64,000 nt of DNA from an uncultured Mailhella sp. (GTDB lineage: Bacteria; Desulfobacterota; Desulfovibrionia; Desulfovibrionales; Desulfovibrionaceae). The stretch's first letter is position 1, and each line of letters opens with the position of its first letter. Below, in pieces: positions 1 through 64,000 of this stretch. The notes under the pieces are model-generated. The model was not told the origin of the DNA, did no database searches, and saw nothing but the letters and a program-made list of their open reading frames with translations. The stretch spans positions 1 to 64,000 of the forward strand of contig CALUPL010000064.1 of the NCBI GenBank assembly GCA_944322635.1, read 5' to 3'. The position numbers and the translations under genes are program-made.

Positions 1-41
1 AGCCTGAACAACTCCGTCTTATCGAAAAGGTGTTTTTTTAG
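1..41 (+). CDS. possible 3' end of an upstream gene
   Basis: One forward frame entering from the left edge ends with residues PEQLRLIEKVFF and a TAG stop at 39-41, and a good intrinsic terminator follows about 20 bases later. The position of the terminator suggests that a forward transcript from outside the window ends here. The fragment is too short to name a family, and it could be chance. Confidence 0.3.
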   Translation, partial: PEQLRLIEKVFF

Positions 42-59
42 GTATAACCATTTTGTGTT

Positions 60-82
60 CCACCCGCTTAGCGGGTGGTTTT
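60..82 (+). terminator. intrinsic terminator of an upstream gene
   Basis: Perfect 8-bp stem CCACCCGC/GCGGGTGG with a TTA loop, followed by TTTT on the plus strand. It would end a forward transcript that enters from outside the window. Confidence 0.7.
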
Positions 83-127
83 CTGTTTCGGTCGCTTCCG
101 CTCCCTCAACTGCCTAAAGGCCTTAAC

Positions 128-165
128 AAAAAAACGGCGGGCAAGGCATGTTACCTTACCCGCCG
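128..165 (-). terminator. intrinsic terminator after the Tat-exported DUF362 gene
   Basis: A 12-position stem (135-146 with 154-165) followed, on the minus strand, by seven T. The one non-Watson-Crick position is a G-U wobble in minus-strand RNA but a C-A mismatch in plus-strand RNA. Stem and T tract therefore both favour termination of the leftward gene ending at 298. Confidence 0.75.
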
Positions 166-297
166 CCGATGACTACAGCAGAGCACCGAAGGGAAAACTT
201 CAAACCTGCTGCCGAGGCCCGTATGTTTTCCGGTGATGGTCAGATTTTCAGAAGGAGGCTTGCTGTTTACTCCGTTTCTCCACAGAATTCGACAAAA

Positions 298-1257
298 CTA
301 CACCCATATCAGTTCATATTCGCTGCTGCCGAGACCGGTTTCCTTCATGTAGGAGAGCTGGCGCAGTCCTTCCCTGCTCTCTATGCGCTCCACCATGGGC
401 GCGCGCACGTTTTCGGGAAGCGCATAAATCATGTCCACGCTGGCCCTGTCCACGGCCTGAATGTCCGTGGAGGCAAGAATGCCGAGATCGGGCAGACGAA
501 CCGGTTCGGCCGCCGTGCCTTCGCAGTCGCAGCTTACAGACATGTTGCGCAGAACGTTGATGTAGGCCATGTGACCGTTGAAATGATCGACAATGGCACG
601 ACCGCCTTCCACCATGCGTTCCATGAAGGGCGCGCCGCCGGGCCACCCTCCCGCGGGAGTCACTCTGTGCAGCTGCTGCTTGCCTTTTTTCCCCGAAGCA
701 CAGCCTATGGCAATGTTCTTGAGCGAACCGCCGAAGCCGCCGAGCGTGTGCCCCTTGAAATGCGTCAGCACCAGCATGGAGTCATAGTTCAAAAGGTGGG
801 AGCCTACGGCCAGTTCCTGAATCAGGCGTCCGTTCTTCACGGGCAGGGAAACGTCTCCTTCCTCGTCCATGATGTCCACGGGGCAGAAGGTCCAGCCGTT
901 CTGCCTGATGACGGCCCTGTGCCCTTCCGTGGTCTGGCGGGGGCTGGCATAAAGAACGTTGCACTCCACAATGGCACTTTGCGGAATGGTTGCCTGAAGA
1001 TCCCTCACCCATTCCCGGGGAAGAATGTTCGGCCCGTTCGGTTCGCCGGTATGAAGCTTGATGGCCACTTTGCCGGTAATGCCTCCGCATACGAGGGCAT
1101 ACATTTTTCTCAGAGATTCGCTGTCCAGCGATTTCGTGGCGTACACCCTGGCCCTGGGAGCGGCCGCCCTGCCATGAACCGGCAATGCCGCGCCGGCCGC
1201 AAGAGTGCCTGCCACAGCGGCTCCGGCCTTAAGAAAACTGCGTCGGGAAATGCTCAT
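298..1257 (-). CDS. Tat-exported DUF362 domain protein
   Basis: 319 residues. The N terminus SRRSFLKAGAAVAGTLAAG is a twin-arginine signal, so the folded protein is probably exported to the periplasm. The body shows the DUF362 signature: HTGEP (about 69-73), HFKGH (166-170) followed by GFGG, then KNIAIGC, a CDCEG motif, PDLG, and a C terminus ending GLGSSEYEL. All these motifs recur in the cytosolic-type DUF362 protein at 3930-5039, so the two are paralogs, but this copy has no ferredoxin cysteines. The ATG at 1257 was chosen because AGGAGG lies just upstream; a longer frame starts ten codons earlier. It is divergent from larB. The biochemical function of DUF362 is not known to me; a metal or redox role is inference only. 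Confidence 0.85.
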   Translation of the reverse strand: MSISRRSFLKAGAAVAGTLAAGAALPVHGRAAAPRARVYATKSLDSESLRKMYALVCGGITGKVAIKLHTGEPNGPNILPREWVRDLQATIPQSAIVECNVLYASPRQTTEGHRAVIRQNGWTFCPVDIMDEEGDVSLPVKNGRLIQELAVGSHLLNYDSMLVLTHFKGHTLGGFGGSLKNIAIGCASGKKGKQQLHRVTPAGGWPGGAPFMERMVEGGRAIVDHFNGHMAYINVLRNMSVSCDCEGTAAEPVRLPDLGILASTDIQAVDRASVDMIYALPENVRAPMVERIESREGLRQLSYMKETGLGSSEYELIWV

Positions 1258-1604
1258 GACTACCTCCTTGTCAAGGCGCGAAAGCAAGCGGTTTTCTTAT
1301 CTGATTTTAGTTCATCATACGGACGGCTTTCTAAAAAAAACAGATACGATCCTTTCATGTTTTTGCCCGATTCTGCCGACTGCAAAGCTTTTCCCGCTTC
1401 AGGGTTCATGCTTTTGACGGTTGTGCTCTTGCCTTTTATACGATGATGGCCACTCATTTTGATAGAATCAGGCAAGAAATTGAAAGGATAATATCTACCG
1501 TTTCTTCTTTTCAAGTTCTACATTCCATGCCATGGCCGGGCCCCTCCCGGGCCGACTTGCGAAAAACGTCCGGGAACGCTATTTCCCTTCCAAAAGGAAT
1601 CATC
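1258..1604. other. divergent intergenic region between DUF362 and larB
   Basis: About 350 bases between two outward-facing genes. It holds both ribosome binding sites and must hold both promoters. AT-rich hexamers such as GATAAT near 1487 are present, but I could not pair them with a convincing -35 element. The larB frame stays open upstream to 1443, but the translation there looks non-coding. Confidence 0.5.
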
Positions 1605-2258
1605 ATGAATCACGGCATTCTTTTCGACCACGCCCGGGCCTCCCGCATAGGCCTGCCGGAGGCCGTCTTCTGCGAGGGCAAGCCCCTTGCCGCCGTCCGG
1701 GAACTCCTGGAGGCTTTCGGCAGAGGTTCCGGGCGTCCCATACTGTTCACCCGACTCGCCCCGGAAGTATTTGAGCAGATGCCCGACCGCGTGCAGGAAC
1801 AGTATGACTATCACCCTCTGTCCCGCACGGCATTCGGCGACACCCTGCCCGCGCACACCAAGGGACGCGTGGCCATTGTGTCCGCAGGAACCTCCGACGG
1901 CTCCGTCGCCTGGGAAGCGGCCCGCACCCTGCAATATCTCGGCATAGAGCACGCCGTGTTTGAAGACTGCGGCGTGGCCGGACTATGGCGCATTGCAGAA
2001 AGACTGGATGAAATCAACAGATTTCAGGCCGTCATAGTCGTGGCCGGACTGGACGCCGCGCTTGCCAGCGTCATGGGAGGCCTTACGCCTCTGCCCGTGT
2101 TCGGCGTGCCCACTTCCGTGGGCTACGGCGTGGCAAAGGGCGGAAATGCGGCGCTTTCCAGCATGCTTTCAAGCTGCGCCCCCGGCATTGCGGTCATGAA
2201 CATCGATAACGGCTACGGCGCGGCCTGCGCCGCGGCACGCGTGGTAAACAACCTATGA
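1605..2258 (+). CDS. larB: LarB, pyridinium-3,5-biscarboxylate mononucleotide synthase
   Basis: 217 residues. LarB carboxylates and hydrolyses nicotinic acid adenine dinucleotide in the first step of nickel-pincer nucleotide (NPN) cofactor synthesis. The sequence starts with the LarB-type segment FDHARASRIGLPEAVFCEGK. Its C-terminal two thirds match the AIR-carboxylase (PurE-like) fold of the family: a VAIVSAGTSD loop near 90, GLDAAL, and the glycine-rich FGVPTSVGYG stretch near 170. The ATG at 1605 follows AAAAGGAA and begins the conserved part; the frame is open further upstream. It is the first gene of larB-larC-larE and overlaps larC by 4 bases (ATGA), implying translational coupling. Confidence 0.9.
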   Translation: MNHGILFDHARASRIGLPEAVFCEGKPLAAVRELLEAFGRGSGRPILFTRLAPEVFEQMPDRVQEQYDYHPLSRTAFGDTLPAHTKGRVAIVSAGTSDGSVAWEAARTLQYLGIEHAVFEDCGVAGLWRIAERLDEINRFQAVIVVAGLDAALASVMGGLTPLPVFGVPTSVGYGVAKGGNAALSSMLSSCAPGIAVMNIDNGYGAACAAARVVNNL

Positions 2259-3055
2259 GCAGCGAACATCACGAACATCATCACTCCCATGAGCACCCCG
2301 CCTGCGAAACGAAAAACGCTTCCGGTCCGGTGCTGACCATACGCGCGCATTCCGGACTTTCCGGCGACATTTTTCTCGCCGGGCTCCTCTGCATGACGGA
2401 AACCACGCCTCAACAGCTTGAGGCCGATCTGTCTTCCATCATGCCGGAGCTTGCGGGAAGCGTTCAGCTCGTGCGCAAGGAAGTGAATCATATTGGCGGA
2501 TGGCACGCCTCCGTCACGCTTCCCCATCAGCATGAGCATCGCACTCTTGCCGACATTCTCTCGCTCATTGCCTCCGGCGGCATGAGCGAAAAAGGCAAGG
2601 CTCTTGCCTCCCGCGCCTTCACGCTGCTGGCCGAGGCGGAAGGAGCCGTGCACGGCCTCACGCCAAAAGAAGTTCACTTTCATGAAGTCGGAGCGCTCGA
2701 CAGCATTCTCGACATGTGCATGACCTGCGAACTTTTTCAGCGTCTCTCGCCTTCGCTTTTCGTGGTCAGTCCCCTGCCTGTGGCCGACGGATTCGTGCGC
2801 TGTGCCCACGGCATCATTCCCGTGCCCGCGCCCGCAGTGCTGGAACTCATGCAGGGCATCCCCGTACGCCCCTTCCCCGGCGAAGGAGAAACCGTCACCC
2901 CCACGGCCATGGCCCTTTTAAAGGCACTCGACGCAACCTTCGGTCCGTGGCCAGCCATGAAAGTGGAAAAAAAGGCCATCATCTACGGCAGCCGCGTATT
3001 TGAAGACGCTCCCAACGGCGCCGTCTTCGCCTGCGGCAGTCCGGAAAACGCATAG
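2255..3055 (+). CDS. larC: LarC N-terminal half (LarC1-like nickel insertion protein)
   Basis: 266 residues. LarC inserts nickel into the dithio-pincer nucleotide in a CTP-dependent reaction. The N terminus is His-rich (HHEHHHSHEH, residues 5-14), a plausible nickel-binding stretch. It is followed by the family motif SGLSGDIFLAGL near 33-44 and by HFHEVGALDS near 147. Full LarC proteins are about 400 residues; in Lactiplantibacillus plantarum LarC1 and LarC2 are joined by a ribosomal frameshift. This gene stops at the end of the LarC1 part, and larE follows only 17 bases later, so no LarC2 segment is present in any frame. Whether the second half is encoded elsewhere is unknown. Confidence 0.85.
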   Translation: MSSEHHEHHHSHEHPACETKNASGPVLTIRAHSGLSGDIFLAGLLCMTETTPQQLEADLSSIMPELAGSVQLVRKEVNHIGGWHASVTLPHQHEHRTLADILSLIASGGMSEKGKALASRAFTLLAEAEGAVHGLTPKEVHFHEVGALDSILDMCMTCELFQRLSPSLFVVSPLPVADGFVRCAHGIIPVPAPAVLELMQGIPVRPFPGEGETVTPTAMALLKALDATFGPWPAMKVEKKAIIYGSRVFEDAPNGAVFACGSPENA

Positions 3056-3072
3056 CGAGACTCTCTGAAATC

Positions 3073-3894
3073 ATGGATAACAACATTCTCGCTCCCCTGC
3101 AAAACGTTCTCTGCGACATTGCAGCAGACGGCCATTTCGCCCTTGCCTATTCCGGAGGACTCGACAGCCGCTTTCTGGCCCACGCCGCCCATCTGCTGGG
3201 ATGTTCCCCCCTGCTTCTGCACATTACGGGTCCCCATGTTCCCCCGGACGAAAGCGAATTTGCGCGAACCTGGGCCGAAAGCCTCTCGCTCGAATTCCGG
3301 GAAATTCCCGTTGATCCTCTCACTCTGCCTTCCGTGCTCCGCGGCGCGAAAGATCGCTGCTACGAATGCAAGAGGGCCATGTTCACCAGGCTGAAAAAGG
3401 AAAGCCCGCTGCCTTTGTGCGACGGAACCAACGCCTCCGATGCTCTCGCATATCGCCCCGGACTCCGGGCCGTGCGCGAACTCGGCGTCGCCTCGCCTCT
3501 CGCTCTTGCCGGACTGACCAAAAAGGATATACATTTTTTTGCCGAAAAAACGGGCATGTCGGTGCCGTGGCAGAAACCTCGCCCCTGCCTCCTCACCCGA
3601 CTCCCCTACGGGGAACGCCCCACGAAAGAAGTTCTCGCCGCCGTTGCCGCAGGAGAGCGCGCCGTACGAAAAACTCTCGCACGGGAAGGACTGCTTCGGG
3701 CCGATTTTCGTCTGCGTCTCGTCGCGCCGGACAGAATTGAACTGCACATGCTTTCTTCCGACACGGCGGCCATGCCGGCCGGCCTTGAAAAAACGCTTCT
3801 GGAAAACGCCCATGAGGCCATGCCCGGTCTTCCTTATCCCGTTCTGTCGGCTCAGGAAACTCTTTCCGGATTTTTCGACAAACCATCCGCATAA
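3073..3894 (+). CDS. larE: LarE, ATP-dependent sulfur transferase for NPN cofactor
   Basis: 273 residues. LarE adenylates the pincer nucleotide precursor and replaces its carboxylates with thiocarboxylates. The PP-loop SGGLDS is at 27-32. Three cysteines stand at 96 and 99 (CYEC) and 172 (RPCLLTR). The L. plantarum enzyme, as I recall it, has only the last one and gives up its sulfur in each turnover. The three-cysteine class is reported to hold a 4Fe-4S cluster that can carry the extra sulfur, which would suit an anaerobe. It sits 17 bases after larC, in the same operon. Family assignment is firm; the cluster type is inferred from the cysteine pattern. Confidence 0.92.
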   Translation: MDNNILAPLQNVLCDIAADGHFALAYSGGLDSRFLAHAAHLLGCSPLLLHITGPHVPPDESEFARTWAESLSLEFREIPVDPLTLPSVLRGAKDRCYECKRAMFTRLKKESPLPLCDGTNASDALAYRPGLRAVRELGVASPLALAGLTKKDIHFFAEKTGMSVPWQKPRPCLLTRLPYGERPTKEVLAAVAAGERAVRKTLAREGLLRADFRLRLVAPDRIELHMLSSDTAAMPAGLEKTLLENAHEAMPGLPYPVLSAQETLSGFFDKPSA

Positions 3895-3929
3895 CCCTTA
3901 CCGCTCCATACCGCACCAGGAGGATTTCC

Positions 3930-5039
3930 ATGGCAGCATCGAAAGTTTACTTTACCGACATGCGCTGCAAGGTGGGCACCAGTCTGCTCGACAAGCTCGA
4001 CAAGCTCATCCGCGCCGCCGGCATTGAAAGCATCGATTTTGAAAACAAGTTCGTGGCCATCAAAATGCACTTCGGCGAACCCGGCAACCTTTCCTTCCTT
4101 CGGCCCAACTTCGCCCGCACCGTGGTCGAACGCGTAAAGGCGCTCGGCGGACGTCCTTTCCTCACCGACTGCAACACGCTCTACGTCGGTCGCCGCAAGC
4201 ACGCCCTCGAACACCTCGACGCCGCCAATGAAAACGGCTTCTCGCCGATCAGCACCGGATGTCAGATCATCATTGCCGACGGACTCAAGGGTACCGACGA
4301 CGTGGAAGTGCCTCTGGAAGGCTGCACGGAATTCACGAGCGCCCGCATCGGCCGCGCCATCATGGACGCCGACATCTTCATTTCCCTCACCCATTTTAAG
4401 GGACATGAAATGACGGGCTTCGGCGGCACCATCAAGAACATCGGCATGGGCTGCGGAAGCCGCGCGGGCAAAATGGCCATGCACTGCCTCGGCAAACCCA
4501 CGATAGACCATGAAAAATGCCGCGGGTGCCGTACCTGCTCCCGTTTCTGTGCTCAATCGGCCATTTCCTACGGCGAAGACCACAAGGCCACCATCAATCA
4601 CGACCTGTGCGTGGGTTGCGGCCGCTGCATAGCCACCTGCAACTTCGACGCCATTTCCAACAACACCGACGCCGACAGCGGTATTCTCAACCGCCGCATG
4701 GCCGAATACACCAAAGCCGTGGTGCAGGGCCGCCCCTGCTTCCACATCAGCATCGTCAACCAGGTGTCGCCCTGCTGCGACTGCCATGGAGAAAACGACG
4801 CCGCCGTGGTGCCGGATCTCGGCATGTTTGCCAGCTTTGATCCCGTGGCTCTGGACAAGGCCTGCATCGACGCCGTCAACGCCGCACCCGTCATTGCCTC
4901 CAGCGTTCTCGGACAGTGCGATCACGGCACCCACGACCACTTCACCAGCATCCATCCCACCACGGACTGGCGCAGCCAGATTCAGCACGCCGAAGCCATC
5001 GGCCTCGGCACTTCAGAATATGAACTGATCACCCTGTAG
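3930..5039 (+). CDS. DUF362 protein with two 4Fe-4S clusters
   Basis: 369 residues, no signal peptide. DUF362 motifs: HFGEP at 47-51, HFKGH at 155-159 with GFGG and KNIGMGC after it, CDCHG, PDLG and a terminal GLGTSEYEL. Inserted between is a ferredoxin module with two CxxCxxCxxxC motifs (C197, C200, C203, C207 and C227, C230, C233, C237), predicted to bind two 4Fe-4S clusters. The gene begins 35 bases after larE behind AGGAGG and is followed by a strong terminator, so it very probably belongs to the lar operon. It is paralogous to the Tat-exported protein at 298-1257. Electron transfer to or from an unknown substrate is likely, but no substrate can be named. Confidence 0.88.
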   Translation: MAASKVYFTDMRCKVGTSLLDKLDKLIRAAGIESIDFENKFVAIKMHFGEPGNLSFLRPNFARTVVERVKALGGRPFLTDCNTLYVGRRKHALEHLDAANENGFSPISTGCQIIIADGLKGTDDVEVPLEGCTEFTSARIGRAIMDADIFISLTHFKGHEMTGFGGTIKNIGMGCGSRAGKMAMHCLGKPTIDHEKCRGCRTCSRFCAQSAISYGEDHKATINHDLCVGCGRCIATCNFDAISNNTDADSGILNRRMAEYTKAVVQGRPCFHISIVNQVSPCCDCHGENDAAVVPDLGMFASFDPVALDKACIDAVNAAPVIASSVLGQCDHGTHDHFTSIHPTTDWRSQIQHAEAIGLGTSEYELITL

Positions 5040-5056
5040 CGTTTCCGCGCCTTACG

Positions 5057-5092
5057 AAAAAAAGGGCCGTTTTGACGAACGGTCCTTTTTTT
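5057..5092 (+). terminator. terminator of the larBCE-DUF362 operon
   Basis: A 14-bp stem (AAAAAAGGGCCGTT with AACGGTCCTTTTTT, one G-U pair), 6-base loop and a seven-T tract, 18 bases after the DUF362 stop codon. The A and T tracts on both sides could make it work in both directions. Confidence 0.85.
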
Positions 5093-5251
5093 CGCAGATG
5101 CACGCTCATTTGCCGTCATGAACGAAAAGGCATTCCCCGACCCGATCGCCGGCCCGGCTTCGACGCGGAAACCAATGCCTCCTTTCCCGAAATTCCGGGC
5201 ACAACGAGAGAACCTCCTCAAAAACGACCGTCAGCGCCATGCGTGACGACG

Positions 5252-6133
5252 TTACGCAAGTCCGACCATTTCCTTCTGCAGCACTTCAAGAAACGCCTCC
5301 GCCGCACGGGAAAACACCTGATATTTCTTCCATGCCACGGCAATTCCCACTTCCAGTCTCGGCTCCAGAGGTCGAAAGCAAAGCGGCCCCTCCCCGCAGA
5401 TGATTCCATCAAGACAGAGCGCGCACCCCACCCCTTCCTCCACCAGCAGCGACGCATTGTAAAGAAGATTGTAGGTAGATACCACGTTCAGTCTGTCGAA
5501 GCTTTCCCCCAGCCATCCGGAAAACTCATTGGTCACAAGCGTCTGTCTGGAACATATCAACGGAAGTCCCCTCACGTCCTCCGGGCGCAGGGCCTTTTTC
5601 TCTGCAAGCGGCGAATCTTTGCGCATGAGCACCCCCCATCGGTCCGTCACCGGCAGCCTGACATACTCATAACGGGAAAGATCGGCCGGCTCGATAAAAA
5701 TGCCGAAATCCACCAGTCCCTTGTCGAGCCTTTCCATAACGTCCTCGGCATTGCCGCTGAACAGATGAAACGACACATGGGGATGCCTCCGGCGCAGACT
5801 GCGGGCCGCTCCGGCAATGACGCTCATGCCTCTGGTTTCCCCTCCACCTATGCGGACATCTCCGCTCACATCCTCATTCGTCGAACGGAACTCTTCAGCC
5901 GTCCGGTCGGCAAGAGACACGATTTCCTGCGCTCTTCTTCGAAGGAACTTTCCCTCTTCCGTCAGCGTCATTTTTCTGCCGCCGCGCACGAAAAGCCTGC
6001 TGCCAAGCTCATCTTCAAGGTCCATGAGCTGCCTGGACAGCGTGGGCTGTGTAATATGCAAAAGCTCGGCCGCCCGAGATATGTTCTCTTCCACGGCCAC
6101 AGCCAGAAAATATCGCAGCACTCTCAGTTCCAT
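5252..6133 (-). CDS. LysR-family transcriptional regulator
   Basis: 293 residues. The N-terminal winged helix-turn-helix is typical of the family (AAELLHITQPTLSRQL near 20-36, then LEDELGSRLFVR). It is followed by a two-lobe effector-binding domain of the LysR substrate-binding type (about 90-290). It is divergent from the hydrolase/MFS/cupin genes at 6495-9715, the usual layout when a LysR protein controls its neighbours and itself. Effector and target are not known. Family assignment is certain; regulation of the neighbouring genes is inference from layout. Confidence 0.92.
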   Translation of the reverse strand: MELRVLRYFLAVAVEENISRAAELLHITQPTLSRQLMDLEDELGSRLFVRGGRKMTLTEEGKFLRRRAQEIVSLADRTAEEFRSTNEDVSGDVRIGGGETRGMSVIAGAARSLRRRHPHVSFHLFSGNAEDVMERLDKGLVDFGIFIEPADLSRYEYVRLPVTDRWGVLMRKDSPLAEKKALRPEDVRGLPLICSRQTLVTNEFSGWLGESFDRLNVVSTYNLLYNASLLVEEGVGCALCLDGIICGEGPLCFRPLEPRLEVGIAVAWKKYQVFSRAAEAFLEVLQKEMVGLA

Positions 6134-6494
6134 TTTCGTCTCCTTACCTCAAAAACACTCCTCACATGCCCCTTTCCTGACAACTGAATGCGCCAGGCAC
6201 GGCAGCAGCTTTCACCGAATGCCTCAGATTTCCCAGACATTCCCCGGAGCTTCCGGACCTTTCCTCCGTCCGAAAAACGCATCTGCGACAAAACGGTTAC
6301 GGAACGAACTGTGAACAAATTTCCATGCTCTGATGGATGTTCCAAAAACCGTCGTTAAAAAATTACCGGCTATTTTTATGCCTGTAAAGCATTGTATTGT
6401 ATTTTATATAAGTATTTGCTATGGAATAATGTTTTTTCTATAACCAATACGTCATCCTTTCATCCGCCTGTATGACAGTCAACACGGAGCCGGC
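6134..6494. other. divergent control region between lysR and hydrolase
   Basis: A 361-base region, AT-rich between 6350 and 6450, unlike the flanking GC-rich genes. It probably contains both promoters and the LysR binding sites. No clear T-N11-A palindrome was identified with confidence. Confidence 0.5.
6416..6444 (+). promoter_or_regulatory. candidate promoter for hydrolase gene
   Basis: TTGCTA at 6416-6421, 17-base spacer, TATAAC at 6439-6444, giving a start near 6451 and a leader of about 44 bases before the ATG. An overlapping alternative, TTGTAT with TATGGA, lies just upstream. The assignment rests on hexamers and position only. Confidence 0.45.
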
Positions 6495-7520
6495 ATGAGT
6501 CATTTTTATCGAGGCATCATTTCCTTCCTTCTTGCATTCGCGTTTGCCCTTCCCGCTGAGGGAAGGGAATGCGCCTTCCCCGTACCAGACACCGTAAGTC
6601 CCGAATTGAAGGCCATGATCGGCACAGGCATTCCCGACGGCTGGAACAGACCGCCCCGCTCCGTGGAAGAATGGAAGAACTGGATTGCCGCCGTAGCCGA
6701 TGCGCAGAAGAAAGAACTGCCAGCGCTTCGGGAAAAGCTGGGAGTCACCATGAAGCGTTCCGTCATGGCCGGGGTGCCCGTGCTCATTTTCGAGCCGCGC
6801 GACATGAAAGACGACGGCCGGGTTCTCCTTAATCTTCACGGCGGCGGCTATGTGCTGGGTCCCGGCGAAGCCGGCACGCAGGAAGCCGTTCTCATGGCCG
6901 GTCTGGGAAAATTCAAGGTTGTTTATGCGGACTACCGAATGGCTCCGGACTTTCCGTATCCCGCCGCCATCGACGACGCCATGGCCGTATATCGGGAAAT
7001 GCTGAAAGCGACACCAGCGCAAAGCATAGGTGTTTTCGGAACTTCCACGGGAGGCGCCATGACGCTCATTCTGACTCTCCGGGCCAAAGCCGAGAGTCTG
7101 CCTCTTCCCGGAGCACTGGCCGCCGGCACGCCGTGGGCACAGATGAACAAAAAAGGGGACAGCTATTTCACCAACGAAGGCGTGGACAACGTGCTTGTAA
7201 GCTACGACGGATGGCTTGCCGGAGCCGCCGAGCTCTATGCAGGAAAGCACGACATGGAAGACCCCTATCTTTCCCCGGTGAACGGCGACGTTCACGGCTT
7301 TCCTCCCACGCTGCTCACCTCCGGCACCAGAGATCTTTTTCTCAGCAACACGGTGCGCATGCACCTCAAGCTGAGGGAGGCGGGAGTGCCTGCCGACCTC
7401 ATCGTCTTTGAAGGCATGTCGCACGCCCAGTATCACATGAACGAAGACATGCCGGAAGGCCGCTTTCACTTTGAGGAACTCGGCCGCTTTTTCCGAAAGC
7501 ATCTTGCCGTTCAGAAGTAG
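6495..7520 (+). CDS. secreted alpha/beta hydrolase (HSL/esterase type)
   Basis: 341 residues. A hydrophobic N terminus (about residues 8-20, ending near AEG) suggests a Sec signal peptide. The core is an alpha/beta hydrolase of the hormone-sensitive-lipase group: HGGG oxyanion motif at 115-118, nucleophile elbow GTSTGG with Ser184, acid Asp280 in SGTRD and His310 in GMSHA. The elbow is GTSTGG instead of the usual GDSAGG of this group. Likely a carboxylesterase acting outside the cytoplasm on an unknown ester. It is first in a set with the MFS exporter and cupin and faces the LysR gene. Confidence 0.85.
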   Translation: MSHFYRGIISFLLAFAFALPAEGRECAFPVPDTVSPELKAMIGTGIPDGWNRPPRSVEEWKNWIAAVADAQKKELPALREKLGVTMKRSVMAGVPVLIFEPRDMKDDGRVLLNLHGGGYVLGPGEAGTQEAVLMAGLGKFKVVYADYRMAPDFPYPAAIDDAMAVYREMLKATPAQSIGVFGTSTGGAMTLILTLRAKAESLPLPGALAAGTPWAQMNKKGDSYFTNEGVDNVLVSYDGWLAGAAELYAGKHDMEDPYLSPVNGDVHGFPPTLLTSGTRDLFLSNTVRMHLKLREAGVPADLIVFEGMSHAQYHMNEDMPEGRFHFEELGRFFRKHLAVQK

Positions 7521-7824
7521 CGCCCGGGCTTTTCCCGCCGCCGAAACTTCCGCACCTCCGCCCTCGGCAGGCTGCACAGGTCCCGCACGTGACTTCACCG
7601 AACATGCGGCGCGGTCATCTCTGCGGAACCACGCTCCCGCACAGGTTTGAAAGCCTTTTTCCTCTGCCCGGACAACGGTTCTGGAAACCGCATCTTCCGA
7701 AAAACGCAAATTTCCCGCACGCCAGGCTCATGTCCGTTGACAGTCGAAACGACTTTTCAGCGAATCGACCGACAGGGCGGAATTTTTTCCAGGCACCTTG
7801 ATACTTTTCTGTGAGGCCATTTTC
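7521..7824. other. intergenic stretch, hydrolase to MFS
   Basis: About 300 GC-rich bases between two forward genes. I see no clear terminator, promoter or small gene. Confidence 0.4.
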
Positions 7825-9021
7825 ATGGAAGCCGTCACCACTCCCTCTCACGCCGCCAAAGCCCGCTGGGCCGCGGTATTTTCCCTGTTCATGGGCGTCA
7901 CCTGTCTCATTTCCGCAGAGTTCATTCCCGTAAGCCTGCTCACGCCCATAGCCCGGGGCCTTTCCATTTCCGAAGGCATGACGGGGCAAACCGTCACCGC
8001 CGTAGGCGCGCTTGCCATGCTGACCAGTCTGCTGCTCGCGCCGCTCACCCGCCATACGGACAGGCGACGCATTCTGCTCATCCTTTCCGCCCTGCTCATC
8101 GCATCCAACGTGCTGGTCGCCACGGCTTCCAGCTACGCCATGCTTCTTCTCGGCCGCGGACTGCTCGGCATATGCGTGGGCGGATTCTGGTCCATGGCCT
8201 CCGCCGTCACCATTCAGCTCGTTCCGCCCAGAGACATTGCCCGCGCCCTCAGCATTCTCTACTCCGGCGTGTCCGTGGCCACCATCATTTCCCTGCCTCT
8301 CGCCAGCATTCTGGAAGAGCATTTCGGCTGGCGCAACGTGTTTCTGCTTTCCGCCGTTCCCGGCCTCGTTTCCTTCGCCTGGCAGTACGTCACCCTGCCC
8401 TCCATTCCTCCCCGGCCCGGCAACGACTTTCGCGGCATGATTTCCATGCTCAAGGTGCGCTGGGTGCTTGCCGGCATTGCCGCCACGGTGTTCGCCTACG
8501 GCGGCTACCACTCCCTGTTCACCTATCTGCGCCCCTATCTGGAACACGGTCTTTCTCTGACACCATCATCCCTGTCCGTCATGCTTCTGGCCTACGGCGT
8601 CGTTAACACGCTCGGCACCTTTGCCGCAGGCGTGCTTTTGAACAGAAACTTCAAGCTCACCATGGCCGGAATGCACGTGGCGCTCACGGTTCTGGCCGTT
8701 CTTCTCTTCTTCTGCCGGAACGTCGTGCCTTTCAGTCTGGCCATGCTTCTTTGCTGGGGCTTTCTGTTCGGCATGCTCTGCGTGGGCTGGACGGCCTGGA
8801 TAGCGCTCACGCTCTCCGACAAGGCGGAAATAGCCGGAGGCCTTTCCGTAGCGGCCATACAGTTTTCCATAGGTTCCGCCGCGGCCCTCGGCGGACACAT
8901 CTACGACGCTTCTGGCATGACGGGCATTTTTCTCGTGGCGGCCGTCATTCTTGCCGGAGCCACGGTTCTCGGCCTCGCAAGCTTTGCGCTCTACTTCAAA
9001 ACCACGGGACAGAAGCTCTAG
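7825..9021 (+). CDS. MFS transporter, DHA1/sugar-efflux or NepI-like
   Basis: 398 residues, almost entirely hydrophobic, with about 12 predicted membrane helices. The MFS motif-A-like loop LTRHTDRRRILL is near residue 70. Motif-C-like glycine-rich helices follow (GRGLLGICVGGFWSMA near 110). The pattern resembles DHA1-family exporters such as the purine nucleoside exporter NepI and the arabinose exporters; the substrate cannot be fixed from sequence. The start at 7825 has GAGG eight bases upstream; a longer frame begins at 7798. It lies between the secreted esterase and the cupin. Confidence 0.85.
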   Translation: MEAVTTPSHAAKARWAAVFSLFMGVTCLISAEFIPVSLLTPIARGLSISEGMTGQTVTAVGALAMLTSLLLAPLTRHTDRRRILLILSALLIASNVLVATASSYAMLLLGRGLLGICVGGFWSMASAVTIQLVPPRDIARALSILYSGVSVATIISLPLASILEEHFGWRNVFLLSAVPGLVSFAWQYVTLPSIPPRPGNDFRGMISMLKVRWVLAGIAATVFAYGGYHSLFTYLRPYLEHGLSLTPSSLSVMLLAYGVVNTLGTFAAGVLLNRNFKLTMAGMHVALTVLAVLLFFCRNVVPFSLAMLLCWGFLFGMLCVGWTAWIALTLSDKAEIAGGLSVAAIQFSIGSAAALGGHIYDASGMTGIFLVAAVILAGATVLGLASFALYFKTTGQKL

Positions 9022-9307
9022 AATTCCCCCATTTCCGCAGCACATTTCTTTATTGTCCGGCAGGATCAGGCAAGAAATGAAGAGGATGCGCACTATTTTC
9101 CCTCCGGCCCATGCGCTAATCTGTAAAAAATGAATGGCACCCGGTCTTCTGAGGTCTATCCTGTGGAAAGCCCCTTTCCGTAGGCACAGAAACATGACGC
9201 CCTTCAAAACCTTCTCGCCGAAAACGTTTTCCGTCCACTCCCGCAGTCCCGAACGGCTGCGCAAAGCTTTTCCTGAGACGGCAAAACACCCCATTCAGGA
9301 GCATACC

Positions 9308-9715
9308 ATGAACACCATCACCGATCTTTTTCCCCGCGGCGAGGCCAACACCGCCTACGCCAAGTACTTTACCGGCAACAGCTATCTGAACATGCTCTCG
9401 ACCGAAGGCGTGGCCATAGGCAACGTGACCTTCGAACCGGGCTGCCGCAACAACTGGCACATTCACCATGCCGACAGAAACGGCGGACAGATTCTGCTGT
9501 GCACGGCCGGACGCGGCTGGTATCAGGAATGGGGCAAGAGCGCCCGCGAACTTCACCCCGGCGACGTGGTCATCATTCCCGCAGGCGTCAAGCACTGGCA
9601 CGGCGCGGCCAAAGACAGCTGGTTCTCGCATCTGGCCGTGGAAGTTCCGGGCGTGAACGCCTCCAATGAATGGCTCGAACCCGTTACGGCAGACGAATAC
9701 GATCCTCTTCCCTAG
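9308..9715 (+). CDS. single-domain cupin protein
   Basis: 135 residues, a complete conserved beta-barrel cupin. Motif 1 has His51 and His53 (NNWHIHH), with Gln61 where many cupins have Glu. Motif 2 is PGDVVIIPAGVKHWH with His96 and His98. These residues should bind a divalent metal. Small cupins of this kind are often annotated as carboxymuconolactone-decarboxylase-associated or detoxification proteins; the substrate is unknown. The ATG at 9308 follows AGGAG; upstream in-frame sequence back to 9134 looks non-coding. It is last of the set facing the LysR gene, and a terminator follows at 9811. Confidence 0.85.
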   Translation: MNTITDLFPRGEANTAYAKYFTGNSYLNMLSTEGVAIGNVTFEPGCRNNWHIHHADRNGGQILLCTAGRGWYQEWGKSARELHPGDVVIIPAGVKHWHGAAKDSWFSHLAVEVPGVNASNEWLEPVTADEYDPLP

Positions 9716-9810
9716 CTTCTCCCCCGAGGCGTAAAAAAACTCTGCCGCAACCTTTGTCTGCGCAGCCCAGAACTTGTTTTCGCCTCAGGCAACTTACTCT
9801 TCCTTCCATG

Positions 9811-9850
9811 AAAAAGCGCCTTCCGAAAACAGGTTCGAAGGCGCTTTTTT
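9811..9850 (+). terminator. terminator after cupin gene
   Basis: Perfect 13-bp stem AAAAAGCGCCTTC/GAAGGCGCTTTTT with a 13-base loop and a six-T tract. It isolates the cupin set from the metY promoter. Confidence 0.82.
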
Positions 9851-10135
9851 ACTTTTTCAATTCCTCAGAATCCGCCCTGCCATATCGACAGAAATTCGGC
9901 AAAAGCTCCCGCCGCTTTTCTCCGAGCATGACGACCTTCTCCTCCCCCGAAGCGGAATCCCTTCCGCGCGGTCTCCTGCAAAATTCCGACGAATTTTCTG
10001 CCGCAGAACAAAAAAACTTTCTTCCCGTTCCGCTCTTCCGCAACGGCCATGCCGACGGCAGAAGTCGTATTTTCCTTGGGAGACAAAGCCCGAGAGACAA
10101 CTAAGCGAAAAACGTTCCGGCCTTCTCTCCCCCGC

Positions 10136-10164
10136 TTGACATTTTTGAAAGCCGCAAATATAAG
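10136..10164 (+). promoter_or_regulatory. strong sigma-70 promoter for metY-metA
   Basis: Consensus -35 TTGACA (10136-10141), exactly 17 bases, then TATAAG (10159-10164). The predicted start is near 10171, giving a leader of about 255 bases before metY. Confidence 0.8.
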
Positions 10165-10172
10165 GATTTCCA

Positions 10173-10188
10173 GATATAGAGTTATATC
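10173..10188. promoter_or_regulatory. palindromic operator at the metY transcription start
   Basis: A perfect inverted repeat GATATA-GAGT-TATATC placed at about +2 to +18. This is a typical repressor position. Methionine genes of Desulfovibrionales are known to be controlled by the ArsR-family repressor SahR, so this is a candidate SahR-type site. I cannot confirm the consensus from memory. Confidence 0.55.
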
Positions 10189-10203
10189 AAAGGCAGGCAT
10201 GAA

Positions 10204-10284
10204 ATGGAATACTTCCTCGAAATTCTCAACGAGCGCATGTGCAGGGGCGAACCATCAGTCGCACCGGCCTTTTTTCATGCCTGA
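10204..10284 (+). CDS. possible 26-residue leader peptide
   Basis: ATG at 10204 with AGGCAGG upstream, reading MEYFLEILNERMCRGEPSVA and six more residues to a TGA at 10282-10284. It contains adjacent Met and Cys codons (10237-10242). A ribosome paused there would leave the antiterminator segment 10258-10268 free, whereas one reaching the stop would cover the P1 3' arm and allow termination. One Met and one Cys codon are weak control codons, so this could be chance. Confidence 0.25.
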   Translation: MEYFLEILNERMCRGEPSVAPAFFHA

Positions 10285-10297
10285 GCAATATCGGCAG

Positions 10298-10326
10298 AAA
10301 GCCCGTGCGACAAGCGCGGGCTTTTT
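10298..10326 (+). terminator. early terminator in the metY leader
   Basis: Stem AAAGCCCGTGC/GCGCGGGCTTT (one G-U), GACAA loop and a T tract, about 100 bases before the metY start codon and with no gene in front of it. This is the layout of a regulated attenuator. Confidence 0.8.
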
Positions 10327-10427
10327 CATTTTTGTTCACCGGTTCCGTCGGACATGACCCGACCCCCTGTGTCCGACCGGCACAACAGCAATGCAAACAC
10401 GGCTTACGCCTTAAAAAAGGATATCAC

Positions 10428-11711
10428 ATGAACAAGCACATTGAGACCACCTGCGTACAGGGCGGTTACACTCCCGGCAACGGCGAACCCCGTCAGATTC
10501 CCATTATTCAGAGCACCACGTTCAAGTACAACACCAGCGAAGACATGGGCAAGCTGTTCGACCTTGAAGCAAGCGGCTACTTCTACACTCGTCTTCAGAA
10601 TCCCACCAACGACTACGTGGCCGCCAAAATAGCCGCGCTTGAAGGCGGCTCCGCCGCCATGCTTACCTCCTCCGGTCAGGCGGCCTCGTTCTTCAGCGTG
10701 TTCAACCTGGCGAGCGCCGGCGATCATGTTGTGGCCTCCTCCACCATTTACGGCGGCACCTACAACCTGTTTGCCGTTACCATGAAGCGCATGGGCATTG
10801 AGTTCACCTTCGTTTCTCCCGACTGCACCGACGAAGAGCTCAACGCAGCTTTCCGCCCCAACACCAAGGCCGTTTTCGGCGAAACCATTGCCAACCCCGC
10901 CCTTGTGGTGCTCGACATAGAACGCTTTGCCAAGGCGGCTCATGCCCACGGCGTTCCGCTTATCGTGGACAACACCTTTGCCACGCCCGTGAACTGCCGT
11001 CCCATTGAATGGGGCGCCGACATCGTCGTGCACTCCACCACCAAGTACATGGACGGTCACGGCGCGGCCGTGGGCGGCTGCATCGTGGATTCCGGCAAGT
11101 TCGACTGGATGGCCCATGCCGAAAAGTTCCCCGGCCTCTGCACTCCCGACGAAAGCTACCACGGCATCACCTACGTGACCAAATTCGGCAACGCCGCCGC
11201 ATACATCACCAAGGCCACGGCGCAGCTCATGCGCGACTTCGGCGCCATTCAGGCTCCGCAGAACGCCTTTTTGCTGAATCTTGGCCTGGAAAGCCTGCAT
11301 GTACGCATGGCCCGTCACTGTGAAAACGGTCTGGCCGTGGCCAAATACCTCAGCCAGAGCGATCTTGTGGACTGGGTACGCTACCCCGGTCTGCCCGGCG
11401 ACAAGTACTATGAACTTGCCCAGAAGTACCTTCCCAACGGCTCCTGCGGCGTGGTGAGCTTTGGCGTGAAGGGCGGCCGCAAGGCGGCTGAAAACTTCAT
11501 GAAGCACCTGCGCATTGCCGCCATTGAAACCCATGTGGCCGACGCCCGTACCTGCTGTCTGCATCCTGCAAGCGCCACCCATCGCCAGATGAACGACGAA
11601 GAACTGCGCAACTGCGGCATTCTGCCCGAACTCGTACGCTTCTCCTGCGGCATAGAGAACGCTGAAGACCTCATTGCCGACATCGATCAGGCTCTGGAAG
11701 CCAATCGCTGA
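10428..11711 (+). CDS. metY: O-acetylhomoserine sulfhydrylase
   Basis: 427 residues, usual size for the family. A PLP enzyme of the Cys/Met metabolism class that makes homocysteine from O-acetylhomoserine and sulfide (direct sulfhydrylation), an apt route for an organism that produces sulfide. The opening segment HIETTCVQGGYTP is typical, the PLP lysine is Lys206 in STTKYMDGHG, and SSGQAA near 81-86 binds the cofactor phosphate. The ATG at 10428 has AAAAAAGG seven bases upstream; the open frame continues to 10239 through the leader and is not coding there. It is the first gene of the metY-metA unit and controlled by the promoter, operator and attenuator upstream. Confidence 0.94.
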   Translation: MNKHIETTCVQGGYTPGNGEPRQIPIIQSTTFKYNTSEDMGKLFDLEASGYFYTRLQNPTNDYVAAKIAALEGGSAAMLTSSGQAASFFSVFNLASAGDHVVASSTIYGGTYNLFAVTMKRMGIEFTFVSPDCTDEELNAAFRPNTKAVFGETIANPALVVLDIERFAKAAHAHGVPLIVDNTFATPVNCRPIEWGADIVVHSTTKYMDGHGAAVGGCIVDSGKFDWMAHAEKFPGLCTPDESYHGITYVTKFGNAAAYITKATAQLMRDFGAIQAPQNAFLLNLGLESLHVRMARHCENGLAVAKYLSQSDLVDWVRYPGLPGDKYYELAQKYLPNGSCGVVSFGVKGGRKAAENFMKHLRIAAIETHVADARTCCLHPASATHRQMNDEELRNCGILPELVRFSCGIENAEDLIADIDQALEANR

Positions 11712-11717
11712 TTTTGC

Positions 11718-11743
11718 GGGCCTTCCGGATATCCGGAAGGCCC
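11718..11743. terminator. 26-bp perfect palindrome between metY and metA
   Basis: GGGCCTTCCGGAT followed directly by its exact reverse complement, then CTTCCTTA. The hairpin is very stable but the T tract is poor. It may be a leaky terminator or an RNA-stability element that sets the metA:metY ratio. Confidence 0.6.
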
Positions 11744-11798
11744 TTCCTTACAGGTTCCGGCTTCCCGAACCATTCCGTCCATCATCCGGGAGGATGCC

Positions 11799-12740
11799 AT
11801 GCCCATCAAAATTCCCAATGAACTTCCTGCCGTAAAAACGCTCAACAACGAAAACATATTCGTCATTACCGAAACGCGCGCCGTCACGCAGGATATCCGT
11901 CCGCTGAAAATACTGCTGCTCAACCTCATGCCTACCAAGATAGCAACAGAGACGCAGCTTTCCCGTCTGCTGGGCAACACTCCCCTTCAAGTGGAACTTG
12001 AACTTATCCACACTTCCAGTCATGAGTCCAAAAACACGCCGCGCAGTCATCTGCTGTCCTTCTATAAAACCTTCGAAGAAGTGCGCGGCAACTACTACGA
12101 CGGCATGATCATCACCGGCGCGCCCGTGGAACTCATGCCCTTTGAGAAAGTGGAATACTGGAACGAGCTTTGCGACATCATGGAATGGAGCAAGAGTCAC
12201 GTGCACAGCACCTTCCACATCTGCTGGGGCGCTCAGGCAGGCCTCTACTACCACTACGGCATTCAGAAAAGGCTTCTGCCCAAAAAAATTTCCGGCATCT
12301 ATCCCCATCATGTGGATCATGCCGGTTCCATTCTCTTCCGGGGCTTCGATGACGTGTTCATGGTGCCCCATTCCCGTAACACCACCGTGGACAGGGCCGA
12401 CGTGGAAAAGCAGCCCGAACTGAAAATACTCGCCTCTTCTCCCGTGGCGGGGCTGTATGCCATTTCTACGGACAACGGCAAACAGATTTTTATTACCGGA
12501 CATTCCGAATACGACGCCGACACACTGCACAAGGAATACACTCGTGACCTTGCCGCCGGAATAAATCCCGAGATCCCCGAAAATTACTATCCAAACGACG
12601 ATCCCAGCCAGCCTCCCCGCATGACCTGGCGCGCCCATGCCCATCTGCTCTACGCCAACTGGCTCAACTATTTTGTCTATCAGTCCACGCCCTACGATCT
12701 TGCAGAACTGGAGAAGCAGGCAAAAGCCGGCCGCAAATAA
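11799..12740 (+). CDS. metA: homoserine O-acetyltransferase (MetA family)
   Basis: 313 residues. Activates homoserine for methionine synthesis. The active-site residues fall at the standard positions: Cys142 in HICWGAQAG, His235 and Glu237 in TGHSEYD. Residue 111 is Glu ([10 protein letters not shown]); in the literature Glu111 goes with acetyl-CoA use, as in the Bacillus cereus enzyme, while Gly111 in E. coli goes with succinyl-CoA. O-acetylhomoserine is therefore predicted, which fits the neighbouring MetY. The ATG follows GGGAGG. It lies 87 bases after metY, across a strong palindrome. Automated pipelines may call it a succinyltransferase; the residue argues against that. Confidence 0.92.
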
Positions 12741-12773
12741 AGTCATTCGCGTCTCTTTTCAGGCAAGTAAGTC

Positions 12774-12819
12774 AGAAAGGCTCCGTTCTCTTCCTTCAAG
12801 AAAAGAGCGGAGCCTTTCT
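12774..12819. terminator. bidirectional terminator between metA and kdsD
   Basis: 12-bp arms AGAAAGGCTCCG/CGGAGCCTTTCT plus inner pairing TCTCTT/AAGAAAAGAG, between two convergent genes. Stop signals for both directions are plausible, though the T tracts are short. Confidence 0.6.
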
Positions 12820-12941
12820 GCAACTGTAAAAATCACCAATACCCGGCGATAGCACGCCCAAAAAGAGAAGTCTTCTCCAAAAAGTTTGCGGGGAGCTCCG
12901 TGAACAGGCTTCCCGCTTTTCCTATGCTTTACAGCGAGATT

Positions 12942-13877
12942 TTACAAAATGTCGTGCATGCTCAGAACGCCGAGCGGCCTGTGCTCATCGTCCACCACGA
13001 ACACGCAGGTGATCTTCCTCTCTTCCATGATGCCCTGTGCCTTGGCACTCAGCGCGTCGGCACCGACGCACACGGGATTTCTGGTCATAAGTTCGCAGGC
13101 CGTGCTTTCAAGAATGTTCGGCCCCATGTGACGGCGCAGGTCGCCGTCGGTAATGATGCCAACAAGTTTTTCCCCTTCCATGACGCCCACGCAGCCGAAG
13201 CCCTTTCGCGTCATTTCGGCAAGCACGTCCATCATGGGCGCGTTCAAAGACACGAGAGGCACGGAGTCTCCCGTATGCATGAGGTCACGCACAAGCGAAA
13301 GCCTGTGCCCCAGAGAACCTCCGGGATGAAAACGCCGGAAGTCTTCCTTGCGGAAACCGCGCGCCGTAAGCAGACACATGGCAAGAGCATCCCCCAGGGC
13401 CATCTGCACCGTGGTGCTTGTGGTGGGGGCGCAGTCCAGCGGACAGGCTTCATGAAGCTGAGGCTGAAGGAGAAGATGGTCGCAGTGCTTGCCGAGAAAG
13501 CTGTCGGCGTTTTTGGTAATGGCCACGAGGGGCATATTGTTCTGCGAGGCATAAAGAACGATGTCCGTCAGCTCCGAGGTGTTGCCGGAATTGGAAATGG
13601 CAATCACGGCATCTTCCGGCGTCATCATGCCGAGATCTCCGTGACTGGCTTCGGCAGGATGAATGAAATAGGCCGGCGAGCCCGTGGACGCAAGCGTAGC
13701 CGCTATCTTGCGCGCCACATGGCCGCTTTTGCCCATGCCGGTGACGGCTATTCTTCCCTTGATGCCGAGGAGGCAGTCCACCGTTTTTTCAAACGTTTCT
13801 CCCAGGCTGTCGGCCAGAATGCAGAGCGCCTGCGCCTCATCGCGCAGCACCTGCCTTGCTTCGTCAAGATACTTCAT
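12942..13877 (-). CDS. kdsD: D-arabinose 5-phosphate isomerase (KdsD/KpsF type)
   Basis: About 311 residues. Converts ribulose 5-phosphate to arabinose 5-phosphate, the first precursor of Kdo. An N-terminal SIS sugar-isomerase domain (VTGMGKSGHVARK near 45-60, ISNSGNTSE near 92-100) is followed by two CBS repeats (about 200-311, with GIITDGDLRRH). It is the last gene of the kdsA-kdsB-kdsD operon. Two starts are possible: the ATG at 13877, or a GTG at 13886 that overlaps the kdsB stop (GTGA). The ATG was preferred because AAGGCGAG stands at good distance. The size and domain order match the family. Confidence 0.9.
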   Translation of the reverse strand: MKYLDEARQVLRDEAQALCILADSLGETFEKTVDCLLGIKGRIAVTGMGKSGHVARKIAATLASTGSPAYFIHPAEASHGDLGMMTPEDAVIAISNSGNTSELTDIVLYASQNNMPLVAITKNADSFLGKHCDHLLLQPQLHEACPLDCAPTTSTTVQMALGDALAMCLLTARGFRKEDFRRFHPGGSLGHRLSLVRDLMHTGDSVPLVSLNAPMMDVLAEMTRKGFGCVGVMEGEKLVGIITDGDLRRHMGPNILESTACELMTRNPVCVGADALSAKAQGIMEERKITCVFVVDDEHRPLGVLSMHDIL

Positions 13878-13882
13878 GGTGC

Positions 13883-14614
13883 TCACTCGCCTTTTTCTCC
13901 AATGATGCGGCGAACTTCTTCCAGGTCTTCCGGAGTGTCCACGCCGGGTCCCACGGCCTTCACTTCAAGCACGCGGATGGCTATGCCCGCCTGAAGCACG
14001 CGAAGCTGCTCCAGCTTTTCCGTATTTTCCAGCGGAGAATACGGCAGGGAACCGAAGTTTATGAGAAATTCCCGGCGGTAGGCGTACATGCCGAGATGCC
14101 CGAAATACTCGGGAGTGATGCCTCCGGATCGCGGAAACGGAATGGGACTGCGGCTGAAATACAACGCGTTGCCGTTGTGGGCGCGAACGACCTTGACGAG
14201 ATTGGGGTTCTGCGCCTGCTCCGCGCTTATGGGATAGCAGAGCGTTCCCATTTGCAGCGAAGAGTCTTCCAGCATGGCGCGCGCCAGCTTTTCAATGGAA
14301 TCCGGTTCCACCAGCGGCTCGTCACCCTGCACGTTCACATAAATATCGGCTGGATGAGCCTTTGCCACTTCAATGAGTCTGTCGGAACCGGAGGGGCAGT
14401 CTGTGCTGGTCATGCAGGCTCTGCCGCCGAAGGAATCCACAGCGCTCATGATGCGCTCATCGTCCGTGGCCACCAGCACCTCGTCGAAAAGCTTTACCCG
14501 GCGCACTCGTTCATACACGCGCTGCACCATGGTCTTTCCGCAAATGTCAACCAGAGGCTTGCCCGGCAGACGCGTGGACGCGTATCGGGAAGGTATGACG
14601 GCTATGATGCTCAT
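13883..14614 (-). CDS. kdsB: CMP-Kdo synthetase
   Basis: 243 residues. Activates Kdo with CTP for transfer onto lipid A. It has the nucleotidyltransferase start [15 protein letters not shown] (about 7-21), then [14 protein letters not shown] and the C-terminal [13 protein letters not shown] typical of KdsB. The ATG at 14614 overlaps the kdsA stop as ATGA; a GTG two codons earlier is less likely. It sits between kdsA and kdsD, so one mRNA supplies isomerase, synthase and activating enzyme. Confidence 0.94.
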
Positions 14615-15444
14615 GCGCACTTCTCCTTGGCAACGGCGTCAAAGGCCTTAATAAGGGACAGGAATTTGGGCAGATCCTTTATGGCCAGCATGTTCGGACC
14701 GTCGCAGGGAGCCTTGTCCGGGTCGGGATGCACTTCCATGAAAATGCCCGCCACCCCCACGGCCGCAGCCGCCCGGGCCAGAGTGGGCACAAATTCCCGC
14801 TGTCCGCCGCTGCACGAGCCCTGAGCGCCGGGAAGCTGCACGGAATGCGTGGCGTCGAACACCACCGGCGCAAACTTCTTCATGATTTCAAGGCCGCGCA
14901 TATCTACCACCAGATTTCCGTACCCGAAAGTGGTGCCCCGTTCGCAGAGGGTAATACGCTCGTTGCCCGTGGAGCGGGCCTTTTTGAGCACGTTTTCCAT
15001 TTCCCACGGCGCGAGGAACTGACCTTTTTTAATATTGACCGGCTTCATGGTGGAAGCAGCCGCCAGAATGAGATCGGTCTGGCGGCAGAGGAACGCGGGG
15101 GTCTGAAGATAATCCACCACTTCGGCCACGGGCGCGGCCTGTTCGGCGACATGAATGTCGGTAAGCACGGGAATGTTCCGGCTTTCGCGCACTTCGGCCA
15201 GAATGGACAGACCTTCCTTCATGCCCACGCCGCGAAAACCCACGCCGGAACTGCGGTTGGCCTTGTCGAAGCTGGACTTGTACACAAAGGGAATACCCGC
15301 CGCCGCAAATATTTCCTTGAGCGCGGCGGAAACTTCCAGAGCATGGGCGCGGCTTTCTATGGCGCACGGCCCGGCTATGAAGAAAAGAGGCTGAGCGTTG
15401 TCGGCCTTGATGTACGGTTTGCCGTTGAATTCAAGTTCAAACAT
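14611..15444 (-). CDS. kdsA: Kdo-8-phosphate synthase
   Basis: 277 residues. Condenses phosphoenolpyruvate with arabinose 5-phosphate to Kdo-8-phosphate. Family motifs: AGPCAIES near 24-31, [10 protein letters not shown] near 57-66, GVGMKEGL and the C-terminal [16 protein letters not shown]. Cys27 in AGPC is the metal ligand of the metal-dependent class (Aquifex type); the metal-free E. coli enzyme has Asn there. It is the first gene of the Kdo operon and has overlapping stop/start with kdsB. Confidence 0.94.
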
Positions 15445-15687
15445 GAATACTCCAAGCCCGTCGGGCGAAAAAAGGAAGAACTGAGGGGAAAAGTATAAGA
15501 CATGCCCGAATCGACTTCAAGGGAAGAGCCGCACAAAGACTGCGGGAGCATCTTTTGAAAAAAGGCTTTTTCCGGCATGGGAAAAGGCATGGACGCCTCT
15601 GAAGAACCGTCGTATGCTGAATGCGGCACAACGATTTTGCACGGATTCACAAAACCAGCAACGCTTTTCAGCGCGCAGAAGGTATTC

Positions 15688-16851
15688 ATGTCAGGCTCAA
15701 AAAACTTCCGGCCCGTGGCTCTTCAGCCGGTTCTTCTTCATAACGTGGTGGTACTCCCCGAAAAGTACGGTTTTTCAGGCGCATGGTGCGAAGGAAAGCC
15801 GGTAGCCCTGGCGCACATGTGCCGCCGGGGGCGCCAGTACGGCCGACAGGCTCCCTTTGCCGCTCCGGTGCGCACCGTGGAGGAGCCGTGCGTGTGGGGC
15901 GGAATCTTCCAAACACACTACGGGCATTTTCTCATTGAATCCATGCAGAACCTCTACGCCTTCCGGCAGCATCCCGAAAGGCGCATCGTGTGGCGCAACG
16001 GTTCGGCCGAGGCCCTGCGCCTCTGGCAAAAGAGCCTGCTCGAACTTACCCAGTGCAACAGAAACGGCTACGAATTCGTCAATGAGCCTACGCTGTTCCG
16101 GGACATTCTTTTCCCCGTTCCCGGGCTGATGTGCGACGTATGGCTCACGCAGGAACAGGTGGACGCCTTTGCCGTTTGCGAAGAAAAGGTGCAGAAAGGG
16201 AAAAAAGTCTGGCTTTCCCGCTCCAACGTGGATTCCGACAACATCGTCTTCACCAACGAGAGGGAGCTGGAAGCCATGCTTGCTTCCCGCGGCTGGCTCA
16301 TAGTGCATCCGGAAAATCATTCCGTTGCGGAGCAGGCACAAATCATGGGATCCGCCGAAGTCGTCATGGGCTGCATAGGCTCGGCCTTTCATACGCTGCT
16401 TCTGCTGAAGAATCCCAAAACGCGGTACATCGTCATCAACCGCATGAACGGCGCGGAAGAGGCCCACAACCTTCAGTTCGACCTCATAGCCAGGGCCAAA
16501 ACCGACAACTACTACGTGTGGGAACCTCCCAAACACGACGCCCAGCCGCTGCGCAGACGCAAGATCCATCACAACTGGCCCTGGTACGCCTTCGACCTCG
16601 ACGTCATCGGCCGCGAACTGAACCTGCGGGACGACTTTCGCGCAGACATGACCGGATGCCCCGGCATGACGCCCATTGCGGAAAGAAAAGCCGTAAACGA
16701 CTTGGGCCGTCCCATTCTTTTCAACATGGACGTGACCTTTGCCGACAGGCTCTATTACTACTACCGCTACGTGCGCAAAATGGGACGCCCTCTCAAAAAC
16801 TGGTGGACGGATTTTCAGCAGCGGGTGTGGCGGAACTTTCACAGGAGCTGA
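15688..16851 (+). CDS. glycosyltransferase family 61 protein
   Basis: 387 residues. Resembles the DUF563/GT61 group: an N-terminal EEPCVWGGIFQTHYGHFLIE segment (about 70-90), an internal KVWLSRSN motif near 180, ENHSVAEQAQIMGSAEVVMG near 210, and the GCIGSAFHTL turn that follows. Such enzymes add sugars to capsule or LPS; acceptor and donor are unknown. No signal or membrane helix is evident. The start at 15688 follows AGAAGG; the frame is open further upstream to 15577. It lies between kdsA (divergent) and an M20 peptidase (convergent), and its 3' end overlaps the peptidase gene by 59 bases on the opposite strand. Confidence 0.78.
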   Translation: MSGSKNFRPVALQPVLLHNVVVLPEKYGFSGAWCEGKPVALAHMCRRGRQYGRQAPFAAPVRTVEEPCVWGGIFQTHYGHFLIESMQNLYAFRQHPERRIVWRNGSAEALRLWQKSLLELTQCNRNGYEFVNEPTLFRDILFPVPGLMCDVWLTQEQVDAFAVCEEKVQKGKKVWLSRSNVDSDNIVFTNERELEAMLASRGWLIVHPENHSVAEQAQIMGSAEVVMGCIGSAFHTLLLLKNPKTRYIVINRMNGAEEAHNLQFDLIARAKTDNYYVWEPPKHDAQPLRRRKIHHNWPWYAFDLDVIGRELNLRDDFRADMTGCPGMTPIAERKAVNDLGRPILFNMDVTFADRLYYYYRYVRKMGRPLKNWWTDFQQRVWRNFHRS

Positions 16852-18505
16852 CGCCAAGTTCCCGCACAATGCGCTCCAGCATTCGGGGCGCCGTTTCAAA
16901 GGAATACCGAAGCTCTAGGCGTTCCGTGTCCTTATGGGCGTCCTTTCCCGAAGGCCCGGCGGAGGCAATGGGAACGTCCAGCGACAAAAGATCGTCCATG
17001 GCCAGGGAAAACACCGTTCCCCAGCCGGGCATGTTGTCCGCCAGAGTCTTCAGTTCTCCGGGCTCGCCCTGAAAGCCCATGTAGCTCAGGTCCATGATGC
17101 CGCTGAAGCACTCCACAAGCCCGACATTGCCCACGCTCTTTTCAAGATCGACGCAGACGCCTTCCATGATGGAACGCAGACGCCGCTCCTTTTCCGTGGC
17201 CCGAAGATTGAGCCGCTGGGGATAGTACGGCGGCAAAAAGCCCACCACGATGGCAGGCCCCTTGAGGTTGACCAGCGACACCAGATGGTCGAGCACGGCC
17301 AGCCCCTTTTCCCGCTCGTCCATGTCGGCAGGCAGTGATTCGGCAAAGTCTCGAAGAAGCGCCTTTGCATCTTCCTCGCTCTTCTCTCCGGCAAGAATCT
17401 GTGTGAGCTCCTGCACGGTGAACACGCGCGGCTCCCAGGCCGGCACGGGAGTATCCGTGCGCTTTGCCAGAAGCTGAAAACGACGCCCTGCCCCTCTGAT
17501 GCCGGCAAGAGTTTCATCCAGCGCGCGACGGGCCACGCCGCAGCACACCTCAAGCATGTCCAGAGGGCTTCTGCTCACGGAAAGCACGTTGAAATAGGCT
17601 ACCGCCCGTTCCGGCAGCGTAACGGAATAGGTGTCCCGCAGATCCTTGAGCTTGAGGCAGACCGGAGGCGTCAGCGTATCTTCTCCCGAACCGTCCATAA
17701 GGTCGGGGCAGCAGTCCATAAGGCACACTACTCTGGCTGCCAGAGTCGCGGCATTCACGCCGTCGAAGGAATAGCCAACGTGTGCCTCGCGCCCCACGCA
17801 GAAAAACAAAGGCATGATTTTGCCCGTGGTGCCGGTGAACAGAATGCGGTGAGGACGGCTTTCGCTCGTGGTCTTTGAAGTCCAGAACGCAGGTTCGCCC
17901 GAAAGGGCCGCCACAAGATCTAGCCCGTGCTCCCTGACGAAAGCGCAAAGTCCCGTAAGCGAACCGCGCATTCCCGTGGAACTGCCTTCCTCGTCGGGAA
18001 CCGCCAGAAAAAGAAGATTCACCCCGAGTTTTTCACGATGCCGGGCCATGTGCGCAAGATAGCACATGTGGATGGCCAGCCCCGCCTTCATGTCCATGAC
18101 TCCGCGGCCGAAAAGCCAGTTGCCCGACAAAAGATCCTCACGGGCGTCGTCGGGAATGTCCCGTTCCGAAATTGCCGCCGTGTAGGCGTCGGCATCAAAG
18201 GCCAGATCGGCCAGATCGCCGCATACGTCCGTATCCACCACGTCGAAATGACCGTTCAAAAGAACGGTACGGGCGCAGGGCTTTTTTGCCTGAACGAAGG
18301 CCAGCACGGCGCGTCTTTGCAGACCGCCTTCTTCCACGGAAAGAAAACGCAGAAAATCCGGATGATGCTGAAAATACGCTTCCTCGGACAAAAGCTCATA
18401 AATGGCATCCGCCGCCTCGTTTTCGCCGGGCGTATGTGACACACTGCGTATGCCCACCAGAAATTTCGTCAGATTCAGCATTCCTTCCCGCGTAAACTCA
18501 AGCAT
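16793..18505 (-). CDS. M20-family peptidase, RocB-like
   Basis: 570 residues. A zinc-dependent M20 peptidase/deacylase: metal-ligand motifs GHFDVVDTD (about 98-106), GRGVMDMKAG (near 140) and PDEEGSS (near 175). The overall length and domain order match RocB-like arginine-utilisation proteins instead of the 400-residue ArgE/DapE group. The C-terminal part carries SGIMDLSYMGF, seen in the RocB subgroup. The ATG at 18505 follows GGAGG. It is a single gene between GT61 and galU. The substrate is not known; a dipeptide or acyl-amino acid is likely. Its last 59 bases overlap the GT61 gene. Confidence 0.82.
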   Translation of the reverse strand: MLEFTREGMLNLTKFLVGIRSVSHTPGENEAADAIYELLSEEAYFQHHPDFLRFLSVEEGGLQRRAVLAFVQAKKPCARTVLLNGHFDVVDTDVCGDLADLAFDADAYTAAISERDIPDDAREDLLSGNWLFGRGVMDMKAGLAIHMCYLAHMARHREKLGVNLLFLAVPDEEGSSTGMRGSLTGLCAFVREHGLDLVAALSGEPAFWTSKTTSESRPHRILFTGTTGKIMPLFFCVGREAHVGYSFDGVNAATLAARVVCLMDCCPDLMDGSGEDTLTPPVCLKLKDLRDTYSVTLPERAVAYFNVLSVSRSPLDMLEVCCGVARRALDETLAGIRGAGRRFQLLAKRTDTPVPAWEPRVFTVQELTQILAGEKSEEDAKALLRDFAESLPADMDEREKGLAVLDHLVSLVNLKGPAIVVGFLPPYYPQRLNLRATEKERRLRSIMEGVCVDLEKSVGNVGLVECFSGIMDLSYMGFQGEPGELKTLADNMPGWGTVFSLAMDDLLSLDVPIASAGPSGKDAHKDTERLELRYSFETAPRMLERIVRELGVSSCESSATPAAENPSTSF

Positions 18506-18934
18506 GGTGGCCTCCTTATCATGAGGGCGTACCGTAGTCCCGGACAAAAAAAAGACAAGACGCCAGCCTGCCGATCCTTTCCCGCAACGCCGCTCTCTTC
18601 GGGCAGGCGAAAGCGCGAACGGCAATCCCGTTCAGCGCGCACTGCGCTTTTTCAAGCAATCAACGTCAGCTCCTCTGCGGTTCACCCTCAAAGAAAACGC
18701 AGAAAACAACTTCTCCGGCAAGCCCCTTTTCGCCCGCAATCTTTCACACACAAAAATTCTGGCGCACGGCCGAACCCCGCCTCATCCTGCCGGCATTTCC
18801 CACAAACACTCCGCGCCCGGCCGCAAAAAACGTCTGCACTCTCCGCCGCGCGCTCAGCCCGGCCGCACAAAAAAAGGGCGCGCCGACACTTCTTTGTCGT
18901 GCGCACCCTTGCATGCTCCATACAAAAAGACCGA
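18506..18934. other. intergenic stretch, peptidase to galU
   Basis: About 430 bases, pyrimidine- and C-rich on the plus strand. Apart from the galU terminator at 18869-18908 I see no gene or clear promoter; the promoter of the peptidase gene must lie here. Confidence 0.4.
18869..18908 (-). terminator. terminator of galU
   Basis: On the minus strand, GGGTGCGCACGACA pairs with TGTCGGCGCGCCC (small imperfections), followed by seven T. It lies 27 bases after the galU stop. Confidence 0.82.
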
Positions 18935-19801
18935 TTACTGAGCGAGCAGTTTCTTCAGCGCCTCGCGCAGAGGTTCCTGCAGCTTCTTGTCCTGAAGGCC
19001 GAAATAAATTCCTGCGGTCAGATAATCCACCCAGTCGCCGGCGTCGAAGCGACGGCCCTTCATCTTCACGGCCAGCATGCCCTTATCTTTCATGTAATTG
19101 GCAAGAGCGTCGGTAAGCTGAATTTCTCCACCCTTTCCGGGCTTGACCTGGGCAATGTAGTCAAAAATCTCACGGGGCAGAACATAGCGGCCCACAATGG
19201 CAAGACGAGAATTCATGGATCCTACGGCGGGCTTTTCCACCATGTCGGTAATCCGGTATATGCCCTCCTCCACTTCTTCACCGGCAACCATGCCATACTT
19301 GTCTATCTTGTCGGCAGGAACTTCCATCACGCCTATGGTAGGCATGTTGTACTTTTCCGCCGCCTGCACGAGCTGCACGAGGCCGGCGTTGTCACCCACC
19401 ATGAAATCATCGCCCACCATGACGGCAAAGTAATCTTCCTGCACCATATATCTCGCGCAGCCCACAGCATGGCCAAGGCCGAGCTGCTGCTTCTGACGTA
19501 CGGCCATGACGTCCACCATGCTGGCGGCTTCCTGCACGGCCTTGAGCTGATCTATCTTGCCGGCCTCGGCCAAAAGCTCTTCCAGCTCTATGTTGCGGTC
19601 GAAGTGATCCTCCACCACGCTCTTATGGCGATTCGTCACAAAAATGACTTCCTGAACGCCAGCACGCACGGCCTCTTCCACAACGTACTGGATAACCGGC
19701 TTGTTATAGATGGGCAGCATTTCCTTGGGAATGTTCTTGCTGGCGGGAAGAGAACGGGTACCCCATCCGGCGACAGGAAGAACGACCTTGCTTACTTTCA
19801 T
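18935..19801 (-). CDS. galU: UTP-glucose-1-phosphate uridylyltransferase
   Basis: 288 residues. Makes UDP-glucose for LPS and other glycans. Signature motifs: VVLPVAGWGTRSLPASKNIPKEM (start; the usual GLGTR is GWGTR here), NKPVIQYVVEEAV, QKQQLGLGHAV and VGDDF. ASKNIPKEMLP holds the conserved lysine. GAGG lies seven bases before the ATG. It is monocistronic, with its own terminator. The neighbouring Kdo and GT61 genes suggest supply of UDP-sugars to the outer membrane. Confidence 0.93.
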   Translation of the reverse strand: MKVSKVVLPVAGWGTRSLPASKNIPKEMLPIYNKPVIQYVVEEAVRAGVQEVIFVTNRHKSVVEDHFDRNIELEELLAEAGKIDQLKAVQEAASMVDVMAVRQKQQLGLGHAVGCARYMVQEDYFAVMVGDDFMVGDNAGLVQLVQAAEKYNMPTIGVMEVPADKIDKYGMVAGEEVEEGIYRITDMVEKPAVGSMNSRLAIVGRYVLPREIFDYIAQVKPGKGGEIQLTDALANYMKDKGMLAVKMKGRRFDAGDWVDYLTAGIYFGLQDKKLQEPLREALKKLLAQ

Positions 19802-20300
19802 GACGACCTCACAGAACCTTGGAAAAAGCTTTTACGGCGTTCGCCGCTTTCCAGAACAAAGCGGAAAATTCCGCGCATTGAACACACGGCATGGGCTGCC
19901 GCACAAACAAACCTTGGCAAAAGTCATTTTTATCACATGACGAGCCTTCCGCTGCATTATCAGCCAGATACGCATATCATGCCTTTCTTTTGCCTCAATT
20001 TATACTTTTTTCCTGCTTACGTCCATATGTTCATGCAATTGTAAAAAGAATGAAACAAAAAAAACATTGTCTTCCACAGAAATTCCTTCCAGGTCCGCAA
20101 GGTATGACGCCGTTGACCTTTCTTTTTATCAAGGTGCTGACACTGTTGTCTCAACAGGCAGGAGCTGAATCCCGACGTAAACAACAGGAACTCTCTCACG
20201 GCAGTTCCATTCGGAACATACAACAAGGCCTCGAAAAAGCTTCGACTTCTCCGAGACCTTGTTTCCAAAAAGACAAATTCAACCGCAATGCCTGCAGGCA
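19802..20300. other. intergenic stretch, galU to nifX-like gene
   Basis: About 500 bases between two leftward genes, AT-rich around 19920-20080. It must contain the galU promoter. An imperfect hairpin near 20220-20265 (ACAAGGCCTCG with CGAGACCTTGT) lies just after the nifX-like gene and could be its weak terminator. No gene was recognised. Confidence 0.4.
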
Positions 20301-20693
20301 TCAGGCGTGATGCCCGCATCCGCCTCTGCACAGGTTGACGGCCCCGAACTCCTGAAGCCTGCCGTCAATATAAGCCTGAAGCACTTCTTTCACGCTTAAA
20401 AAGCCCGTTGCATAAAAAACCTGCATTCCCATCTGATGCATGGCATTCAAAGGTCCCATTCCCATGCCCCCGGCAATGAGAACCTTTACTCCCTTGGCTG
20501 AGAGAGCCTGTACGGGAACAATGCATCCGCCATGCTCATGCCCTTCGTTGTACTCTATGCTTACGTCAAGAATGCGCCCATCCTGAATGCGGGCCAGAGT
20601 ATAGGCATCACAATGACCGAAATGGGCGCTGGGAACGGCATCGAGCCCGGCAGGAGCGTTGGAAGGAACTACGACAAGAACAGATTCGGACAT
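20301..20693 (-). CDS. NifX/NifB-family protein (dinitrogenase cofactor domain)
   Basis: 130 residues, one complete Nif-type cofactor-binding domain (COG1433/MTH1175 type). The start is VVVPSNAPAGLDAVPSAHFGHCDAY, with the conserved FGHC, then GGMGMGPLNAM (near 75-85) and a C-terminal CRGGCGHH that could bind a metal or Fe-S cluster. Nitrogen fixation is not implied; such small proteins are common in Desulfovibrio and link to Fe-S or Mo-Fe cluster handling. The ATG at 20693 follows AAGGAG; upstream frame is open but non-coding. A perfect inverted repeat lies upstream at 20816-20829. Confidence 0.85.
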   Translation of the reverse strand: MSESVLVVVPSNAPAGLDAVPSAHFGHCDAYTLARIQDGRILDVSIEYNEGHEHGGCIVPVQALSAKGVKVLIAGGMGMGPLNAMHQMGMQVFYATGFLSVKEVLQAYIDGRLQEFGAVNLCRGGCGHHA

Positions 20694-20815
20694 GATAAAA
20701 CTCCTTTTGAATATCCATGATCCGGCTTTGGGGAATGAGACGCCGCCCCGGCGGTCCAAAGGAAAATACCGCAAAGCCGACGCAAAACCGGACACGGCAT
20801 GGTTCATAAAAATTA

Positions 20816-20829
20816 TGCTCAAATGAGCA
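20816..20829. promoter_or_regulatory. inverted repeat upstream of nifX-like gene
   Basis: TGCTCA-AA-TGAGCA on the plus strand. On the minus strand it overlaps a -35-like TTGCTC with TATGAA 16 bases further, so it is placed as an operator for the leftward gene. The cognate regulator is unknown. Confidence 0.45.
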
Positions 20830-20919
20830 AATACGACTTTCTCTGCCCTTCGTCAAGGGGAAGTCGATTTTTGGGGCGGCAGCTTCGGAAAAAAACTTTC
20901 CGCTTCCGGCAAAGGGGAC

Positions 20920-20969
20920 AAAAAGCTTCCCCGCAAACGCGCCGAAGGAGCGGTCTGCGGGGAAGCTTT
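20920..20969 (-). terminator. terminator of the P-type ATPase gene
   Basis: Perfect 13-bp stem AAAGCTTCCCCGC/GCGGGGAAGCTTT with a 22-base loop that can itself fold partly, then a short T tract on the minus strand, 32 bases after the stop codon. Confidence 0.75.
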
Positions 20970-21001
20970 CATGGGGAGGAAACAGTCGTCCCGCTACGGC
21001 G

Positions 21002-23380
21002 TCAGGCTCTGGTTCTTGCAGCCCTCAGGCCGTTGGCAACCACAATGAGCGCGGTGCCCACATCGGCAAACACGGCCATCCACATGGTGGCATTTCCGGT
21101 AAAGGCCAGAAGGAAGAACAGCGCCTTTACGGCAAGGGCCAGAGCAATGTTCTGCACGAGAATGGCGTACGTTGCGCGGGAAAGACGGATGAATCTGGGA
21201 ATCTTGCGCAAATCGTCGTCCATGAGGGCCACGTCGGCGGTTTCCATGGCGGTGTCGGTGCCGCTTCCGGCCATGGCGAAGCCTATGTCCGCTCTGGCCA
21301 GGGCCGGAGCGTCGTTGATGCCGTCGCCGGCCATGCCAACCTTGCCCCACTGCTTCGAAAGTTCCTCAACGGCGTTCAGCTTGTCTTCAGGCAGAAGGTT
21401 GCCGCGAAAATCATCCACGCCCGCCTGGGAGGCAATGACGTGGGCCACCTTTTCGTTGTCGCCCGTGAGCATGACGGTGTGTACACCAAGCTTTCCAAGT
21501 TCGCGCACGGCCTCACGGCTGCTTTCCCGAATGGTGTCGGCCACGGCAAAGAGCGCGCGCACGGCCTTTTCATCCGCCAGGGCCACCACCGTTTTTCCCT
21601 GCTCTTCAAGAGATGCCGCAACCTGTTCCACCTTGTCGGAAGACAAGCCGGAAAGCTTCATCATGCGCATGCTGCCAAGGCTGAAGCGCTCTCCGTTCAT
21701 GATGCCGCGCACGCCCTGTCCGGCAACGGCCTCAAAGTCGTCCACGTCAAGCAGGTTCAAGTTTTCTTCACCCGCCTTTTCCGCCACGGCCAGAGACACC
21801 GGATGATCCGACCGGGCCGCAAGACTGGCCGCAAGAAGCAGATCTTCCTGCACGCCCTGTCCGTCCACGGCCTTCATGTCCGTCAGCCTGGGCTTGCCGC
21901 AGGTCAGCGTGCCCGTCTTGTCGAGGGCAAGGCAGCGCAGGAGGCGTCCCTGTTCCAGGAACATTCCGCCCTTGACGAGAATGCCGCTTCTCGTGGCGGC
22001 CGCCATGCCGCTCACAATGCTCACGGGAGTGGATATCACCAGCGCACAGGGGCAGCCGATGACGAGAAACACAAGGCCGGTGTACACGCTGTCAAGCCAG
22101 CCGCGCCCCATGAAGAGCGGCGGAACTACGGCCGTGACAACGGCAAGCAGGAACACGGCGGGAGTGTACCATCTGGCAAAGCTGTCCACAAAGCGCTGCA
22201 TGGGAGCGCGACGCCCCTGCGCTTCTTCCACGGCATGAATGATGCGGGCAAGCGTGGTGTTCGAAGCAGCCGCCGTCACCTCGAATTCCAGCGAGCCGGA
22301 CGTATTGATGGTTCCGGCAAACACGGTGTCGCCTTCGCTTTTTTCCACGGGAATGCTTTCCCCCGTAATGGGGGCCTGATCCACGGCGGAATGACCGGAA
22401 AGCACCACGCCGTCCAGCGCAATTCTTTCGCCGGGGCGCACCCTCACGCGGCTGCCCATGGGCACTTCGCGAATGTTGCGCTCCACCCAGGAGCCGTCCG
22501 CCTGAAGAACCGTGGCCTTTTCGGGCGAAAGGGCAAGCAGTTTGCTAATGGCGTTGCGCGCCCGATCCAGCGCCCTGGCCTCAATGGCCTCGGACACGTT
22601 GAACAGCACCATGACCATGGCCGCTTCCGGATACTGCCCTATGATAACGGCGCCGGTTACGGCCACGGACATGAGGGCATTGATGTTGAGGTTGAAGTTG
22701 GACACCGCCAGCCAGCCCTTGCGGTAGGTGCCGAGTCCGCCGAGCAGAATAGCCGCCACGGCAAAAAGAAGCGGCAGAGACGAAATCAGGGAAAAGCCCT
22801 CGGCCGGACGGGAAAAGACTCCCCATTCCAGAGCGAATTCCATGGCTTCGGAAAGAGCTGCGAAAAGCCCGGCCATCGCAAGCCGCTTCCACGGAATGCG
22901 GGGCGATTCCACCGTGCGGGAAGCGGAGCTTTGCCTTTCGCCCACGGGTTCTGGAATCATGTCTATGGAGGCAAGGGCCTCCTCTATGGTTTTGGTGGAA
23001 GCAAGCCCATGATGCACGGTAAGCACGCGCTGCATGAGATTGAACTCAAGCCCGGTAATCCCCTCCACGGAAGCAAGCCTCTTGCGTATGAGTGCTTCCT
23101 CCATGGGGCAGTCCATGTTTTTGATGAGGTACACGGCCGTCGTGTCCGAAGCACGTGCGACCAGAGCGTCGTCCACGGGCTGCGGCGCTTCGTGATCGTG
23201 ACCGCAGCAGCAGCCGTGATGCTCATGACCGGCATGGTCGTGGTGGTCATGATGCTCATGCCCCTCATGATCATGAGAGCGCTCCGCTTCGTGCATCTCC
23301 GGAGAATATATTTTAAGTGAAAAACCGGCGCAGGCACAGCTGGCCTGACCGGAGGAAGAGCATATGTCGTTGCCTTTCAT
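21002..23380 (-). CDS. zntA: Zn/Cd/Pb-exporting P1B-type ATPase
   Basis: 792 residues. Pumps soft divalent metals out of the cytoplasm. The N terminus is very rich in His and Cys (35-64, including CCCGHDHE), then an HMA-like domain with NMDCPMEE at 88-95, in which the usual second Cys is replaced by Glu. Eight membrane helices are expected; CPC at 443-445 is the transport motif, DKTGTLT at 487-493 is phosphorylated, TGES and GDGINDAP are present. CPC with the His-rich tail fits the ZntA/CadA group, not copper ATPases. It is divergent from the MerR-family gene and preceded by a MerR-type promoter with a 19-base spacer. Confidence 0.92.
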   Translation of the reverse strand: MKGNDICSSSGQASCACAGFSLKIYSPEMHEAERSHDHEGHEHHDHHDHAGHEHHGCCCGHDHEAPQPVDDALVARASDTTAVYLIKNMDCPMEEALIRKRLASVEGITGLEFNLMQRVLTVHHGLASTKTIEEALASIDMIPEPVGERQSSASRTVESPRIPWKRLAMAGLFAALSEAMEFALEWGVFSRPAEGFSLISSLPLLFAVAAILLGGLGTYRKGWLAVSNFNLNINALMSVAVTGAVIIGQYPEAAMVMVLFNVSEAIEARALDRARNAISKLLALSPEKATVLQADGSWVERNIREVPMGSRVRVRPGERIALDGVVLSGHSAVDQAPITGESIPVEKSEGDTVFAGTINTSGSLEFEVTAAASNTTLARIIHAVEEAQGRRAPMQRFVDSFARWYTPAVFLLAVVTAVVPPLFMGRGWLDSVYTGLVFLVIGCPCALVISTPVSIVSGMAAATRSGILVKGGMFLEQGRLLRCLALDKTGTLTCGKPRLTDMKAVDGQGVQEDLLLAASLAARSDHPVSLAVAEKAGEENLNLLDVDDFEAVAGQGVRGIMNGERFSLGSMRMMKLSGLSSDKVEQVAASLEEQGKTVVALADEKAVRALFAVADTIRESSREAVRELGKLGVHTVMLTGDNEKVAHVIASQAGVDDFRGNLLPEDKLNAVEELSKQWGKVGMAGDGINDAPALARADIGFAMAGSGTDTAMETADVALMDDDLRKIPRFIRLSRATYAILVQNIALALAVKALFFLLAFTGNATMWMAVFADVGTALIVVANGLRAARTRA

Positions 23381-23403
23381 GGTTGTTTCTCCTTGTTGAA
23401 AAC

Positions 23404-23434
23404 AAGGTAGTGTCTATAGCAGCTATAGAGTCAA
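23404..23434 (-). promoter_or_regulatory. MerR-type metal-responsive promoter of zntA
   Basis: On the minus strand TTGACT, a 19-base spacer and TACCTT. Centred in the spacer is the palindrome CTATAG-CTG-CTATAG (23414-23428). The over-long spacer is the hallmark of promoters twisted into activity by MerR/ZntR/CadR proteins; the sequence resembles known Cd/Pb/Zn operators. Confidence 0.88.
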
Positions 23435-23523
23435 TGCTTTTCGACAAAAAATTTGAAAATCTTTGTCAAAAAACAGAAAAAAGGGGAAATTCCTGTTATT
23501 TCAACTAACAAGAAAAACAATGC

Positions 23524-23551
23524 TTGACTCTCATGCCGTCTGACTTACCAT
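23524..23551 (+). promoter_or_regulatory. candidate promoter of the MerR-family gene
   Basis: TTGACT (23524-23529), 16-base spacer, TACCAT (23546-23551), about 27 bases before the start codon at 23586 when +1 is counted. Moderate match only. Confidence 0.4.
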
Positions 23552-23585
23552 GAAAAGCCTCGGAACGTTCGAGAAGGAGTACCGC

Positions 23586-24068
23586 ATGCCTCTGAAAATC
23601 GGAGAACTGGCCAAACTTTCCGGCTGTCAGGTAGTCACCATACGCTATTATGAAAAGGAAGGGCTGCTGCCGCCGCCCGAGCGCACGAACTCGAACTACC
23701 GCCTTTACAGCGAAGGCGACGTCGAACGCCTCCATTTCATCCGGCGGTGCCGCCTTCACGGCATGAATCTGGCCGAAATACGAAAGCTTCTCGCCTTCAA
23801 GGATAATCCCACGGTCAGCTGCGCCTGGGTCAACGATCTTGTGGACAAGCACATTGCCGACGTAGAAAGTCAAATTGCCTCTCTTCAGCACCTTAAAAAG
23901 CATTTGGAAGCCCTGCGCCATGCCTGCACCGGCGACCACGTGCAGGGATGCGGCATCATAGACAGCCTGGACCACGGTTCCCACTGCACCTGCTGCGAAG
24001 AGGAACACTGCCCGCTCAACGAGTATCCCGCCTCGGCCGATCATGCGCACGGAGAAGCAGCGAAATAG
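23586..24068 (+). CDS. Cd/Pb/Zn-responsive MerR-family regulator (CadR/ZntR type)
   Basis: 160 residues. The N-terminal MerR helix-turn-helix is KIGELAKLSGCQVVTIRYYEKEGLL. A long dimerisation helix spans about 80-112. Metal-binding cysteines stand at 79, 114 and 122, the positions that bind metal in CadR/PbrR-type sensors (Cys77, 112 and 119 in CadR). The tail adds CTCCEEEHC (134-142), a further possible metal site. The ATG at 23586 follows AAGGAG; a start at 23550 is less likely. It faces the zntA gene and is the obvious activator of its 19-base-spacer promoter. Confidence 0.9.
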   Translation: MPLKIGELAKLSGCQVVTIRYYEKEGLLPPPERTNSNYRLYSEGDVERLHFIRRCRLHGMNLAEIRKLLAFKDNPTVSCAWVNDLVDKHIADVESQIASLQHLKKHLEALRHACTGDHVQGCGIIDSLDHGSHCTCCEEEHCPLNEYPASADHAHGEAAK

Positions 24069-24292
24069 AACCCCCTTCGACTTTTCTGCTTCACCCCGGG
24101 GCACCACGCCGGGCCGCTTGCGCGTCCCGGCCGCTTGACGTACCATTGCCCGGCCTGCGAAAAAACGTCCGCTCCGTCATGCGCGGCAGGCGGGCAAGGC
24201 GCGTTCCGCACAGGCAACGCGCCCAAGCAGACTCCGGCGACGCGGCCTAAACGGCATGAAAAAAGACGCGCCGCTCCAAAAGGAAGGAATCC

Positions 24293-24907
24293 ATGAGTTT
24301 TCTCAAAGCCAGCACCAGCTTCACGCGCTTTCGCATCATTGACGACGTTCCCGCCGAACTGTGGTCCGCCATTCCCGAAAAGCTCCGTCAGTTCGCCTTC
24401 ATGGACATTGACGACATTGCTGAGGAACGCGCCTTCGGCTGGACCAATTTCGACGACATGCTCGACACGGAATGGAAAATGAGCCCGCCGGAAAAGGCCG
24501 ACTATCTGACCTTTTCCCTCCGTCTCGACACCCGGCGCATTCCCCCGGCCGTACTGCGCAAGCACACGCGCATAGCCCTTCGCGAAGAAGAGGCCAGAAT
24601 CAAGGAACTCGGCAAGAAGTTCATTCCAAGAGACCGCAAAAAGGAAATAGGCGAGCAGGTCAAACTGCGCCTCATGGGACGCTTTCTCCCCATTCCTGCG
24701 GAATTTCAGGTCATATGGAACACCCGCACCGGGCGCGTGTACTTTGCCTCCACGCAGACGAAAATGATTGAACTGTTCCTTGAACTTTTCACCCGCAGCT
24801 TCGACCTGCGCCTGGAACAGCTCGTTCCCTGCGCGCTGGCGCTCTCCATGCTCGGTGAACAGTGCGCCGACAAGCTCGACGCCGTGGAATCCACGCACTT
24901 CATTTAA
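24293..24907 (+). CDS. RdgC-like protein, N-terminal part
   Basis: 204 residues. Resembles the N-terminal two thirds of recombination-associated protein RdgC, a ring-shaped DNA-binding protein that limits RecA. Similar points are RIPPAVLRKHTRIALREEEAR (near 84-103), a basic helix KFIPRDRKKEIGEQVKLRLMGRFLP, then VYFASTQTKMIELFLELF. E. coli RdgC is about 303 residues. The next gene, 15 bases further, looks like the missing C-terminal part. The RBS is AAGGAAGG before the ATG. The family call is by motif pattern and is not certain. Confidence 0.6.
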   Translation: MSFLKASTSFTRFRIIDDVPAELWSAIPEKLRQFAFMDIDDIAEERAFGWTNFDDMLDTEWKMSPPEKADYLTFSLRLDTRRIPPAVLRKHTRIALREEEARIKELGKKFIPRDRKKEIGEQVKLRLMGRFLPIPAEFQVIWNTRTGRVYFASTQTKMIELFLELFTRSFDLRLEQLVPCALALSMLGEQCADKLDAVESTHFI

Positions 24908-24922
24908 CAAAAGGCATCGAAC

Positions 24923-25492
24923 ATGGCAGACATCGGTTACATTGGAGAAAACACCGACCTCATTCTGGGACAGGAATTTCTTACCTGGCTGTGGTTCCGC
25001 AGTGAAACGGGCAACGTTTTCCGCATGGAAACGGCGGAACGCGCCGGAGAACCCTTTACCGTGGCCATGGAGCAGCGCATAGTGGTGCGCGGCGGCGAGG
25101 GAGAAAACCAGGAAACCGCCACCGTTGTGGGTTCGTTCTCTCCCCTGCGCGAAGCAAGACTCGGCCTGCTCACCGGCAAGCAGGTGGTGCGCGCCCTCGT
25201 GCGGCTGGAAAAAGACGGCATGGACTGGCAGGTCACCCTCAAGGCCGAGGATTTCAGCATCAATTCCCTGCGCACGCCCCCCATCGCCAAGGAAGACGCC
25301 TCCGAAGATCCAGACGCGCTCTTTCTGGAAAAAATGTATCTCATTGACCAGGCGCTGGACATGCTGGATGAAATGTTCAGGCAGTTTCTCAATCTGCGCC
25401 TCGCTCCCGCAAGCTGGCAGAAGGAGGCCGAAGCCGTGGCCGAATGGATGCGGCACGACATCAGCCAGGGAACCATGCAGCCCGGAGCCTGA
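24923..25492 (+). CDS. RdgC-like protein, C-terminal part or partner
   Basis: 189 residues, without signal peptide. It begins with a FLTWLWFRSE segment (about 19-28) that resembles the region after the mid-point of longer RdgC-type proteins, continues with a beta-rich part and ends in an amphipathic helical region (LIDQALDMLDEMFRQFL). It follows the RdgC-like gene by 15 bases, and together they encode about 393 residues. I infer a two-subunit or split RdgC; an unrelated partner protein is also possible. Confidence 0.5.
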   Translation: MADIGYIGENTDLILGQEFLTWLWFRSETGNVFRMETAERAGEPFTVAMEQRIVVRGGEGENQETATVVGSFSPLREARLGLLTGKQVVRALVRLEKDGMDWQVTLKAEDFSINSLRTPPIAKEDASEDPDALFLEKMYLIDQALDMLDEMFRQFLNLRLAPASWQKEAEAVAEWMRHDISQGTMQPGA

Positions 25493-25627
25493 CCCTCAAA
25501 CGGGAAAATCGGGCTGCGCCGTCATGCCGCGGCCTTTCCGGCGGAATTTTTCCCGGGCGCACGCTCGTTGCGAAGGTTCCGCCCGGATTCCCCCTAAAGA
25601 ATCCCGCTCTTCCGGGAACGGAGGACT

Positions 25628-26674
25628 ATGAAAGACGCTCCCAATTGCGGCGGCAACGCCGCCTCGCGCTGGCGGGCACTTGGCGTTCGGGCGCTGCGCA
25701 AAACGCTCTGGATGCTGCTGGTGCTCTGGGGAATCACGCTGGTAAGCTTTTTCGTCATACACCTTGCGCCCGGAACGCCCACAGACATGCAGACCAGCCT
25801 CAACCCCCTTGCGGGCGACATGGTGCGCGAAAGGCTCAACGCCCTCTACGGACTGGACAGACCCCTTTGGGAACAGTACGTCGACTGGCTGAGCCGCCTC
25901 GTCAGACTCGACTTCGGCATATCGCTTTCCAGCGACGCCCGTCCCGTCATGGAAAAAATCATGGAGCGTCTGCCCCTTACCGTGGGCATGAACGTCATTT
26001 CCCTTCTGCTCACCCTGCTCATATCCATACCCATAGGCATAGTGTCGGCGGTACGGCGCGGTTCCGTGCTCGACCGGGCGCTCACCGTGCTGGTGTTTCT
26101 CGGCTTTGCCATGCCGAGTTTCTGGCTGGCCATGCTGCTCATGCTCTATTTCGGCATAGACCTCGGCTGGCTTCCCCTTTCCGGCCTCACGTCTCTGGAC
26201 TACGCGCAGCTTTCGCCTCTGGGAAAGGCGCTCGACATAGCGCGGCATCTCACTCTGCCCATACTCGTGGGGCTGGTGGGAAGCATTGCCGGCACTTCCC
26301 GCTTTCTGCGTTCCTCCATGCTGGAGGTTCTGCGCCAGGACTACATGACCACGGCCCGTGCCAAGGGACTTCCGCCGCGTCTCGTCATAGGGCGTCATGC
26401 CCTGCGCAACGCGCTTCTTCCCGTCATCACCATGCTCGGACTTTCGGTGCCCGGTCTCATAGGCGGCAGCGTGATCATTGAAACCATATTCGCCCTGCCC
26501 GGCCTCGGTCAGCTTTTCTACACGGCCGTCATGGCCCGCGACTATCCGCTCATCATGGGCAATCTCGTGCTCGGGGCCGTGCTCACCCTGCTCGGAAACA
26601 TGCTGGCCGACGCGGGATACGGCCTGGCTGATCCCCGCATACGATCCGCTTCGAAGCAGGAGGGCAGATCATGA
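25628..26674 (+). CDS. ABC transporter permease, DppB/OppB/NikB type
   Basis: 348 residues with about six membrane helices. The N-terminal segment [18 protein letters not shown] is the typical start of DppB-class permeases, and the EAA-type coupling loop [25 protein letters not shown] is near 238-262. It would form the channel for peptides, nickel or similar solutes with the next gene. GGAGG precedes the ATG. It overlaps the following permease gene by 4 bases (ATGA). No binding protein or ATPase genes are beside it. Substrate cannot be predicted. Confidence 0.88.
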
Positions 26675-27495
26675 GCATCAGCCTGAAACGACACGGAATG
26701 TTCCTCACGGGACTTGCCATAGTGCTTTTCATGAGCGTTCTTGCCCTGCTTGCTCCGTGGATAGCGCCATTCGATCCGGCCGCCCTGAATCTCGATCAGA
26801 TTCTCATGCCGCCCTCTGCCGAACATCTGCTCGGAACCGATGAACTCGGCCGCGACGTTTTCTCCCGTCTGCTCTACGGGGCGCGCGTGTCACTCTGGGT
26901 GGGATTCGTGGCCGTGGGCATATCCACGGCCATAGGCATAGTGCTGGGGCTGGCTTCCGGCTATTTCGGCGGATGGACGGACGAACTCATCATGCGCGGC
27001 GTGGACGTGATGCTCTGCTTTCCCTCGTTCTTTCTCATTCTCGCCGTCATTGCCTTTCTGGAACCAAGTCTCACCAACATCATGGTGGTCATAGGACTCA
27101 CGTCGTGGATGGGCGTGGCCCGCCTTGTGAGAGCCGAAACTCTTTCCCTCAGGGAACGCGACTTCATAGCCGCCTCAAAGCTGGCCGGAGCTTCCACGCC
27201 CCGCCTGCTTTTCGTGCACATTCTGCCCAACGCTCTCGCCCCCGTGCTCGTGTCGGCCACGCTCGGAGTGGCCGGGGCCATTCTGGTGGAATCCTCCCTC
27301 AGCTTTCTCGGTCTCGGCGTTCAGCCTCCGGACGCAAGCTGGGGCAACATGCTCATGGACGGCAAGAACACGCTGGAAATAGCACCATGGCTTTCTTTGT
27401 ATCCGGGGCTTGCCATTCTCATCACGGTGCTGGGGTACAACCTTCTCGGCGAAAGCCTGCGGGACATGCTTGATCCCAGACTCCGGGAACACTGA
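26671..27495 (+). CDS. ABC transporter permease, DppC/OppC/NikC type
   Basis: 274 residues, five to six membrane helices. Family marks: [23 protein letters not shown] near 50-72 and the EAA loop [29 protein letters not shown] near 160-188. It pairs with the DppB-type protein encoded immediately upstream. The C terminus [14 protein letters not shown] is typical. No ATP-binding or solute-binding partner lies in this window, so they must come from elsewhere. Confidence 0.88.
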
Positions 27496-27854
27496 AAAAG
27501 CCCTTCACACGGCAAAAACTGCGTTTCTGGGCCGCTCTTTTTGGAAACGGCGATACTCTGAAGGCTCCCCAGGCCTGCCCTCCAGTTCTTCGTCGTGCGC
27601 TTTTTACGGCGGCAGGCCGTAACCATGCAAAGCAGCAGGTCATGACCGGAAAATGTCCGTGGCGCAGGTTCGCTCTGTTGTGAAAGTCGACTGCCGAAAC
27701 GTTCTTCTTTCTTCCCAAGCGCACGAAAAAAGGCCCCTTCTCGGGGCCTTTTTCAAAGCGTTCATGAAATGTCGGGGGCGGCGCTTCCGTTTTGCGCCCG
27801 TGCGCCTAAAAGGCTGCCTCTGCGTTGCGTCCGATCGGCTCTTTTATGCAGGCG
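27496..27854. other. intergenic stretch between convergent dppC and lipoprotein genes
   Basis: About 360 bases. The only clear element is the strong two-way terminator at 27726-27753. No gene recognised. Confidence 0.45.
27726..27753. terminator. bidirectional terminator
   Basis: Perfect stem AAAAAGGCCCC/GGGGCCTTTTT with a TTCTC loop; A and T tracts on both sides. It would stop forward transcripts from dppBC and leftward ones from the small envelope genes. Confidence 0.85.
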
Positions 27855-28118
27855 TCACCAGCGACGGCCATGTCCGCCATAGTCGTGCCGTTCCTGCTGA
27901 TGGCCGTAAATGCCTCCGGCCAAAGCTCCCAGACCGCCGCCTATGAGCGCACCCGTCGTTCCGTTGCCGCCGGTAAGCACGCTCAGGCCTCCGCCGACAA
28001 GCGCGCCTCCGGCCGCGCCGCTGAGCGCGCCCTGCTGCGTGCGGGACATGTGCGTGCAGCCCATGGTGCCGAGGGCCAGCGCTCCCGCAAGAAGTACCAT
28101 AAGAGGAAGTTTCATCAT
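27855..28118 (-). CDS. glycine-zipper lipoprotein
   Basis: 87 residues. A lipoprotein signal peptide ends at a lipobox LGTMGC with Cys21. The rest is a Gly/Ala-rich glycine-zipper region (GALSGAAGGALVGGGLSV and a second GALIGGGLGALAGG), a membrane-inserting or self-associating element. A short His/Arg tail follows. Such small outer-membrane lipoproteins are linked to envelope stability. ATG ATG at the start: the second ATG (28115) is equally possible. It is the last of three leftward exported-protein genes. Confidence 0.8.
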   Translation of the reverse strand: MMKLPLMVLLAGALALGTMGCTHMSRTQQGALSGAAGGALVGGGLSVLTGGNGTTGALIGGGLGALAGGIYGHQQERHDYGGHGRRW

Positions 28119-28144
28119 TCCGTCACTCCAGAAGTCTTTCCGCG

Positions 28145-28513
28145 TTATTTGTCGGCCGGAGCCATGAATTCATACCAGAGCACATCGAACACGGAGCGGT
28201 TGAGTTCCGCAGGATGAGCGGCATACCACTTGTCGAGCTTCTTCTGAATCTGCGTCCAGCTTTCATTGCCGAAAGCCTTTATCCAGGCCGCCACAAAGGG
28301 CGACTCCTGCGTTCCCTGTTTTTCGGCCACAAGGTGCTCAATGGCCACGGTGCTGGAAACCCCGTAGAGAAAAGCCAGCTTTTCCGACGTCGTGGAAAGC
28401 TTCCACTCTTCTCCGGTAAAGTCCGCGGGCCTTGCCGTATCGGCAAGCGCAGGCGCGGCCAGAGCGCAGAGAAGAACGGCAATGCCCACCCCTTTAAGAA
28501 AACGCATTTTCAT
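28145..28513 (-). CDS. small secreted protein of unknown function
   Basis: 122 residues. A Sec signal peptide (FLKGVGIAVLLCALAAPALA) is followed by a mature part of about 98 residues rich in Trp, Lys and Glu (EEWKLSTTSEKLAFLYGV, then WTQIQKKLDKWYAAHP). This looks like a small helical periplasmic protein. I recognise no family. The ATG at 28513 has AAGG seven bases upstream. It lies between two other genes for exported proteins with gaps of 26 and 35 bases, so they are probably co-transcribed. Confidence 0.75.
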   Translation of the reverse strand: MKMRFLKGVGIAVLLCALAAPALADTARPADFTGEEWKLSTTSEKLAFLYGVSSTVAIEHLVAEKQGTQESPFVAAWIKAFGNESWTQIQKKLDKWYAAHPAELNRSVFDVLWYEFMAPADK

Positions 28514-28548
28514 GGGCAATCCTTATAGGTGAAGATAAAAGGTGTTCC

Positions 28549-28872
28549 TCAAATGGACATCGGACGTCTGAAATCGGGACGAGGCGCGCCGGAGCTGGGC
28601 GCTCCCGGACGAACGCCGGGTCTGGGTGCTCCGGGGCGAGGTGCAGGCCTGCCGGGACGCGGCGCGGGACGGGGACCGCCAGGTCTGGGCGCTCCGGGGC
28701 GAACGCCGGGACGAGGAGCACCGGGGCGAGGCGCAGGCCTGCCGGGACGGGGGGCAGGACGCCGATCGGGACCATGCGGCGGTGCGGCTTCGGCTTCACG
28801 CGGAAGCAAAGATGCTGTCATTCCAACGGTAAACAGACTCACCAACGAACAAAGAAAGGTACGTCTATCCAT
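28549..28872 (-). CDS. exported Pro/Arg/Gly-repeat protein
   Basis: 107 residues. The N terminus MDRRTFLCSLVSLFTVGM has a twin-arginine-like motif and a hydrophobic core ending at AEAA, so export is likely. The mature part is low complexity: RPAPRPGRPAPRPGAPRPG and related blocks, two near-identical units of 30 residues, strongly basic and probably unfolded. Binding of a negatively charged partner such as LPS, peptidoglycan or DNA is possible but unproven. The ATG at 28872 follows AGAGG. It is first of three leftward genes for exported proteins. Confidence 0.65.
   Translation of the reverse strand: MDRRTFLCSLVSLFTVGMTASLLPREAEAAPPHGPDRRPAPRPGRPAPRPGAPRPGVRPGAPRPGGPRPAPRPGRPAPRPGAPRPGVRPGAPSSGAPRPDFRRPMSI
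28597..28761 (-). repeat. 90-bp tandem repeat coding Pro/Arg/Gly units
   Basis: About 1.8 copies of a 90-base unit (30 codons), GC-rich, encoding RPAPRPGRPAPRPG-type blocks; the unit itself is built from shorter Arg-Pro-Gly repeats. Copy number may vary between strains by slippage. Confidence 0.7.
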
Positions 28873-29184
28873 AGTTTTTACCTCTTCCAATGCCAACCGG
28901 ACAGGAACCTATTTGCAGACATAGCGCACTGCCCTTCATTATGCAAGAGTATTCCAAGAAAAGAACGAGTATATGATTTATATAATATCTTACCTAATTA
29001 ACTTATTTAATTTCCTCATCAAATGTTCAACGACACAATGTAACGAAGTGCTGCGTTTTCCTGCCGTCTCTTTCATGGGGGGGCATGATGCCCCAGGAGC
29101 AGAAAGAAAAAGCCGTTGTCGACTCCTTGTATTTCCGTCTCCTGCAATACTTTTCATGAAATGAGTTTAAGCGCACAGACACGC
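28873..29184. other. AT-rich intergenic stretch
   Basis: About 310 bases, strongly AT-rich from about 28960 to 29040, likely with the promoter of the exported-protein genes on the minus strand. At 29080-29094 GGGGCAT and ATGCCCC form a short inverted repeat after the 305-residue gene. No gene recognised. Confidence 0.4.
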
Positions 29185-30102
29185 TCAAGCGGGATACCGG
29201 TCCATGCTCCCCTGAAGCCACAAGGTGCCCACAATGTCGTCTCCGGTCTGCGGCACATACCCTTTCAGTACATGCTCGGCAGCGTACAGGTATCCGCGCA
29301 ACGCCCCCTTCCCCTGACCGGAAAACAGCGTAAGTATGCGCAGAAAATGCCGCCCCATGAACTCCACACGTTCCGTTCCGAGAACGGGCAGATGAAAGGC
29401 CCACATTCCAACCACTTCCGTGGGAAAAAGAACGCCTCTGCCGTGCAGAGCGTTGTGGGTACTATCGCCGGAGCTGCCCGGGTTGTCGGCAGAGCCGCCG
29501 GTCGGCACATTGTCGTCGGCCTTTTCCAATGCAAGCGCCAGTCCCGCCAGATGAAATTCCGCCCGGGAGCCGAACTGCATCTGCGGAACGTGCTGAAAGA
29601 AACCCGCAAGAAAAAATGAAAGCGTTGTTCCCGTCGTCAGTTCCCGTGCAGCCACCACGCCGGATATGCCGTTGCTCCAGATGTGCGCCTGCTCTATGAC
29701 GCAGGCCACGGGCAGCCCCTCAAATGCAGGATATCCGCCCACGAAATCCGCCTTCCCCTTTCCCTGCGTCATGACGATGTGGGAATGAACGGATATGCCT
29801 CCGCTTGTGGGATAGGCCAGCAGAATAACGCTGCTGCCGTCCTTTCTGTGCATGACCGGCCCCTGTGCCGCACTTTTTTCAAACACATCCTGAATGCCTT
29901 CCACGTATTCCCGGCTGCCTTCGGGGAAAAACGCCGACCATACATCTCCGAGCCCTTCAAAATGTCTTCCCGTAAAGGCGGACGCAGGCCCTTCGTTATC
30001 TGGAGCGGAATCACTGGACGTATTGTTTCTCACCGGAGGCTGTCTGACCGCCGTGCTGCTGTGCGTGCCGCGACCGCCGAAAAGTTTATCCAACACACCC
30101 AT
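29185..30102 (-). CDS. protein of unknown function, 305 residues
   Basis: I do not recognise a family. The first 45 residues are low-complexity and polar (GGRGTHSSTAVRQPPVRNN, many Ser/Asn/Pro), suggesting a flexible tail. The remainder (about 50-305) is a mixed globular part with no signal peptide or clear membrane helix; a second polar linker lies near 205-225 (TGGSADNPGSSGDS). The start at 30102 follows AGGAG; a longer frame is open to 30294. It is flanked by AT-rich intergenic DNA and by an efflux transporter, in the least conserved part of the window. A cytoplasmic or accessory role is possible. Confidence 0.7.
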   Translation of the reverse strand: MGVLDKLFGGRGTHSSTAVRQPPVRNNTSSDSAPDNEGPASAFTGRHFEGLGDVWSAFFPEGSREYVEGIQDVFEKSAAQGPVMHRKDGSSVILLAYPTSGGISVHSHIVMTQGKGKADFVGGYPAFEGLPVACVIEQAHIWSNGISGVVAARELTTGTTLSFFLAGFFQHVPQMQFGSRAEFHLAGLALALEKADDNVPTGGSADNPGSSGDSTHNALHGRGVLFPTEVVGMWAFHLPVLGTERVEFMGRHFLRILTLFSGQGKGALRGYLYAAEHVLKGYVPQTGDDIVGTLWLQGSMDRYPA

Positions 30103-30413
30103 ACTCTCTCCTTTCTCGTACACGTTTTTCTGTAGCGGCCGAACATTTCCGCAACACAAACAAGCAATTCTTCTCTGAAAACACTTACCGTTGCCGGCGA
30201 CGACATGCGCGAGGCACAAAACAAAAGCCTTGTTTTCCTTGCTGTCCCACAAAAACCGTCTGCGGCATGATACCTCGACCAAGACAAGCTCCACGGAGAC
30301 GAATTTTCTCCTCTCGATATCTGCTTAAGCAAACATCGAGATGCGGCCGGTATTCCTTTCCGATGGGACTTCGATTCCCATGCTACACAGACGAAAACAG
30401 TCGGGCAAGTCTG
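30103..30413. other. intergenic stretch between MFS and 305-residue gene
   Basis: About 310 bases between two leftward genes. I see no clear terminator, promoter or gene, although the promoter of the downstream gene should lie here. Confidence 0.35.
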
Positions 30414-31808
30414 CTAGCGATGATGACGAAGTGCCCTCAAGCTGAGCCCAACGCCTATAAGATTGAACAATCCGAATAAAAGCAGCGTATAGCGCATGGC
30501 AAGGAGAAACGTTCCCGAGCTTTCATGCGTCACGGCGGTATCTCCCATGAAAAGCCCTATCATGCTGGCCATGACGATATGACTCATGAGTCCGCCCATG
30601 GTACGCAGACACCCGAGCAGCCCCGACGCGACGGAAAGATTCTCCTTGGGGACATTCCCCAGTGTGGCCGTCATGTTGGGCGCCACGAAAAACGCCGCTC
30701 CCGTGCCCAGAGCCGCCTGACTCACAAAAACCTGCCATACGGAGCTGTTCTGCCCGAGCAGCATGAGGCTGAGTATGCTCAAGCCGCACACCGCCATACC
30801 CGATGTGGAAACAATGCCGGGATGATACCTGTCGGCAAGTCTTCCGGCAAGGGGAGAAAAAAATGTCTGAAACAGACTCTGTGTCATGAGTATCATGCCT
30901 GCATGAAAGGCATTCAAACCGAGAACCTGCTGCAGGTACAAAGAAAAGAACAGAGAAAGCCCCTGAAATGAGCCGTAGTTTATGAAGGTTGCCGCCATAC
31001 CGTCCGGCAGTCCCGGCACTTTGGCAAGAATCTTCAGGTCAAACATGGGATCGGGTGAACTCCATTCTCTGCGGATGAAGCCGATAAGAATGAGAATCCC
31101 CACAGGAATCATGCCGATAACGGCGGGATGCAGAAAGGTGCAGGTTGTTCCCACCGTCACACAAAAGAGGCCTCCGGCACCGAGTAGAGCGCTGACCGGA
31201 TCAAGCGAACGACGTCTGCTCCCTCCGGGCTGCTCAGGAATGACACGCGCAAGAAGGACAAATTCCAGCAGTCCGACAGCGGCCACAAGGAAAAAGACTG
31301 AACGCCATCCGGCAATTTCCGTAAGCCCGCCGCAGGCCAGCGGCCCTATGGCCAAGCCAAGATAAACAGCCGATACTACAATACTTATCACCTGTCCGCG
31401 AATATTGGAAGGCGCCAGCGTAACGCTCAGTGTCGTCACCGTGCAGGAAATGGAGGCCGCGGCCACACCTTGTATAAAACGAAGGGGAATGATCACTCCC
31501 ATGGCGGGAGCAAGCCCCATGAACACGCTGAACAGAAAAAAACTCCCCACCCCGACCAGCAATGTTCTTTTCACACCAAAAATATCGGCGATCCGTCCGC
31601 TCAGCATATGAGAAATGGATTGACCCAGGTTATAACACACCATCACGAGCGAAAGCATGACGGCAGGAGCACCCAGAGATTCACCTATGGAGGGAAGAAT
31701 AGCGGCCACACCGCTCATGAGAAACGGAGCAAACAGATTTCCGGTCCACAGAGCGGCAATAATTGTTTTCAAACGCAGAGACGACGAGGAATTTTCAGCT
31801 CTGAACAT
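30414..31808 (-). CDS. MFS drug-efflux transporter (DHA2/QacA-EmrB type)
   Basis: 464 residues, consistent with the 14-helix DHA2 group. Motif-A-like loop SGRIADIFGVKRTLLVGV (near 70-87) and motif-C-like GLAIGPLACGGLTEIAGWRSVF (near 150-171) are present. Exports drugs or toxic compounds using the proton gradient; no specificity can be read. A strong GGAGG precedes the ATG at 31808. It stands alone between the 305-residue gene and the lon operon, next to AT-rich spacers, which may indicate acquisition. Confidence 0.85.
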   Translation of the reverse strand: MFRAENSSSSLRLKTIIAALWTGNLFAPFLMSGVAAILPSIGESLGAPAVMLSLVMVCYNLGQSISHMLSGRIADIFGVKRTLLVGVGSFFLFSVFMGLAPAMGVIIPLRFIQGVAAASISCTVTTLSVTLAPSNIRGQVISIVVSAVYLGLAIGPLACGGLTEIAGWRSVFFLVAAVGLLEFVLLARVIPEQPGGSRRRSLDPVSALLGAGGLFCVTVGTTCTFLHPAVIGMIPVGILILIGFIRREWSSPDPMFDLKILAKVPGLPDGMAATFINYGSFQGLSLFFSLYLQQVLGLNAFHAGMILMTQSLFQTFFSPLAGRLADRYHPGIVSTSGMAVCGLSILSLMLLGQNSSVWQVFVSQAALGTGAAFFVAPNMTATLGNVPKENLSVASGLLGCLRTMGGLMSHIVMASMIGLFMGDTAVTHESSGTFLLAMRYTLLLFGLFNLIGVGLSLRALRHHR

Positions 31809-32213
31809 GGCGGCCCTCCTTCGAAAAACCTATGCCAAACTGACACAAGTGGAAAGAACACCCGCCGTCTTCGTGAAAATACTCTCAAAAAATAAAAAGG
31901 CCATATTTCTCCCCCCAAAAAATGTGATTCCATTGCATGGACACGAAACATCCATACCTATATTATGAAAAACAATTACATATTAAGTACGTTCTATTAT
32001 ATTCTACTAATTATGTTTCTCCCCATCAAACACAAAATCCACGAAAAATTTTCCGCTTGGAAACAGGCAAAGAAAATCGGCCTTCTTCTCAACGAATTCA
32101 GTTTTCCCCTGCAAAAGCCTCTCTATCGGATCATGGCAGAAAGAGAAAAAATACTGTTCTTTAATTCACAATATGGTACATTACGACTCTCTGCAAAATA
32201 CCGCTGTAAACAC
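31809..32213. other. AT-rich intergenic stretch upstream of MFS gene
   Basis: About 400 bases, markedly AT-rich from 31890 to 32210 compared with the neighbouring genes. It probably contains the MFS promoter. A forward frame of 114 codons at 31965-32309 exists but runs through the lon terminator and into lon, so I do not call it. Confidence 0.4.
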
Positions 32214-32242
32214 AAAAAGACCGCCCCTCCCGGGGCGGTCTT
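32214..32242 (-). terminator. terminator of the leuS-lon chain
   Basis: Stem GACCGCCCC/GGGGCGGTC with a 4-base loop; on the minus strand a five-T tract follows. It lies 33 bases after the lon stop codon. Confidence 0.85.
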
Positions 32243-32274
32243 ATCCGGATCAGCAGGTCCACGAATTCAGGTAT

Positions 32275-34812
32275 CTAGCCGTCCTTTTTTCCTGTCTTTT
32301 CTTCCATAACCAGGGGAAGCAGCTCCCCTATGGTGCTTACCGTATGAATTTCTATTCTGCGGCGCAGATCAGCGGGAATCTCTTCAAGATCCTTGACGTT
32401 CTGCGCAGGAATGACGGCTCTTTTCAGGCCTCTGGCCACGGCTCCGAGAATCTTTTCCTTGATGCCCCCCACAGGAAGCACCCTTCCACGGAGCGTAATC
32501 TCTCCAGTCATGCAGGTATCGCCCCGAACCGAACGGCCGGTAAGAGCCGATACCAGAGCCGATACCAGAGTTACCCCGGCCGACGGACCATCCTTCGGAG
32601 TGGCTCCGGCAGGTACATGGATATGGATGTCCAACTTCTGAGAAAAATCCGGATCTATGCCCAGCTCTTTGGCATGGGAACGCGCATAGGTTACGGCGGC
32701 CTGAGCACTTTCCTTCATAACGTCACCGAGCTGTCCGGTGAGAAGCAGACCACCCTTTCCTTCCATGGTGCTCACTTCCACATGCAAAACCTCGCCTCCG
32801 GCCTGAGTCCAGGCCAGCCCCAGCGCCACGCCGGGCAGAAGCTCCTTTTCCTTTTCCTCGTCAAGAAAGATGGGAGCTCCGAGCAGGCGAGTCACCAGAG
32901 CCGGAGTAACCACAAAGGGAGGAGTGTCTCCCTCGGCCTTGCGTCTTGCAATCTTGCGGCATATGGAACCGAGCTGCCGCTCCAGGCCACGCAGGCCCGC
33001 CTCTCTCGTATAACCGCGAATGACGCGTGCAATGGCAGCATCGCGGAACACTATATCGTCCTCTTTCAGGCCGTTTTCGGCAATCTGCCTTTTCAGCAGA
33101 TACTTTTTGGCTATGGACAGCTTTTCCTGCTCCGTGTAGCCGGAAAGATGGATAATCTCCAAACGATCCAGAAGAGCCGCAGGAATGGTATCGAGCTGAT
33201 TGGCCGTGCACAGAAAAAGTACCTTGGAAAGATCGAACTCCAGATTCAGGTAGTGATCGCTGAAATGAGAATTCTGCTCAGGATCAAGAGCCTCCAGCAG
33301 GGCAGAGGCGGGATCTCCGCGAAAATCGTTGCCGAGCTTATCGATTTCATCCAGTACTATGACCGGGTTTCGGGTACCGGCCTGACGTATGGCCTGAATG
33401 ATGCGACCGGGCATGGCTCCGATATAGGTGCGTCTGTGTCCCCGAATTTCCGCCTCATCCCGCATTCCACCGAGGGATATGCGCTGAAACTTACGTCCGA
33501 GAGCTCTGGCGATGGAACGTCCGAGCGAAGTCTTTCCCACGCCCGGAGGCCCGACGAAGCAAAGCACGGGGCCCTTGGAATCCGGATTCAGCTTGCGCAC
33601 GCTCAGAAATTCGAGAATGCGATCCTTCACCTTTTCAAGGCCGAAATGATCCTCGTCCAGAATGGCGGCAGCCTTCACGATATCGAGCCTGTCACGGGAC
33701 ATTTTCTTCCACGGCAGCTCGGCAAGAAGGTCAAGATAGGTACGCACTACGTTGGCTTCTGCGGAGTCTCCATGCATGGACGCAAGGCGACGAAGCTGTT
33801 TATCGGCCTCGCGCCTGGCTTCAGGAGGAAGCGAAGCCTTTTCAAGAGCCTGTCTGAGGTTCTCGTTCTCGTCGTCCGTGTCGCTTCCGTCACCCAGCTC
33901 CTTGTGTATGGCCTTGAGCTGTTCCCGCAGAAAATAATCCTTCTGCGCCTTGTCCATGCCCTCCCGTGCCATGCTCTGGATGCGGGCCTGCATGGCAGCC
34001 ACTTCCACCTCGCGAATAAGATGCTGGTTCACAAGGCGTAAGCGCTCAACCGGATCAAGACATTCCAGAAGAGCCTGAGCTTCATCCACACGCAGCCGCA
34101 TATTGGCGGCGATGATGTCCGCGAGTCTTCCGGGATCGTTGACGGAGTTGAGAACATTCATGATTTCCCCGGAGGGAAGACCACGCAGGTGCAGAATCTT
34201 GTCGCTCTGCTCCCGCGCGGAACGCATCATGGCCTCAAGCTCCACATCGGAAACGTCACTGCGCTTTTCATCCAGAACCTGCACACGCGCCAGCAGAATG
34301 GGACCGTTGTTGTCGAACTCCTCCACATGGGCACGCGTAAGTCCCTGAACCAGCAGCTTTACCTGCCCATCGTTCATCTTGATCATGCGCAGTATCATGA
34401 CCACAGAGCCGACATCGTACAGTTCCTCGGGAGACGGATCCTCTGCAGCCGCATCACGCTGAGCACAAAGCAGCAGATACCGGTTGCCGTTGAGCGAGAA
34501 CTCCACGGTTTCCATAGCTTTTTCGCGGTTTTCAAACAGCGGGACTATCATGGAATTGAAAACTACGCTGTCCCGCAGAGGAAGCACCGGCAAAACGGAG
34601 GGAATGGTCGGAGCAAGTTCGTCGCCTTCTCCGTCCGGGCCTTCAGCGGAGCCTCCTTCCTGTTTTTCCTGCTTTTCTCCAGAATCATTTCCAGAGTCGT
34701 TCAAAGCGTCGGCCCGAACTTCCACAGGCGCGGAAAGTTCCGGGTCCTGTTCCAGCAGGTCTTTCTTGTCTTCTTCCGACAGCGCGGAAGGCATTTTTTG
34801 CATATTGCTCAT
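32275..34812 (-). CDS. lon: ATP-dependent protease Lon
   Basis: 845 residues, slightly longer than E. coli Lon owing to an acidic N-terminal extension of about 70 residues (many Glu, Asp, Ser). An N-terminal substrate domain starts at VLPVLPLRD, the AAA+ Walker A is GPPGVGKTSLG, Walker B is VIVLDEIDK, and the C-terminal serine protease domain has the catalytic Ser in KDGPSAGVT and Lys in GGIKEK. Degrades damaged and regulatory proteins. GAGG lies five bases before the ATG at 34812; a frame extends to 34842. It is last gene of the leuS-lptE-holA-radC-lon series, 39 bases after radC. Confidence 0.95.
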   Translation of the reverse strand: MSNMQKMPSALSEEDKKDLLEQDPELSAPVEVRADALNDSGNDSGEKQEKQEGGSAEGPDGEGDELAPTIPSVLPVLPLRDSVVFNSMIVPLFENREKAMETVEFSLNGNRYLLLCAQRDAAAEDPSPEELYDVGSVVMILRMIKMNDGQVKLLVQGLTRAHVEEFDNNGPILLARVQVLDEKRSDVSDVELEAMMRSAREQSDKILHLRGLPSGEIMNVLNSVNDPGRLADIIAANMRLRVDEAQALLECLDPVERLRLVNQHLIREVEVAAMQARIQSMAREGMDKAQKDYFLREQLKAIHKELGDGSDTDDENENLRQALEKASLPPEARREADKQLRRLASMHGDSAEANVVRTYLDLLAELPWKKMSRDRLDIVKAAAILDEDHFGLEKVKDRILEFLSVRKLNPDSKGPVLCFVGPPGVGKTSLGRSIARALGRKFQRISLGGMRDEAEIRGHRRTYIGAMPGRIIQAIRQAGTRNPVIVLDEIDKLGNDFRGDPASALLEALDPEQNSHFSDHYLNLEFDLSKVLFLCTANQLDTIPAALLDRLEIIHLSGYTEQEKLSIAKKYLLKRQIAENGLKEDDIVFRDAAIARVIRGYTREAGLRGLERQLGSICRKIARRKAEGDTPPFVVTPALVTRLLGAPIFLDEEKEKELLPGVALGLAWTQAGGEVLHVEVSTMEGKGGLLLTGQLGDVMKESAQAAVTYARSHAKELGIDPDFSQKLDIHIHVPAGATPKDGPSAGVTLVSALVSALTGRSVRGDTCMTGEITLRGRVLPVGGIKEKILGAVARGLKRAVIPAQNVKDLEEIPADLRRRIEIHTVSTIGELLPLVMEEKTGKKDG

Positions 34813-34851
34813 GCTATCCTCATTCGGGCAGATCCCGTACATTCCTTTTCG

Positions 34852-35553
34852 TCACTTCAAACGACAGTCACGCATCATGCTGAAGACTGCGTCGGAAGTA
34901 ATGATCACATGATCGTGCAGGAACAGGCCCAGAGGCCGGAGCGCCAGGGCTATGCGTCCTGTCAGCGCCCTGTCCTCCTGCGAAGGCAGGTATGTCCCGC
35001 CAGGATGATTGTGCATGAGAACAAGGCTGCTTGCATGGCTTTTGACCATGATTTCCACAACCTCAATAGGCTCCAGAAACACATGATCCGTCGAGCCATG
35101 ACGAATCTGTTTAAAGATAAGCAGTCTGTTCTGTTTGTCCAGAAGTGCGGCCCACACTTCTTCCTCTGTACAATGCTTCAGCCGCCGCCTGCCCATCTCC
35201 ACAAGATCGGGAAGCGTAACGACCCGCTTTTGTTGTACGTTGCTTTGCGATGCACGGGCAATGATTTCCCGCAGAAGGACAAGAAAACTATCAACGGCCG
35301 GTCCGCATTCCTCCACCTGCGCCAGTTCCTCAGAGGAGGCGGAAAGCAGGCCGTCAAAACTGCCGAACCGGGCAAGAAGACGCTTTGCAAGCAGTTTGTT
35401 GTCCCGGCGCATATAGACGCAGCCGAGAGCAAGCTCCAGAACTTCATAGTCGGGAAGTGCAGCGGGATCGGAGAGAAAACGTTCCCGAAGGCGTTTTCTG
35501 TGCCCGGCGCGCAGTTCAGCTTCGGATATATTCAAGCCGTCCTTCATTGTCAT
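34852..35553 (-). CDS. radC: RadC-family JAB/MPN domain protein
   Basis: 233 residues. N-terminal helix-hairpin-helix-like part (ARFGSFDGLLSASSEELAQVEECGP near 60-85), then the RadC JAB metalloprotease-like domain with the zinc motif HNHPGG near 180 and LHDHVIIT near 210. Biological role of RadC proteins is unsettled despite the DNA-repair name. It starts at the base next to the holA stop (TGAATG), so the two are translationally coupled. Confidence 0.9.
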   Translation of the reverse strand: MTMKDGLNISEAELRAGHRKRLRERFLSDPAALPDYEVLELALGCVYMRRDNKLLAKRLLARFGSFDGLLSASSEELAQVEECGPAVDSFLVLLREIIARASQSNVQQKRVVTLPDLVEMGRRRLKHCTEEEVWAALLDKQNRLLIFKQIRHGSTDHVFLEPIEVVEIMVKSHASSLVLMHNHPGGTYLPSQEDRALTGRIALALRPLGLFLHDHVIITSDAVFSMMRDCRLK

Positions 35554-36552
35554 TCAGCGTCTCGGATTCTTTTCTCTCACGGGAGAGGAAAACAGGAGAG
35601 AAAGCGAGGCCACGAGTTCTTCCAAGGCCTGCAGCGGTTGCCTCGCCCCACTCTTTACGGAAAGTTCGGCCGTTCGGAGGGCGTCAAAAACCTGGCAGAG
35701 TCCGGCAAATCCGATGCATGAAGCCAGTTTTCGCTTTTCATTTTCCACGAACTTCGGAACGAAAACCCTGTCTCCGGCATTCAGCTGCCAGAGAATGCGG
35801 GCCTCTCTGGCCATAAGCGTAAGAAGAGGAAAAAGAAGAGATTCTCCGCCGTCGCCCTCGCGCAGAAGAGTTTTCCACACGGCACGCGTATTGCCGCTCT
35901 CCAGCTGACGGATCACATCAAATATGACCGCATCGGGAGTGAACTCCGTCATCTGACGCACAAGGTTCACATCCACGGAACCGTCGGCAGAGGCAAGATA
36001 AAGCTGCTCAAGCACCCCGTGAACCGCGGCAGCGTCGGGAATGAGCATTTCCGAAAGAACATTGAGAGCGTCGGGTTTCAGATTCAGCCCCATGGCAGAG
36101 GCCTGCTTCTGTACATACTGGCGGATGGCGCGGCCGTCTATCCCAGCAGAGCGCCATACCCATTTCCGGCTGTCGGCAAAAGCAAGACACTTGAGCTTGG
36201 CAACATGGGCGGGAAGCTTGGGCTGCCCTTTTTCCCAAGGGCATTCAAGGCAGAATATGGGAAGAACTCCCGGCCGCGGAGTACCGAGCGTTGAGGAAAG
36301 CTTTTTCCATACATCGGCGGGAAGCTGTTGTGCACCGCGTACTACGAGCACGCGACTGCGTCCGTCCATACCCAGAAGCGTAAGCGCATCCCAGAAGCGA
36401 CGATCAAGACCTTCATCCGCCCAGTACGTCTGCACATCCGGTACCGGAGCACCGCTTCCGGGTGCAAGAGGAGAAATGAGCTCTCTCTCCACGTAGTCTC
36501 GCAACAGAGCGGCATCGGGACATATGCAGAAAAAGAACCCCGGACTTTCCAT
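35554..36552 (-). CDS. holA: DNA polymerase III delta subunit
   Basis: 332 residues. The delta subunit opens the sliding clamp during loading. The sequence fits the divergent HolA family: an N-terminal AAA+-like part (VLVVRGAQQLP near 70), a central WVWRSAGIDGRAIRQYVQKQA helix, and the C-terminal helical collar. Placement after lptE is the common bacterial order lptE-holA and supports the call. The ATG at 36552 follows GGAG; TTG at 36564 is less likely. Confidence 0.85.
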   Translation of the reverse strand: MESPGFFFCICPDAALLRDYVERELISPLAPGSGAPVPDVQTYWADEGLDRRFWDALTLLGMDGRSRVLVVRGAQQLPADVWKKLSSTLGTPRPGVLPIFCLECPWEKGQPKLPAHVAKLKCLAFADSRKWVWRSAGIDGRAIRQYVQKQASAMGLNLKPDALNVLSEMLIPDAAAVHGVLEQLYLASADGSVDVNLVRQMTEFTPDAVIFDVIRQLESGNTRAVWKTLLREGDGGESLLFPLLTLMAREARILWQLNAGDRVFVPKFVENEKRKLASCIGFAGLCQVFDALRTAELSVKSGARQPLQALEELVASLSLLFSSPVREKNPRR

Positions 36553-36578
36553 TCTTTTCTCCAAAAGACAGCCCGGCG

Positions 36579-37112
36579 TCAGAACTTCTGCTGCATACGG
36601 TCAAGGGCCCTGTGCAGAGCTTCCTTCAGCCCGTCGCGTATGGCGCTGGCCTCATCGACGGTTTCAAATTTATCGGTGTACGAAATAACACCGGAACGCC
36701 ATACCACGGAGCCGGTCTTGCCGCTGCGTACAACCAGTTCTATCTGTACGACGGTATCGCTGAGCAGCGTGTTGTCCACATAGTTGGACACCGAAGAACG
36801 AACGCGGAAGCCGGGCATATTAATGGTAAGCAGATAATCGGCATTGCCGCTGTCCACCCAGCGGGCAAGACGACGCAGATTCACTTCGTCGCGCACGATG
36901 CCGCGCAGATAATACTGCACCCAGGGATACATGGTGACCTGTTCCACCTTGTCTATCCTGAGCGTGCTGTTTCCGTCGCCGAGTATGCTGACGGCACGTG
37001 AGCTGCTGGTGGAATAGCCATCCAGACTGTAACCGCAGCCGCCGGCAAGCAGGCCCAGGCCTAAAGCCGCAGCAGCAATCAGTCCCTTCCACGTTCCCCT
37101 TGGTCTTATCAT
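36579..37112 (-). CDS. lptE: LPS-assembly lipoprotein LptE
   Basis: 177 residues. LptE plugs the LptD barrel that inserts LPS in the outer membrane. A signal peptide (KGLIAAAALGLGLLAGGC) has a lipobox with Cys26, followed by GYSLDGYS. The rest is a beta-rich domain ending in a helix (EASAIRDGLKEALHRALDRMQQ). The ATG at 37112 has AAGGA eight bases upstream; other frame starts further upstream are not supported. Lies between leuS and holA, the standard position of this gene. Confidence 0.87.
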   Translation of the reverse strand: MIRPRGTWKGLIAAAALGLGLLAGGCGYSLDGYSTSSSRAVSILGDGNSTLRIDKVEQVTMYPWVQYYLRGIVRDEVNLRRLARWVDSGNADYLLTINMPGFRVRSSVSNYVDNTLLSDTVVQIELVVRSGKTGSVVWRSGVISYTDKFETVDEASAIRDGLKEALHRALDRMQQKF

Positions 37113-37152
37113 CAGGCATTCCTTCATGGCGGCGCATACTTCAAAGTCTCCC

Positions 37153-37267
37153 GCCGGATAGCCGTCCGGCGAAGGTGAGACTTCAAAGAGACGTTTACTC
37201 CGAACGAAGAGAAAACGTCTCTTCCATTCCCGGCCTTCCCGCCCGAGGCGGGAAGGCCTTTCTTTTT
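37153..37267. other. three stacked hairpins between leuS and lptE
   Basis: In 115 bases there are three inverted repeats: GCCGGA/TCCGGC (37153-37170), a perfect 11-bp pair AAGAGACGTTT/AAACGTCTCTT (37186-37223), and a perfect 12-bp pair GGCCTTCCCGCC/GGCGGGAAGGCC (37232-37258) followed on the plus strand by TTTCTTTTT. In the direction of the genes (minus) only the middle one has even a short T tract, so this is not a plain terminator. Confidence 0.6.
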
Positions 37268-37281
37268 CCGGCAACGGGAAA

Positions 37282-39786
37282 TTATCCCGCGACTATGTTC
37301 ACCAGCTTGCCGGGCACGACGATGACCTTGCGAACCGTCTTTCCGGCAATATGATTCTGAACAGAACGCTCAGCTAGAGCGGCCTTTTCCAGATCCTCAC
37401 GCGAGGCTCCGGCAGGAACTTCCACCTTACCGCGCAGCTTGCCGTTCACCTGCACCACTACGGTGATAACATCCTTCTTGAGTGCTTCGCCGTTCCACTC
37501 CGGCCAGCGCACATCATCCAGAGAATCCGTATGGCCGAGCTGCTGCCATATTTCCTCGCACATATGAGGCGTGAAGGGGAAGAGCATGACAAGCACCGTA
37601 GCCATGGCGGAGGAAAGCGCATTGCGCCCCTCTTCCGTGGCGGAAAGCTCTTCGCGGTACTGGTTCACGGTATTGACCAGTTCCATGATGGCGGCAATGG
37701 CGGTATTGAACTGATTGCGTTCCGCTATGTCCTCGCCCACCTTCTTCACGGTGGCATGCTCGCTCAGACGCAGGGCGCGGATGGCATCGCTCGCGGCGGC
37801 GGACATGTCGGAACAGGCAGCCACAGGCTTCAAGACGGACTGCATTTCAAAGAACATTCTCCACACGCGGCTTACAAAACGGTAGGCTCCCTCAATGCCG
37901 CTGTCGCTCCAGTCGAAATCGCGTTCCGGCGGAGCAGCGAACAGGCAGAACAGACGCACGGTGTCGGCGCCGTACTTCTGCACCATGGCATCGGGGTCAA
38001 CGATGTTGCCCTTGGACTTGGACATCTTGCTGCCGCCGAGCAATACCATGCCCTGCGTGAGCAAATTTTTGAAAGGCTCGTCCATGTCGGCAGGCAGATA
38101 ACCGAAATCGCGCAGCATCTTGGTGAAGAAGCGGGAGTAGAGAAGGTGCAGAATAGCATGCTCCACACCGCCGATGTACTGATCTACGGGCAGCCAGTAC
38201 TTGAGGGCTTCCATATCAAAGGGAGCGTCGTCCTTGCGCGCAGAGGTGTAGCGGGCAAAATACCAGGAGGATTCCACAAAGGTATCCATGGTATCCGTTT
38301 CGCGACGGGCAGGACCACCGCAGCAGGGACATACGGTTTCAACAAAGGAAGGAGTCTCGGGCAGAGGAGAACGACCGTCTTCGCAGGTTTTCACGTCGAG
38401 CGGCAGACGTACGGGCAGATCTTCGAGCTTCACCGGCTGTACGCCGCACTTTTCGCAGTACACCACGGGAATGGGAGCGCCCCAGTAGCGCTGACGGGAA
38501 ATGTTCCAGTCGCGCAGGCGGTAGTTGACCGTGGCGCGGCCCTTGCCGGTTTCTTCCAGCTTCTTGATGATGGCTTCCTTGCCCTCTGCGTTGGGCATAC
38601 CCGTAAACTCGCCGGAATTCACCAGAATACCGGGTTCGACATAGGCTTCCGTCATGGTGGCGGGGGCCATGTCCTTTCCGTCGGGGCTTACCACCACCTT
38701 CATGCCGATGCCGAACTTGCGGGCGAAGTCGAAATCTCGCTGATCATGCGCAGGCACGGCCATAACCGCGCCGGTGCCGTAGTCGGCCAGAACGAAGTTG
38801 CCGAGCCAGATGGGAATGCGGTCGCCGGTGAAGGGATTGATGCAGTAGGCGCCCGTGAACACGCCGTCCTTTTCCAGGGTTTCGGACTGACGATCGAGGC
38901 GGTCCATGTTGCGGGTGCGCTCGATGAAGGCGCGAATTTCGGCTTCGTTCTCACGTCCGGCAATGAGGGACTCCACCAGCGGATGCTCGGGAGCCAGCGT
39001 CATGAAGGTCACGCCGAACAGCGTGTCGGCACGGGTGGAGAACACCTTGATTTCGCCTTCGCGGCCTTCCAGCTTGAACACGATTTCCGCGCCGGTGGAA
39101 CGGCCTATCCAGTTGTGCTGCATGGTGAGCACGCGGGCGGGCCAGCCCTTTTCCAGCTTCTTGAGGTCGGCAAGCAGTTCGTCGGCATAGGCCGTAATGC
39201 GGAAGAACCACTGGGTAAGATCCTTCTGTTCCACCTCGGAGTCACAACGCCAGCACTTGCCGTCGATGACCTGTTCATTGGCCAGCACGGTGTGGCAGCT
39301 CGGGCACCAGTTCTGAGGCGCCTTTTTGCGGTACACAAGGCCCTTTTCCAGACACTTCAGGAAAAATTCCTGTTCCCAGCGATAGTATTCAGGACGGCAG
39401 GTCGCAATTTCCCGGCGCCAGTCATAGGAATAACCCATGCGTTTGAGCTGAGAACGCATGTTGTCTATGTTGGCATAGGTCCACTTGGCAGGATGCGTTC
39501 CGTGCTTGATGGCGGCATTTTCCGCAGGCAGACCGAAGGCGTCCCAGCCGATGGGATGCAGAACGTTGTAGCCCTGCAGACGGCGGAAACGAGCCATGAC
39601 GTCACCGATGGAATAGTTGCGGACATGTCCCATGTGAATGTTGCCCGAGGGGTACGGGAACATTTCCATAAGAAAATACTTGGGTTTGGAAGAATCGACA
39701 TCACAGTTGAAGGAGCCTTTTTCAGCCCATATGTTCTGCCATTTTTCTTCCAGCGCATGAGGATCGTAACGAGACGAAAGTGCCAT
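37282..39786 (-). CDS. leuS: leucyl-tRNA synthetase
   Basis: 834 residues, normal length for the bacterial enzyme. The HIGH-type motif is [15 protein letters not shown] (near 41-55), the zinc-binding Cys clusters CPSCH and CWRC follow, an editing domain with the threonine-rich region is in the middle, and [11 protein letters not shown] is the KMSKS loop (near 575). Attaches leucine to its tRNA. It comes after nusB (72 bases) and before lptE in the leftward chain. Confidence 0.96.
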
Positions 39787-39858
39787 TTTAGTTCCTTGAA
39801 TACTTCGGGCTTGAGCCCGCTATGCAAATCGAAGAAATATATGCCCGTCCCCGGCTCA

Positions 39859-40320
39859 TCAGCCGCGGACGCGCAGCTCTCCCTTGTCCACAGCCTTGCT
39901 CACCGCATCGAGAATGCCGTTGACGAAGGTGTGGGAACGGGAGTCGCCGTACTGCTTGTCGAGCTCAAGGGCCTCATTCATGGACACCTTGGCCGGAACA
40001 TCGGCACGGTACAGCATTTCATATACGCCGAGACGCAGCAGATTCAGCTCCACGCGTCCAACACGGTCAAGCCGCCAGTTGCGGGCAAAACGTTCTATGA
40101 CGGCATCAAGTTCATCACGATGCTGCCACACTCCGTACACGAGCTCCCATGCGAAACCGGAAGGTTCACCGTCCTGCTCCAGAGCCTCGTCCTGACGAGG
40201 CACGGCAAGAAAAGCAGACTTGAGCTGTTCCACGGAAGCACATTCCAGAAATTCCTGACCGTACAGGGCCTGAAAGGCCAGCAGACGCTGCGCGCGGCGG
40301 GAGGGTTCTTTTGCGCCCAT
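39859..40320 (-). CDS. nusB: transcription antitermination factor NusB
   Basis: 153 residues, an all-helical NusB domain: SRRAQRLLAFQALYGQEF at the start and DRVGRVELNLLRLGVYEML in the second half, with VSMNEALELDKQYG near 113-126, the family hallmark. Works with NusE on boxA RNA, mainly in rRNA operons. Its ATG overlaps the ribH stop (TAATG), the ribH-nusB order common in bacteria. Confidence 0.94.
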   Translation of the reverse strand: MGAKEPSRRAQRLLAFQALYGQEFLECASVEQLKSAFLAVPRQDEALEQDGEPSGFAWELVYGVWQHRDELDAVIERFARNWRLDRVGRVELNLLRLGVYEMLYRADVPAKVSMNEALELDKQYGDSRSHTFVNGILDAVSKAVDKGELRVRG

Positions 40321-40790
40321 TACAACTGCTCCATAACACGGATGGTTTCCACCACGGCGGCGGCGGTTTCCGCGCCCTTGTTGCCCACATGGGCACCGGC
40401 GCGTTCAATGGCCTGTTCAAGAGTATCACAGGTCAAAAGACCAAAGCCCACGGGCAGACCGGACTGCAAGGAAACCTGGGCAATGCCTTTGGACGCCTCG
40501 GCGCAGACATAATCGAAGTGGGGGGTGCTGCCGCGAATGACGGCGCCAAGAGCAATGATGCCGCTGTACTGCGAAAAGGCGGCCAGCTTTTTGCATACGA
40601 TGGGCAGTTCATACGCACCGGGCACGCGTACCACGGTAATGTCTTCCTGAGAAGCTCCGTGACGTGTCAGATAGTCTATGGCGCCCTCCACCAGATGCTG
40701 AACGATGAAATCGTTGAAACGTGACGCCACAATGGCGATCTTCAGGCCCTGGGCATTGAGCTGTCCTTCTATGGTCTTGACGGAATACAT
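40320..40790 (-). CDS. ribH: lumazine synthase
   Basis: 156 residues, one complete domain. Makes 6,7-dimethyl-8-ribityllumazine. Motifs: [15 protein letters not shown] near 23-37, VPGAYELP near 56-63, [17 protein letters not shown] near 82-98 (His in HFDYV is the catalytic base region) and [11 protein letters not shown]. Lies between ribBA (7-base gap) and nusB (1-base overlap). Confidence 0.95.
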
Positions 40791-40797
40791 GATTTCC

Positions 40798-42018
40798 TCA
40801 CTCTGTCTTGGGGCATACCCGCCGAAGCAGGTGGCCCATTTTTTCTTTCTTCGTCAGCAGGTAGTCTTCGTTGTAGCGGCCGGGCTCCTGCTCTATGGGC
40901 ACCCGCTCCACAATATCAAGCCCGTAGCCTTCAAGCCCCACTATCTTGGTGGGATTGTTGGTCAGAAGGCGCAGCTTGCGGATGCCCAGATCCACCAGAA
41001 TCTGGGCGCCCACGCCATAATCGCGCAAATCGGGCCGGAAGCCAAGACGAATGTTGGCCTCCACGGTATCGAGCCCCTGTTCCTGCAGTGCGTAGGCTTT
41101 TATCTTATTGGCAAGGCCTATGCCCCGCCCTTCCTGACGCATATAGAGCAGCACTCCGCGCCCTTCCTTTTCTATCTGCGAAAGGGCTGCGGCAAGCTGT
41201 CCTCCGCAGTCGCAACGCATGGAGCCGAACACATCTCCGGTAAGGCATTCGCTGTGCACACGGGCCAGCACCGGTTCGTCAGTGGTTACGTCGCCTTTCA
41301 CCAGAGCAACATGGGTACGGCCGTCCACAAAGTTTTCATAAGCAATAATGCGGAAATCACCGTACTTCGTCGGCATGGAAGCCTCGGCGACACGCCTGAC
41401 GGCAACTTCTCCGTGCTCCAGTCTCCAGCGGATGATGTCCTTGTTGGCGGCAATATGCAAACCGTGCCTGGCTGCAAAAATTTCCAGATCGGGCATGCGT
41501 GCCATGGTGCCGTCGTCCTTCATGATCTCACAAATGACGGCGGCCTCCCTGAGTCCCGCCATGCGGCACAAATCCACGCTGCCCTCCGTCTGTCCCGCAC
41601 GGGTGAGCACGCCGCCCTTTTTCGCACGAAGGGGGAAAACGCATCCCGGAGAAACAAGATCGGCCGGTCTCGCCCCGTCGGCAACGGCCGTACGCACGGT
41701 ATGAGCGCGCCCCGCCGCGGAAACGGGAGGAAATTCGCTTTTTCTCGCGTCAATGGACACGGTAAAGTTGGTGCCGAACTTCGAGCCGTTGCGTCTCGTC
41801 ATAAGCGGCAGCTCCAGCGCGTCGGCACGTTCCGCGGAAAGGGAAAGGCAGATGAGTCCCCTTCCCTCACGGGACATGAAATTTATGATCTCGGGCGTAA
41901 TGAACTCAGCGGCCGCCACAAGGTCTCCCTCGTTTTCGCGGTCCTCGTCGTCCACAAGAATGATCATTCTGCCTTTTTTCAAATCTTCAAGGGCTGTTTC
42001 CACACTGCACAGGGGCAT
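40798..42018 (-). CDS. ribBA: RibBA: GTP cyclohydrolase II with divergent DHBP synthase domain
   Basis: 406 residues. The C-terminal GTP cyclohydrolase II half (about 210-406) is canonical: [19 protein letters not shown] with the zinc cysteines, RQEGRGIGL. The N-terminal DHBP-synthase half keeps [11 protein letters not shown] (23-33) and DGTMAR. However, it reads FPP at 96-98 where E. coli RibB has TTG, Gly103 where it has Asp113, Cys126 where it has His136, and Gln143 where it has the metal ligand His153. The N-terminal half may therefore be inactive or altered; some proteobacterial relatives may share the Gln. It lies between ribE and ribH in the riboflavin operon. Confidence 0.9.
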
Positions 42019-42027
42019 ACGCTATCC

Positions 42028-42699
42028 TCAAAAGCCAAAGCCGTTACGGCGCAGAAAGTCCATGGTAACACGTTCCTCGGCCGCCCCGGCCTCGCCGGAG
42101 GCAACATAGGGCTGCATGAGGTGCTTCACATACTTGCCGATGACATCCGTTTCCAGGTTCACGGCAGACCCCGGACGCCAGAGAGCCACTGTAGTCACCC
42201 GCCATGTTTCGGGAATGACGTTCACTTCCAGAAAGCCGGGGCCGCAGTCGTTTACCGTGAGACTTATGCCGTCCAGCGTGACCGACCCCTTGGATACGAT
42301 CTGATCACTCCACTCCGGCGCGAAAGCAAGACGAATGCATCTCGACTGTCCCACGGGGCGCACGCTTTCCACATGCGCCACGGTATCCACATGGCCGCTC
42401 ACGATATGTCCGCCGAAACGCTCTCCCATGGCCATGGCCCGCTCCATGTTCACAAAAGCACCGACGACAAGGCCTCCGAGATTGGAACAGGACAAAGTTT
42501 CCGCCGAGGCAAATGCCGTGAAGGAAGGTCCGGCAGAAATCCAGGTTTCCATGGTGAGGCATACGCCGTTGCAGGCAACGGACTCTCCGATTTTCGGCCT
42601 ATCCCAGGAAAAAAGAGGATGAAAACGGAAAAGCATGTCCCCGCCTCTTCTCTCCATGGCCTCAATGCGGCCCTGCCCCTGTACAAGTCCCGTAAACAT
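42028..42699 (-). CDS. ribE: riboflavin synthase
   Basis: 223 residues. Dismutates two lumazine molecules to riboflavin. Two repeated lumazine-binding barrels: MFTGLVQGQGRIEAM at the start of the first with GESVACNGVCLTM, and GGHIVSGHVDTVAHV starting the second, with KGSVTLDGISLTVND. Length fits the alpha subunit. It starts 2 bases after the ribD stop and ends 9 bases before ribBA. Confidence 0.94.
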   Translation of the reverse strand: MFTGLVQGQGRIEAMERRGGDMLFRFHPLFSWDRPKIGESVACNGVCLTMETWISAGPSFTAFASAETLSCSNLGGLVVGAFVNMERAMAMGERFGGHIVSGHVDTVAHVESVRPVGQSRCIRLAFAPEWSDQIVSKGSVTLDGISLTVNDCGPGFLEVNVIPETWRVTTVALWRPGSAVNLETDVIGKYVKHLMQPYVASGEAGAAEERVTMDFLRRNGFGF

Positions 42700-42701
42700 G
42701 G

Positions 42702-43832
42702 CTAGCCCCTGTCTGCACGAAAATAAAGATGTATGTCGCCGTTCACCACGGAAGTCTTCACCACACGCATGCGCAGAGCGTCTTCCATGCTGTCCGCCGT
42801 ACGTCCGGCAAACACGGGCGTCGCATCGGCATCACCGAGAATGATAGGGGCAAGATGAAGATGAAATTCATCCACCAATCCCCGTTCCAGCAGCGACAGG
42901 GCCAGCTTGCCACCGCCTTCGCAGAGTACATACAGACAATGTTCGTCTTCCCGAAGTCTGGTAAGCACTTCCTCCACGTCCAGAGCGTGCTTGCCGGCGG
43001 GACAGTCCACGCCATAGACACGGGCACCACGATTGCGCAGTGCTGCAGCGGAAGGCGAAGCGGCCTGCGCGGCCGTACTGAAGAACACGCAGTCGCCCGG
43101 CCGCTCATCAAGCAGGTGACAGGAGGTATCTCCCGCAGGCAGCCGGGAAGTCATGACTGCGGCCAGAGGCTGCCGCTGCACGCTTTCCGTGCGTGCCGTA
43201 AGACGGGGATTGTCCAGCAGAAAAGTGTTGCCGCCCACAAGAACGGCACCGCCGGCGCGTCCGATGTTTTCGCGCAGACGCATGACTTCCTCATGGGAAG
43301 CTCGGTTGGAAATAAGCTGAGAGCGTCCCGCACGCGTGGCGATACGTCCGTCGAGCGTGGAGGCCATTTTCAAAATGACATACGGACGACGGGTCGTCTG
43401 CCATATCACAAAATCGGACACAAGATCACGACATTCCGCCTCAAGCACGCCCATTTCCACGGACACTCCCATGGAACGCAGATATTCCGCACCTCCGGCG
43501 GCCTGAGCATTCACGTCGGGCATGCCTACGACCACACGGGGAATGCCCGCTTCCAGAATGGCCTTCGTGCAGGGAGGAGTCTTTCCCTGATGATTGCAAG
43601 GCTCCAGCGTGACATACAACGTACAGCGGGAAACATCTACGCCCTTCTCTCTCGCATCACGCAGACAGCTGACCTCGGCATGAGCCTGTCCGCAGACCTG
43701 ATGCCACCCTTCGGCCACTATTCTGCCTTCCTGCACAAGCACGGCACCCACCGTAGGATTGGGAGCCGTACTCCAGCGACCTCTTTCGGCCAGTTCCAGA
43801 GCTGCCCGCATGAACGTTTCGTGCTGATTCAC
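42702..43832 (-). CDS. ribD: bifunctional riboflavin deaminase/reductase RibD
   Basis: 376 residues. The N-terminal deaminase has the zinc motifs HAEV (52-55) and [11 protein letters not shown] (78-88). The C-terminal reductase (about 148-376) starts [17 protein letters not shown] and has [19 protein letters not shown]. It performs the two steps after GTP cyclohydrolase II. Start is GTG at 43832, preceded by GGAGG six bases upstream and overlapping the stop of the dCMP-deaminase-like gene (GTGA). No FMN riboswitch precedes it; there is no room in the packed operon. Confidence 0.94.
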
Positions 43833-44365
43833 GCCCTGCCTCCTTCATTTTCGTCAGTCGCTGTGCCACTCCGGGGAGTCTCACTGCTCGCAGAGCATGC
43901 CTCATCGGCGCCGTGAGGAAGATGCAAAACCTCCACACCGGCTTCGGCCAGCATGGTCTTCGACAGCTCATCCGGGTAGTTCTCTGAAACCCATATTTTT
44001 TTAATGCCGCAATTAATAAGCATTTTCGCACAGATGAAACACGGATACGTAGTGCAGAAAAGCTCTGCCCCACGCAGGGAAATACCGTGCACTGCGGCCT
44101 GAATGATAACGTTCTGCTCGGCGTGTATGCCGCGGCATATCTCATGCCTCTGACCGGACGGAATGCCGAGCTGTGCGCGCAGGCAGCCGACCTCGAGGCA
44201 GTGCGGCACACCGGAAGGAGCACCGTTGTAGCCGGTCGCCAGAATGCGTCTATCAAGTACGGCCACGGCTCCGACCCGTCTTCTCAGGCAGGTGGAACGT
44301 TCCGATACAAGATAGGCGATATCCATAAAATATCGTGGCCAGCTGGCTCTGCCGCCCTGCACCAT
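43829..44365 (-). CDS. dCMP deaminase family protein (ComEB-like)
   Basis: About 178 residues. Cytidine/deoxycytidylate deaminase fold: [20 protein letters not shown] near the start, HAEQNVI as zinc motif 1 and [14 protein letters not shown] as motif 2, plus [12 protein letters not shown]. Likely converts dCMP to dUMP. The C-terminal tail of about 35 residues is Ser/Thr/Gly-rich and acidic and looks disordered. The ATG at 44365 follows GGGAGG; an in-frame ATG at 44386 adds seven residues. First gene of the riboflavin operon, after the glyA terminator. Confidence 0.87.
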
Positions 44366-44423
44366 AAAGCCTCCCGCTTCATTCACCGGAAACTACCATG
44401 GGCGAATCCGTTTGAAAACAAGG

Positions 44424-44462
44424 AAAAAAAGCGGCCCCGCGCACGAAAGAGCGCAGGGCCGC
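44424..44462 (-). terminator. terminator of glyA
   Basis: Stem GCGGCCCTGCGC with GTGCGCGGGGCCGC (small bulge) and, on the minus strand, a seven-T tract, 8 bases after the glyA stop codon. It separates the fatty-acid/glyA genes from the riboflavin operon. Confidence 0.85.
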
Positions 44463-44470
44463 CCTGTATG

Positions 44471-45715
44471 TTACCAGGCAAACAGCGGGAACTGAAGAGC
44501 AAAAGCTTCCACTTCACCACGAATGTCGGCAAGACGAGTTTCGTTGGTGGTATTGGCAAGCACGTCCACAATCCAACCGCCCACTTTTTCCATGTCCTTT
44601 TCCTTCATGCCGCGCGTGGTGAGCGCAGCCGTGCCGATGCGCACGCCGGAAGTGACGAAGGGAGAACGGGTTTCAAAAGGCACAGTGTTCTTGTTTACCG
44701 TAATGCCGGCCAGGTCGAGCGCGTGCTCGGCATCCTTGCCGGTAATGTCCTTGCGGGTCAGGTCAAGCAGCATAAGATGATTGTCCGTGCCGCCGGACAC
44801 AAGGTCGTAACCGGCATCGGTAAGACAGGAGGCAAGCACCTTGGCGTTGCGGATGATCTGCGCCTGATATTCCTTGAATTCAGGGCGCAGGGCTTCGCCG
44901 AGAGCCACGGCCTTGGCCGCGATAACGTGCATGAGCGGGCCGCCCTGGATGCCGGGGAAAACCTTGCTGTTGATGGTCTTGCCGTATTCTTCGCCACGGC
45001 AGGTAAGTATCATGCCGCCGCGGGGACCACGCAGAGTCTTATGCGTCGTGGTGGTGGTGATGTCGGCCCAGGGCAGCGGAGACGGATGAAGACCGGCGGC
45101 CACAAGACCGGCTATGTGGGCCATGTCCACCATGAGCTTTGCCCCCACCTTGTCGGCTATCTTGCGGAAACGCTCGAAGTCGATGATTCGGGAATAAGCG
45201 CTCGCGCCCGCCACAATAAGAGCCGGATGGCATTCCTCGGCCTTCTTTTCAAGCTCATCGTAGTCGATGCGTCCCGTTTCACGATTCACGCCGTAGGGAA
45301 CGAAATGATACTCGCGTCCGGAAAAATTCACGGGGCTGCCGTGAGTCAGATGACCGCCGTGAGTCAGATCCATGCCCATCACGGTATCGCCGTTCTTGAT
45401 GAGGGCAAGGTAGGCGGCCATGTTGGCCTGGCTGCCCGCATGAGGCTGAACATTGGCAAAATCGCAGTCAAACAGCTTCATCGCTCTGTCACGGGCGAGA
45501 TTTTCCACGATGTCAACGAATTCGCATCCGCCGTAGTAACGCTTGCCGGGATACCCTTCAGCGTACTTATGCGTCATGATGGAGCCCTGCGCCTCGCGCA
45601 CGGCAGAGGAGACAAAGTTTTCCGATGCGATGAGCTCGAGCTTGCTCACCTGACGGCGGGATTCCTTCCAGATGGCATCCGCGACCTCGGGGTCGCGCAG
45701 AATCAGTTCGTCCAT
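44471..45715 (-). CDS. glyA: serine hydroxymethyltransferase
   Basis: 414 residues, usual size. PLP enzyme that exchanges serine and glycine and loads folate with one-carbon units. Motifs: [10 protein letters not shown] near 29-38, the PLP lysine in [14 protein letters not shown] (near 225-238), and [14 protein letters not shown]. The ATG has GGAG upstream. It lies after fabF (48 bases) and before the riboflavin operon, separated by its own terminator. Confidence 0.96.
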
Positions 45716-45763
45716 GGTTCTCCGTTCCTGAAAATTGAGGGCCGGTTGCTCCGGCCCTGCAGA

Positions 45764-47011
45764 TTACGCGGTAAACTTCTTCAGAACAAGGCTGGCATTG
45801 GTGCCGCCGAAGCCGAAGGAGTTTATCATGACATAGCGGGGATCGAGCTTTTTCGATCCTTCGCCCATATAATTCAGGTCACACTCGGGATCGGGTGTTT
45901 CCTGATTGATGGTGCCGGGAACCATGCCTGTGGTCAGCGTCATGGATGCAAACACGCTGGCCACACCACCGGATGCACCGAGCAGATGACCTATCTGCGA
46001 CTTTACACCCGTAATGGCCAGATCCTTTGCATGGTCACCGAAAACTTCATGCAGCGCCTTGGTTTCCGCTGCGTCGTTGGCATGAGTGGATGTGCCGTGA
46101 GCACTCACATGGTCAATAACATCGGGAGAAACTCCGGCATCGGCAAGAGCATTCCGCATGCAGGCGGCCATGCCTTCGCCGGTTTCCAGAGGCGCTACCA
46201 TGTGATGCGCATCGTCGGAAGCGCCGAATCCGGCCACTTCCGCATAAATCTTCGCGCCGCGCGCCTGGGCGTGCTCAAGAGTCTCAAGCATGAGCATGCC
46301 CGCGCCTTCGCCCATGATGAATCCGCTGCGGCCTGCGTCGAAGGGACGGGAAGCCTTTTCAGGTTCGTCCTGATGAGCCGTGCAAAGAGCCTTCATGGAA
46401 GTAAAGCCGGAAATGCCCATTTCCGTAATGGTGGACTCGGCACCGCCCGTGATGACGGCATCGGCACGGCCGAGCACAAGCTGGTCATAGGCGCTGCCTA
46501 TGGCGTGCAACGCAGAGGCACAGGCGCTTGTGGAGACCACGTTGATGCCCTTGGCTCCCGTAAATATGGCCACCTGACCGGGAGCCATGTTGGAAATAAG
46601 CATGGGAATATAGAAGGGAGAAACGCGGTTGGGGCCGGAAGTGCGCAGTTTTTCGTGAAAATCCTCAATAGTCTTGAGGCCGCCGAGGCCGACCCCGAGC
46701 ACCACACCCACACGACCAGCATTGCTCTCGTCGATTTTAAGACCGGAATCCGCCATAAGCTGCATGCCGGCACAGACGGCCAGCTGGCAGAAACGATCCA
46801 TCTTGCGGCACTGTTTGGCCGGAATGAACTCTTCAGGCTTGAAGTCTTTCACTTCGCCTGCAATGTGGGTAGGAAATTCGGTGGAATCAAACTGAGTGAT
46901 ACGGCCGATGCCGGACTTGCCGGCAAGCAGGGCCTCCCAGCTGCTCTCAAGGTCGGTCCCCAGAGGCGTGATGGCGGAAAGGCCGGTAATGACTATGCGC
47001 TTACGATCCAC
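45764..47011 (-). CDS. fabF: 3-oxoacyl-ACP synthase II
   Basis: 415 residues from the chosen start. Elongates acyl-ACP. Thiolase-fold catalytic triad at the usual positions: Cys164 in STSACAS, His305 in SAHGTSTHAND and His342 in SQIGHLLGASG. I chose GTG at 47011 because it gives the family-typical opening MDRKRIVITGLSAITPLG and has GGAG nine bases upstream. An ATG at 47026 adds five residues but has no good ribosome binding site. Precedes glyA by 48 bases; 385 bases separate it from acpP. Confidence 0.93.
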   Translation of the reverse strand: MDRKRIVITGLSAITPLGTDLESSWEALLAGKSGIGRITQFDSTEFPTHIAGEVKDFKPEEFIPAKQCRKMDRFCQLAVCAGMQLMADSGLKIDESNAGRVGVVLGVGLGGLKTIEDFHEKLRTSGPNRVSPFYIPMLISNMAPGQVAIFTGAKGINVVSTSACASALHAIGSAYDQLVLGRADAVITGGAESTITEMGISGFTSMKALCTAHQDEPEKASRPFDAGRSGFIMGEGAGMLMLETLEHAQARGAKIYAEVAGFGASDDAHHMVAPLETGEGMAACMRNALADAGVSPDVIDHVSAHGTSTHANDAAETKALHEVFGDHAKDLAITGVKSQIGHLLGASGGVASVFASMTLTTGMVPGTINQETPDPECDLNYMGEGSKKLDPRYVMINSFGFGGTNASLVLKKFTA

Positions 47012-47396
47012 GCGGAACAACTCCATATAAAGGTGACGGGAAAAGGCTCCCGATAAACATGCCGGCACTCCGCCGGAAACGCTCCGATGTTTTGTCCCGG
47101 AACATCAATCAATGCCTGCTCCAAGAGAAAACCGCTGCACAGACCTCTCCTTCCGTGAAACGAATTTCGGATGCGGTACTTGACCCGAAAAAATGACGAG
47201 CCGTAAAACCGGATGCCCGGACGAGGCCGTTCCCGTATGCGGATGGAACATCGTTTCTCCGCACGGAAGACCGACCGCCGCTTCTACGGACATTCTGCGG
47301 CGCGCCCGTATGCGCAACCGCTCTAAACTCGAATACGCCGGGGAACGCGAAGCTCCCCGGCATCTTCGTGAAAACAAGATGAAAGGAAGTAGTAAG
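47012..47396. other. intergenic stretch, acpP to fabF
   Basis: About 385 bases without a recognised gene. A strong hairpin without T tract (GCCGGGGA/TCCCCGGC, 47337-47361) follows acpP and may be a processing or stabilising element. A separate fabF promoter is likely here but I cannot name its hexamers. Confidence 0.45.
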
Positions 47397-47633
47397 TTAC
47401 TTCTGCTTGCTTTCAATATAGTTGATGGCGTCCTTGACCTTCAGGATCTTCTGGGCGTCTTCATCGGCGATTTCCACGCCAAAGGCTTCTTCGAAGGCCA
47501 TGATGAGCTCGGTCAGGTCGAGAGAGTCGGCACCCAGATCTTCGATGAAGGAAGCTTCGGGAGTCACTTCTTCTTCAGAAAGCTGAAGCTGTTCGACGAT
47601 GATCTGCTTAACTTTATCTTCAACGGCGGCCAT
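47397..47633 (-). CDS. acpP: acyl carrier protein
   Basis: 78 residues, acidic, four-helix protein. Ser37 in [10 protein letters not shown] receives phosphopantetheine. Carries growing fatty acids between FabH, FabG, FabF, PlsX and FabD, all encoded nearby. A very strong GGAGG precedes the ATG, in keeping with high expression. Lies between fabG and fabF; a small hairpin (GACCGGA/TCCGGTC, 47672-47694) stands in its leader. Confidence 0.96.
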
Positions 47634-47769
47634 GTGTTCCCTCCAAGGGGTGTTTCAGGTTTTCCAGATCCGACCGGAAGCACTGCATCCGGTCTTGCCA
47701 AACGACAAGGGGGAAAGGCCCTCCCCGGCCTCTGGCACGGGATAAAGCCGGGCTTTTCCGGAAATATGC

Positions 47770-48513
47770 TCAGCAGTACAGGCCGCCGTTTACGGCAATG
47801 ACCTGACCTGTAATGTACGAGGCCTTGTCCGATGCAAGAAAAGCCACGGCGTCGGCCACATCCTGCGCAGAGCCGAGACGCCCCAGCGGGATGGCGGAAA
47901 CATAGGCCTTTCTTACGTCTTCGGCAAGAGCCGCCGTCATGTCGGTTTCGATGAATCCCGGAGCCACGGCGTTCACGGTAACGGAACGGCCTCCGAGTTC
48001 CTTGGCCGCAGACTTGGTCATGCCGATAAGCCCCGCTTTGGCAGCGGAGTAATTAATCTGACCGGCATTGCCCATCTGCCCGACGACGGAAGAGATATTG
48101 ATGATGCGGCCGTTGCGCTGACGGGCCATGATTTTGGCAGCCTCACGCAGAAAAAGGAAGGCACCGCGCAGATTGGTGTTGACCACGGCATCGAAATCTT
48201 CGTCCTTCATGCGCAGCACAAGACCGTCGCGGGTGATGCCCGCATTGTTTACAAGCACGGAAAGATGAACCTTGCCCTTGATTTCCTCGGCAAAAAAGCG
48301 GGTAACTGCTTCGGAATCACCGGAATCCAGACGAAAGGCTCGGGCATGTCCGCCTGAGGCCTCAATGTCGGCCACGGTCTGCTCGGCAGCTTCGGGACGG
48401 CTCACATAAGTAAAGTATATCTGATACCCGGCGGAGGCGAGAGTCAGCGCCACTGTGCGGCCGATGCCGCGGGAACCACCGGTGACAAGCGCGGTAGGGG
48501 TAAGTTCGCTCAT
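47770..48513 (-). CDS. fabG: 3-oxoacyl-ACP reductase
   Basis: 247 residues, short-chain dehydrogenase fold. NADPH site TGGSRGIGR near 12-20, NNAG near 88-91, catalytic Ser-Tyr-Lys as NISSVVG and YSAAKAG (near 152-158). The ATG at 48513 has AGGAG seven bases upstream; two earlier starts add only MC. Reduces the keto group in each elongation round. It sits between fabH and acpP. Confidence 0.95.
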   Translation of the reverse strand: MSELTPTALVTGGSRGIGRTVALTLASAGYQIYFTYVSRPEAAEQTVADIEASGGHARAFRLDSGDSEAVTRFFAEEIKGKVHLSVLVNNAGITRDGLVLRMKDEDFDAVVNTNLRGAFLFLREAAKIMARQRNGRIINISSVVGQMGNAGQINYSAAKAGLIGMTKSAAKELGGRSVTVNAVAPGFIETDMTAALAEDVRKAYVSAIPLGRLGSAQDVADAVAFLASDKASYITGQVIAVNGGLYC

Positions 48514-48571
48514 ACACATGCTCCTGATGGACGGATACTAAGCGTTTTCCGGGGAAATGACAACGGAGAAA

Positions 48572-49576
48572 CTAGGCCAGAAGCACGGAACCCCATGTCA
48601 TTCCGCCGCCGAAACTGGTCAGAAGCACCTTCATTCCGGGGCAAAGCACCCCCGCACGACGGGCATCTTCCATGGCAACGGGAAGCGTAGCGGCGGAGGT
48701 ATTGCCGTAATGCTGAACATTGGCGAAAACCTTGCCCTCGTCTATGCCCAGACGCTCTCCCACGGCCTTGATGATTCTGAGATTGGCCTGATGAGGAATA
48801 AAGAGATCAAGCTCGTCCAGCGAGAGCCCGTTGCGTTCAAGAATGCCCAGACTCTCATCGGTCATGCTGCGCACGGCGTGCTTGAACACGGCCATGCCCT
48901 GCATGGAAATGAACCAGTCCGGACCTATGGCGTCGCCTTCCTTCACGTGACAGGCGGAGCCGCCGCCTATCTTGATGAGATCGTGCAGGGATCCGTCGGA
49001 CGAGCATACGGCGTCGCGAACCTGCCAGAGCGCGCCCTTGTCGGTTCCTCTGATCACCACGGCACCGGCCGCATCTCCGAAAAGCACGCAGGTCGTACGA
49101 TCGGTAAAGTTGGTACGTCGGGAAAGCGCCTCCGTGGCTACAAGCAGCACCACGGCTTCGGGGTGAACGGCAACCGTGTTTCGCGCAAGCTCAAGGCCAT
49201 AGACAAAGCCGGTGCATGCGGCATTGAAGTCCAGGCACATGACGTTGCCCATGCGTCCAGACGATGCGGAAATGCCGAGCTTGCCGGCAATAAGGCAGGC
49301 CGTGCTGGGACACAGGTAGTCGGGAGTGCAGGTGGCAACAAAAATATGGGTGATTTCTTCTGGAGAAACACCGGCCTCGTCAAGAGCGGCACGGGCGGCG
49401 CTCACGCCGCAGTCGGAAGCATTGACGCCATCTTCGAGAACGTGACGCTCCTTGATGCCCGTTCTGGTGGTGATCCATTCGTCGGAGGTATCCACCAGCT
49501 TTTCCAGGTCATGGTTGGTCATGACGCGGGGAGGAATGCAGGAGCCGAGTCCACAAATATAGCAGGGATGATTCAT
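48572..49576 (-). CDS. fabH: 3-oxoacyl-ACP synthase III
   Basis: 334 residues. Starts fatty-acid synthesis by condensing acetyl-CoA with malonyl-ACP. Catalytic Cys121 in DFNAACTGF, His in PHQANLRII and Asn in HYGNTSAAT, the standard FabH set. The ATG at 49576 starts MNHPCYICGLGSCIPP; only a weak ribosome binding site is seen. Located between plsX and fabG as in many bacteria; a 230-base gap with a strong hairpin separates it from plsX. Confidence 0.95.
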   Translation of the reverse strand: MNHPCYICGLGSCIPPRVMTNHDLEKLVDTSDEWITTRTGIKERHVLEDGVNASDCGVSAARAALDEAGVSPEEITHIFVATCTPDYLCPSTACLIAGKLGISASSGRMGNVMCLDFNAACTGFVYGLELARNTVAVHPEAVVLLVATEALSRRTNFTDRTTCVLFGDAAGAVVIRGTDKGALWQVRDAVCSSDGSLHDLIKIGGGSACHVKEGDAIGPDWFISMQGMAVFKHAVRSMTDESLGILERNGLSLDELDLFIPHQANLRIIKAVGERLGIDEGKVFANVQHYGNTSAATLPVAMEDARRAGVLCPGMKVLLTSFGGGMTWGSVLLA

Positions 49577-49760
49577 GAGATGTCCGAACACGGCCGCACT
49601 CAGGCGGCAGTCGTTCCTTTTGAGACGGGAGGAAAGCCCCTACAGACCCACCTTCCGGGAGAAGCCGCGCAATTTCCGCACAGGGACGAAGCGGCCGGCA
49701 GGTGCGCAGGGATAAAGGCACCTTGACACGTCAGACGACAAAAATGTCATCTTCACGACA

Positions 49761-49804
49761 CGTCGTGCGGAAGAATCTCCAAGCGAAGAGCCTTCCGCAC
49801 GACG
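49761..49804. other. strong hairpin between plsX and fabH
   Basis: Perfect 13-bp stem CGTCGTGCGGAAG/CTTCCGCACGACG with an 18-base loop, just after plsX. No T tract on either strand, so it is more likely a processing, stability or partial-termination element. Confidence 0.6.
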
Positions 49805-49822
49805 AAAACATATTGCAGGAAA

Positions 49823-50872
49823 CTACACGCTGCGGCCGTAGCTCGTCAGCTCCTCGTTGGCGCTGATGGTTTCCACCAGACGCTGCTGAGTTCCCTTCAC
49901 AACATAAGTGTTGGCCATGGTCACAGCGCTGGTGATGGCCTTGACGTTGGACTTGCCGTGACACACAATGGCAATACCCTTCAGTCCGAGCAGAGGAGCG
50001 CCGCCGTATTCCGCGTAGTCCACCATTTTCTTGAAATTCTGAAAGGCCTTCATGGAAAGAAAAGCTCCCAGACGGGGCAGAACACCGTTGTTCAGAAGCT
50101 CCCTTTTCAGAAGATGCGTCAAAGAAGAGGCCAGTCCCTCGCTCAGCTTGAGGGCAATGTTGCCCACAAAGCCGTCGCACACCGCAACGTCGATGTTGCC
50201 AGTGAACAGATCCCTGCCCTCGGCATTGCCGATGAAGTTGAGATTGGACGCCTGTTTGAGCAGTTCGTAGCTGCTCTTCACGAGAGAATTGCCCTTCCCT
50301 TCTTCCTCACCTATGCTCAGTATGCCGACTCGGGGATCCTCGTAGCCGAGAATGTCCTTGACGAAAGTGGCTCCCATGAGCCCGAACTGAAAAAGATGAT
50401 GCGGACGGCATTCCACATTGGCGCCCACGTCAAGCAGGAGCATGGGAGACTTTTCCGTCGGAATCACGGAGGCCAGCGCAGGACGTTCCACCCCGGGAAT
50501 GCGCCCGAGAATGAACATGCCGCAGGCATAGGCCGCCCCGGAGTGACCGGCGCTTATGAAGGCGTCGGCTTCGCCCTGGCGGACCAGCCTGCATGCCACC
50601 TGCATGGAGGAATCCTTTTTGGTACGCAGGATTTCCGAAGGCTTGTCGGTCATCTCCACCAGCTGCGTGGCGTTGACGACTTCATAAAGCTCGCCCTCTT
50701 CTCCCGCATCGGGAAGACCGGCAATGGTCTTGCGTATTTCTTCCTCGATACCTACAAGGATGACTTTGGCGCCCGTGTTGCGAGCGGCCTGAAGCGCGCC
50801 GGGAACGACCACGGAGGGACCGAAGTCCCCGCCCATGGCGTCCACGGCGAGTCTTGCGCGATTACTGCTCAT
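49823..50872 (-). CDS. plsX: phosphate acyltransferase PlsX
   Basis: 349 residues. Makes acyl-phosphate from acyl-ACP for phospholipid synthesis. Signature start LAVDAMGGDFGP (8-19), then ISAGHSGA, LLLDVGANVECRP and DGFVGNIALKLSEG. Overlaps rpmF by 11 bases, the widespread rpmF-plsX arrangement that links ribosome and membrane synthesis. Confidence 0.96.
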   Translation of the reverse strand: MSSNRARLAVDAMGGDFGPSVVVPGALQAARNTGAKVILVGIEEEIRKTIAGLPDAGEEGELYEVVNATQLVEMTDKPSEILRTKKDSSMQVACRLVRQGEADAFISAGHSGAAYACGMFILGRIPGVERPALASVIPTEKSPMLLLDVGANVECRPHHLFQFGLMGATFVKDILGYEDPRVGILSIGEEEGKGNSLVKSSYELLKQASNLNFIGNAEGRDLFTGNIDVAVCDGFVGNIALKLSEGLASSLTHLLKRELLNNGVLPRLGAFLSMKAFQNFKKMVDYAEYGGAPLLGLKGIAIVCHGKSNVKAITSAVTMANTYVVKGTQQRLVETISANEELTSYGRSV

Positions 50873-51047
50873 CGCTGGCTACAGGTTCGACCTGACGGCC
50901 ATCGTACTTGCCGCAGGAAGGGCAAACGCTGTGAGGCTTGGTGGGAGCGCCGCAGGAGCAGTAAATGACGGTGGGCTTGGCCACGCGGTCATGAGAACGA
51001 CGCATGCACTTTCTGGAGTGGGACTTTTTGTTCTGCTGAACGGCCAT
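50862..51047 (-). CDS. rpmF: ribosomal protein bL32
   Basis: 61 residues. Basic N terminus MAVQQNKKSHSRKCMRRSH is the family signature. A zinc ribbon CSCG and CPSCG (Cys 30, 32, 42 and 45) is present. The ATG follows GGAG. Lies between yceD and plsX in one operon. Its end overlaps the plsX start. Confidence 0.96.
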   Translation of the reverse strand: MAVQQNKKSHSRKCMRRSHDRVAKPTVIYCSCGAPTKPHSVCPSCGKYDGRQVEPVASDEQ

Positions 51048-51078
51048 GTTGTTTCTCCTTATCGCGGAAACGGGGGAA

Positions 51079-51636
51079 TCACCCCTGATGTTTCACTTTC
51101 AGTTGACGCAGAGCAGCCAGCCGCGGATCACCGCTGTCGCGGGAACAGCTGCAGGCACCTTCATTAAGATTCTTGCCGCACACGGGGCACAAGCCCCTAC
51201 AGTCCGGCCTGCAAAGAGGCTTCACCGGCAGAGCCAGCGAAAATTCCTCCCACAGCAGCGATGCCAGATCAAGGAAAGGCGCTCCGCCTTCCATGGTCAC
51301 GGCACATTCATCCAGAAATTCGTCAGGACCTTCCTCTTCCGGTTCGGTTTCGCCCAGTCCGGGATATTCCTCGAACTCGTCGAAGCTCTGGTTCAGCACC
51401 ACAAGAGTCTCTTCCGTGCAGCGATTGCACGGCATGGCCACAACGCCCCGAATCGTGCCGCGAAGCAGACAGCCGTCCTGCTGCGCAAGTACGAACACTT
51501 CCGCGATGACAGGCTCAACTATGCGGCATGACACATGATATTCCTTCAACGGAGCCTGCCAGATTTCCTCGTCGGAAACGGTAAGGGTCATCCCCTGGGG
51601 GTCAATCTCGTTCAGTGCGATGTGTCTAAGATCCAT
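51079..51636 (-). CDS. yceD: YceD/DUF177 family protein
   Basis: 185 residues. YceD affects 23S rRNA accumulation in E. coli and is encoded next to rpmF in most bacteria. The sequence has the typical CNRCTEE motif near 72-78, an acidic middle (ETEPEEEGPDEF) and a C-terminal CPVCGKNLNEGACSC, which in this lineage probably binds zinc. First gene of the yceD-rpmF-plsX unit, with a strong promoter 23 bases upstream. Confidence 0.88.
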   Translation of the reverse strand: MDLRHIALNEIDPQGMTLTVSDEEIWQAPLKEYHVSCRIVEPVIAEVFVLAQQDGCLLRGTIRGVVAMPCNRCTEETLVVLNQSFDEFEEYPGLGETEPEEEGPDEFLDECAVTMEGGAPFLDLASLLWEEFSLALPVKPLCRPDCRGLCPVCGKNLNEGACSCSRDSGDPRLAALRQLKVKHQG

Positions 51637-51658
51637 GCTTTACCTCTGGAAACATGAC

Positions 51659-51687
51659 AAGATACCTACCGTGCCCAGCTTTGTCAA
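51659..51687 (-). promoter_or_regulatory. sigma-70 promoter for yceD-rpmF-plsX-fab genes
   Basis: On the minus strand TTGACA, 17-base spacer, TATCTT; predicted start near 51652, only about 16 bases before the yceD ATG. It is likely the main promoter for the downstream ribosomal and fatty-acid genes. Confidence 0.78.
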
Positions 51688-51779
51688 GCTTGCATTCCGA
51701 ATATCTCACGCCCGGTCCCGACGTTTTCTTCGAACTGAAGTAAAATTCTTTTCTTTTTTCGAAAAAAACACCGTCTTTT

Positions 51780-52586
51780 CTATTTGCCTTTCACCGGCTT
51801 TTCGCTGATGAGCATGGCATCGTGCAGACCGTAGCCGTCCAGCTTGCGACGCAGGACCTGAAGATCACCCTTGCTGCCGCGCATGAGCACCTGAACGTAA
51901 TACCATGTCGTGCGACTGGTCTTGGTCTGCGTGCGGCGAGCGCGAAGTCCGTCTTTGGCAAGCGTGCTCACAAGTGCCTGCGCCTGGTTGGATTCCTTGA
52001 ATGCCGCCACGCGGAGCACATAATCGAACTGAGGCTCCCGGGGCTTCTGCACTTCCTGGGCGGGCTTTTCCTGCTTCGCCTTTTCCTGCGTCACTGCCGG
52101 CTTTGCATCCGAGTCCTTCTGGGCGTCCGCAAGCACTCCGCCTGAGGCGTCGCTTTTCAGACTCGTCATGAAGCGCAGCTCTTCCTTGGGAAGAATCTTC
52201 TCCGGCTCCTCGCTCTCCGCTACCCCTTCCTTAGGCTCTTCCGAAAGAAGCGTATCCAGCTCAAGAGCCTGGGGCAGAGGCATGCTGCTGCGCCCCACTA
52301 TCACTCCGGACAGAAAACAGAAGCCCAGCATGACAAGAGCAAGTACGCTCATGGTCACCAGAGCGGAAGGCGTAATATTCGCCCTCCAGGCAAAAACTCC
52401 ACGGCCTTCCGGGCGGCTCTGCGGGCGCGGAGAAGAACTCTTGCGCGTAGAGGATTCATCGGCCGCGGCAGAAGAAGCCGCGGCTTCCGAACTTTCCTCC
52501 GACGCGAAGAAGGCATTCGTCCGGCGTTCCCGGTCGCTGTTTTTCTTCGCGCTGGAAGATGAACTGCGATAAAAGGCGTTGGCCAT
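51780..52586 (-). CDS. inner-membrane SPOR-domain protein
   Basis: 268 residues. A polar cytoplasmic tail of about 70 residues (Ser- and Ala-rich), one membrane helix (SALVTMSVLALVMLGFCFLSGVIVG near 73-97), a periplasmic Glu/Lys/Pro-rich linker, and a C-terminal SPOR domain (about 190-265: FDYVLRVAAFKESNQAQAL then TWYYVQVLMRGSKGD). SPOR domains bind septal, denuded peptidoglycan, so a cell-division role like FtsN is likely. It starts 2 bases after argS and ends the fabD-argS-SPOR group. Confidence 0.88.
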   Translation of the reverse strand: MANAFYRSSSSSAKKNSDRERRTNAFFASEESSEAAASSAAADESSTRKSSSPRPQSRPEGRGVFAWRANITPSALVTMSVLALVMLGFCFLSGVIVGRSSMPLPQALELDTLLSEEPKEGVAESEEPEKILPKEELRFMTSLKSDASGGVLADAQKDSDAKPAVTQEKAKQEKPAQEVQKPREPQFDYVLRVAAFKESNQAQALVSTLAKDGLRARRTQTKTSRTTWYYVQVLMRGSKGDLQVLRRKLDGYGLHDAMLISEKPVKGK

Positions 52587-52588
52587 GA

Positions 52589-54256
52589 CTACATGGATTC
52601 CGGTGCGCTGACGCCGAGCAGATCAAGCCCGTTGGCGATAACGACGCTCACGGCGCGCAGAAGTGCAAGACGGGCTTTCATCACGGCTTCATCGTCGCCG
52701 CTCAGAACGGGATTGTTGGCATAGTAGCTGTGCAGCTTGCCGGCCAGCTCCATGAGATAGAAGCTGACGGGATGCGCCGCACGGGCACGGGCCGCGTCTT
52801 CAACCACGTTGCGGAAGCGCTCCGCTTCGCGCAGAAGCGCCAGATCGTCGGCGGAAGTGAGGGGCGCAAGCATGTCGGGCGTGCAGTGCTCGGGCAGAAC
52901 CACGCCTCTGTCGGCGGCGCGGCGCAGCAGCGCGGCCACGCGGGCATAGGCATACTGCACGTAGTACACCGGATTTTCCATGTTCCGCTGCTTCACGAGA
53001 TCGAGATCGAAGTCAAGCGGGCTGTCGCTCTTGCGGGAAAGGAACATGAAGCGGGCGGCATCGGTGCCCACGTCATCGAGCACTTCCCTCAGCGTGACGA
53101 ACTCGCCGGAACGGGTGGACATGGCCACGGGCTCTCCGCCGCGCATGAGGTTCACCATCTGAATGAGCACCACGTGAAAATCCTTTTCCGGATCATGCTT
53201 CATGCAGGTGATGGCGGCTTTCATGCGGGGCACATAGCCGTGGTGATCGGCACCCCAGATGTCGATGCACTCATCGAAGCCGCGCTCGAACTTGTTGGCA
53301 TGATAAGCGATGTCGGAAGCGAAATAGGTCAGATATCCGTCGCTCTTGCGAAGCACTCTGTCCTTGTCGTCGCCGAACTGCTGCGTGGCCAGCCACACGG
53401 CGTTGTCCTTGTCGTACACAAGGCCCATGGCGCGCAGCTTGTCGAAGGCCTCGTCCACCTTTCCGGCATCCACGAGGCTCTTTTCCGAGAACCACACCTG
53501 ATGCTCCACGCGGAATTCCTTGAGGTCTTCCTTGATGCCCGCCAGAATGGTGGCGCAGGCATATTCATAGCAGAGATCCTTGGCTTCCGCTTCGGGACGT
53601 TCCGGCAGAGAAGGATCCTTTTCCAGCATTTCGCGGGCTATGTCGCGGATATAGTCGCCGTGATACCAGCCCTTGGGATCTTCGGGATACGTGACGGGAA
53701 GGTTGCATATCTCGCGCATGCGAAGATACACCGAGTCTCCCAGAAGACGCATCTGACGGCCGGCATCGTTGATGTAATACTCCGTGGACACGTCGAATCC
53801 GGCAAAGCGCAGCAGACGAGTAAGCGAATCGCCCACGGCGGCACCGCGGCCGTGACCGATGTGCAGGGGGCCGGTGGGATTGGCGGAAACGTACTCCACC
53901 ACAATGCGGCGGCCGCCGCCATTTTTCGAGGAACCGAAGGCCCTGCCCTCTTCTTCCACCTCGGACACGACGCCCTGCCAGAACGACGGAGCGAAGGTGA
54001 TATTAATGAAGCCCGGACCGGCTATTTCGGCCGTAACGAGACCGGGGAACTTTTCGCAAAGCCGGTCCAGAATCTTGTCGGCCACGACACGGGGCGCAGC
54101 CTTGGCCTGCTTGGCGAGCACCATGGCCAGATTGGTTGCCAGATCGCCGTGACTGGACTCTCTGGGAATTTCCAGAACGGCCTTTTCAGGCCACTGCCAG
54201 CCGTTGTCAGCCACAATGTCACGAAGAGCCTTTTCAATGAGAATTATGTCGCGCAT
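52589..54256 (-). CDS. argS: arginyl-tRNA synthetase
   Basis: 555 residues, normal size. Class I synthetase with the HIGH motif as HIGHGRG (near 130), SANPTGPLHIGHGRGAA being family typical. The C-terminal anticodon-binding helical domain has the ArgS arrangement. Starts 2 bases after fabD and ends 2 bases before the SPOR gene, so the three are one operon. Confidence 0.96.
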   Translation of the reverse strand: MRDIILIEKALRDIVADNGWQWPEKAVLEIPRESSHGDLATNLAMVLAKQAKAAPRVVADKILDRLCEKFPGLVTAEIAGPGFINITFAPSFWQGVVSEVEEEGRAFGSSKNGGGRRIVVEYVSANPTGPLHIGHGRGAAVGDSLTRLLRFAGFDVSTEYYINDAGRQMRLLGDSVYLRMREICNLPVTYPEDPKGWYHGDYIRDIAREMLEKDPSLPERPEAEAKDLCYEYACATILAGIKEDLKEFRVEHQVWFSEKSLVDAGKVDEAFDKLRAMGLVYDKDNAVWLATQQFGDDKDRVLRKSDGYLTYFASDIAYHANKFERGFDECIDIWGADHHGYVPRMKAAITCMKHDPEKDFHVVLIQMVNLMRGGEPVAMSTRSGEFVTLREVLDDVGTDAARFMFLSRKSDSPLDFDLDLVKQRNMENPVYYVQYAYARVAALLRRAADRGVVLPEHCTPDMLAPLTSADDLALLREAERFRNVVEDAARARAAHPVSFYLMELAGKLHSYYANNPVLSGDDEAVMKARLALLRAVSVVIANGLDLLGVSAPESM

Positions 54257-54258
54257 CG

Positions 54259-55218
54259 CTATCCTTCAAATGCATCAACGGCGTCTTTGTTGGGAATATG
54301 AACGGTGGTGTAGCTGCCGTCTGCCACGTCCGCAGCCACAAGAATGGGACGAACCATACGGGTGAGCACGCCCTGAGGACCGAACTCGACCCAGCGACGT
54401 ACGCCGTCTCTCCACTGATTGGAAATGGTGTCCACCCAGCACACCGACGAGGTCATCTGACGGCGCATGGCACTGTGCAGAGCCTCCGCATCGCTCAGAG
54501 GTTCGCCGTTGATGTTGGAATAAATGGGGAACCTGGCATCGTGCCAGTCCTGCTTGTCGAGCAGCTTGGAAAATTCCGCCGAAGCTTCCGCCATCATGGG
54601 TGTGTGGAAGGCTCCGCTTACGGCCAGAGGAAAGCCCTTGGCGCGCGGATTTTCCGCCTTGAGCTTTTCCGCGGCGGCTTCCACGGCTTCGCGGTGACCG
54701 CTCAGCACGAACTGCAGCGGGGTGTTCTTGTTGGCCACGCGCACCAGCTTGCCGGTACTTTCGGAAACCTGCTTGGCCGCGGCTTCCACCTGTTCCTGGG
54801 AAAGGCGTATCATGGCGCACATGGTGCCTATGTGTTCCGGATCCACGTCGGCCATGAGACGGCCGCGCAGCGTAACGAGTTCCAGCACCTTGTCCATTTC
54901 GAGCACTCCGGCCGCAGCCAGAGCACTGAATTCGCCGAGACTGTGTCCGGCTGCGCAGGCCGGAGAAAGACGGTCGGATACGCTCAGCCAGAGGGCTATG
55001 TTCACCACAGTGATGGCGGGCTGAAGATTGCGGGTTTCGGCCATGAGCGTGGCATCGTCGCTTTCCCAGTATATTTCGCGCAGAGGCAGACCGCTTATGC
55101 TTTCCGCCTTCTTCCAGAGTTCCATGATATCGGAAGACGCCTCGGCAAGACGTCTTCCCATGCCAGATGCCTGCGACCCCTGACCGGGGAACAGGATGGC
55201 GGTCTTGACACTGTTCAT
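54259..55218 (-). CDS. fabD: malonyl-CoA:ACP transacylase
   Basis: 319 residues. Transfers malonyl from CoA to ACP. ILFPGQGSQASGMG at the start, nucleophile Ser in GHSLGEF (near 90) and catalytic His in SGAFHTPMM (near 200). The ATG at 55218 was chosen with GGGAG seven bases upstream; alternative starts lie at 55224 and 55251. Its place with argS and not with the other fab genes is unusual relative to E. coli but the match is clear. Confidence 0.92.
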   Translation of the reverse strand: MNSVKTAILFPGQGSQASGMGRRLAEASSDIMELWKKAESISGLPLREIYWESDDATLMAETRNLQPAITVVNIALWLSVSDRLSPACAAGHSLGEFSALAAAGVLEMDKVLELVTLRGRLMADVDPEHIGTMCAMIRLSQEQVEAAAKQVSESTGKLVRVANKNTPLQFVLSGHREAVEAAAEKLKAENPRAKGFPLAVSGAFHTPMMAEASAEFSKLLDKQDWHDARFPIYSNINGEPLSDAEALHSAMRRQMTSSVCWVDTISNQWRDGVRRWVEFGPQGVLTRMVRPILVAADVADGSYTTVHIPNKDAVDAFEG

Positions 55219-55420
55219 TTCCATACTCCCTGACTGGGTTATGGGTCTCATGCACAGCCCCGCCAGATGAGGGAGGCTGAGCCTTCAAGGCACGTCACTT
55301 CCGTACCGGCCACGCGATGCCGGAAGCCGTGCCGCCCGAACATGGCGGAACATTCCGCAATGCCGGGCGCTTACTGTACTCTTTCGCATCCGCCGCAGTC
55401 GCCTGCAGCCTTTTTACTGT

Positions 55421-56404
55421 CTAGTCGTACCGGACGGAGCTGAACTTCATCAGTCTTTCCCAGTTATGATGGGATTCAATATAGCGGAAGGTGCCGGTTT
55501 TGGCACGGATGACCAGAGAATGCGTAACGGCGCCTCTGCCGGAGTAGCTCACGCCACCGAGAAAGGTACCGCCGGAAATGCCGGTAGCAGCAAAGAACGC
55601 GTCATCGGCACGGATAATGGAATCCACGGTAAGAATTTCATCCAGTTTCGTGCCTTCCGCCAGCATGGCCTGCCGTTCGGCCTCGGACTGAGGATCGAAG
55701 CGGCCGAACATCTGTCCGCCCACGCCCTTGATGGCACAGGCGGAAATGACGCCTTCGGGAGTACCGCCGGTTCCCATCATGACATCGACGTCCACGCTGG
55801 GGTCGGCCACCATGAGCGAACCGGCCACGTCGCCGTCCGTATGCAGAGTAATGCGGGCACCGGTCTTACGGATTTCCTCAATGAGTCCCTTGTGACGGGG
55901 CTTGTCGAGCACGAACACCACAAGATCGTTGATATCCTTGCCCACGGCCCGGGCCACTGCCTGAAGATTGTCGGACACGGGGGCGTCGATATCCACCACG
56001 TCGCGTGCCTCGGGCCCCACCACGAGCTTCTTCATGTAATAGCTGGAGCCGGGATTATACATGTATCCCGACTTGCACGCACCTATGACCGCAATGGCAT
56101 TGGGCCGGCCGAGCGCCAGCAGGTTCGTTCCTTCCACGGGATCCACGGCGATATCGATTTCCGGGCCCGTTCCGTCCCCGACTTCTTCGCCGTTGTACAG
56201 CATGGGGGCCTTATCCTTGGCCCCCTCGCCTATGATGACGCGGCCCCTGATGGAAAGGGAGTCGAAAGACAGCCGCATGGCGTCCACCGCCGCACCGTCG
56301 CCGTCTTCCTTCGCGCCTTTTCCCAGCCAGCGGGCCGCGGAAAGAGCTGCGGATTCCGTTACACGGAGCAGATCGAACGCCAGATTTTTTTCAGGAGCTT
56401 GCAT
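55421..56404 (-). CDS. glpX: class II fructose-1,6-bisphosphatase
   Basis: 327 residues, close to the usual 320-340. Removes the 1-phosphate of fructose-1,6-bisphosphate in gluconeogenesis. GlpX motifs: IGEGAKDKAPML near 57-68, DIAVDPVEGTN (metal site) near 84-94, and GGTPEGVISACAIK. GGGAGG precedes the ATG. Likely monocistronic, with its own promoter at 56470-56498. Confidence 0.95.
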   Translation of the reverse strand: MQAPEKNLAFDLLRVTESAALSAARWLGKGAKEDGDGAAVDAMRLSFDSLSIRGRVIIGEGAKDKAPMLYNGEEVGDGTGPEIDIAVDPVEGTNLLALGRPNAIAVIGACKSGYMYNPGSSYYMKKLVVGPEARDVVDIDAPVSDNLQAVARAVGKDINDLVVFVLDKPRHKGLIEEIRKTGARITLHTDGDVAGSLMVADPSVDVDVMMGTGGTPEGVISACAIKGVGGQMFGRFDPQSEAERQAMLAEGTKLDEILTVDSIIRADDAFFAATGISGGTFLGGVSYSGRGAVTHSLVIRAKTGTFRYIESHHNWERLMKFSSVRYD

Positions 56405-56469
56405 ATTGTCCTCCCTCGGAAAGGGGCTGTTACATAAAGAAAGGCCCGAACGCAGGCCGCAACGGCATA

Positions 56470-56498
56470 ACTATAGCCGAGCCTGCGTTTTTCATCAA
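56470..56498 (-). promoter_or_regulatory. sigma-70 promoter for glpX
   Basis: On the minus strand TTGATG, exactly 17 bases, TATAGT; predicted start near 56463, about 60 bases before the glpX ATG. An inverted repeat (AACGCAGGC/GCCTGCGTT) spans the promoter, possibly an operator. Confidence 0.7.
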
Positions 56499-56765
56499 GA
56501 GTAAAGACTTTGACATAAAGGAGCGACTCCGTCTGAAAAAGTCCTAAACTTTTTACAACTGTCCCGGCTTACAGAAAAAAGAAGAGAAAGCCCCGCTTCC
56601 GGGGGAAATATGTTCACCGCTCCGTGCCACGGATGTCCACAGGGCCGCAGTCGGAAAAGGCAGCTCTCGACATCTGCCGCGGTGAAACTTCAAAAAAAGT
56701 GCCATTTCAAGCGCACCCGCGTTTCATCCCGACGCCCGGGACACGGCACTTCCAAGTACGACGAG

Positions 56766-56796
56766 AAAAGGGCGGACCGAAAGGTCTGCCCTTTTT
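56766..56796. terminator. terminator of the Smr-domain gene
   Basis: Stem AAAAGGGCGGACC/GGTCTGCCCTTTT with a GAAA loop and A/T tracts on both sides, 11 bases after the stop of the leftward gene. Confidence 0.85.
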
Positions 56797-56806
56797 ACTT
56801 CTTCCT

Positions 56807-57853
56807 TTATGCGTAAAGGTCGGGATCAGAAGGCATGACATCCCAACGGATCTTGCCGTAACTCTTCTTTCGTCTGCGGATGAGCACATAAAAGGCCCCG
56901 GCTCCACCGTCCTCCTGTCTGGCCGTGCAGAAGGCAAGAACCACGCGCTTGAAGGGGTCCTGGGTGAGCCACTGCTGTACGCGGGAGCGAAGTACCGGCA
57001 CGCCGTTCAGCGAGTTCAGCCCCCTTCCGGTGACGATGAGCACCGTTCGCCAGCCCTTGTAGTAGGCGTTGCGGAAAAAGCCCACCAGGTTCTGAAACGC
57101 CTGTTCACAGTTCAGGCCGTGCAGGTCGATGTGCGCCTCGGGGCTGAACTGCCGCGACTGAAGCTGGGAAACTATCATGAGATCGAGTCCGACAACGTGA
57201 CCTTCCGCATATTCGGCGGTGCTGGCCACGGAAAATTCCACCTTGCCTTCCATGAAGTCCTGGAGCGGATGACGAGGATCGGTCACGGGAACCGCCGGAG
57301 GTTCCGGCTCCACGGGAACGTCGCGGCCCTTGCCGTTGAGCGGAACAGTGCCCTTGATGGCGCTGAAAAAATCACGACTGTCATCGGCCTCCGCGCTTTT
57401 TCCGGCGGCCTCGTTCATCATGTCGGAGTCGTCGCGGCTGCCTATGCGTTCACCGGCCAAAGCCATGGCCGTCAGCGTGGCGGGGGCCTGTTCCTCTTCC
57501 GGTTCGGCCTTCGGCGCTTCGGGAACGGGGGCTTCCGTCTTTTTGCGCAAAAGCTTCTTTACACCCTGCTGCTCCAGAGCTTTGGCAAAGCTGTCGTTGT
57601 CGCCGCCGTCAAGCGGCCTGCCTTTTGCGCCCCGCCCCCCGGAAGGCTTGGCAGGGGCGGAAAGCTCCCGCACATTGCCTCCCATGGCCTGCATGAACAG
57701 TTCCGCATCGGCGTCCTGCGCGGATTCTTCGGCCTGTTTGTTCTTCACCACCGTTTTAACATGGCGCTGTTTTTTCGAATTGTCTCGTTCACTACGGGAA
57801 GGAAAGTCCCGCGCATTCAGTCGGGAAAACGGATTGGAAGCATCTTTGCTCAT
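56807..57853 (-). CDS. Smr-domain protein
   Basis: 348 residues. The first 230 residues are polar, acidic and low-complexity, probably disordered. The C-terminal Smr domain (about 240-340) has IDLHGLNCEQAF and TGRGLNS, the conserved DLHG and GRG motifs of the MutS2/YdaL family, which nick or bind nucleic acids. No MutS ATPase is attached, so it is a stand-alone Smr nuclease candidate, perhaps acting on RNA or branched DNA. Start: ATG at 57853, near a GGCGG-type site. It ends at a strong terminator. Confidence 0.85.
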   Translation of the reverse strand: MSKDASNPFSRLNARDFPSRSERDNSKKQRHVKTVVKNKQAEESAQDADAELFMQAMGGNVRELSAPAKPSGGRGAKGRPLDGGDNDSFAKALEQQGVKKLLRKKTEAPVPEAPKAEPEEEQAPATLTAMALAGERIGSRDDSDMMNEAAGKSAEADDSRDFFSAIKGTVPLNGKGRDVPVEPEPPAVPVTDPRHPLQDFMEGKVEFSVASTAEYAEGHVVGLDLMIVSQLQSRQFSPEAHIDLHGLNCEQAFQNLVGFFRNAYYKGWRTVLIVTGRGLNSLNGVPVLRSRVQQWLTQDPFKRVVLAFCTARQEDGGAGAFYVLIRRRKKSYGKIRWDVMPSDPDLYA

Positions 57854-58283
57854 GGGAACCGCCTTGAAAATAAAAATTCATGCCGCTCGGGGCACTCCTT
57901 TTCTAAATACTCCTCGGGGAAATGCAAGAGCATGAGCTTCGGCACTACCTCTGTGACAGGCATGTGCCTTACGCTTCTGTCACACCGAACGTGTCTCCTC
58001 AAAAGACTTTTTCCCACGATCTTCTGACAAGGCGGGCAAACGCTCTGCAGCCTTTTCTTCGAAGCCTGGAATACAGGTTCCACGAACCACCGATTCTGGG
58101 AGACGCCGTTTAAAAAACTTGGCAAACCGAGCGGAAGCTACTATTAATACGGGGCACCTGTATGAACGATTTCCCGGGGAAATGCCGCGCGTCAAAGGTT
58201 TTCATCCTTCTTCGCGCGCCACGCAGGAGCAAACGCAGTAAGGCCCGCCCCAAGGCGGACGCCTTCAAACAGGAGATACGACC
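57854..58283. other. divergent intergenic region between Smr gene and purM
   Basis: About 430 bases with a likely purM promoter and a purM leader of about 130 bases that contains a 41-codon frame (see those entries). The Smr-gene promoter should also lie here. No other gene seen. Confidence 0.45.
58119..58147 (+). promoter_or_regulatory. candidate purM promoter
   Basis: TTGGCA (58119-58124), 17-base spacer, TATTAA (58142-58147); predicted start near 58154. Good spacing and the right position for purM. Confidence 0.6.
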
Positions 58284-58287
58284 ATGA
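58162..58287 (+). CDS. possible 41-residue leader ORF coupled to purM
   Basis: An ATG eight bases after the predicted start site opens a 41-codon frame whose TGA overlaps the purM ATG (ATGA). The product would be basic (MNDFPGKCRASKVFILLRAP, then many Lys/Arg). There is no clear ribosome binding site. It may act in translational coupling, or be chance in a GC-rich leader. Confidence 0.25.
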   Translation: MNDFPGKCRASKVFILLRAPRRSKRSKARPKADAFKQEIRP

Positions 58288-59336
58288 GCTTTTCCCGTTC
58301 CGACGCATACACCTCAGCCGGCGTCGATATCAGTGCCGGCAACGAGCTGGTTTCCCGCATCAGGACCATGGTGGCCAGCACGCAGACGCACGGTGTCCTT
58401 TCGGACATAGGCGGCTTCGGCGGCCTGTTCCGTCCCGACATCACGGGCATGCAGGCTCCTGTTCTCGTAGCGGGCACCGACGGCGTGGGTACCAAGCTCA
58501 AAATGGCCTCCATGTTCAACAGACACGACACCGTAGGCATCGACCTTGTGGCCATGAGCGTGAACGACTGTCTGGTTCTTGGTGCAAAACCCCTGTTCTT
58601 CCTCGACTATTTTTCCTGCGGAGAGCTTGATGTGGAACAGGCCACCACGGTTGTCGGCGGCATAGTCGAAGGCTGCAAAATGAGCAACTGCACGCTTCTC
58701 GGCGGAGAAACGGCAGAAATGCCGGGCATGTATGCCAAGGGGGACTATGATCTTGCCGGATTCTGCGTGGGCATTGTGGACGGTCCGAACATTGTGGACG
58801 GCTCCACCATCAGCGTTGGCGACGTGATCATAGGTCTGGCCTCATCCGGTCTCCACTCCAACGGCTATTCCCTGGTGCGCAAGATCTACGAGGAAAGCGG
58901 CGTAAAGCCCGACGACATCGTGCCGGGCACCGACCGCACCTTTGCCGACGTGCTGCTTACGCCCACCGTCATTTATGCCGACCAGGTGAAGTCCATCATG
59001 CGGGATCTTCCCATCAAGGGCATGGTTCACATTACGGGCGGCGGCTTTTACGACAACATTCCCCGTGTTCTTTCTCCTTCCGTATGCGCCAACATCCGCT
59101 TTTCCAGCTGGGAACGCCCCGCCATCTTCAACTGGCTCAAGGAACAGGGTAATCTCACCTGGCCGGAAATGCTCCAGATCTTCAACTGCGGCATAGGCTA
59201 CATCATGATTACCGACCGGGCCACGGCCGACGACATGCTTCCCCGCTTCAAGTCCATGCACACAGACGCATGGGAAATAGGCACCATAGTCCGGCGCAAA
59301 GACAATCAGGAACAGGTGGAGATTTCCTTTGACTGA
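58284..59336 (+). CDS. purM: phosphoribosylformylglycinamidine cyclo-ligase
   Basis: 350 residues. Makes AIR in purine synthesis. Motifs: GTDGVGTKLK near 64-73, DLVAMSVNDCLVLGAKPLFFLDY (family signature), GGETAEMPGMY near 140-150 and GLHSNGYSLVR. AGGAG precedes the ATG. The 3' end overlaps the next gene by 8 bases. Confidence 0.96.
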   Translation: MSFSRSDAYTSAGVDISAGNELVSRIRTMVASTQTHGVLSDIGGFGGLFRPDITGMQAPVLVAGTDGVGTKLKMASMFNRHDTVGIDLVAMSVNDCLVLGAKPLFFLDYFSCGELDVEQATTVVGGIVEGCKMSNCTLLGGETAEMPGMYAKGDYDLAGFCVGIVDGPNIVDGSTISVGDVIIGLASSGLHSNGYSLVRKIYEESGVKPDDIVPGTDRTFADVLLTPTVIYADQVKSIMRDLPIKGMVHITGGGFYDNIPRVLSPSVCANIRFSSWERPAIFNWLKEQGNLTWPEMLQIFNCGIGYIMITDRATADDMLPRFKSMHTDAWEIGTIVRRKDNQEQVEISFD

Positions 59337-59781
59337 CTTTCCCAAACCCTGCCGCTATGTGGTGAGCGCCTGCCTTGCAGGCACTCCCTGCCGCTATGAC
59401 GGCCGCTCGAACCTGCGCCCCGAAATCGCCGCTCTTGTGGAAAGAGGCGAGGCCGTGCCGGTATGTCCCGAAGTGCTCGGCGGACTGCCCACCCCGCGCA
59501 CGCCGAGCGAACGCAAGGCCGATCGCGTAGTTTCCGCCTCGGGCGACGACGTGACAGCGGCCTTTCTTGCCGGAGCGGAGGCCGCTCTCTACATTGCCGA
59601 GGAATACGGCTGCTGTGCGGCCGTACTTAAAGCGCGATCCCCTTCCTGCGGCTGCGGACGCATTTACGACGGAACCTTTTCGCACACTCTCATAGACGGC
59701 GACGGACTGTTTGCCGCGCTTCTGCGCAAGAAAGGCTTCCAGATCTTTACCGAAGAAACTTTTTCCCCGGACAAAGCATGA
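59329..59781 (+). CDS. DUF523 family protein
   Basis: 150 residues. The family marks are all present: VSACLAGTPCRYDG near 12-25, CPEVLGGLPTPR near 46-57 and KARSPSCGCG near 101-110, with conserved cysteines that could bind a metal or Fe-S cluster. Start is TTG at 59329, inside the purM end, preceded by GGTGGAG seven bases upstream. It overlaps the following cbiK frame by 4 bases. The function of DUF523 proteins is not established. Confidence 0.85.
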   Translation: MTDFPKPCRYVVSACLAGTPCRYDGRSNLRPEIAALVERGEAVPVCPEVLGGLPTPRTPSERKADRVVSASGDDVTAAFLAGAEAALYIAEEYGCCAAVLKARSPSCGCGRIYDGTFSHTLIDGDGLFAALLRKKGFQIFTEETFSPDKA

Positions 59782-61925
59782 AACGCGGCGTTCTTCTGGT
59801 AGCCTACGGATGCGGCAACATTCGCGGAGCCGCGGCTCTGCGGGCCGTGCAGGCCGCCACGCAGGCACGCTTTCATCTGCCGGTGCGCTGGGCGTTCACG
59901 TCCGAGGTCATGCGGCTCAGGCTTGCCAGTTCCCGCACGAAGTCCGATTCCGTGCTCAAAGCACTCAAAAGAATGCGCTATGAGCGCTATACCCATGTGG
60001 CCGTACAACCCCTGCACCTCATTCCCGGCATGGAGTACGGCGGCGTGGCCGCCGACTGCCGCGTCATTGCCAAGGAGGGCAAACTTTCGGTAAGCCTCGG
60101 GCTTCCGCTTCTCTCCAGTCTCGACCCCAACGACGAATGTGTTGCCAAGGCTGCCGCAACGCTGCTCAAGCACATTTCTCCCCTGCGTTCTCCCAGCGAA
60201 CCCGTGGTTTGCATGGCTCACGGCAGCCGCAACGAATGCGACATTCTTTACCGACGCTGGGGCGAGGCCGTGCGCGCCCAAGACCCGCACATTCACGTGG
60301 CCTGCATGGTCGGTTCCGGCATGGTGCGCCCCGACGAGGCCACGCAGGACACTCCCGCCTTCGACGGGCTGGACCTTCTTCTGCCCGAGCTTGCCAGAGA
60401 AGCCGCGCCGAGCGGCCGGGTATGGTTGCTTCCCCTGCTTTCCGTCGTCGGCAGGCACACGCTGGAAGACATGGCCGGTTCCTCGCCCACGTCCTGGAAA
60501 AGCCGTCTCGAAGCCGCCGGCTTCCGCTGTCAGGCGGAACTGCGGGGACTGGCCGACGATCCGGCCTTCGTCACGCTCTGGCTGGACAGACTGGAAGCGG
60601 CACTTGCCGCTCTGGAATCCCCCGCACCGCAGATGGCCGCCGCAGAGCCGCATGCCTCATCCAACGCATCCTGCTGTTCGTCCTCCCTTTTTTTTCCCGA
60701 TTTCTTTCCCTCATTCAAGGAGACTGCCATGTCCGCTTCCGTTCTCAGCTCCGCCATGGAGCAGAATCTTTCTCAGGGATCCATGATCCGGCGCATGTTC
60801 GAGGCCGGCATAGAACTGCGCAAGAAATACGGAGACGAAGCCGTATGCGACTTCAGCCTCGGTAACCCCGATCTCGCTCCGCCGGCCGAAGCGGCCCGTG
60901 CCATGAGCGCTCTTGCCGCCCGTCTCTCCGAGCCCGGCATTCTCGGCTACATGCCCAACGGCGGATTTGCCTGGGCCCGCGAAAAGCTGGCCGCATGGCT
61001 GAGCGATCAGCAGAAAACGCCTCTCAAGGCTCAGAACGTCATGCTCGGCTGCGGCGCCGCCGGTGTCATGAACGCCTTTTTCCATACCGTTCTCGAACCC
61101 GGCGACGAAGTGCTCACCGTGGCGCCCTTCTTCGGTGAATATCGCTTCTATGTAAGCAATCACGGCAGCACGCTGCATCCCGTTCCCTGCCGGGCCGAAG
61201 ACTTCGGCCCCGACGTGGATGCCCTGGCTGCGGCCGTTACTCCCCGCACCCGCGCGCTCATCATCAACTCGCCCAACAACCCCTCTGGCGCAGTCTATTC
61301 AAAGGAAGACCTCGTAAAACTTGCCGCCATGCTGGAAGAAGCCTCCAGGCGCATCGGCCGCATCATCTATCTCGTGGCCGACGAACCCTACCGCTTCCTT
61401 GCCTACGACGGCATAGAGGTGCCCGCCGCCCTGCCTCTCTACAAGCACTGCGTGGTCATCAGCTCCTTTGCCAAAAACTACGGCATGGCCGGTGAACGCG
61501 TAGGCTACATTGCCGTCAATCCCGACATGGAAGACGCCGACAAGCTCATGGACGGACTCATCTTCTCCAACCGCGTGCTCGGCTTCGTGAATCCCCCCGT
61601 GGTCGGTCAGTACCTCATGGCCGAATGCCTCGGCACTTCCACCGACGAGGCACTCGGCATCTATACCCGCCGCCGCAACAAGCTTGCCGCCATTCTCGCA
61701 GATGCCGGGTATGAATTCACGCCGCCCAAGGGCACGTTCTACTTCTTCCCCAAGGCCCCCGGCGGAGACGACAAGGGCCTCGTGGATCGCCTCACGAAAA
61801 ATCTCGTTCTCGCGGTGCCGAGTTCCGGTTTCGGTTATCCCGGCTACATCCGCCTGTCCTTTGCCGTGGAAGACGCCGTCATCGAGCGTTCCGCCGAAGG
61901 CTTCCGCAAGGCACTGAAAGGCTGA
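59778..61925 (+). CDS. CbiK-type cobaltochelatase joined in frame to a PLP aminotransferase
   Basis: 715 codons without a stop. Residues 1-280 are an anaerobic-type sirohydrochlorin cobaltochelatase of the CbiK family: VAYGCGNIRG at the start, metal-site His148 in MAHGS and His227 in VGRHTLEDMAG. Residues 318-715 are a complete fold-type I aminotransferase. The link (281-317) reads like non-coding DNA (SSSLFFPDFFPSFKET) and includes a run of eight T at 60688-60695 and an AAGGAG ribosome binding site before an in-frame ATG at 60729. So there are either two genes whose separating stop codon was lost, or a true fusion. No stop occurs in any frame in the junction. Overlaps DUF523 by 4 bases. Confidence 0.75.
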   Translation: MKRGVLLVAYGCGNIRGAAALRAVQAATQARFHLPVRWAFTSEVMRLRLASSRTKSDSVLKALKRMRYERYTHVAVQPLHLIPGMEYGGVAADCRVIAKEGKLSVSLGLPLLSSLDPNDECVAKAAATLLKHISPLRSPSEPVVCMAHGSRNECDILYRRWGEAVRAQDPHIHVACMVGSGMVRPDEATQDTPAFDGLDLLLPELAREAAPSGRVWLLPLLSVVGRHTLEDMAGSSPTSWKSRLEAAGFRCQAELRGLADDPAFVTLWLDRLEAALAALESPAPQMAAAEPHASSNASCCSSSLFFPDFFPSFKETAMSASVLSSAMEQNLSQGSMIRRMFEAGIELRKKYGDEAVCDFSLGNPDLAPPAEAARAMSALAARLSEPGILGYMPNGGFAWAREKLAAWLSDQQKTPLKAQNVMLGCGAAGVMNAFFHTVLEPGDEVLTVAPFFGEYRFYVSNHGSTLHPVPCRAEDFGPDVDALAAAVTPRTRALIINSPNNPSGAVYSKEDLVKLAAMLEEASRRIGRIIYLVADEPYRFLAYDGIEVPAALPLYKHCVVISSFAKNYGMAGERVGYIAVNPDMEDADKLMDGLIFSNRVLGFVNPPVVGQYLMAECLGTSTDEALGIYTRRRNKLAAILADAGYEFTPPKGTFYFFPKAPGGDDKGLVDRLTKNLVLAVPSSGFGYPGYIRLSFAVEDAVIERSAEGFRKALKG
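60729..61925 (+). CDS. class I/II PLP aminotransferase (internal start)
   Basis: 398 residues if translated from its own ATG, which has AAGGAG six bases upstream. Complete aminotransferase: SLGNPDL near 43-49, SPNNPSG at 181-187, Asp218 in ADEPY and PLP Lys249 in SSFAKNYG, GERVGY after it. Normal family length supports independent synthesis. Substrate unknown; an aspartate or aromatic aminotransferase-like activity is typical. It may be made both alone and as the C-terminal half of the joined product described above. Confidence 0.7.
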   Translation: MSASVLSSAMEQNLSQGSMIRRMFEAGIELRKKYGDEAVCDFSLGNPDLAPPAEAARAMSALAARLSEPGILGYMPNGGFAWAREKLAAWLSDQQKTPLKAQNVMLGCGAAGVMNAFFHTVLEPGDEVLTVAPFFGEYRFYVSNHGSTLHPVPCRAEDFGPDVDALAAAVTPRTRALIINSPNNPSGAVYSKEDLVKLAAMLEEASRRIGRIIYLVADEPYRFLAYDGIEVPAALPLYKHCVVISSFAKNYGMAGERVGYIAVNPDMEDADKLMDGLIFSNRVLGFVNPPVVGQYLMAECLGTSTDEALGIYTRRRNKLAAILADAGYEFTPPKGTFYFFPKAPGGDDKGLVDRLTKNLVLAVPSSGFGYPGYIRLSFAVEDAVIERSAEGFRKALKG

Positions 61926-61930
61926 TCCCC

Positions 61931-61967
61931 AGCCCGAAGGCGCTTCTGCGGCGCCTTCGGGCTTTTT
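61931..61967 (+). terminator. terminator of the purM-DUF523-cbiK-aminotransferase group
   Basis: Perfect 13-bp stem AGCCCGAAGGCGC/GCGCCTTCGGGCT with a 7-base loop and five T, 6 bases after the stop codon. Confidence 0.9.
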
Positions 61968-62527
61968 CCGCTTCCGCGTTTCTCTCCCGGCGCTTCCCGC
62001 ACGCACCTGTGCTTTCCAACGCCGTTCACTCCAAACCGCCTTTCTCTCCGGTTCTCCACCCTCACCCCTCGGGAACCTTCCCCGCAAACAGGCTTCCTCC
62101 TTTACCGAAAAGCCCGACCGCCGTATTTTTCTTTCGGCGTCTGTCCTCATTCTCCGGTGAAAGCTCCCCCATCCTTCTTATTTCCTGACGCCGGAACTCA
62201 TGCACCTGCCCAGGCTCCGGGCTCTCTTTTTCTGCATTGCCGACGCCGGCGGATGCCATGCGAAAAAGCGTCCTCCTGCCCGGCTCCGCCGCCTGATTTC
62301 TCCTCTGCGTCTCACGCAGACGCTTGCCCACCGCAGTCACGCGGGCTTCCCATGTTCCCTTTTGCTGCATGAAAAAATAATTTTCTATTGACACCGCCAT
62401 GTTTTTCCGATTAATAAATCAATTTTTTATTTACCGAAGAATAAATTTATTCTTGACTTTTCATCTGTTTTCAACGAAAGATGTTCTTGTCGGGAGCTGT
62501 CCGATCAACTTTTTTTCTGGTGGTATT
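61968..62527. other. intergenic stretch upstream of recN
   Basis: About 560 bases. From 61968 to 62380 it is pyrimidine-rich on the plus strand without a convincing gene. From 62390 to 62460 it turns AT-rich and holds an 18-bp palindrome overlapping a -35-like TTGACT; this is probably the recN control region. Confidence 0.5.
62437..62454. promoter_or_regulatory. 18-bp perfect palindrome in the recN control region
   Basis: AAGAATAAATTTATTCTT at 62437-62454. Its end overlaps TTGACT (62453-62458), a likely -35, with a poor -10 (AAAGAT) about 18 bases further. recN is an SOS gene in many bacteria, so a LexA-type or other repressor site is possible, but the sequence is not a LexA box I know. Confidence 0.5.
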
Positions 62528-64000
62528 ATGCTGGAATATCTGCGCATACGCGGTCTTGCGCTCATTGACGACATGGAGCTGGAGTTCGGAGAGGGCATGA
62601 ACGTGCTCACGGGCGAAACCGGAGCCGGCAAGAGCTTCATTCTCAAGGCCATCAACTTTGTTCTCGGCGACAAGCTCACCACCGACATGGTGCGCCCCGG
62701 TCGGGACAAGGCTCAGGTGGAAGCGCTGTTCACAAGGCACGGCGAAAACGGAGAGGAGGAGGTCGTGCTCCGCCGAGAGCTCTCCGCCTCCTCAGGGCGC
62801 AGTCACTTTTTTCTCAACGGGGCTCTCACCTCTCAGGATGCCGTGCGGGCACTGCGCCCTGCGCTGCTTTTTCACGTGAGTCAGCACGGGCAGCAGCGAC
62901 TGCTCCAGCCCGCCTATCAGGCGGCTCTCATCGACTCCTTTCTTCCCGATCAGACTATCGTTGCCCGCAAGGACGCCCTTGTCCGGGAACTGAAGGACGT
63001 GGCGGAACAGCGCCGCAGGCTGCTGGACCGCATGGAAATGTTGAGCGAGAAACGTGAGCTGCTGGAAATGCAGCAAAAGGAAATCGACCGCGTTGCTCCC
63101 GAAGATGGAGAAGAAGAGCGACTGGAAAAGGCCCGGGCAGAGCTCAAAAACGTGGAGCACCTGCGGGCGCAGTATGAGCAGGGGCTTGAACTCATGCTCG
63201 GCGGAGAAGGCGGAGGTCTCTCCACGCTGCTCGGCGAACTGGAACGCCTGCTTCACAATCTGAGCCAGGAGGATGAAAGCTTTTCCTCTTCTCTGGAAGC
63301 CCTGCTGAATTTTGAGGAAGAAGCCCGGGAACTTGCGCGTCGCTTCCGCATGACGCCCTCTTCTGAGGGAGAATACGATCCCGACGAGCTTGAGGCCAGA
63401 CTTTACGAGCTTTCTCAGCTCAAGCGCCGCATGCGCCGCAGCATTCCAGAAATTCTGCGTCTGCGCGACGAAATAACAGAGAATCTGTCCTTTCTCGACG
63501 CCTGCGGGCTGGACCTGCACCGGCTGGAAAAGCAGGAACGAGAACTTGCCAAAAAACTCCATGCGACTCTTGAAGAGTGCAACACGCTGCGCAAAGATGC
63601 CGCCTCGCGCTTCTGTTCCGCACTGGAAAGGGAGCTTGCCGGACTCGGCTTTTCCGACCGCGTTCACGTGGAGCCGGAGTGCACCGCCCATGAACTGTGG
63701 CCGCAGGTGGAAGACAAGGTAAAGGTCATCTGTCCTGCCTGCATGGAAGATCGCTACCGCCTTCTCTGGGCTCCGAATCCAGGCCAGCGTCCTCAGCCCT
63801 TGGACAAAATTGCCTCGGGCGGCGAACTGTCCCGCTTTCTTCTGGCCGTAGTGGGCATACAGGCCACAAACGAAGATGCCACTCTCATTTTCGACGAAGT
63901 GGACGCCGGGGTAGGCGGCATCACCCTGAACCGCGTGTCCGACCGACTGCACGACCTTGCCCTGCGCCGTCAGCTTCTCATCATCACGCACTGGCCTCAG
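62528..64000 (+). CDS. recN: DNA repair protein RecN (5' part, runs off the window)
   Basis: 491 codons are visible with no stop; RecN is about 550 residues, so roughly 50-60 are missing beyond the right edge. SMC-like ATPase: Walker A GETGAGKS at 29-36, a coiled-coil region in the middle, signature motif ASGGELSRFLLAV, and Walker B LIFDEVDAGVGG near the end of the visible part. Acts in double-strand-break repair with RecA. GGTGG precedes the ATG. Confidence 0.93.
   Translation, partial: MLEYLRIRGLALIDDMELEFGEGMNVLTGETGAGKSFILKAINFVLGDKLTTDMVRPGRDKAQVEALFTRHGENGEEEVVLRRELSASSGRSHFFLNGALTSQDAVRALRPALLFHVSQHGQQRLLQPAYQAALIDSFLPDQTIVARKDALVRELKDVAEQRRRLLDRMEMLSEKRELLEMQQKEIDRVAPEDGEEERLEKARAELKNVEHLRAQYEQGLELMLGGEGGGLSTLLGELERLLHNLSQEDESFSSSLEALLNFEEEARELARRFRMTPSSEGEYDPDELEARLYELSQLKRRMRRSIPEILRLRDEITENLSFLDACGLDLHRLEKQERELAKKLHATLEECNTLRKDAASRFCSALERELAGLGFSDRVHVEPECTAHELWPQVEDKVKVICPACMEDRYRLLWAPNPGQRPQPLDKIASGGELSRFLLAVVGIQATNEDATLIFDEVDAGVGGITLNRVSDRLHDLALRRQLLIITHWPQ

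Follow-up and report, generated by a model that had tools for sequence, protein, structure and literature searches.

Attenuators of the trp, his, leu, thr, ilv and phe type in Proteobacteria carry a short ORF with regulatory codons at segment 1 of the leader, competing pairings (1:2, 2:3 and 3:4) with an intrinsic terminator before the first gene, and a Shine-Dalgarno sequence that is sequestered by a distal leader segment. The metY leader analysed here resembles them in all of these points. Known amino acid attenuators usually contain runs of regulatory codons, whereas the metY leader has a single internal Met codon and a single Cys codon. In other lineages methionine genes, metY included, are controlled by SAM-I, SAM-II and SAH riboswitches. 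A clostridial metY (locus L089) is preceded by a Met T-box (RF00230), which shares with the leader studied here the gene, the presumed signal (charged Met-tRNA) and the terminator/antiterminator output; a T-box binds the tRNA directly and needs no translation, whereas a translation-based mechanism is proposed for the metY leader. The mycobacterial cys leaders likewise place a short ORF with sulfur amino acid codons before sulfur genes (PMC1262725); unlike the metY leader they have Cys runs near the stop codon and no conserved intrinsic terminator, and they are described as acting by translation attenuation (PMC1262725; Canestrari et al., 2020, as cited in PMC13236596). The beta-proteobacterial metXZ RNA element has, like the metY leader, a predicted terminator/antiterminator before homocysteine synthesis genes (Leyn et al., 2014; PMC4239095). 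It belongs to another taxon and to other genes (metX/metZ), and its description sets it apart: six conserved RNA blocks and possibly a pseudoknot are reported, but no leader ORF. A description of a leader-peptide attenuator for metY was not found in the open-licence PubMed Central papers searched.

The window, the whole stretch of 64,000 nucleotides that was analysed, contains metY with metA as the next gene (Table 1). Together, metY and an acetyltransferase-type metA convert homoserine into homocysteine in two steps. The same order, metA directly after metY, is found in the leader-carrying genomes of the genus, the copy in genome G011 being split over two contigs. Judged from the promoter position, transcription is expected to start at approximately 10171. 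The promoter elements TTGACATTTTTG and TATAAGGATTTCCAGATATAGAGTTATATC are identical or nearly identical in eight genomes and largely kept in G001; the promoter scan missed the TATAAG box, which has no T at position 6. The palindrome next to the expected start is invariant in eight genomes. A pattern search of the 19 genomes of the genus found one to two sites per genome in these eight carriers and none in the other 11. It is either a candidate operator for some regulator or a hairpin at the 5′ end of the mRNA. Identity with the SahR operator was rejected: the site reads GAT-N10-ATC, versus the SahR/SamR consensus ATC-N10-GAT (Leyn et al.; PMC4239095).

Table 1. Features of the metY-metA leader and operon. 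Positions refer to the window.
Feature	Position	Strand	Remarks
Promoter	10136..10164	+	TTGACA 10136-10141, 17-nt spacer, TATAAG 10159-10164; basis: sequence
Palindrome GATATAgagtTATATC	10173..10188	not assigned	at or just 3′ of the expected transcription start
Shine-Dalgarno-like AAGGCAGG of the leader ORF	10190..10197	+	partly within P1 left arm
P1 left arm	10194..10204	+	forms 11 bp with 10273-10283; includes part of the Shine-Dalgarno and extends to the first start codon base
Leader-peptide ORF	10204..10284	+	26 codons, MEYFLEILNERMCRGEPSVAPAFFHA; stop TGA 10282-10284, inside P1 right arm
Presumed regulatory codons ATG TGC AGG (Met12-Cys13-Arg14)	10237..10245	+	conservation across 10 genomes
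Segment 1	10244..10250	+	pairs with 10259-10265 as left arm of the anti-antiterminator hairpin
Segment 2	10258..10268	+	pairs with segment 1 (part 10259-10265) or segment 3
P1 right arm	10273..10283	+	overlaps last codons and stop of the leader ORF
Intrinsic terminator (segments 3:4) with U tract UUUUUCAUUUUU	10297..10334	+	terminator prediction; stem from 10296 or 10297 to 10326
Segment 3	10301..10311	+	antiterminator right arm = terminator left arm
metY, O-acetylhomoserine sulfhydrylase (427 aa)	10428..11711	+	TIGR01326, 570.7 bits (cut-off 495.1)
metA, homoserine O-acetyltransferase	11799..12740	+	NF047918, 489.8 bits (cut-off 460.5); next gene

The original prediction had described the anatomy of this leader as a closing helix, two inner hairpins, an alternative helix and an early terminator. 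All of these parts were recovered; it had overlooked the conserved short ORF, which occupies nearly the whole leader. The element precedes metY in 10 of the 19 genomes of the genus, with the 26-codon ORF kept in eight (the window included) and diverged in two. A search of the 19 genomes with the ORF gave matches in the eight at E 4e-14 to 8e-5, those in the seven relatives ranging from 1.6e-10 to 7.6e-5. The ORF is free of indels in the aligned close relatives, length differences being located just 5′ of its ATG. The sequence AAGGCAGG is kept in eight genomes, and G001 has GAGG 7 nt upstream of the ATG. An alternative start, ATG 10199, was rejected: the frame it opens is not kept constant with respect to the rest and runs on through the terminator.

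The eight leader peptides resemble each other along their length. In the diverged G001 ORF (26 codons, MASLSFLFESMCRYGRSSAPVFPRIQ) the N-terminal part of the peptide is not kept, and the diverged G005 ORF (MEYPISDSRMSMCRPD) has a GTG start, ends at codon 16 and contains an extra Met codon two codons before that of Met-Cys-Arg (RMSMCRPD). Both retain Met-Cys-Arg, at codon 11 or 12. When models were built from the other seven leaders alone, they recovered these two at E 5.5e-8 and 9.7e-6 and nothing further among 22 metY loci at E<1; on this sequence evidence, therefore, they are true relatives of the element. The Met codon (position 11 or 12) is kept in all ten genomes and Met-Cys-Arg in nine, the exception being G014 with CGC GGG after the ATG, that is, Met-Arg-Gly. 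Codon-level constraint is weak (pooled pN/pS 0.59; 0.63 in frame +1), so peptide conservation alone is not taken as statistical proof of translation. Such weak statistics would be expected of a leader in which nothing but the regulatory codons and the pairing of the RNA counts.

The closing helix P1 that had been predicted is perfect: C10194-A10204 and U10273-G10283 form 11 Watson-Crick pairs. Shuffling 10172-10330 150 times with dinucleotides preserved gave a longest helix of 6.5 bp on average; seven shuffles reached 9 bp and none reached 11. The leader also folds more stably than the shuffles (z -2.26). Among the relatives, G011 keeps the P1 pairing by a change from G-C to A-U at 10201/10276, G001 has a different helix (GCGAGG/CCUCGC) in the same place, and G016 and G018 have one mismatch. 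Competition with the antiterminator comes from the second inner hairpin (10244-10250/10259-10265), which is conserved; the first (approximately 10216-10233) is weak and differs among relatives. The conserved hairpin, 1:2, has changed from A-U to G-C at 10250/10259 in G001; a single mismatch occurs at 10246/10263, and at the site of this hairpin G005 forms the hairpin UGUGCaGGC/GCCgGCACA.

The alternative helix 2:3, GUCGCACcGGC (10258-10268) with GCCcGUGCGAC (10301-10311), is paired at 10 of 11 positions, exactly as claimed, and the early terminator before metY is a strong one, with 13 pairs followed by CATTTTTG. The terminator stem is kept in nine leaders, with U-G changed to U-A in G011 and G005. 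Pairing in helix 2:3 is maintained by compensatory changes at 10258/10311 (G-C, G-U, U-A), 10259/10310 (U-A, C-G) and 10260/10309 (C-G, G-U); compensatory or wobble-keeping changes occur in G001, G011, G014 and G005. Its 7-bp core is paired at 95% over nine leaders, compared with 8-44% when the arms are slid, figures that are indicative, coming from nine related sequences with hand-aligned columns. In G010 one change weakens both 1:2 and 2:3. If the leader had no regulatory role, the terminator would be an ordinary early one, the complementarity would be due to chance and control would lie only at the promoter palindrome. The palindrome is indeed strictly conserved, and G015 has a metY without this leader. 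The maintenance of 2:3 through compensatory changes, the 11-bp helix reached in 0 of 150 shuffles and the leader ORF kept in ten genomes all speak against it and leave this explanation very little probability.

To see how far the element extends, a covariance model of the leader was run against 288 genomes of the family; strong matches were obtained in 10 genomes of the one genus only, all 5′ of metY, which supports the lineage-specific attenuator that the original prediction gave as one option. The other matches scored below 31 bits, and the 20 that were inspected were ordinary terminators, coding sequence or tRNA sequence. A search of 81 other metY loci (72 mostly clostridial, nine of relatives) returned at best a chance match (E 0.14). 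At the G015 locus (L009, 1330-1500) metY is 91% identical and has a related promoter and half-palindrome without a Met-Cys-Arg ORF; its place is taken by a TTGTCC/GGACAA hairpin and a different, GC-rich one that precedes a T run.

The other option had been a new riboswitch class; it would bind SAM, SAH, methionine or homocysteine, P1 would close the aptamer, and the strand 10258-10268 would do the switching. A long perfect P1, mutually exclusive helices, a methionine gene and the stretch CATCAGTCGCACC, highly conserved in eight close relatives, would suit such an RNA, as would the Rfam results. As had been stated, the leader does not fit the known SAM and SAH aptamers: no covariance match to these Rfam families reached the gathering score in the window or E<=10 in 10100-10430. 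Beyond a terminator hairpin, no leader family of Rfam matches either; a permissive scan of the leader gave only chance or terminator-hairpin matches, for example Leu_leader with 18 bits versus a cut-off of 50. Over the whole 64-kb window no family, tRNA included, reached the gathering score, and in the 19 genomes of the genus the SAM-I riboswitch was not found. The T-box (RF00230) was found neither in the window nor in these 19 genomes. Covariation and an Rfam scan had been proposed as checks; with compensatory changes in 2:3 and no family at the gathering score, neither of the outcomes named as refuting came about. Against an aptamer stands the conserved ORF, which spans the whole supposed aptamer and has its stop codon within P1. 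Furthermore, G001 keeps the Met-Cys-Arg codons and the complementarity, not the loop sequence (ACCAUCAG versus CAGAAGUU), P1 has a mismatch in G016 and G018, and strong matches are confined to one genus among the 288 family genomes. Known aptamers have far more conserved cores and a wider taxonomic spread. No aptamer-like conserved core was detected outside the coding and pairing segments of the leader. A riboswitch is thus unlikely, and we give it hardly any weight. The conserved ORF and the trp-type arrangement of 1:2, 2:3 and 3:4 leave the proposed new class unsupported: the metY leader most likely adds a new, lineage-restricted case to a well-known switch type and is not a new riboswitch. 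It also shows that, where Rfam does not recognise a structured leader, a short ORF should be looked for before a riboswitch is suggested.

The computed features are those of a trp-type attenuator: a leader ORF between promoter and terminator, a 3:4 terminator, a covarying antiterminator and a suitable stall/stop geometry. The Met codon starts 60-64 nt 5′ of segment 3 in nine of nine leaders, and the stop codon lies 12-19 nt 5′ of segment 3 in all nine except that of G005. In computed folds with a ribosome masked at Met-Cys and the transcript extending to the end of segment 3, antiterminator 2:3 formed in 9/9 leaders. With the ribosome masked at the stop codon, only the terminator formed and the antiterminator was barred, again in all nine. 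Ribosome-free full-length RNA folded into the terminator in each of the nine, usually together with P1 and 1:2. In folds of stalled leaders at full length, the antiterminator is often no more stable than the terminator; the decision must therefore rest on the order of folding, as in trp.

Taken together, the metY-metA leader is very probably a ribosome-mediated transcription attenuator of the trp/his/leu type; from its parts, their conservation, the compensation in 2:3 and the computed folds we infer that the leader is translated and that the ribosome stalls on it. A ribosome would translate the 26-codon ORF behind the RNA polymerase that is transcribing the leader. With free passage at Met12-Cys13 the ribosome would reach the stop codon at 10282 and cover most of segment 2, 3:4 would pair, and the terminator would stop transcription before metY. 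With charged tRNA lacking, the ribosome would stall at Met12 (or Cys13) and cover segment 1 (10244-10250), its front edge lying at approximately 10249-10256, short of segment 2; 2:3 would then pair, the terminator would be blocked and metY-metA would be transcribed. If no ribosome is loaded, 1:2 and P1 would form and the terminator would win again. P1 probably conceals the Shine-Dalgarno sequence after the first ribosome has passed, which would allow about one round of translation.

The mask folds and the homocysteine gene pair suggest that stalling occurs at Met12 and that a shortage of charged Met-tRNA leads to read-through; charged Met-tRNA is probably the signal. Alternatively, the same ribosome-mediated attenuator might sense mainly cysteine (or sulfide supply) via the TGC codon and not methionine. 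This codon adjoins the ATG in nine of ten leaders, the MetY family model also bears the name cysteine synthase, and leaders with Cys codons occur in Actinobacteria (PMC1262725). On the other hand, G014 has lost the Cys codon with the rest of the switch intact, together with metA the operon serves homocysteine alone, and the additional codon in the G005 leader is a second Met. Cysteine as the main input, although the foremost rival, is the less plausible choice, and Cys-tRNA an improbable signal; stalling from another cause is improbable to the same degree. Rare-codon stalling at AGG was rejected, as AGG makes up 11% of the Arg codons in the window and is not rare.

A further alternative is arrest by the nascent peptide: a metabolite would make a peptide with an essential Met-Cys-Arg stall the ribosome, and the stall would then be sensed by the same RNA switch. 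It would account for a single Met and a single Cys codon with Met-Cys-Arg nevertheless kept in 9/10 leaders, very diverged ones included, and for the similarity of the eight peptides over their length. The weak amino acid constraint outside Met-Cys-Arg (pN/pS 0.59), the N-terminal part that is not kept in G001 and the Met-Arg-Gly of G014 do not fit, and a stall induced by abundant end product would turn the gene on, the opposite of what biosynthesis calls for in this arrangement. Such an arrest is highly improbable.

A scan of named genomes, in which the genomes closest to the window may be left out, found the nearest metY proteins in Clostridia, the nearest clostridial one being that of L089 (87% identity). 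Its T-box (1216-1441 of the locus) scores 116 bits, and alignment to Rfam places AUG at the specifier position, so that the specifier is apparently Met; L089 is the only one of 20 clostridial metY loci with a T-box above the cut-off. Since the nearest clostridial metY carries this apparent AUG T-box, sensing of Met-tRNA would be a natural control for metY. Exchange between T-box and leader peptide has recurred for other genes between Firmicutes and Proteobacteria (PMC2965389). In the metY tree, whose deep branches are weak and which contains five rows with branch length 10 (probably wrong reading frames), 11 proteins of the genus stand together among unresolved clostridial branches and that of G005 falls into another clade. 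The tree is at most a hint of a transfer of metY.

Our most specific proposal is that a trp-type attenuator, reading methionine via the single conserved AUG or via arrest at Met-Cys-Arg, arose within a single genus, which the original prediction places in the Desulfovibrionaceae. It would control a metY that Clostridia also possess, and the nearest relative there uses a Met T-box to read the same signal; we put this forward tentatively, at slightly less than even chances. If true, methionine (or cysteine) and the metY-metA operon would join the classical leader-peptide attenuators, and a gene shared with Clostridia would be under translation-based instead of T-box tRNA sensing.

The metY of G005 (L012), although placed away from the other metY genes of the genus in the tree, has the same kind of leader, which may reflect gene replacement under a kept leader, or else misplacement or an assembly problem. 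Between metY and metA, a perfect inverted repeat (GGGCCTTCCGGATATCCGGAAGGCCC, 11718-11743) is followed by a weak T tract and is possibly an intra-operon attenuator or a processing site. Relatives have a similar but different hairpin between the two genes (G016: GGGCCTTCCGACgcatGTCGGAAGGCCC).
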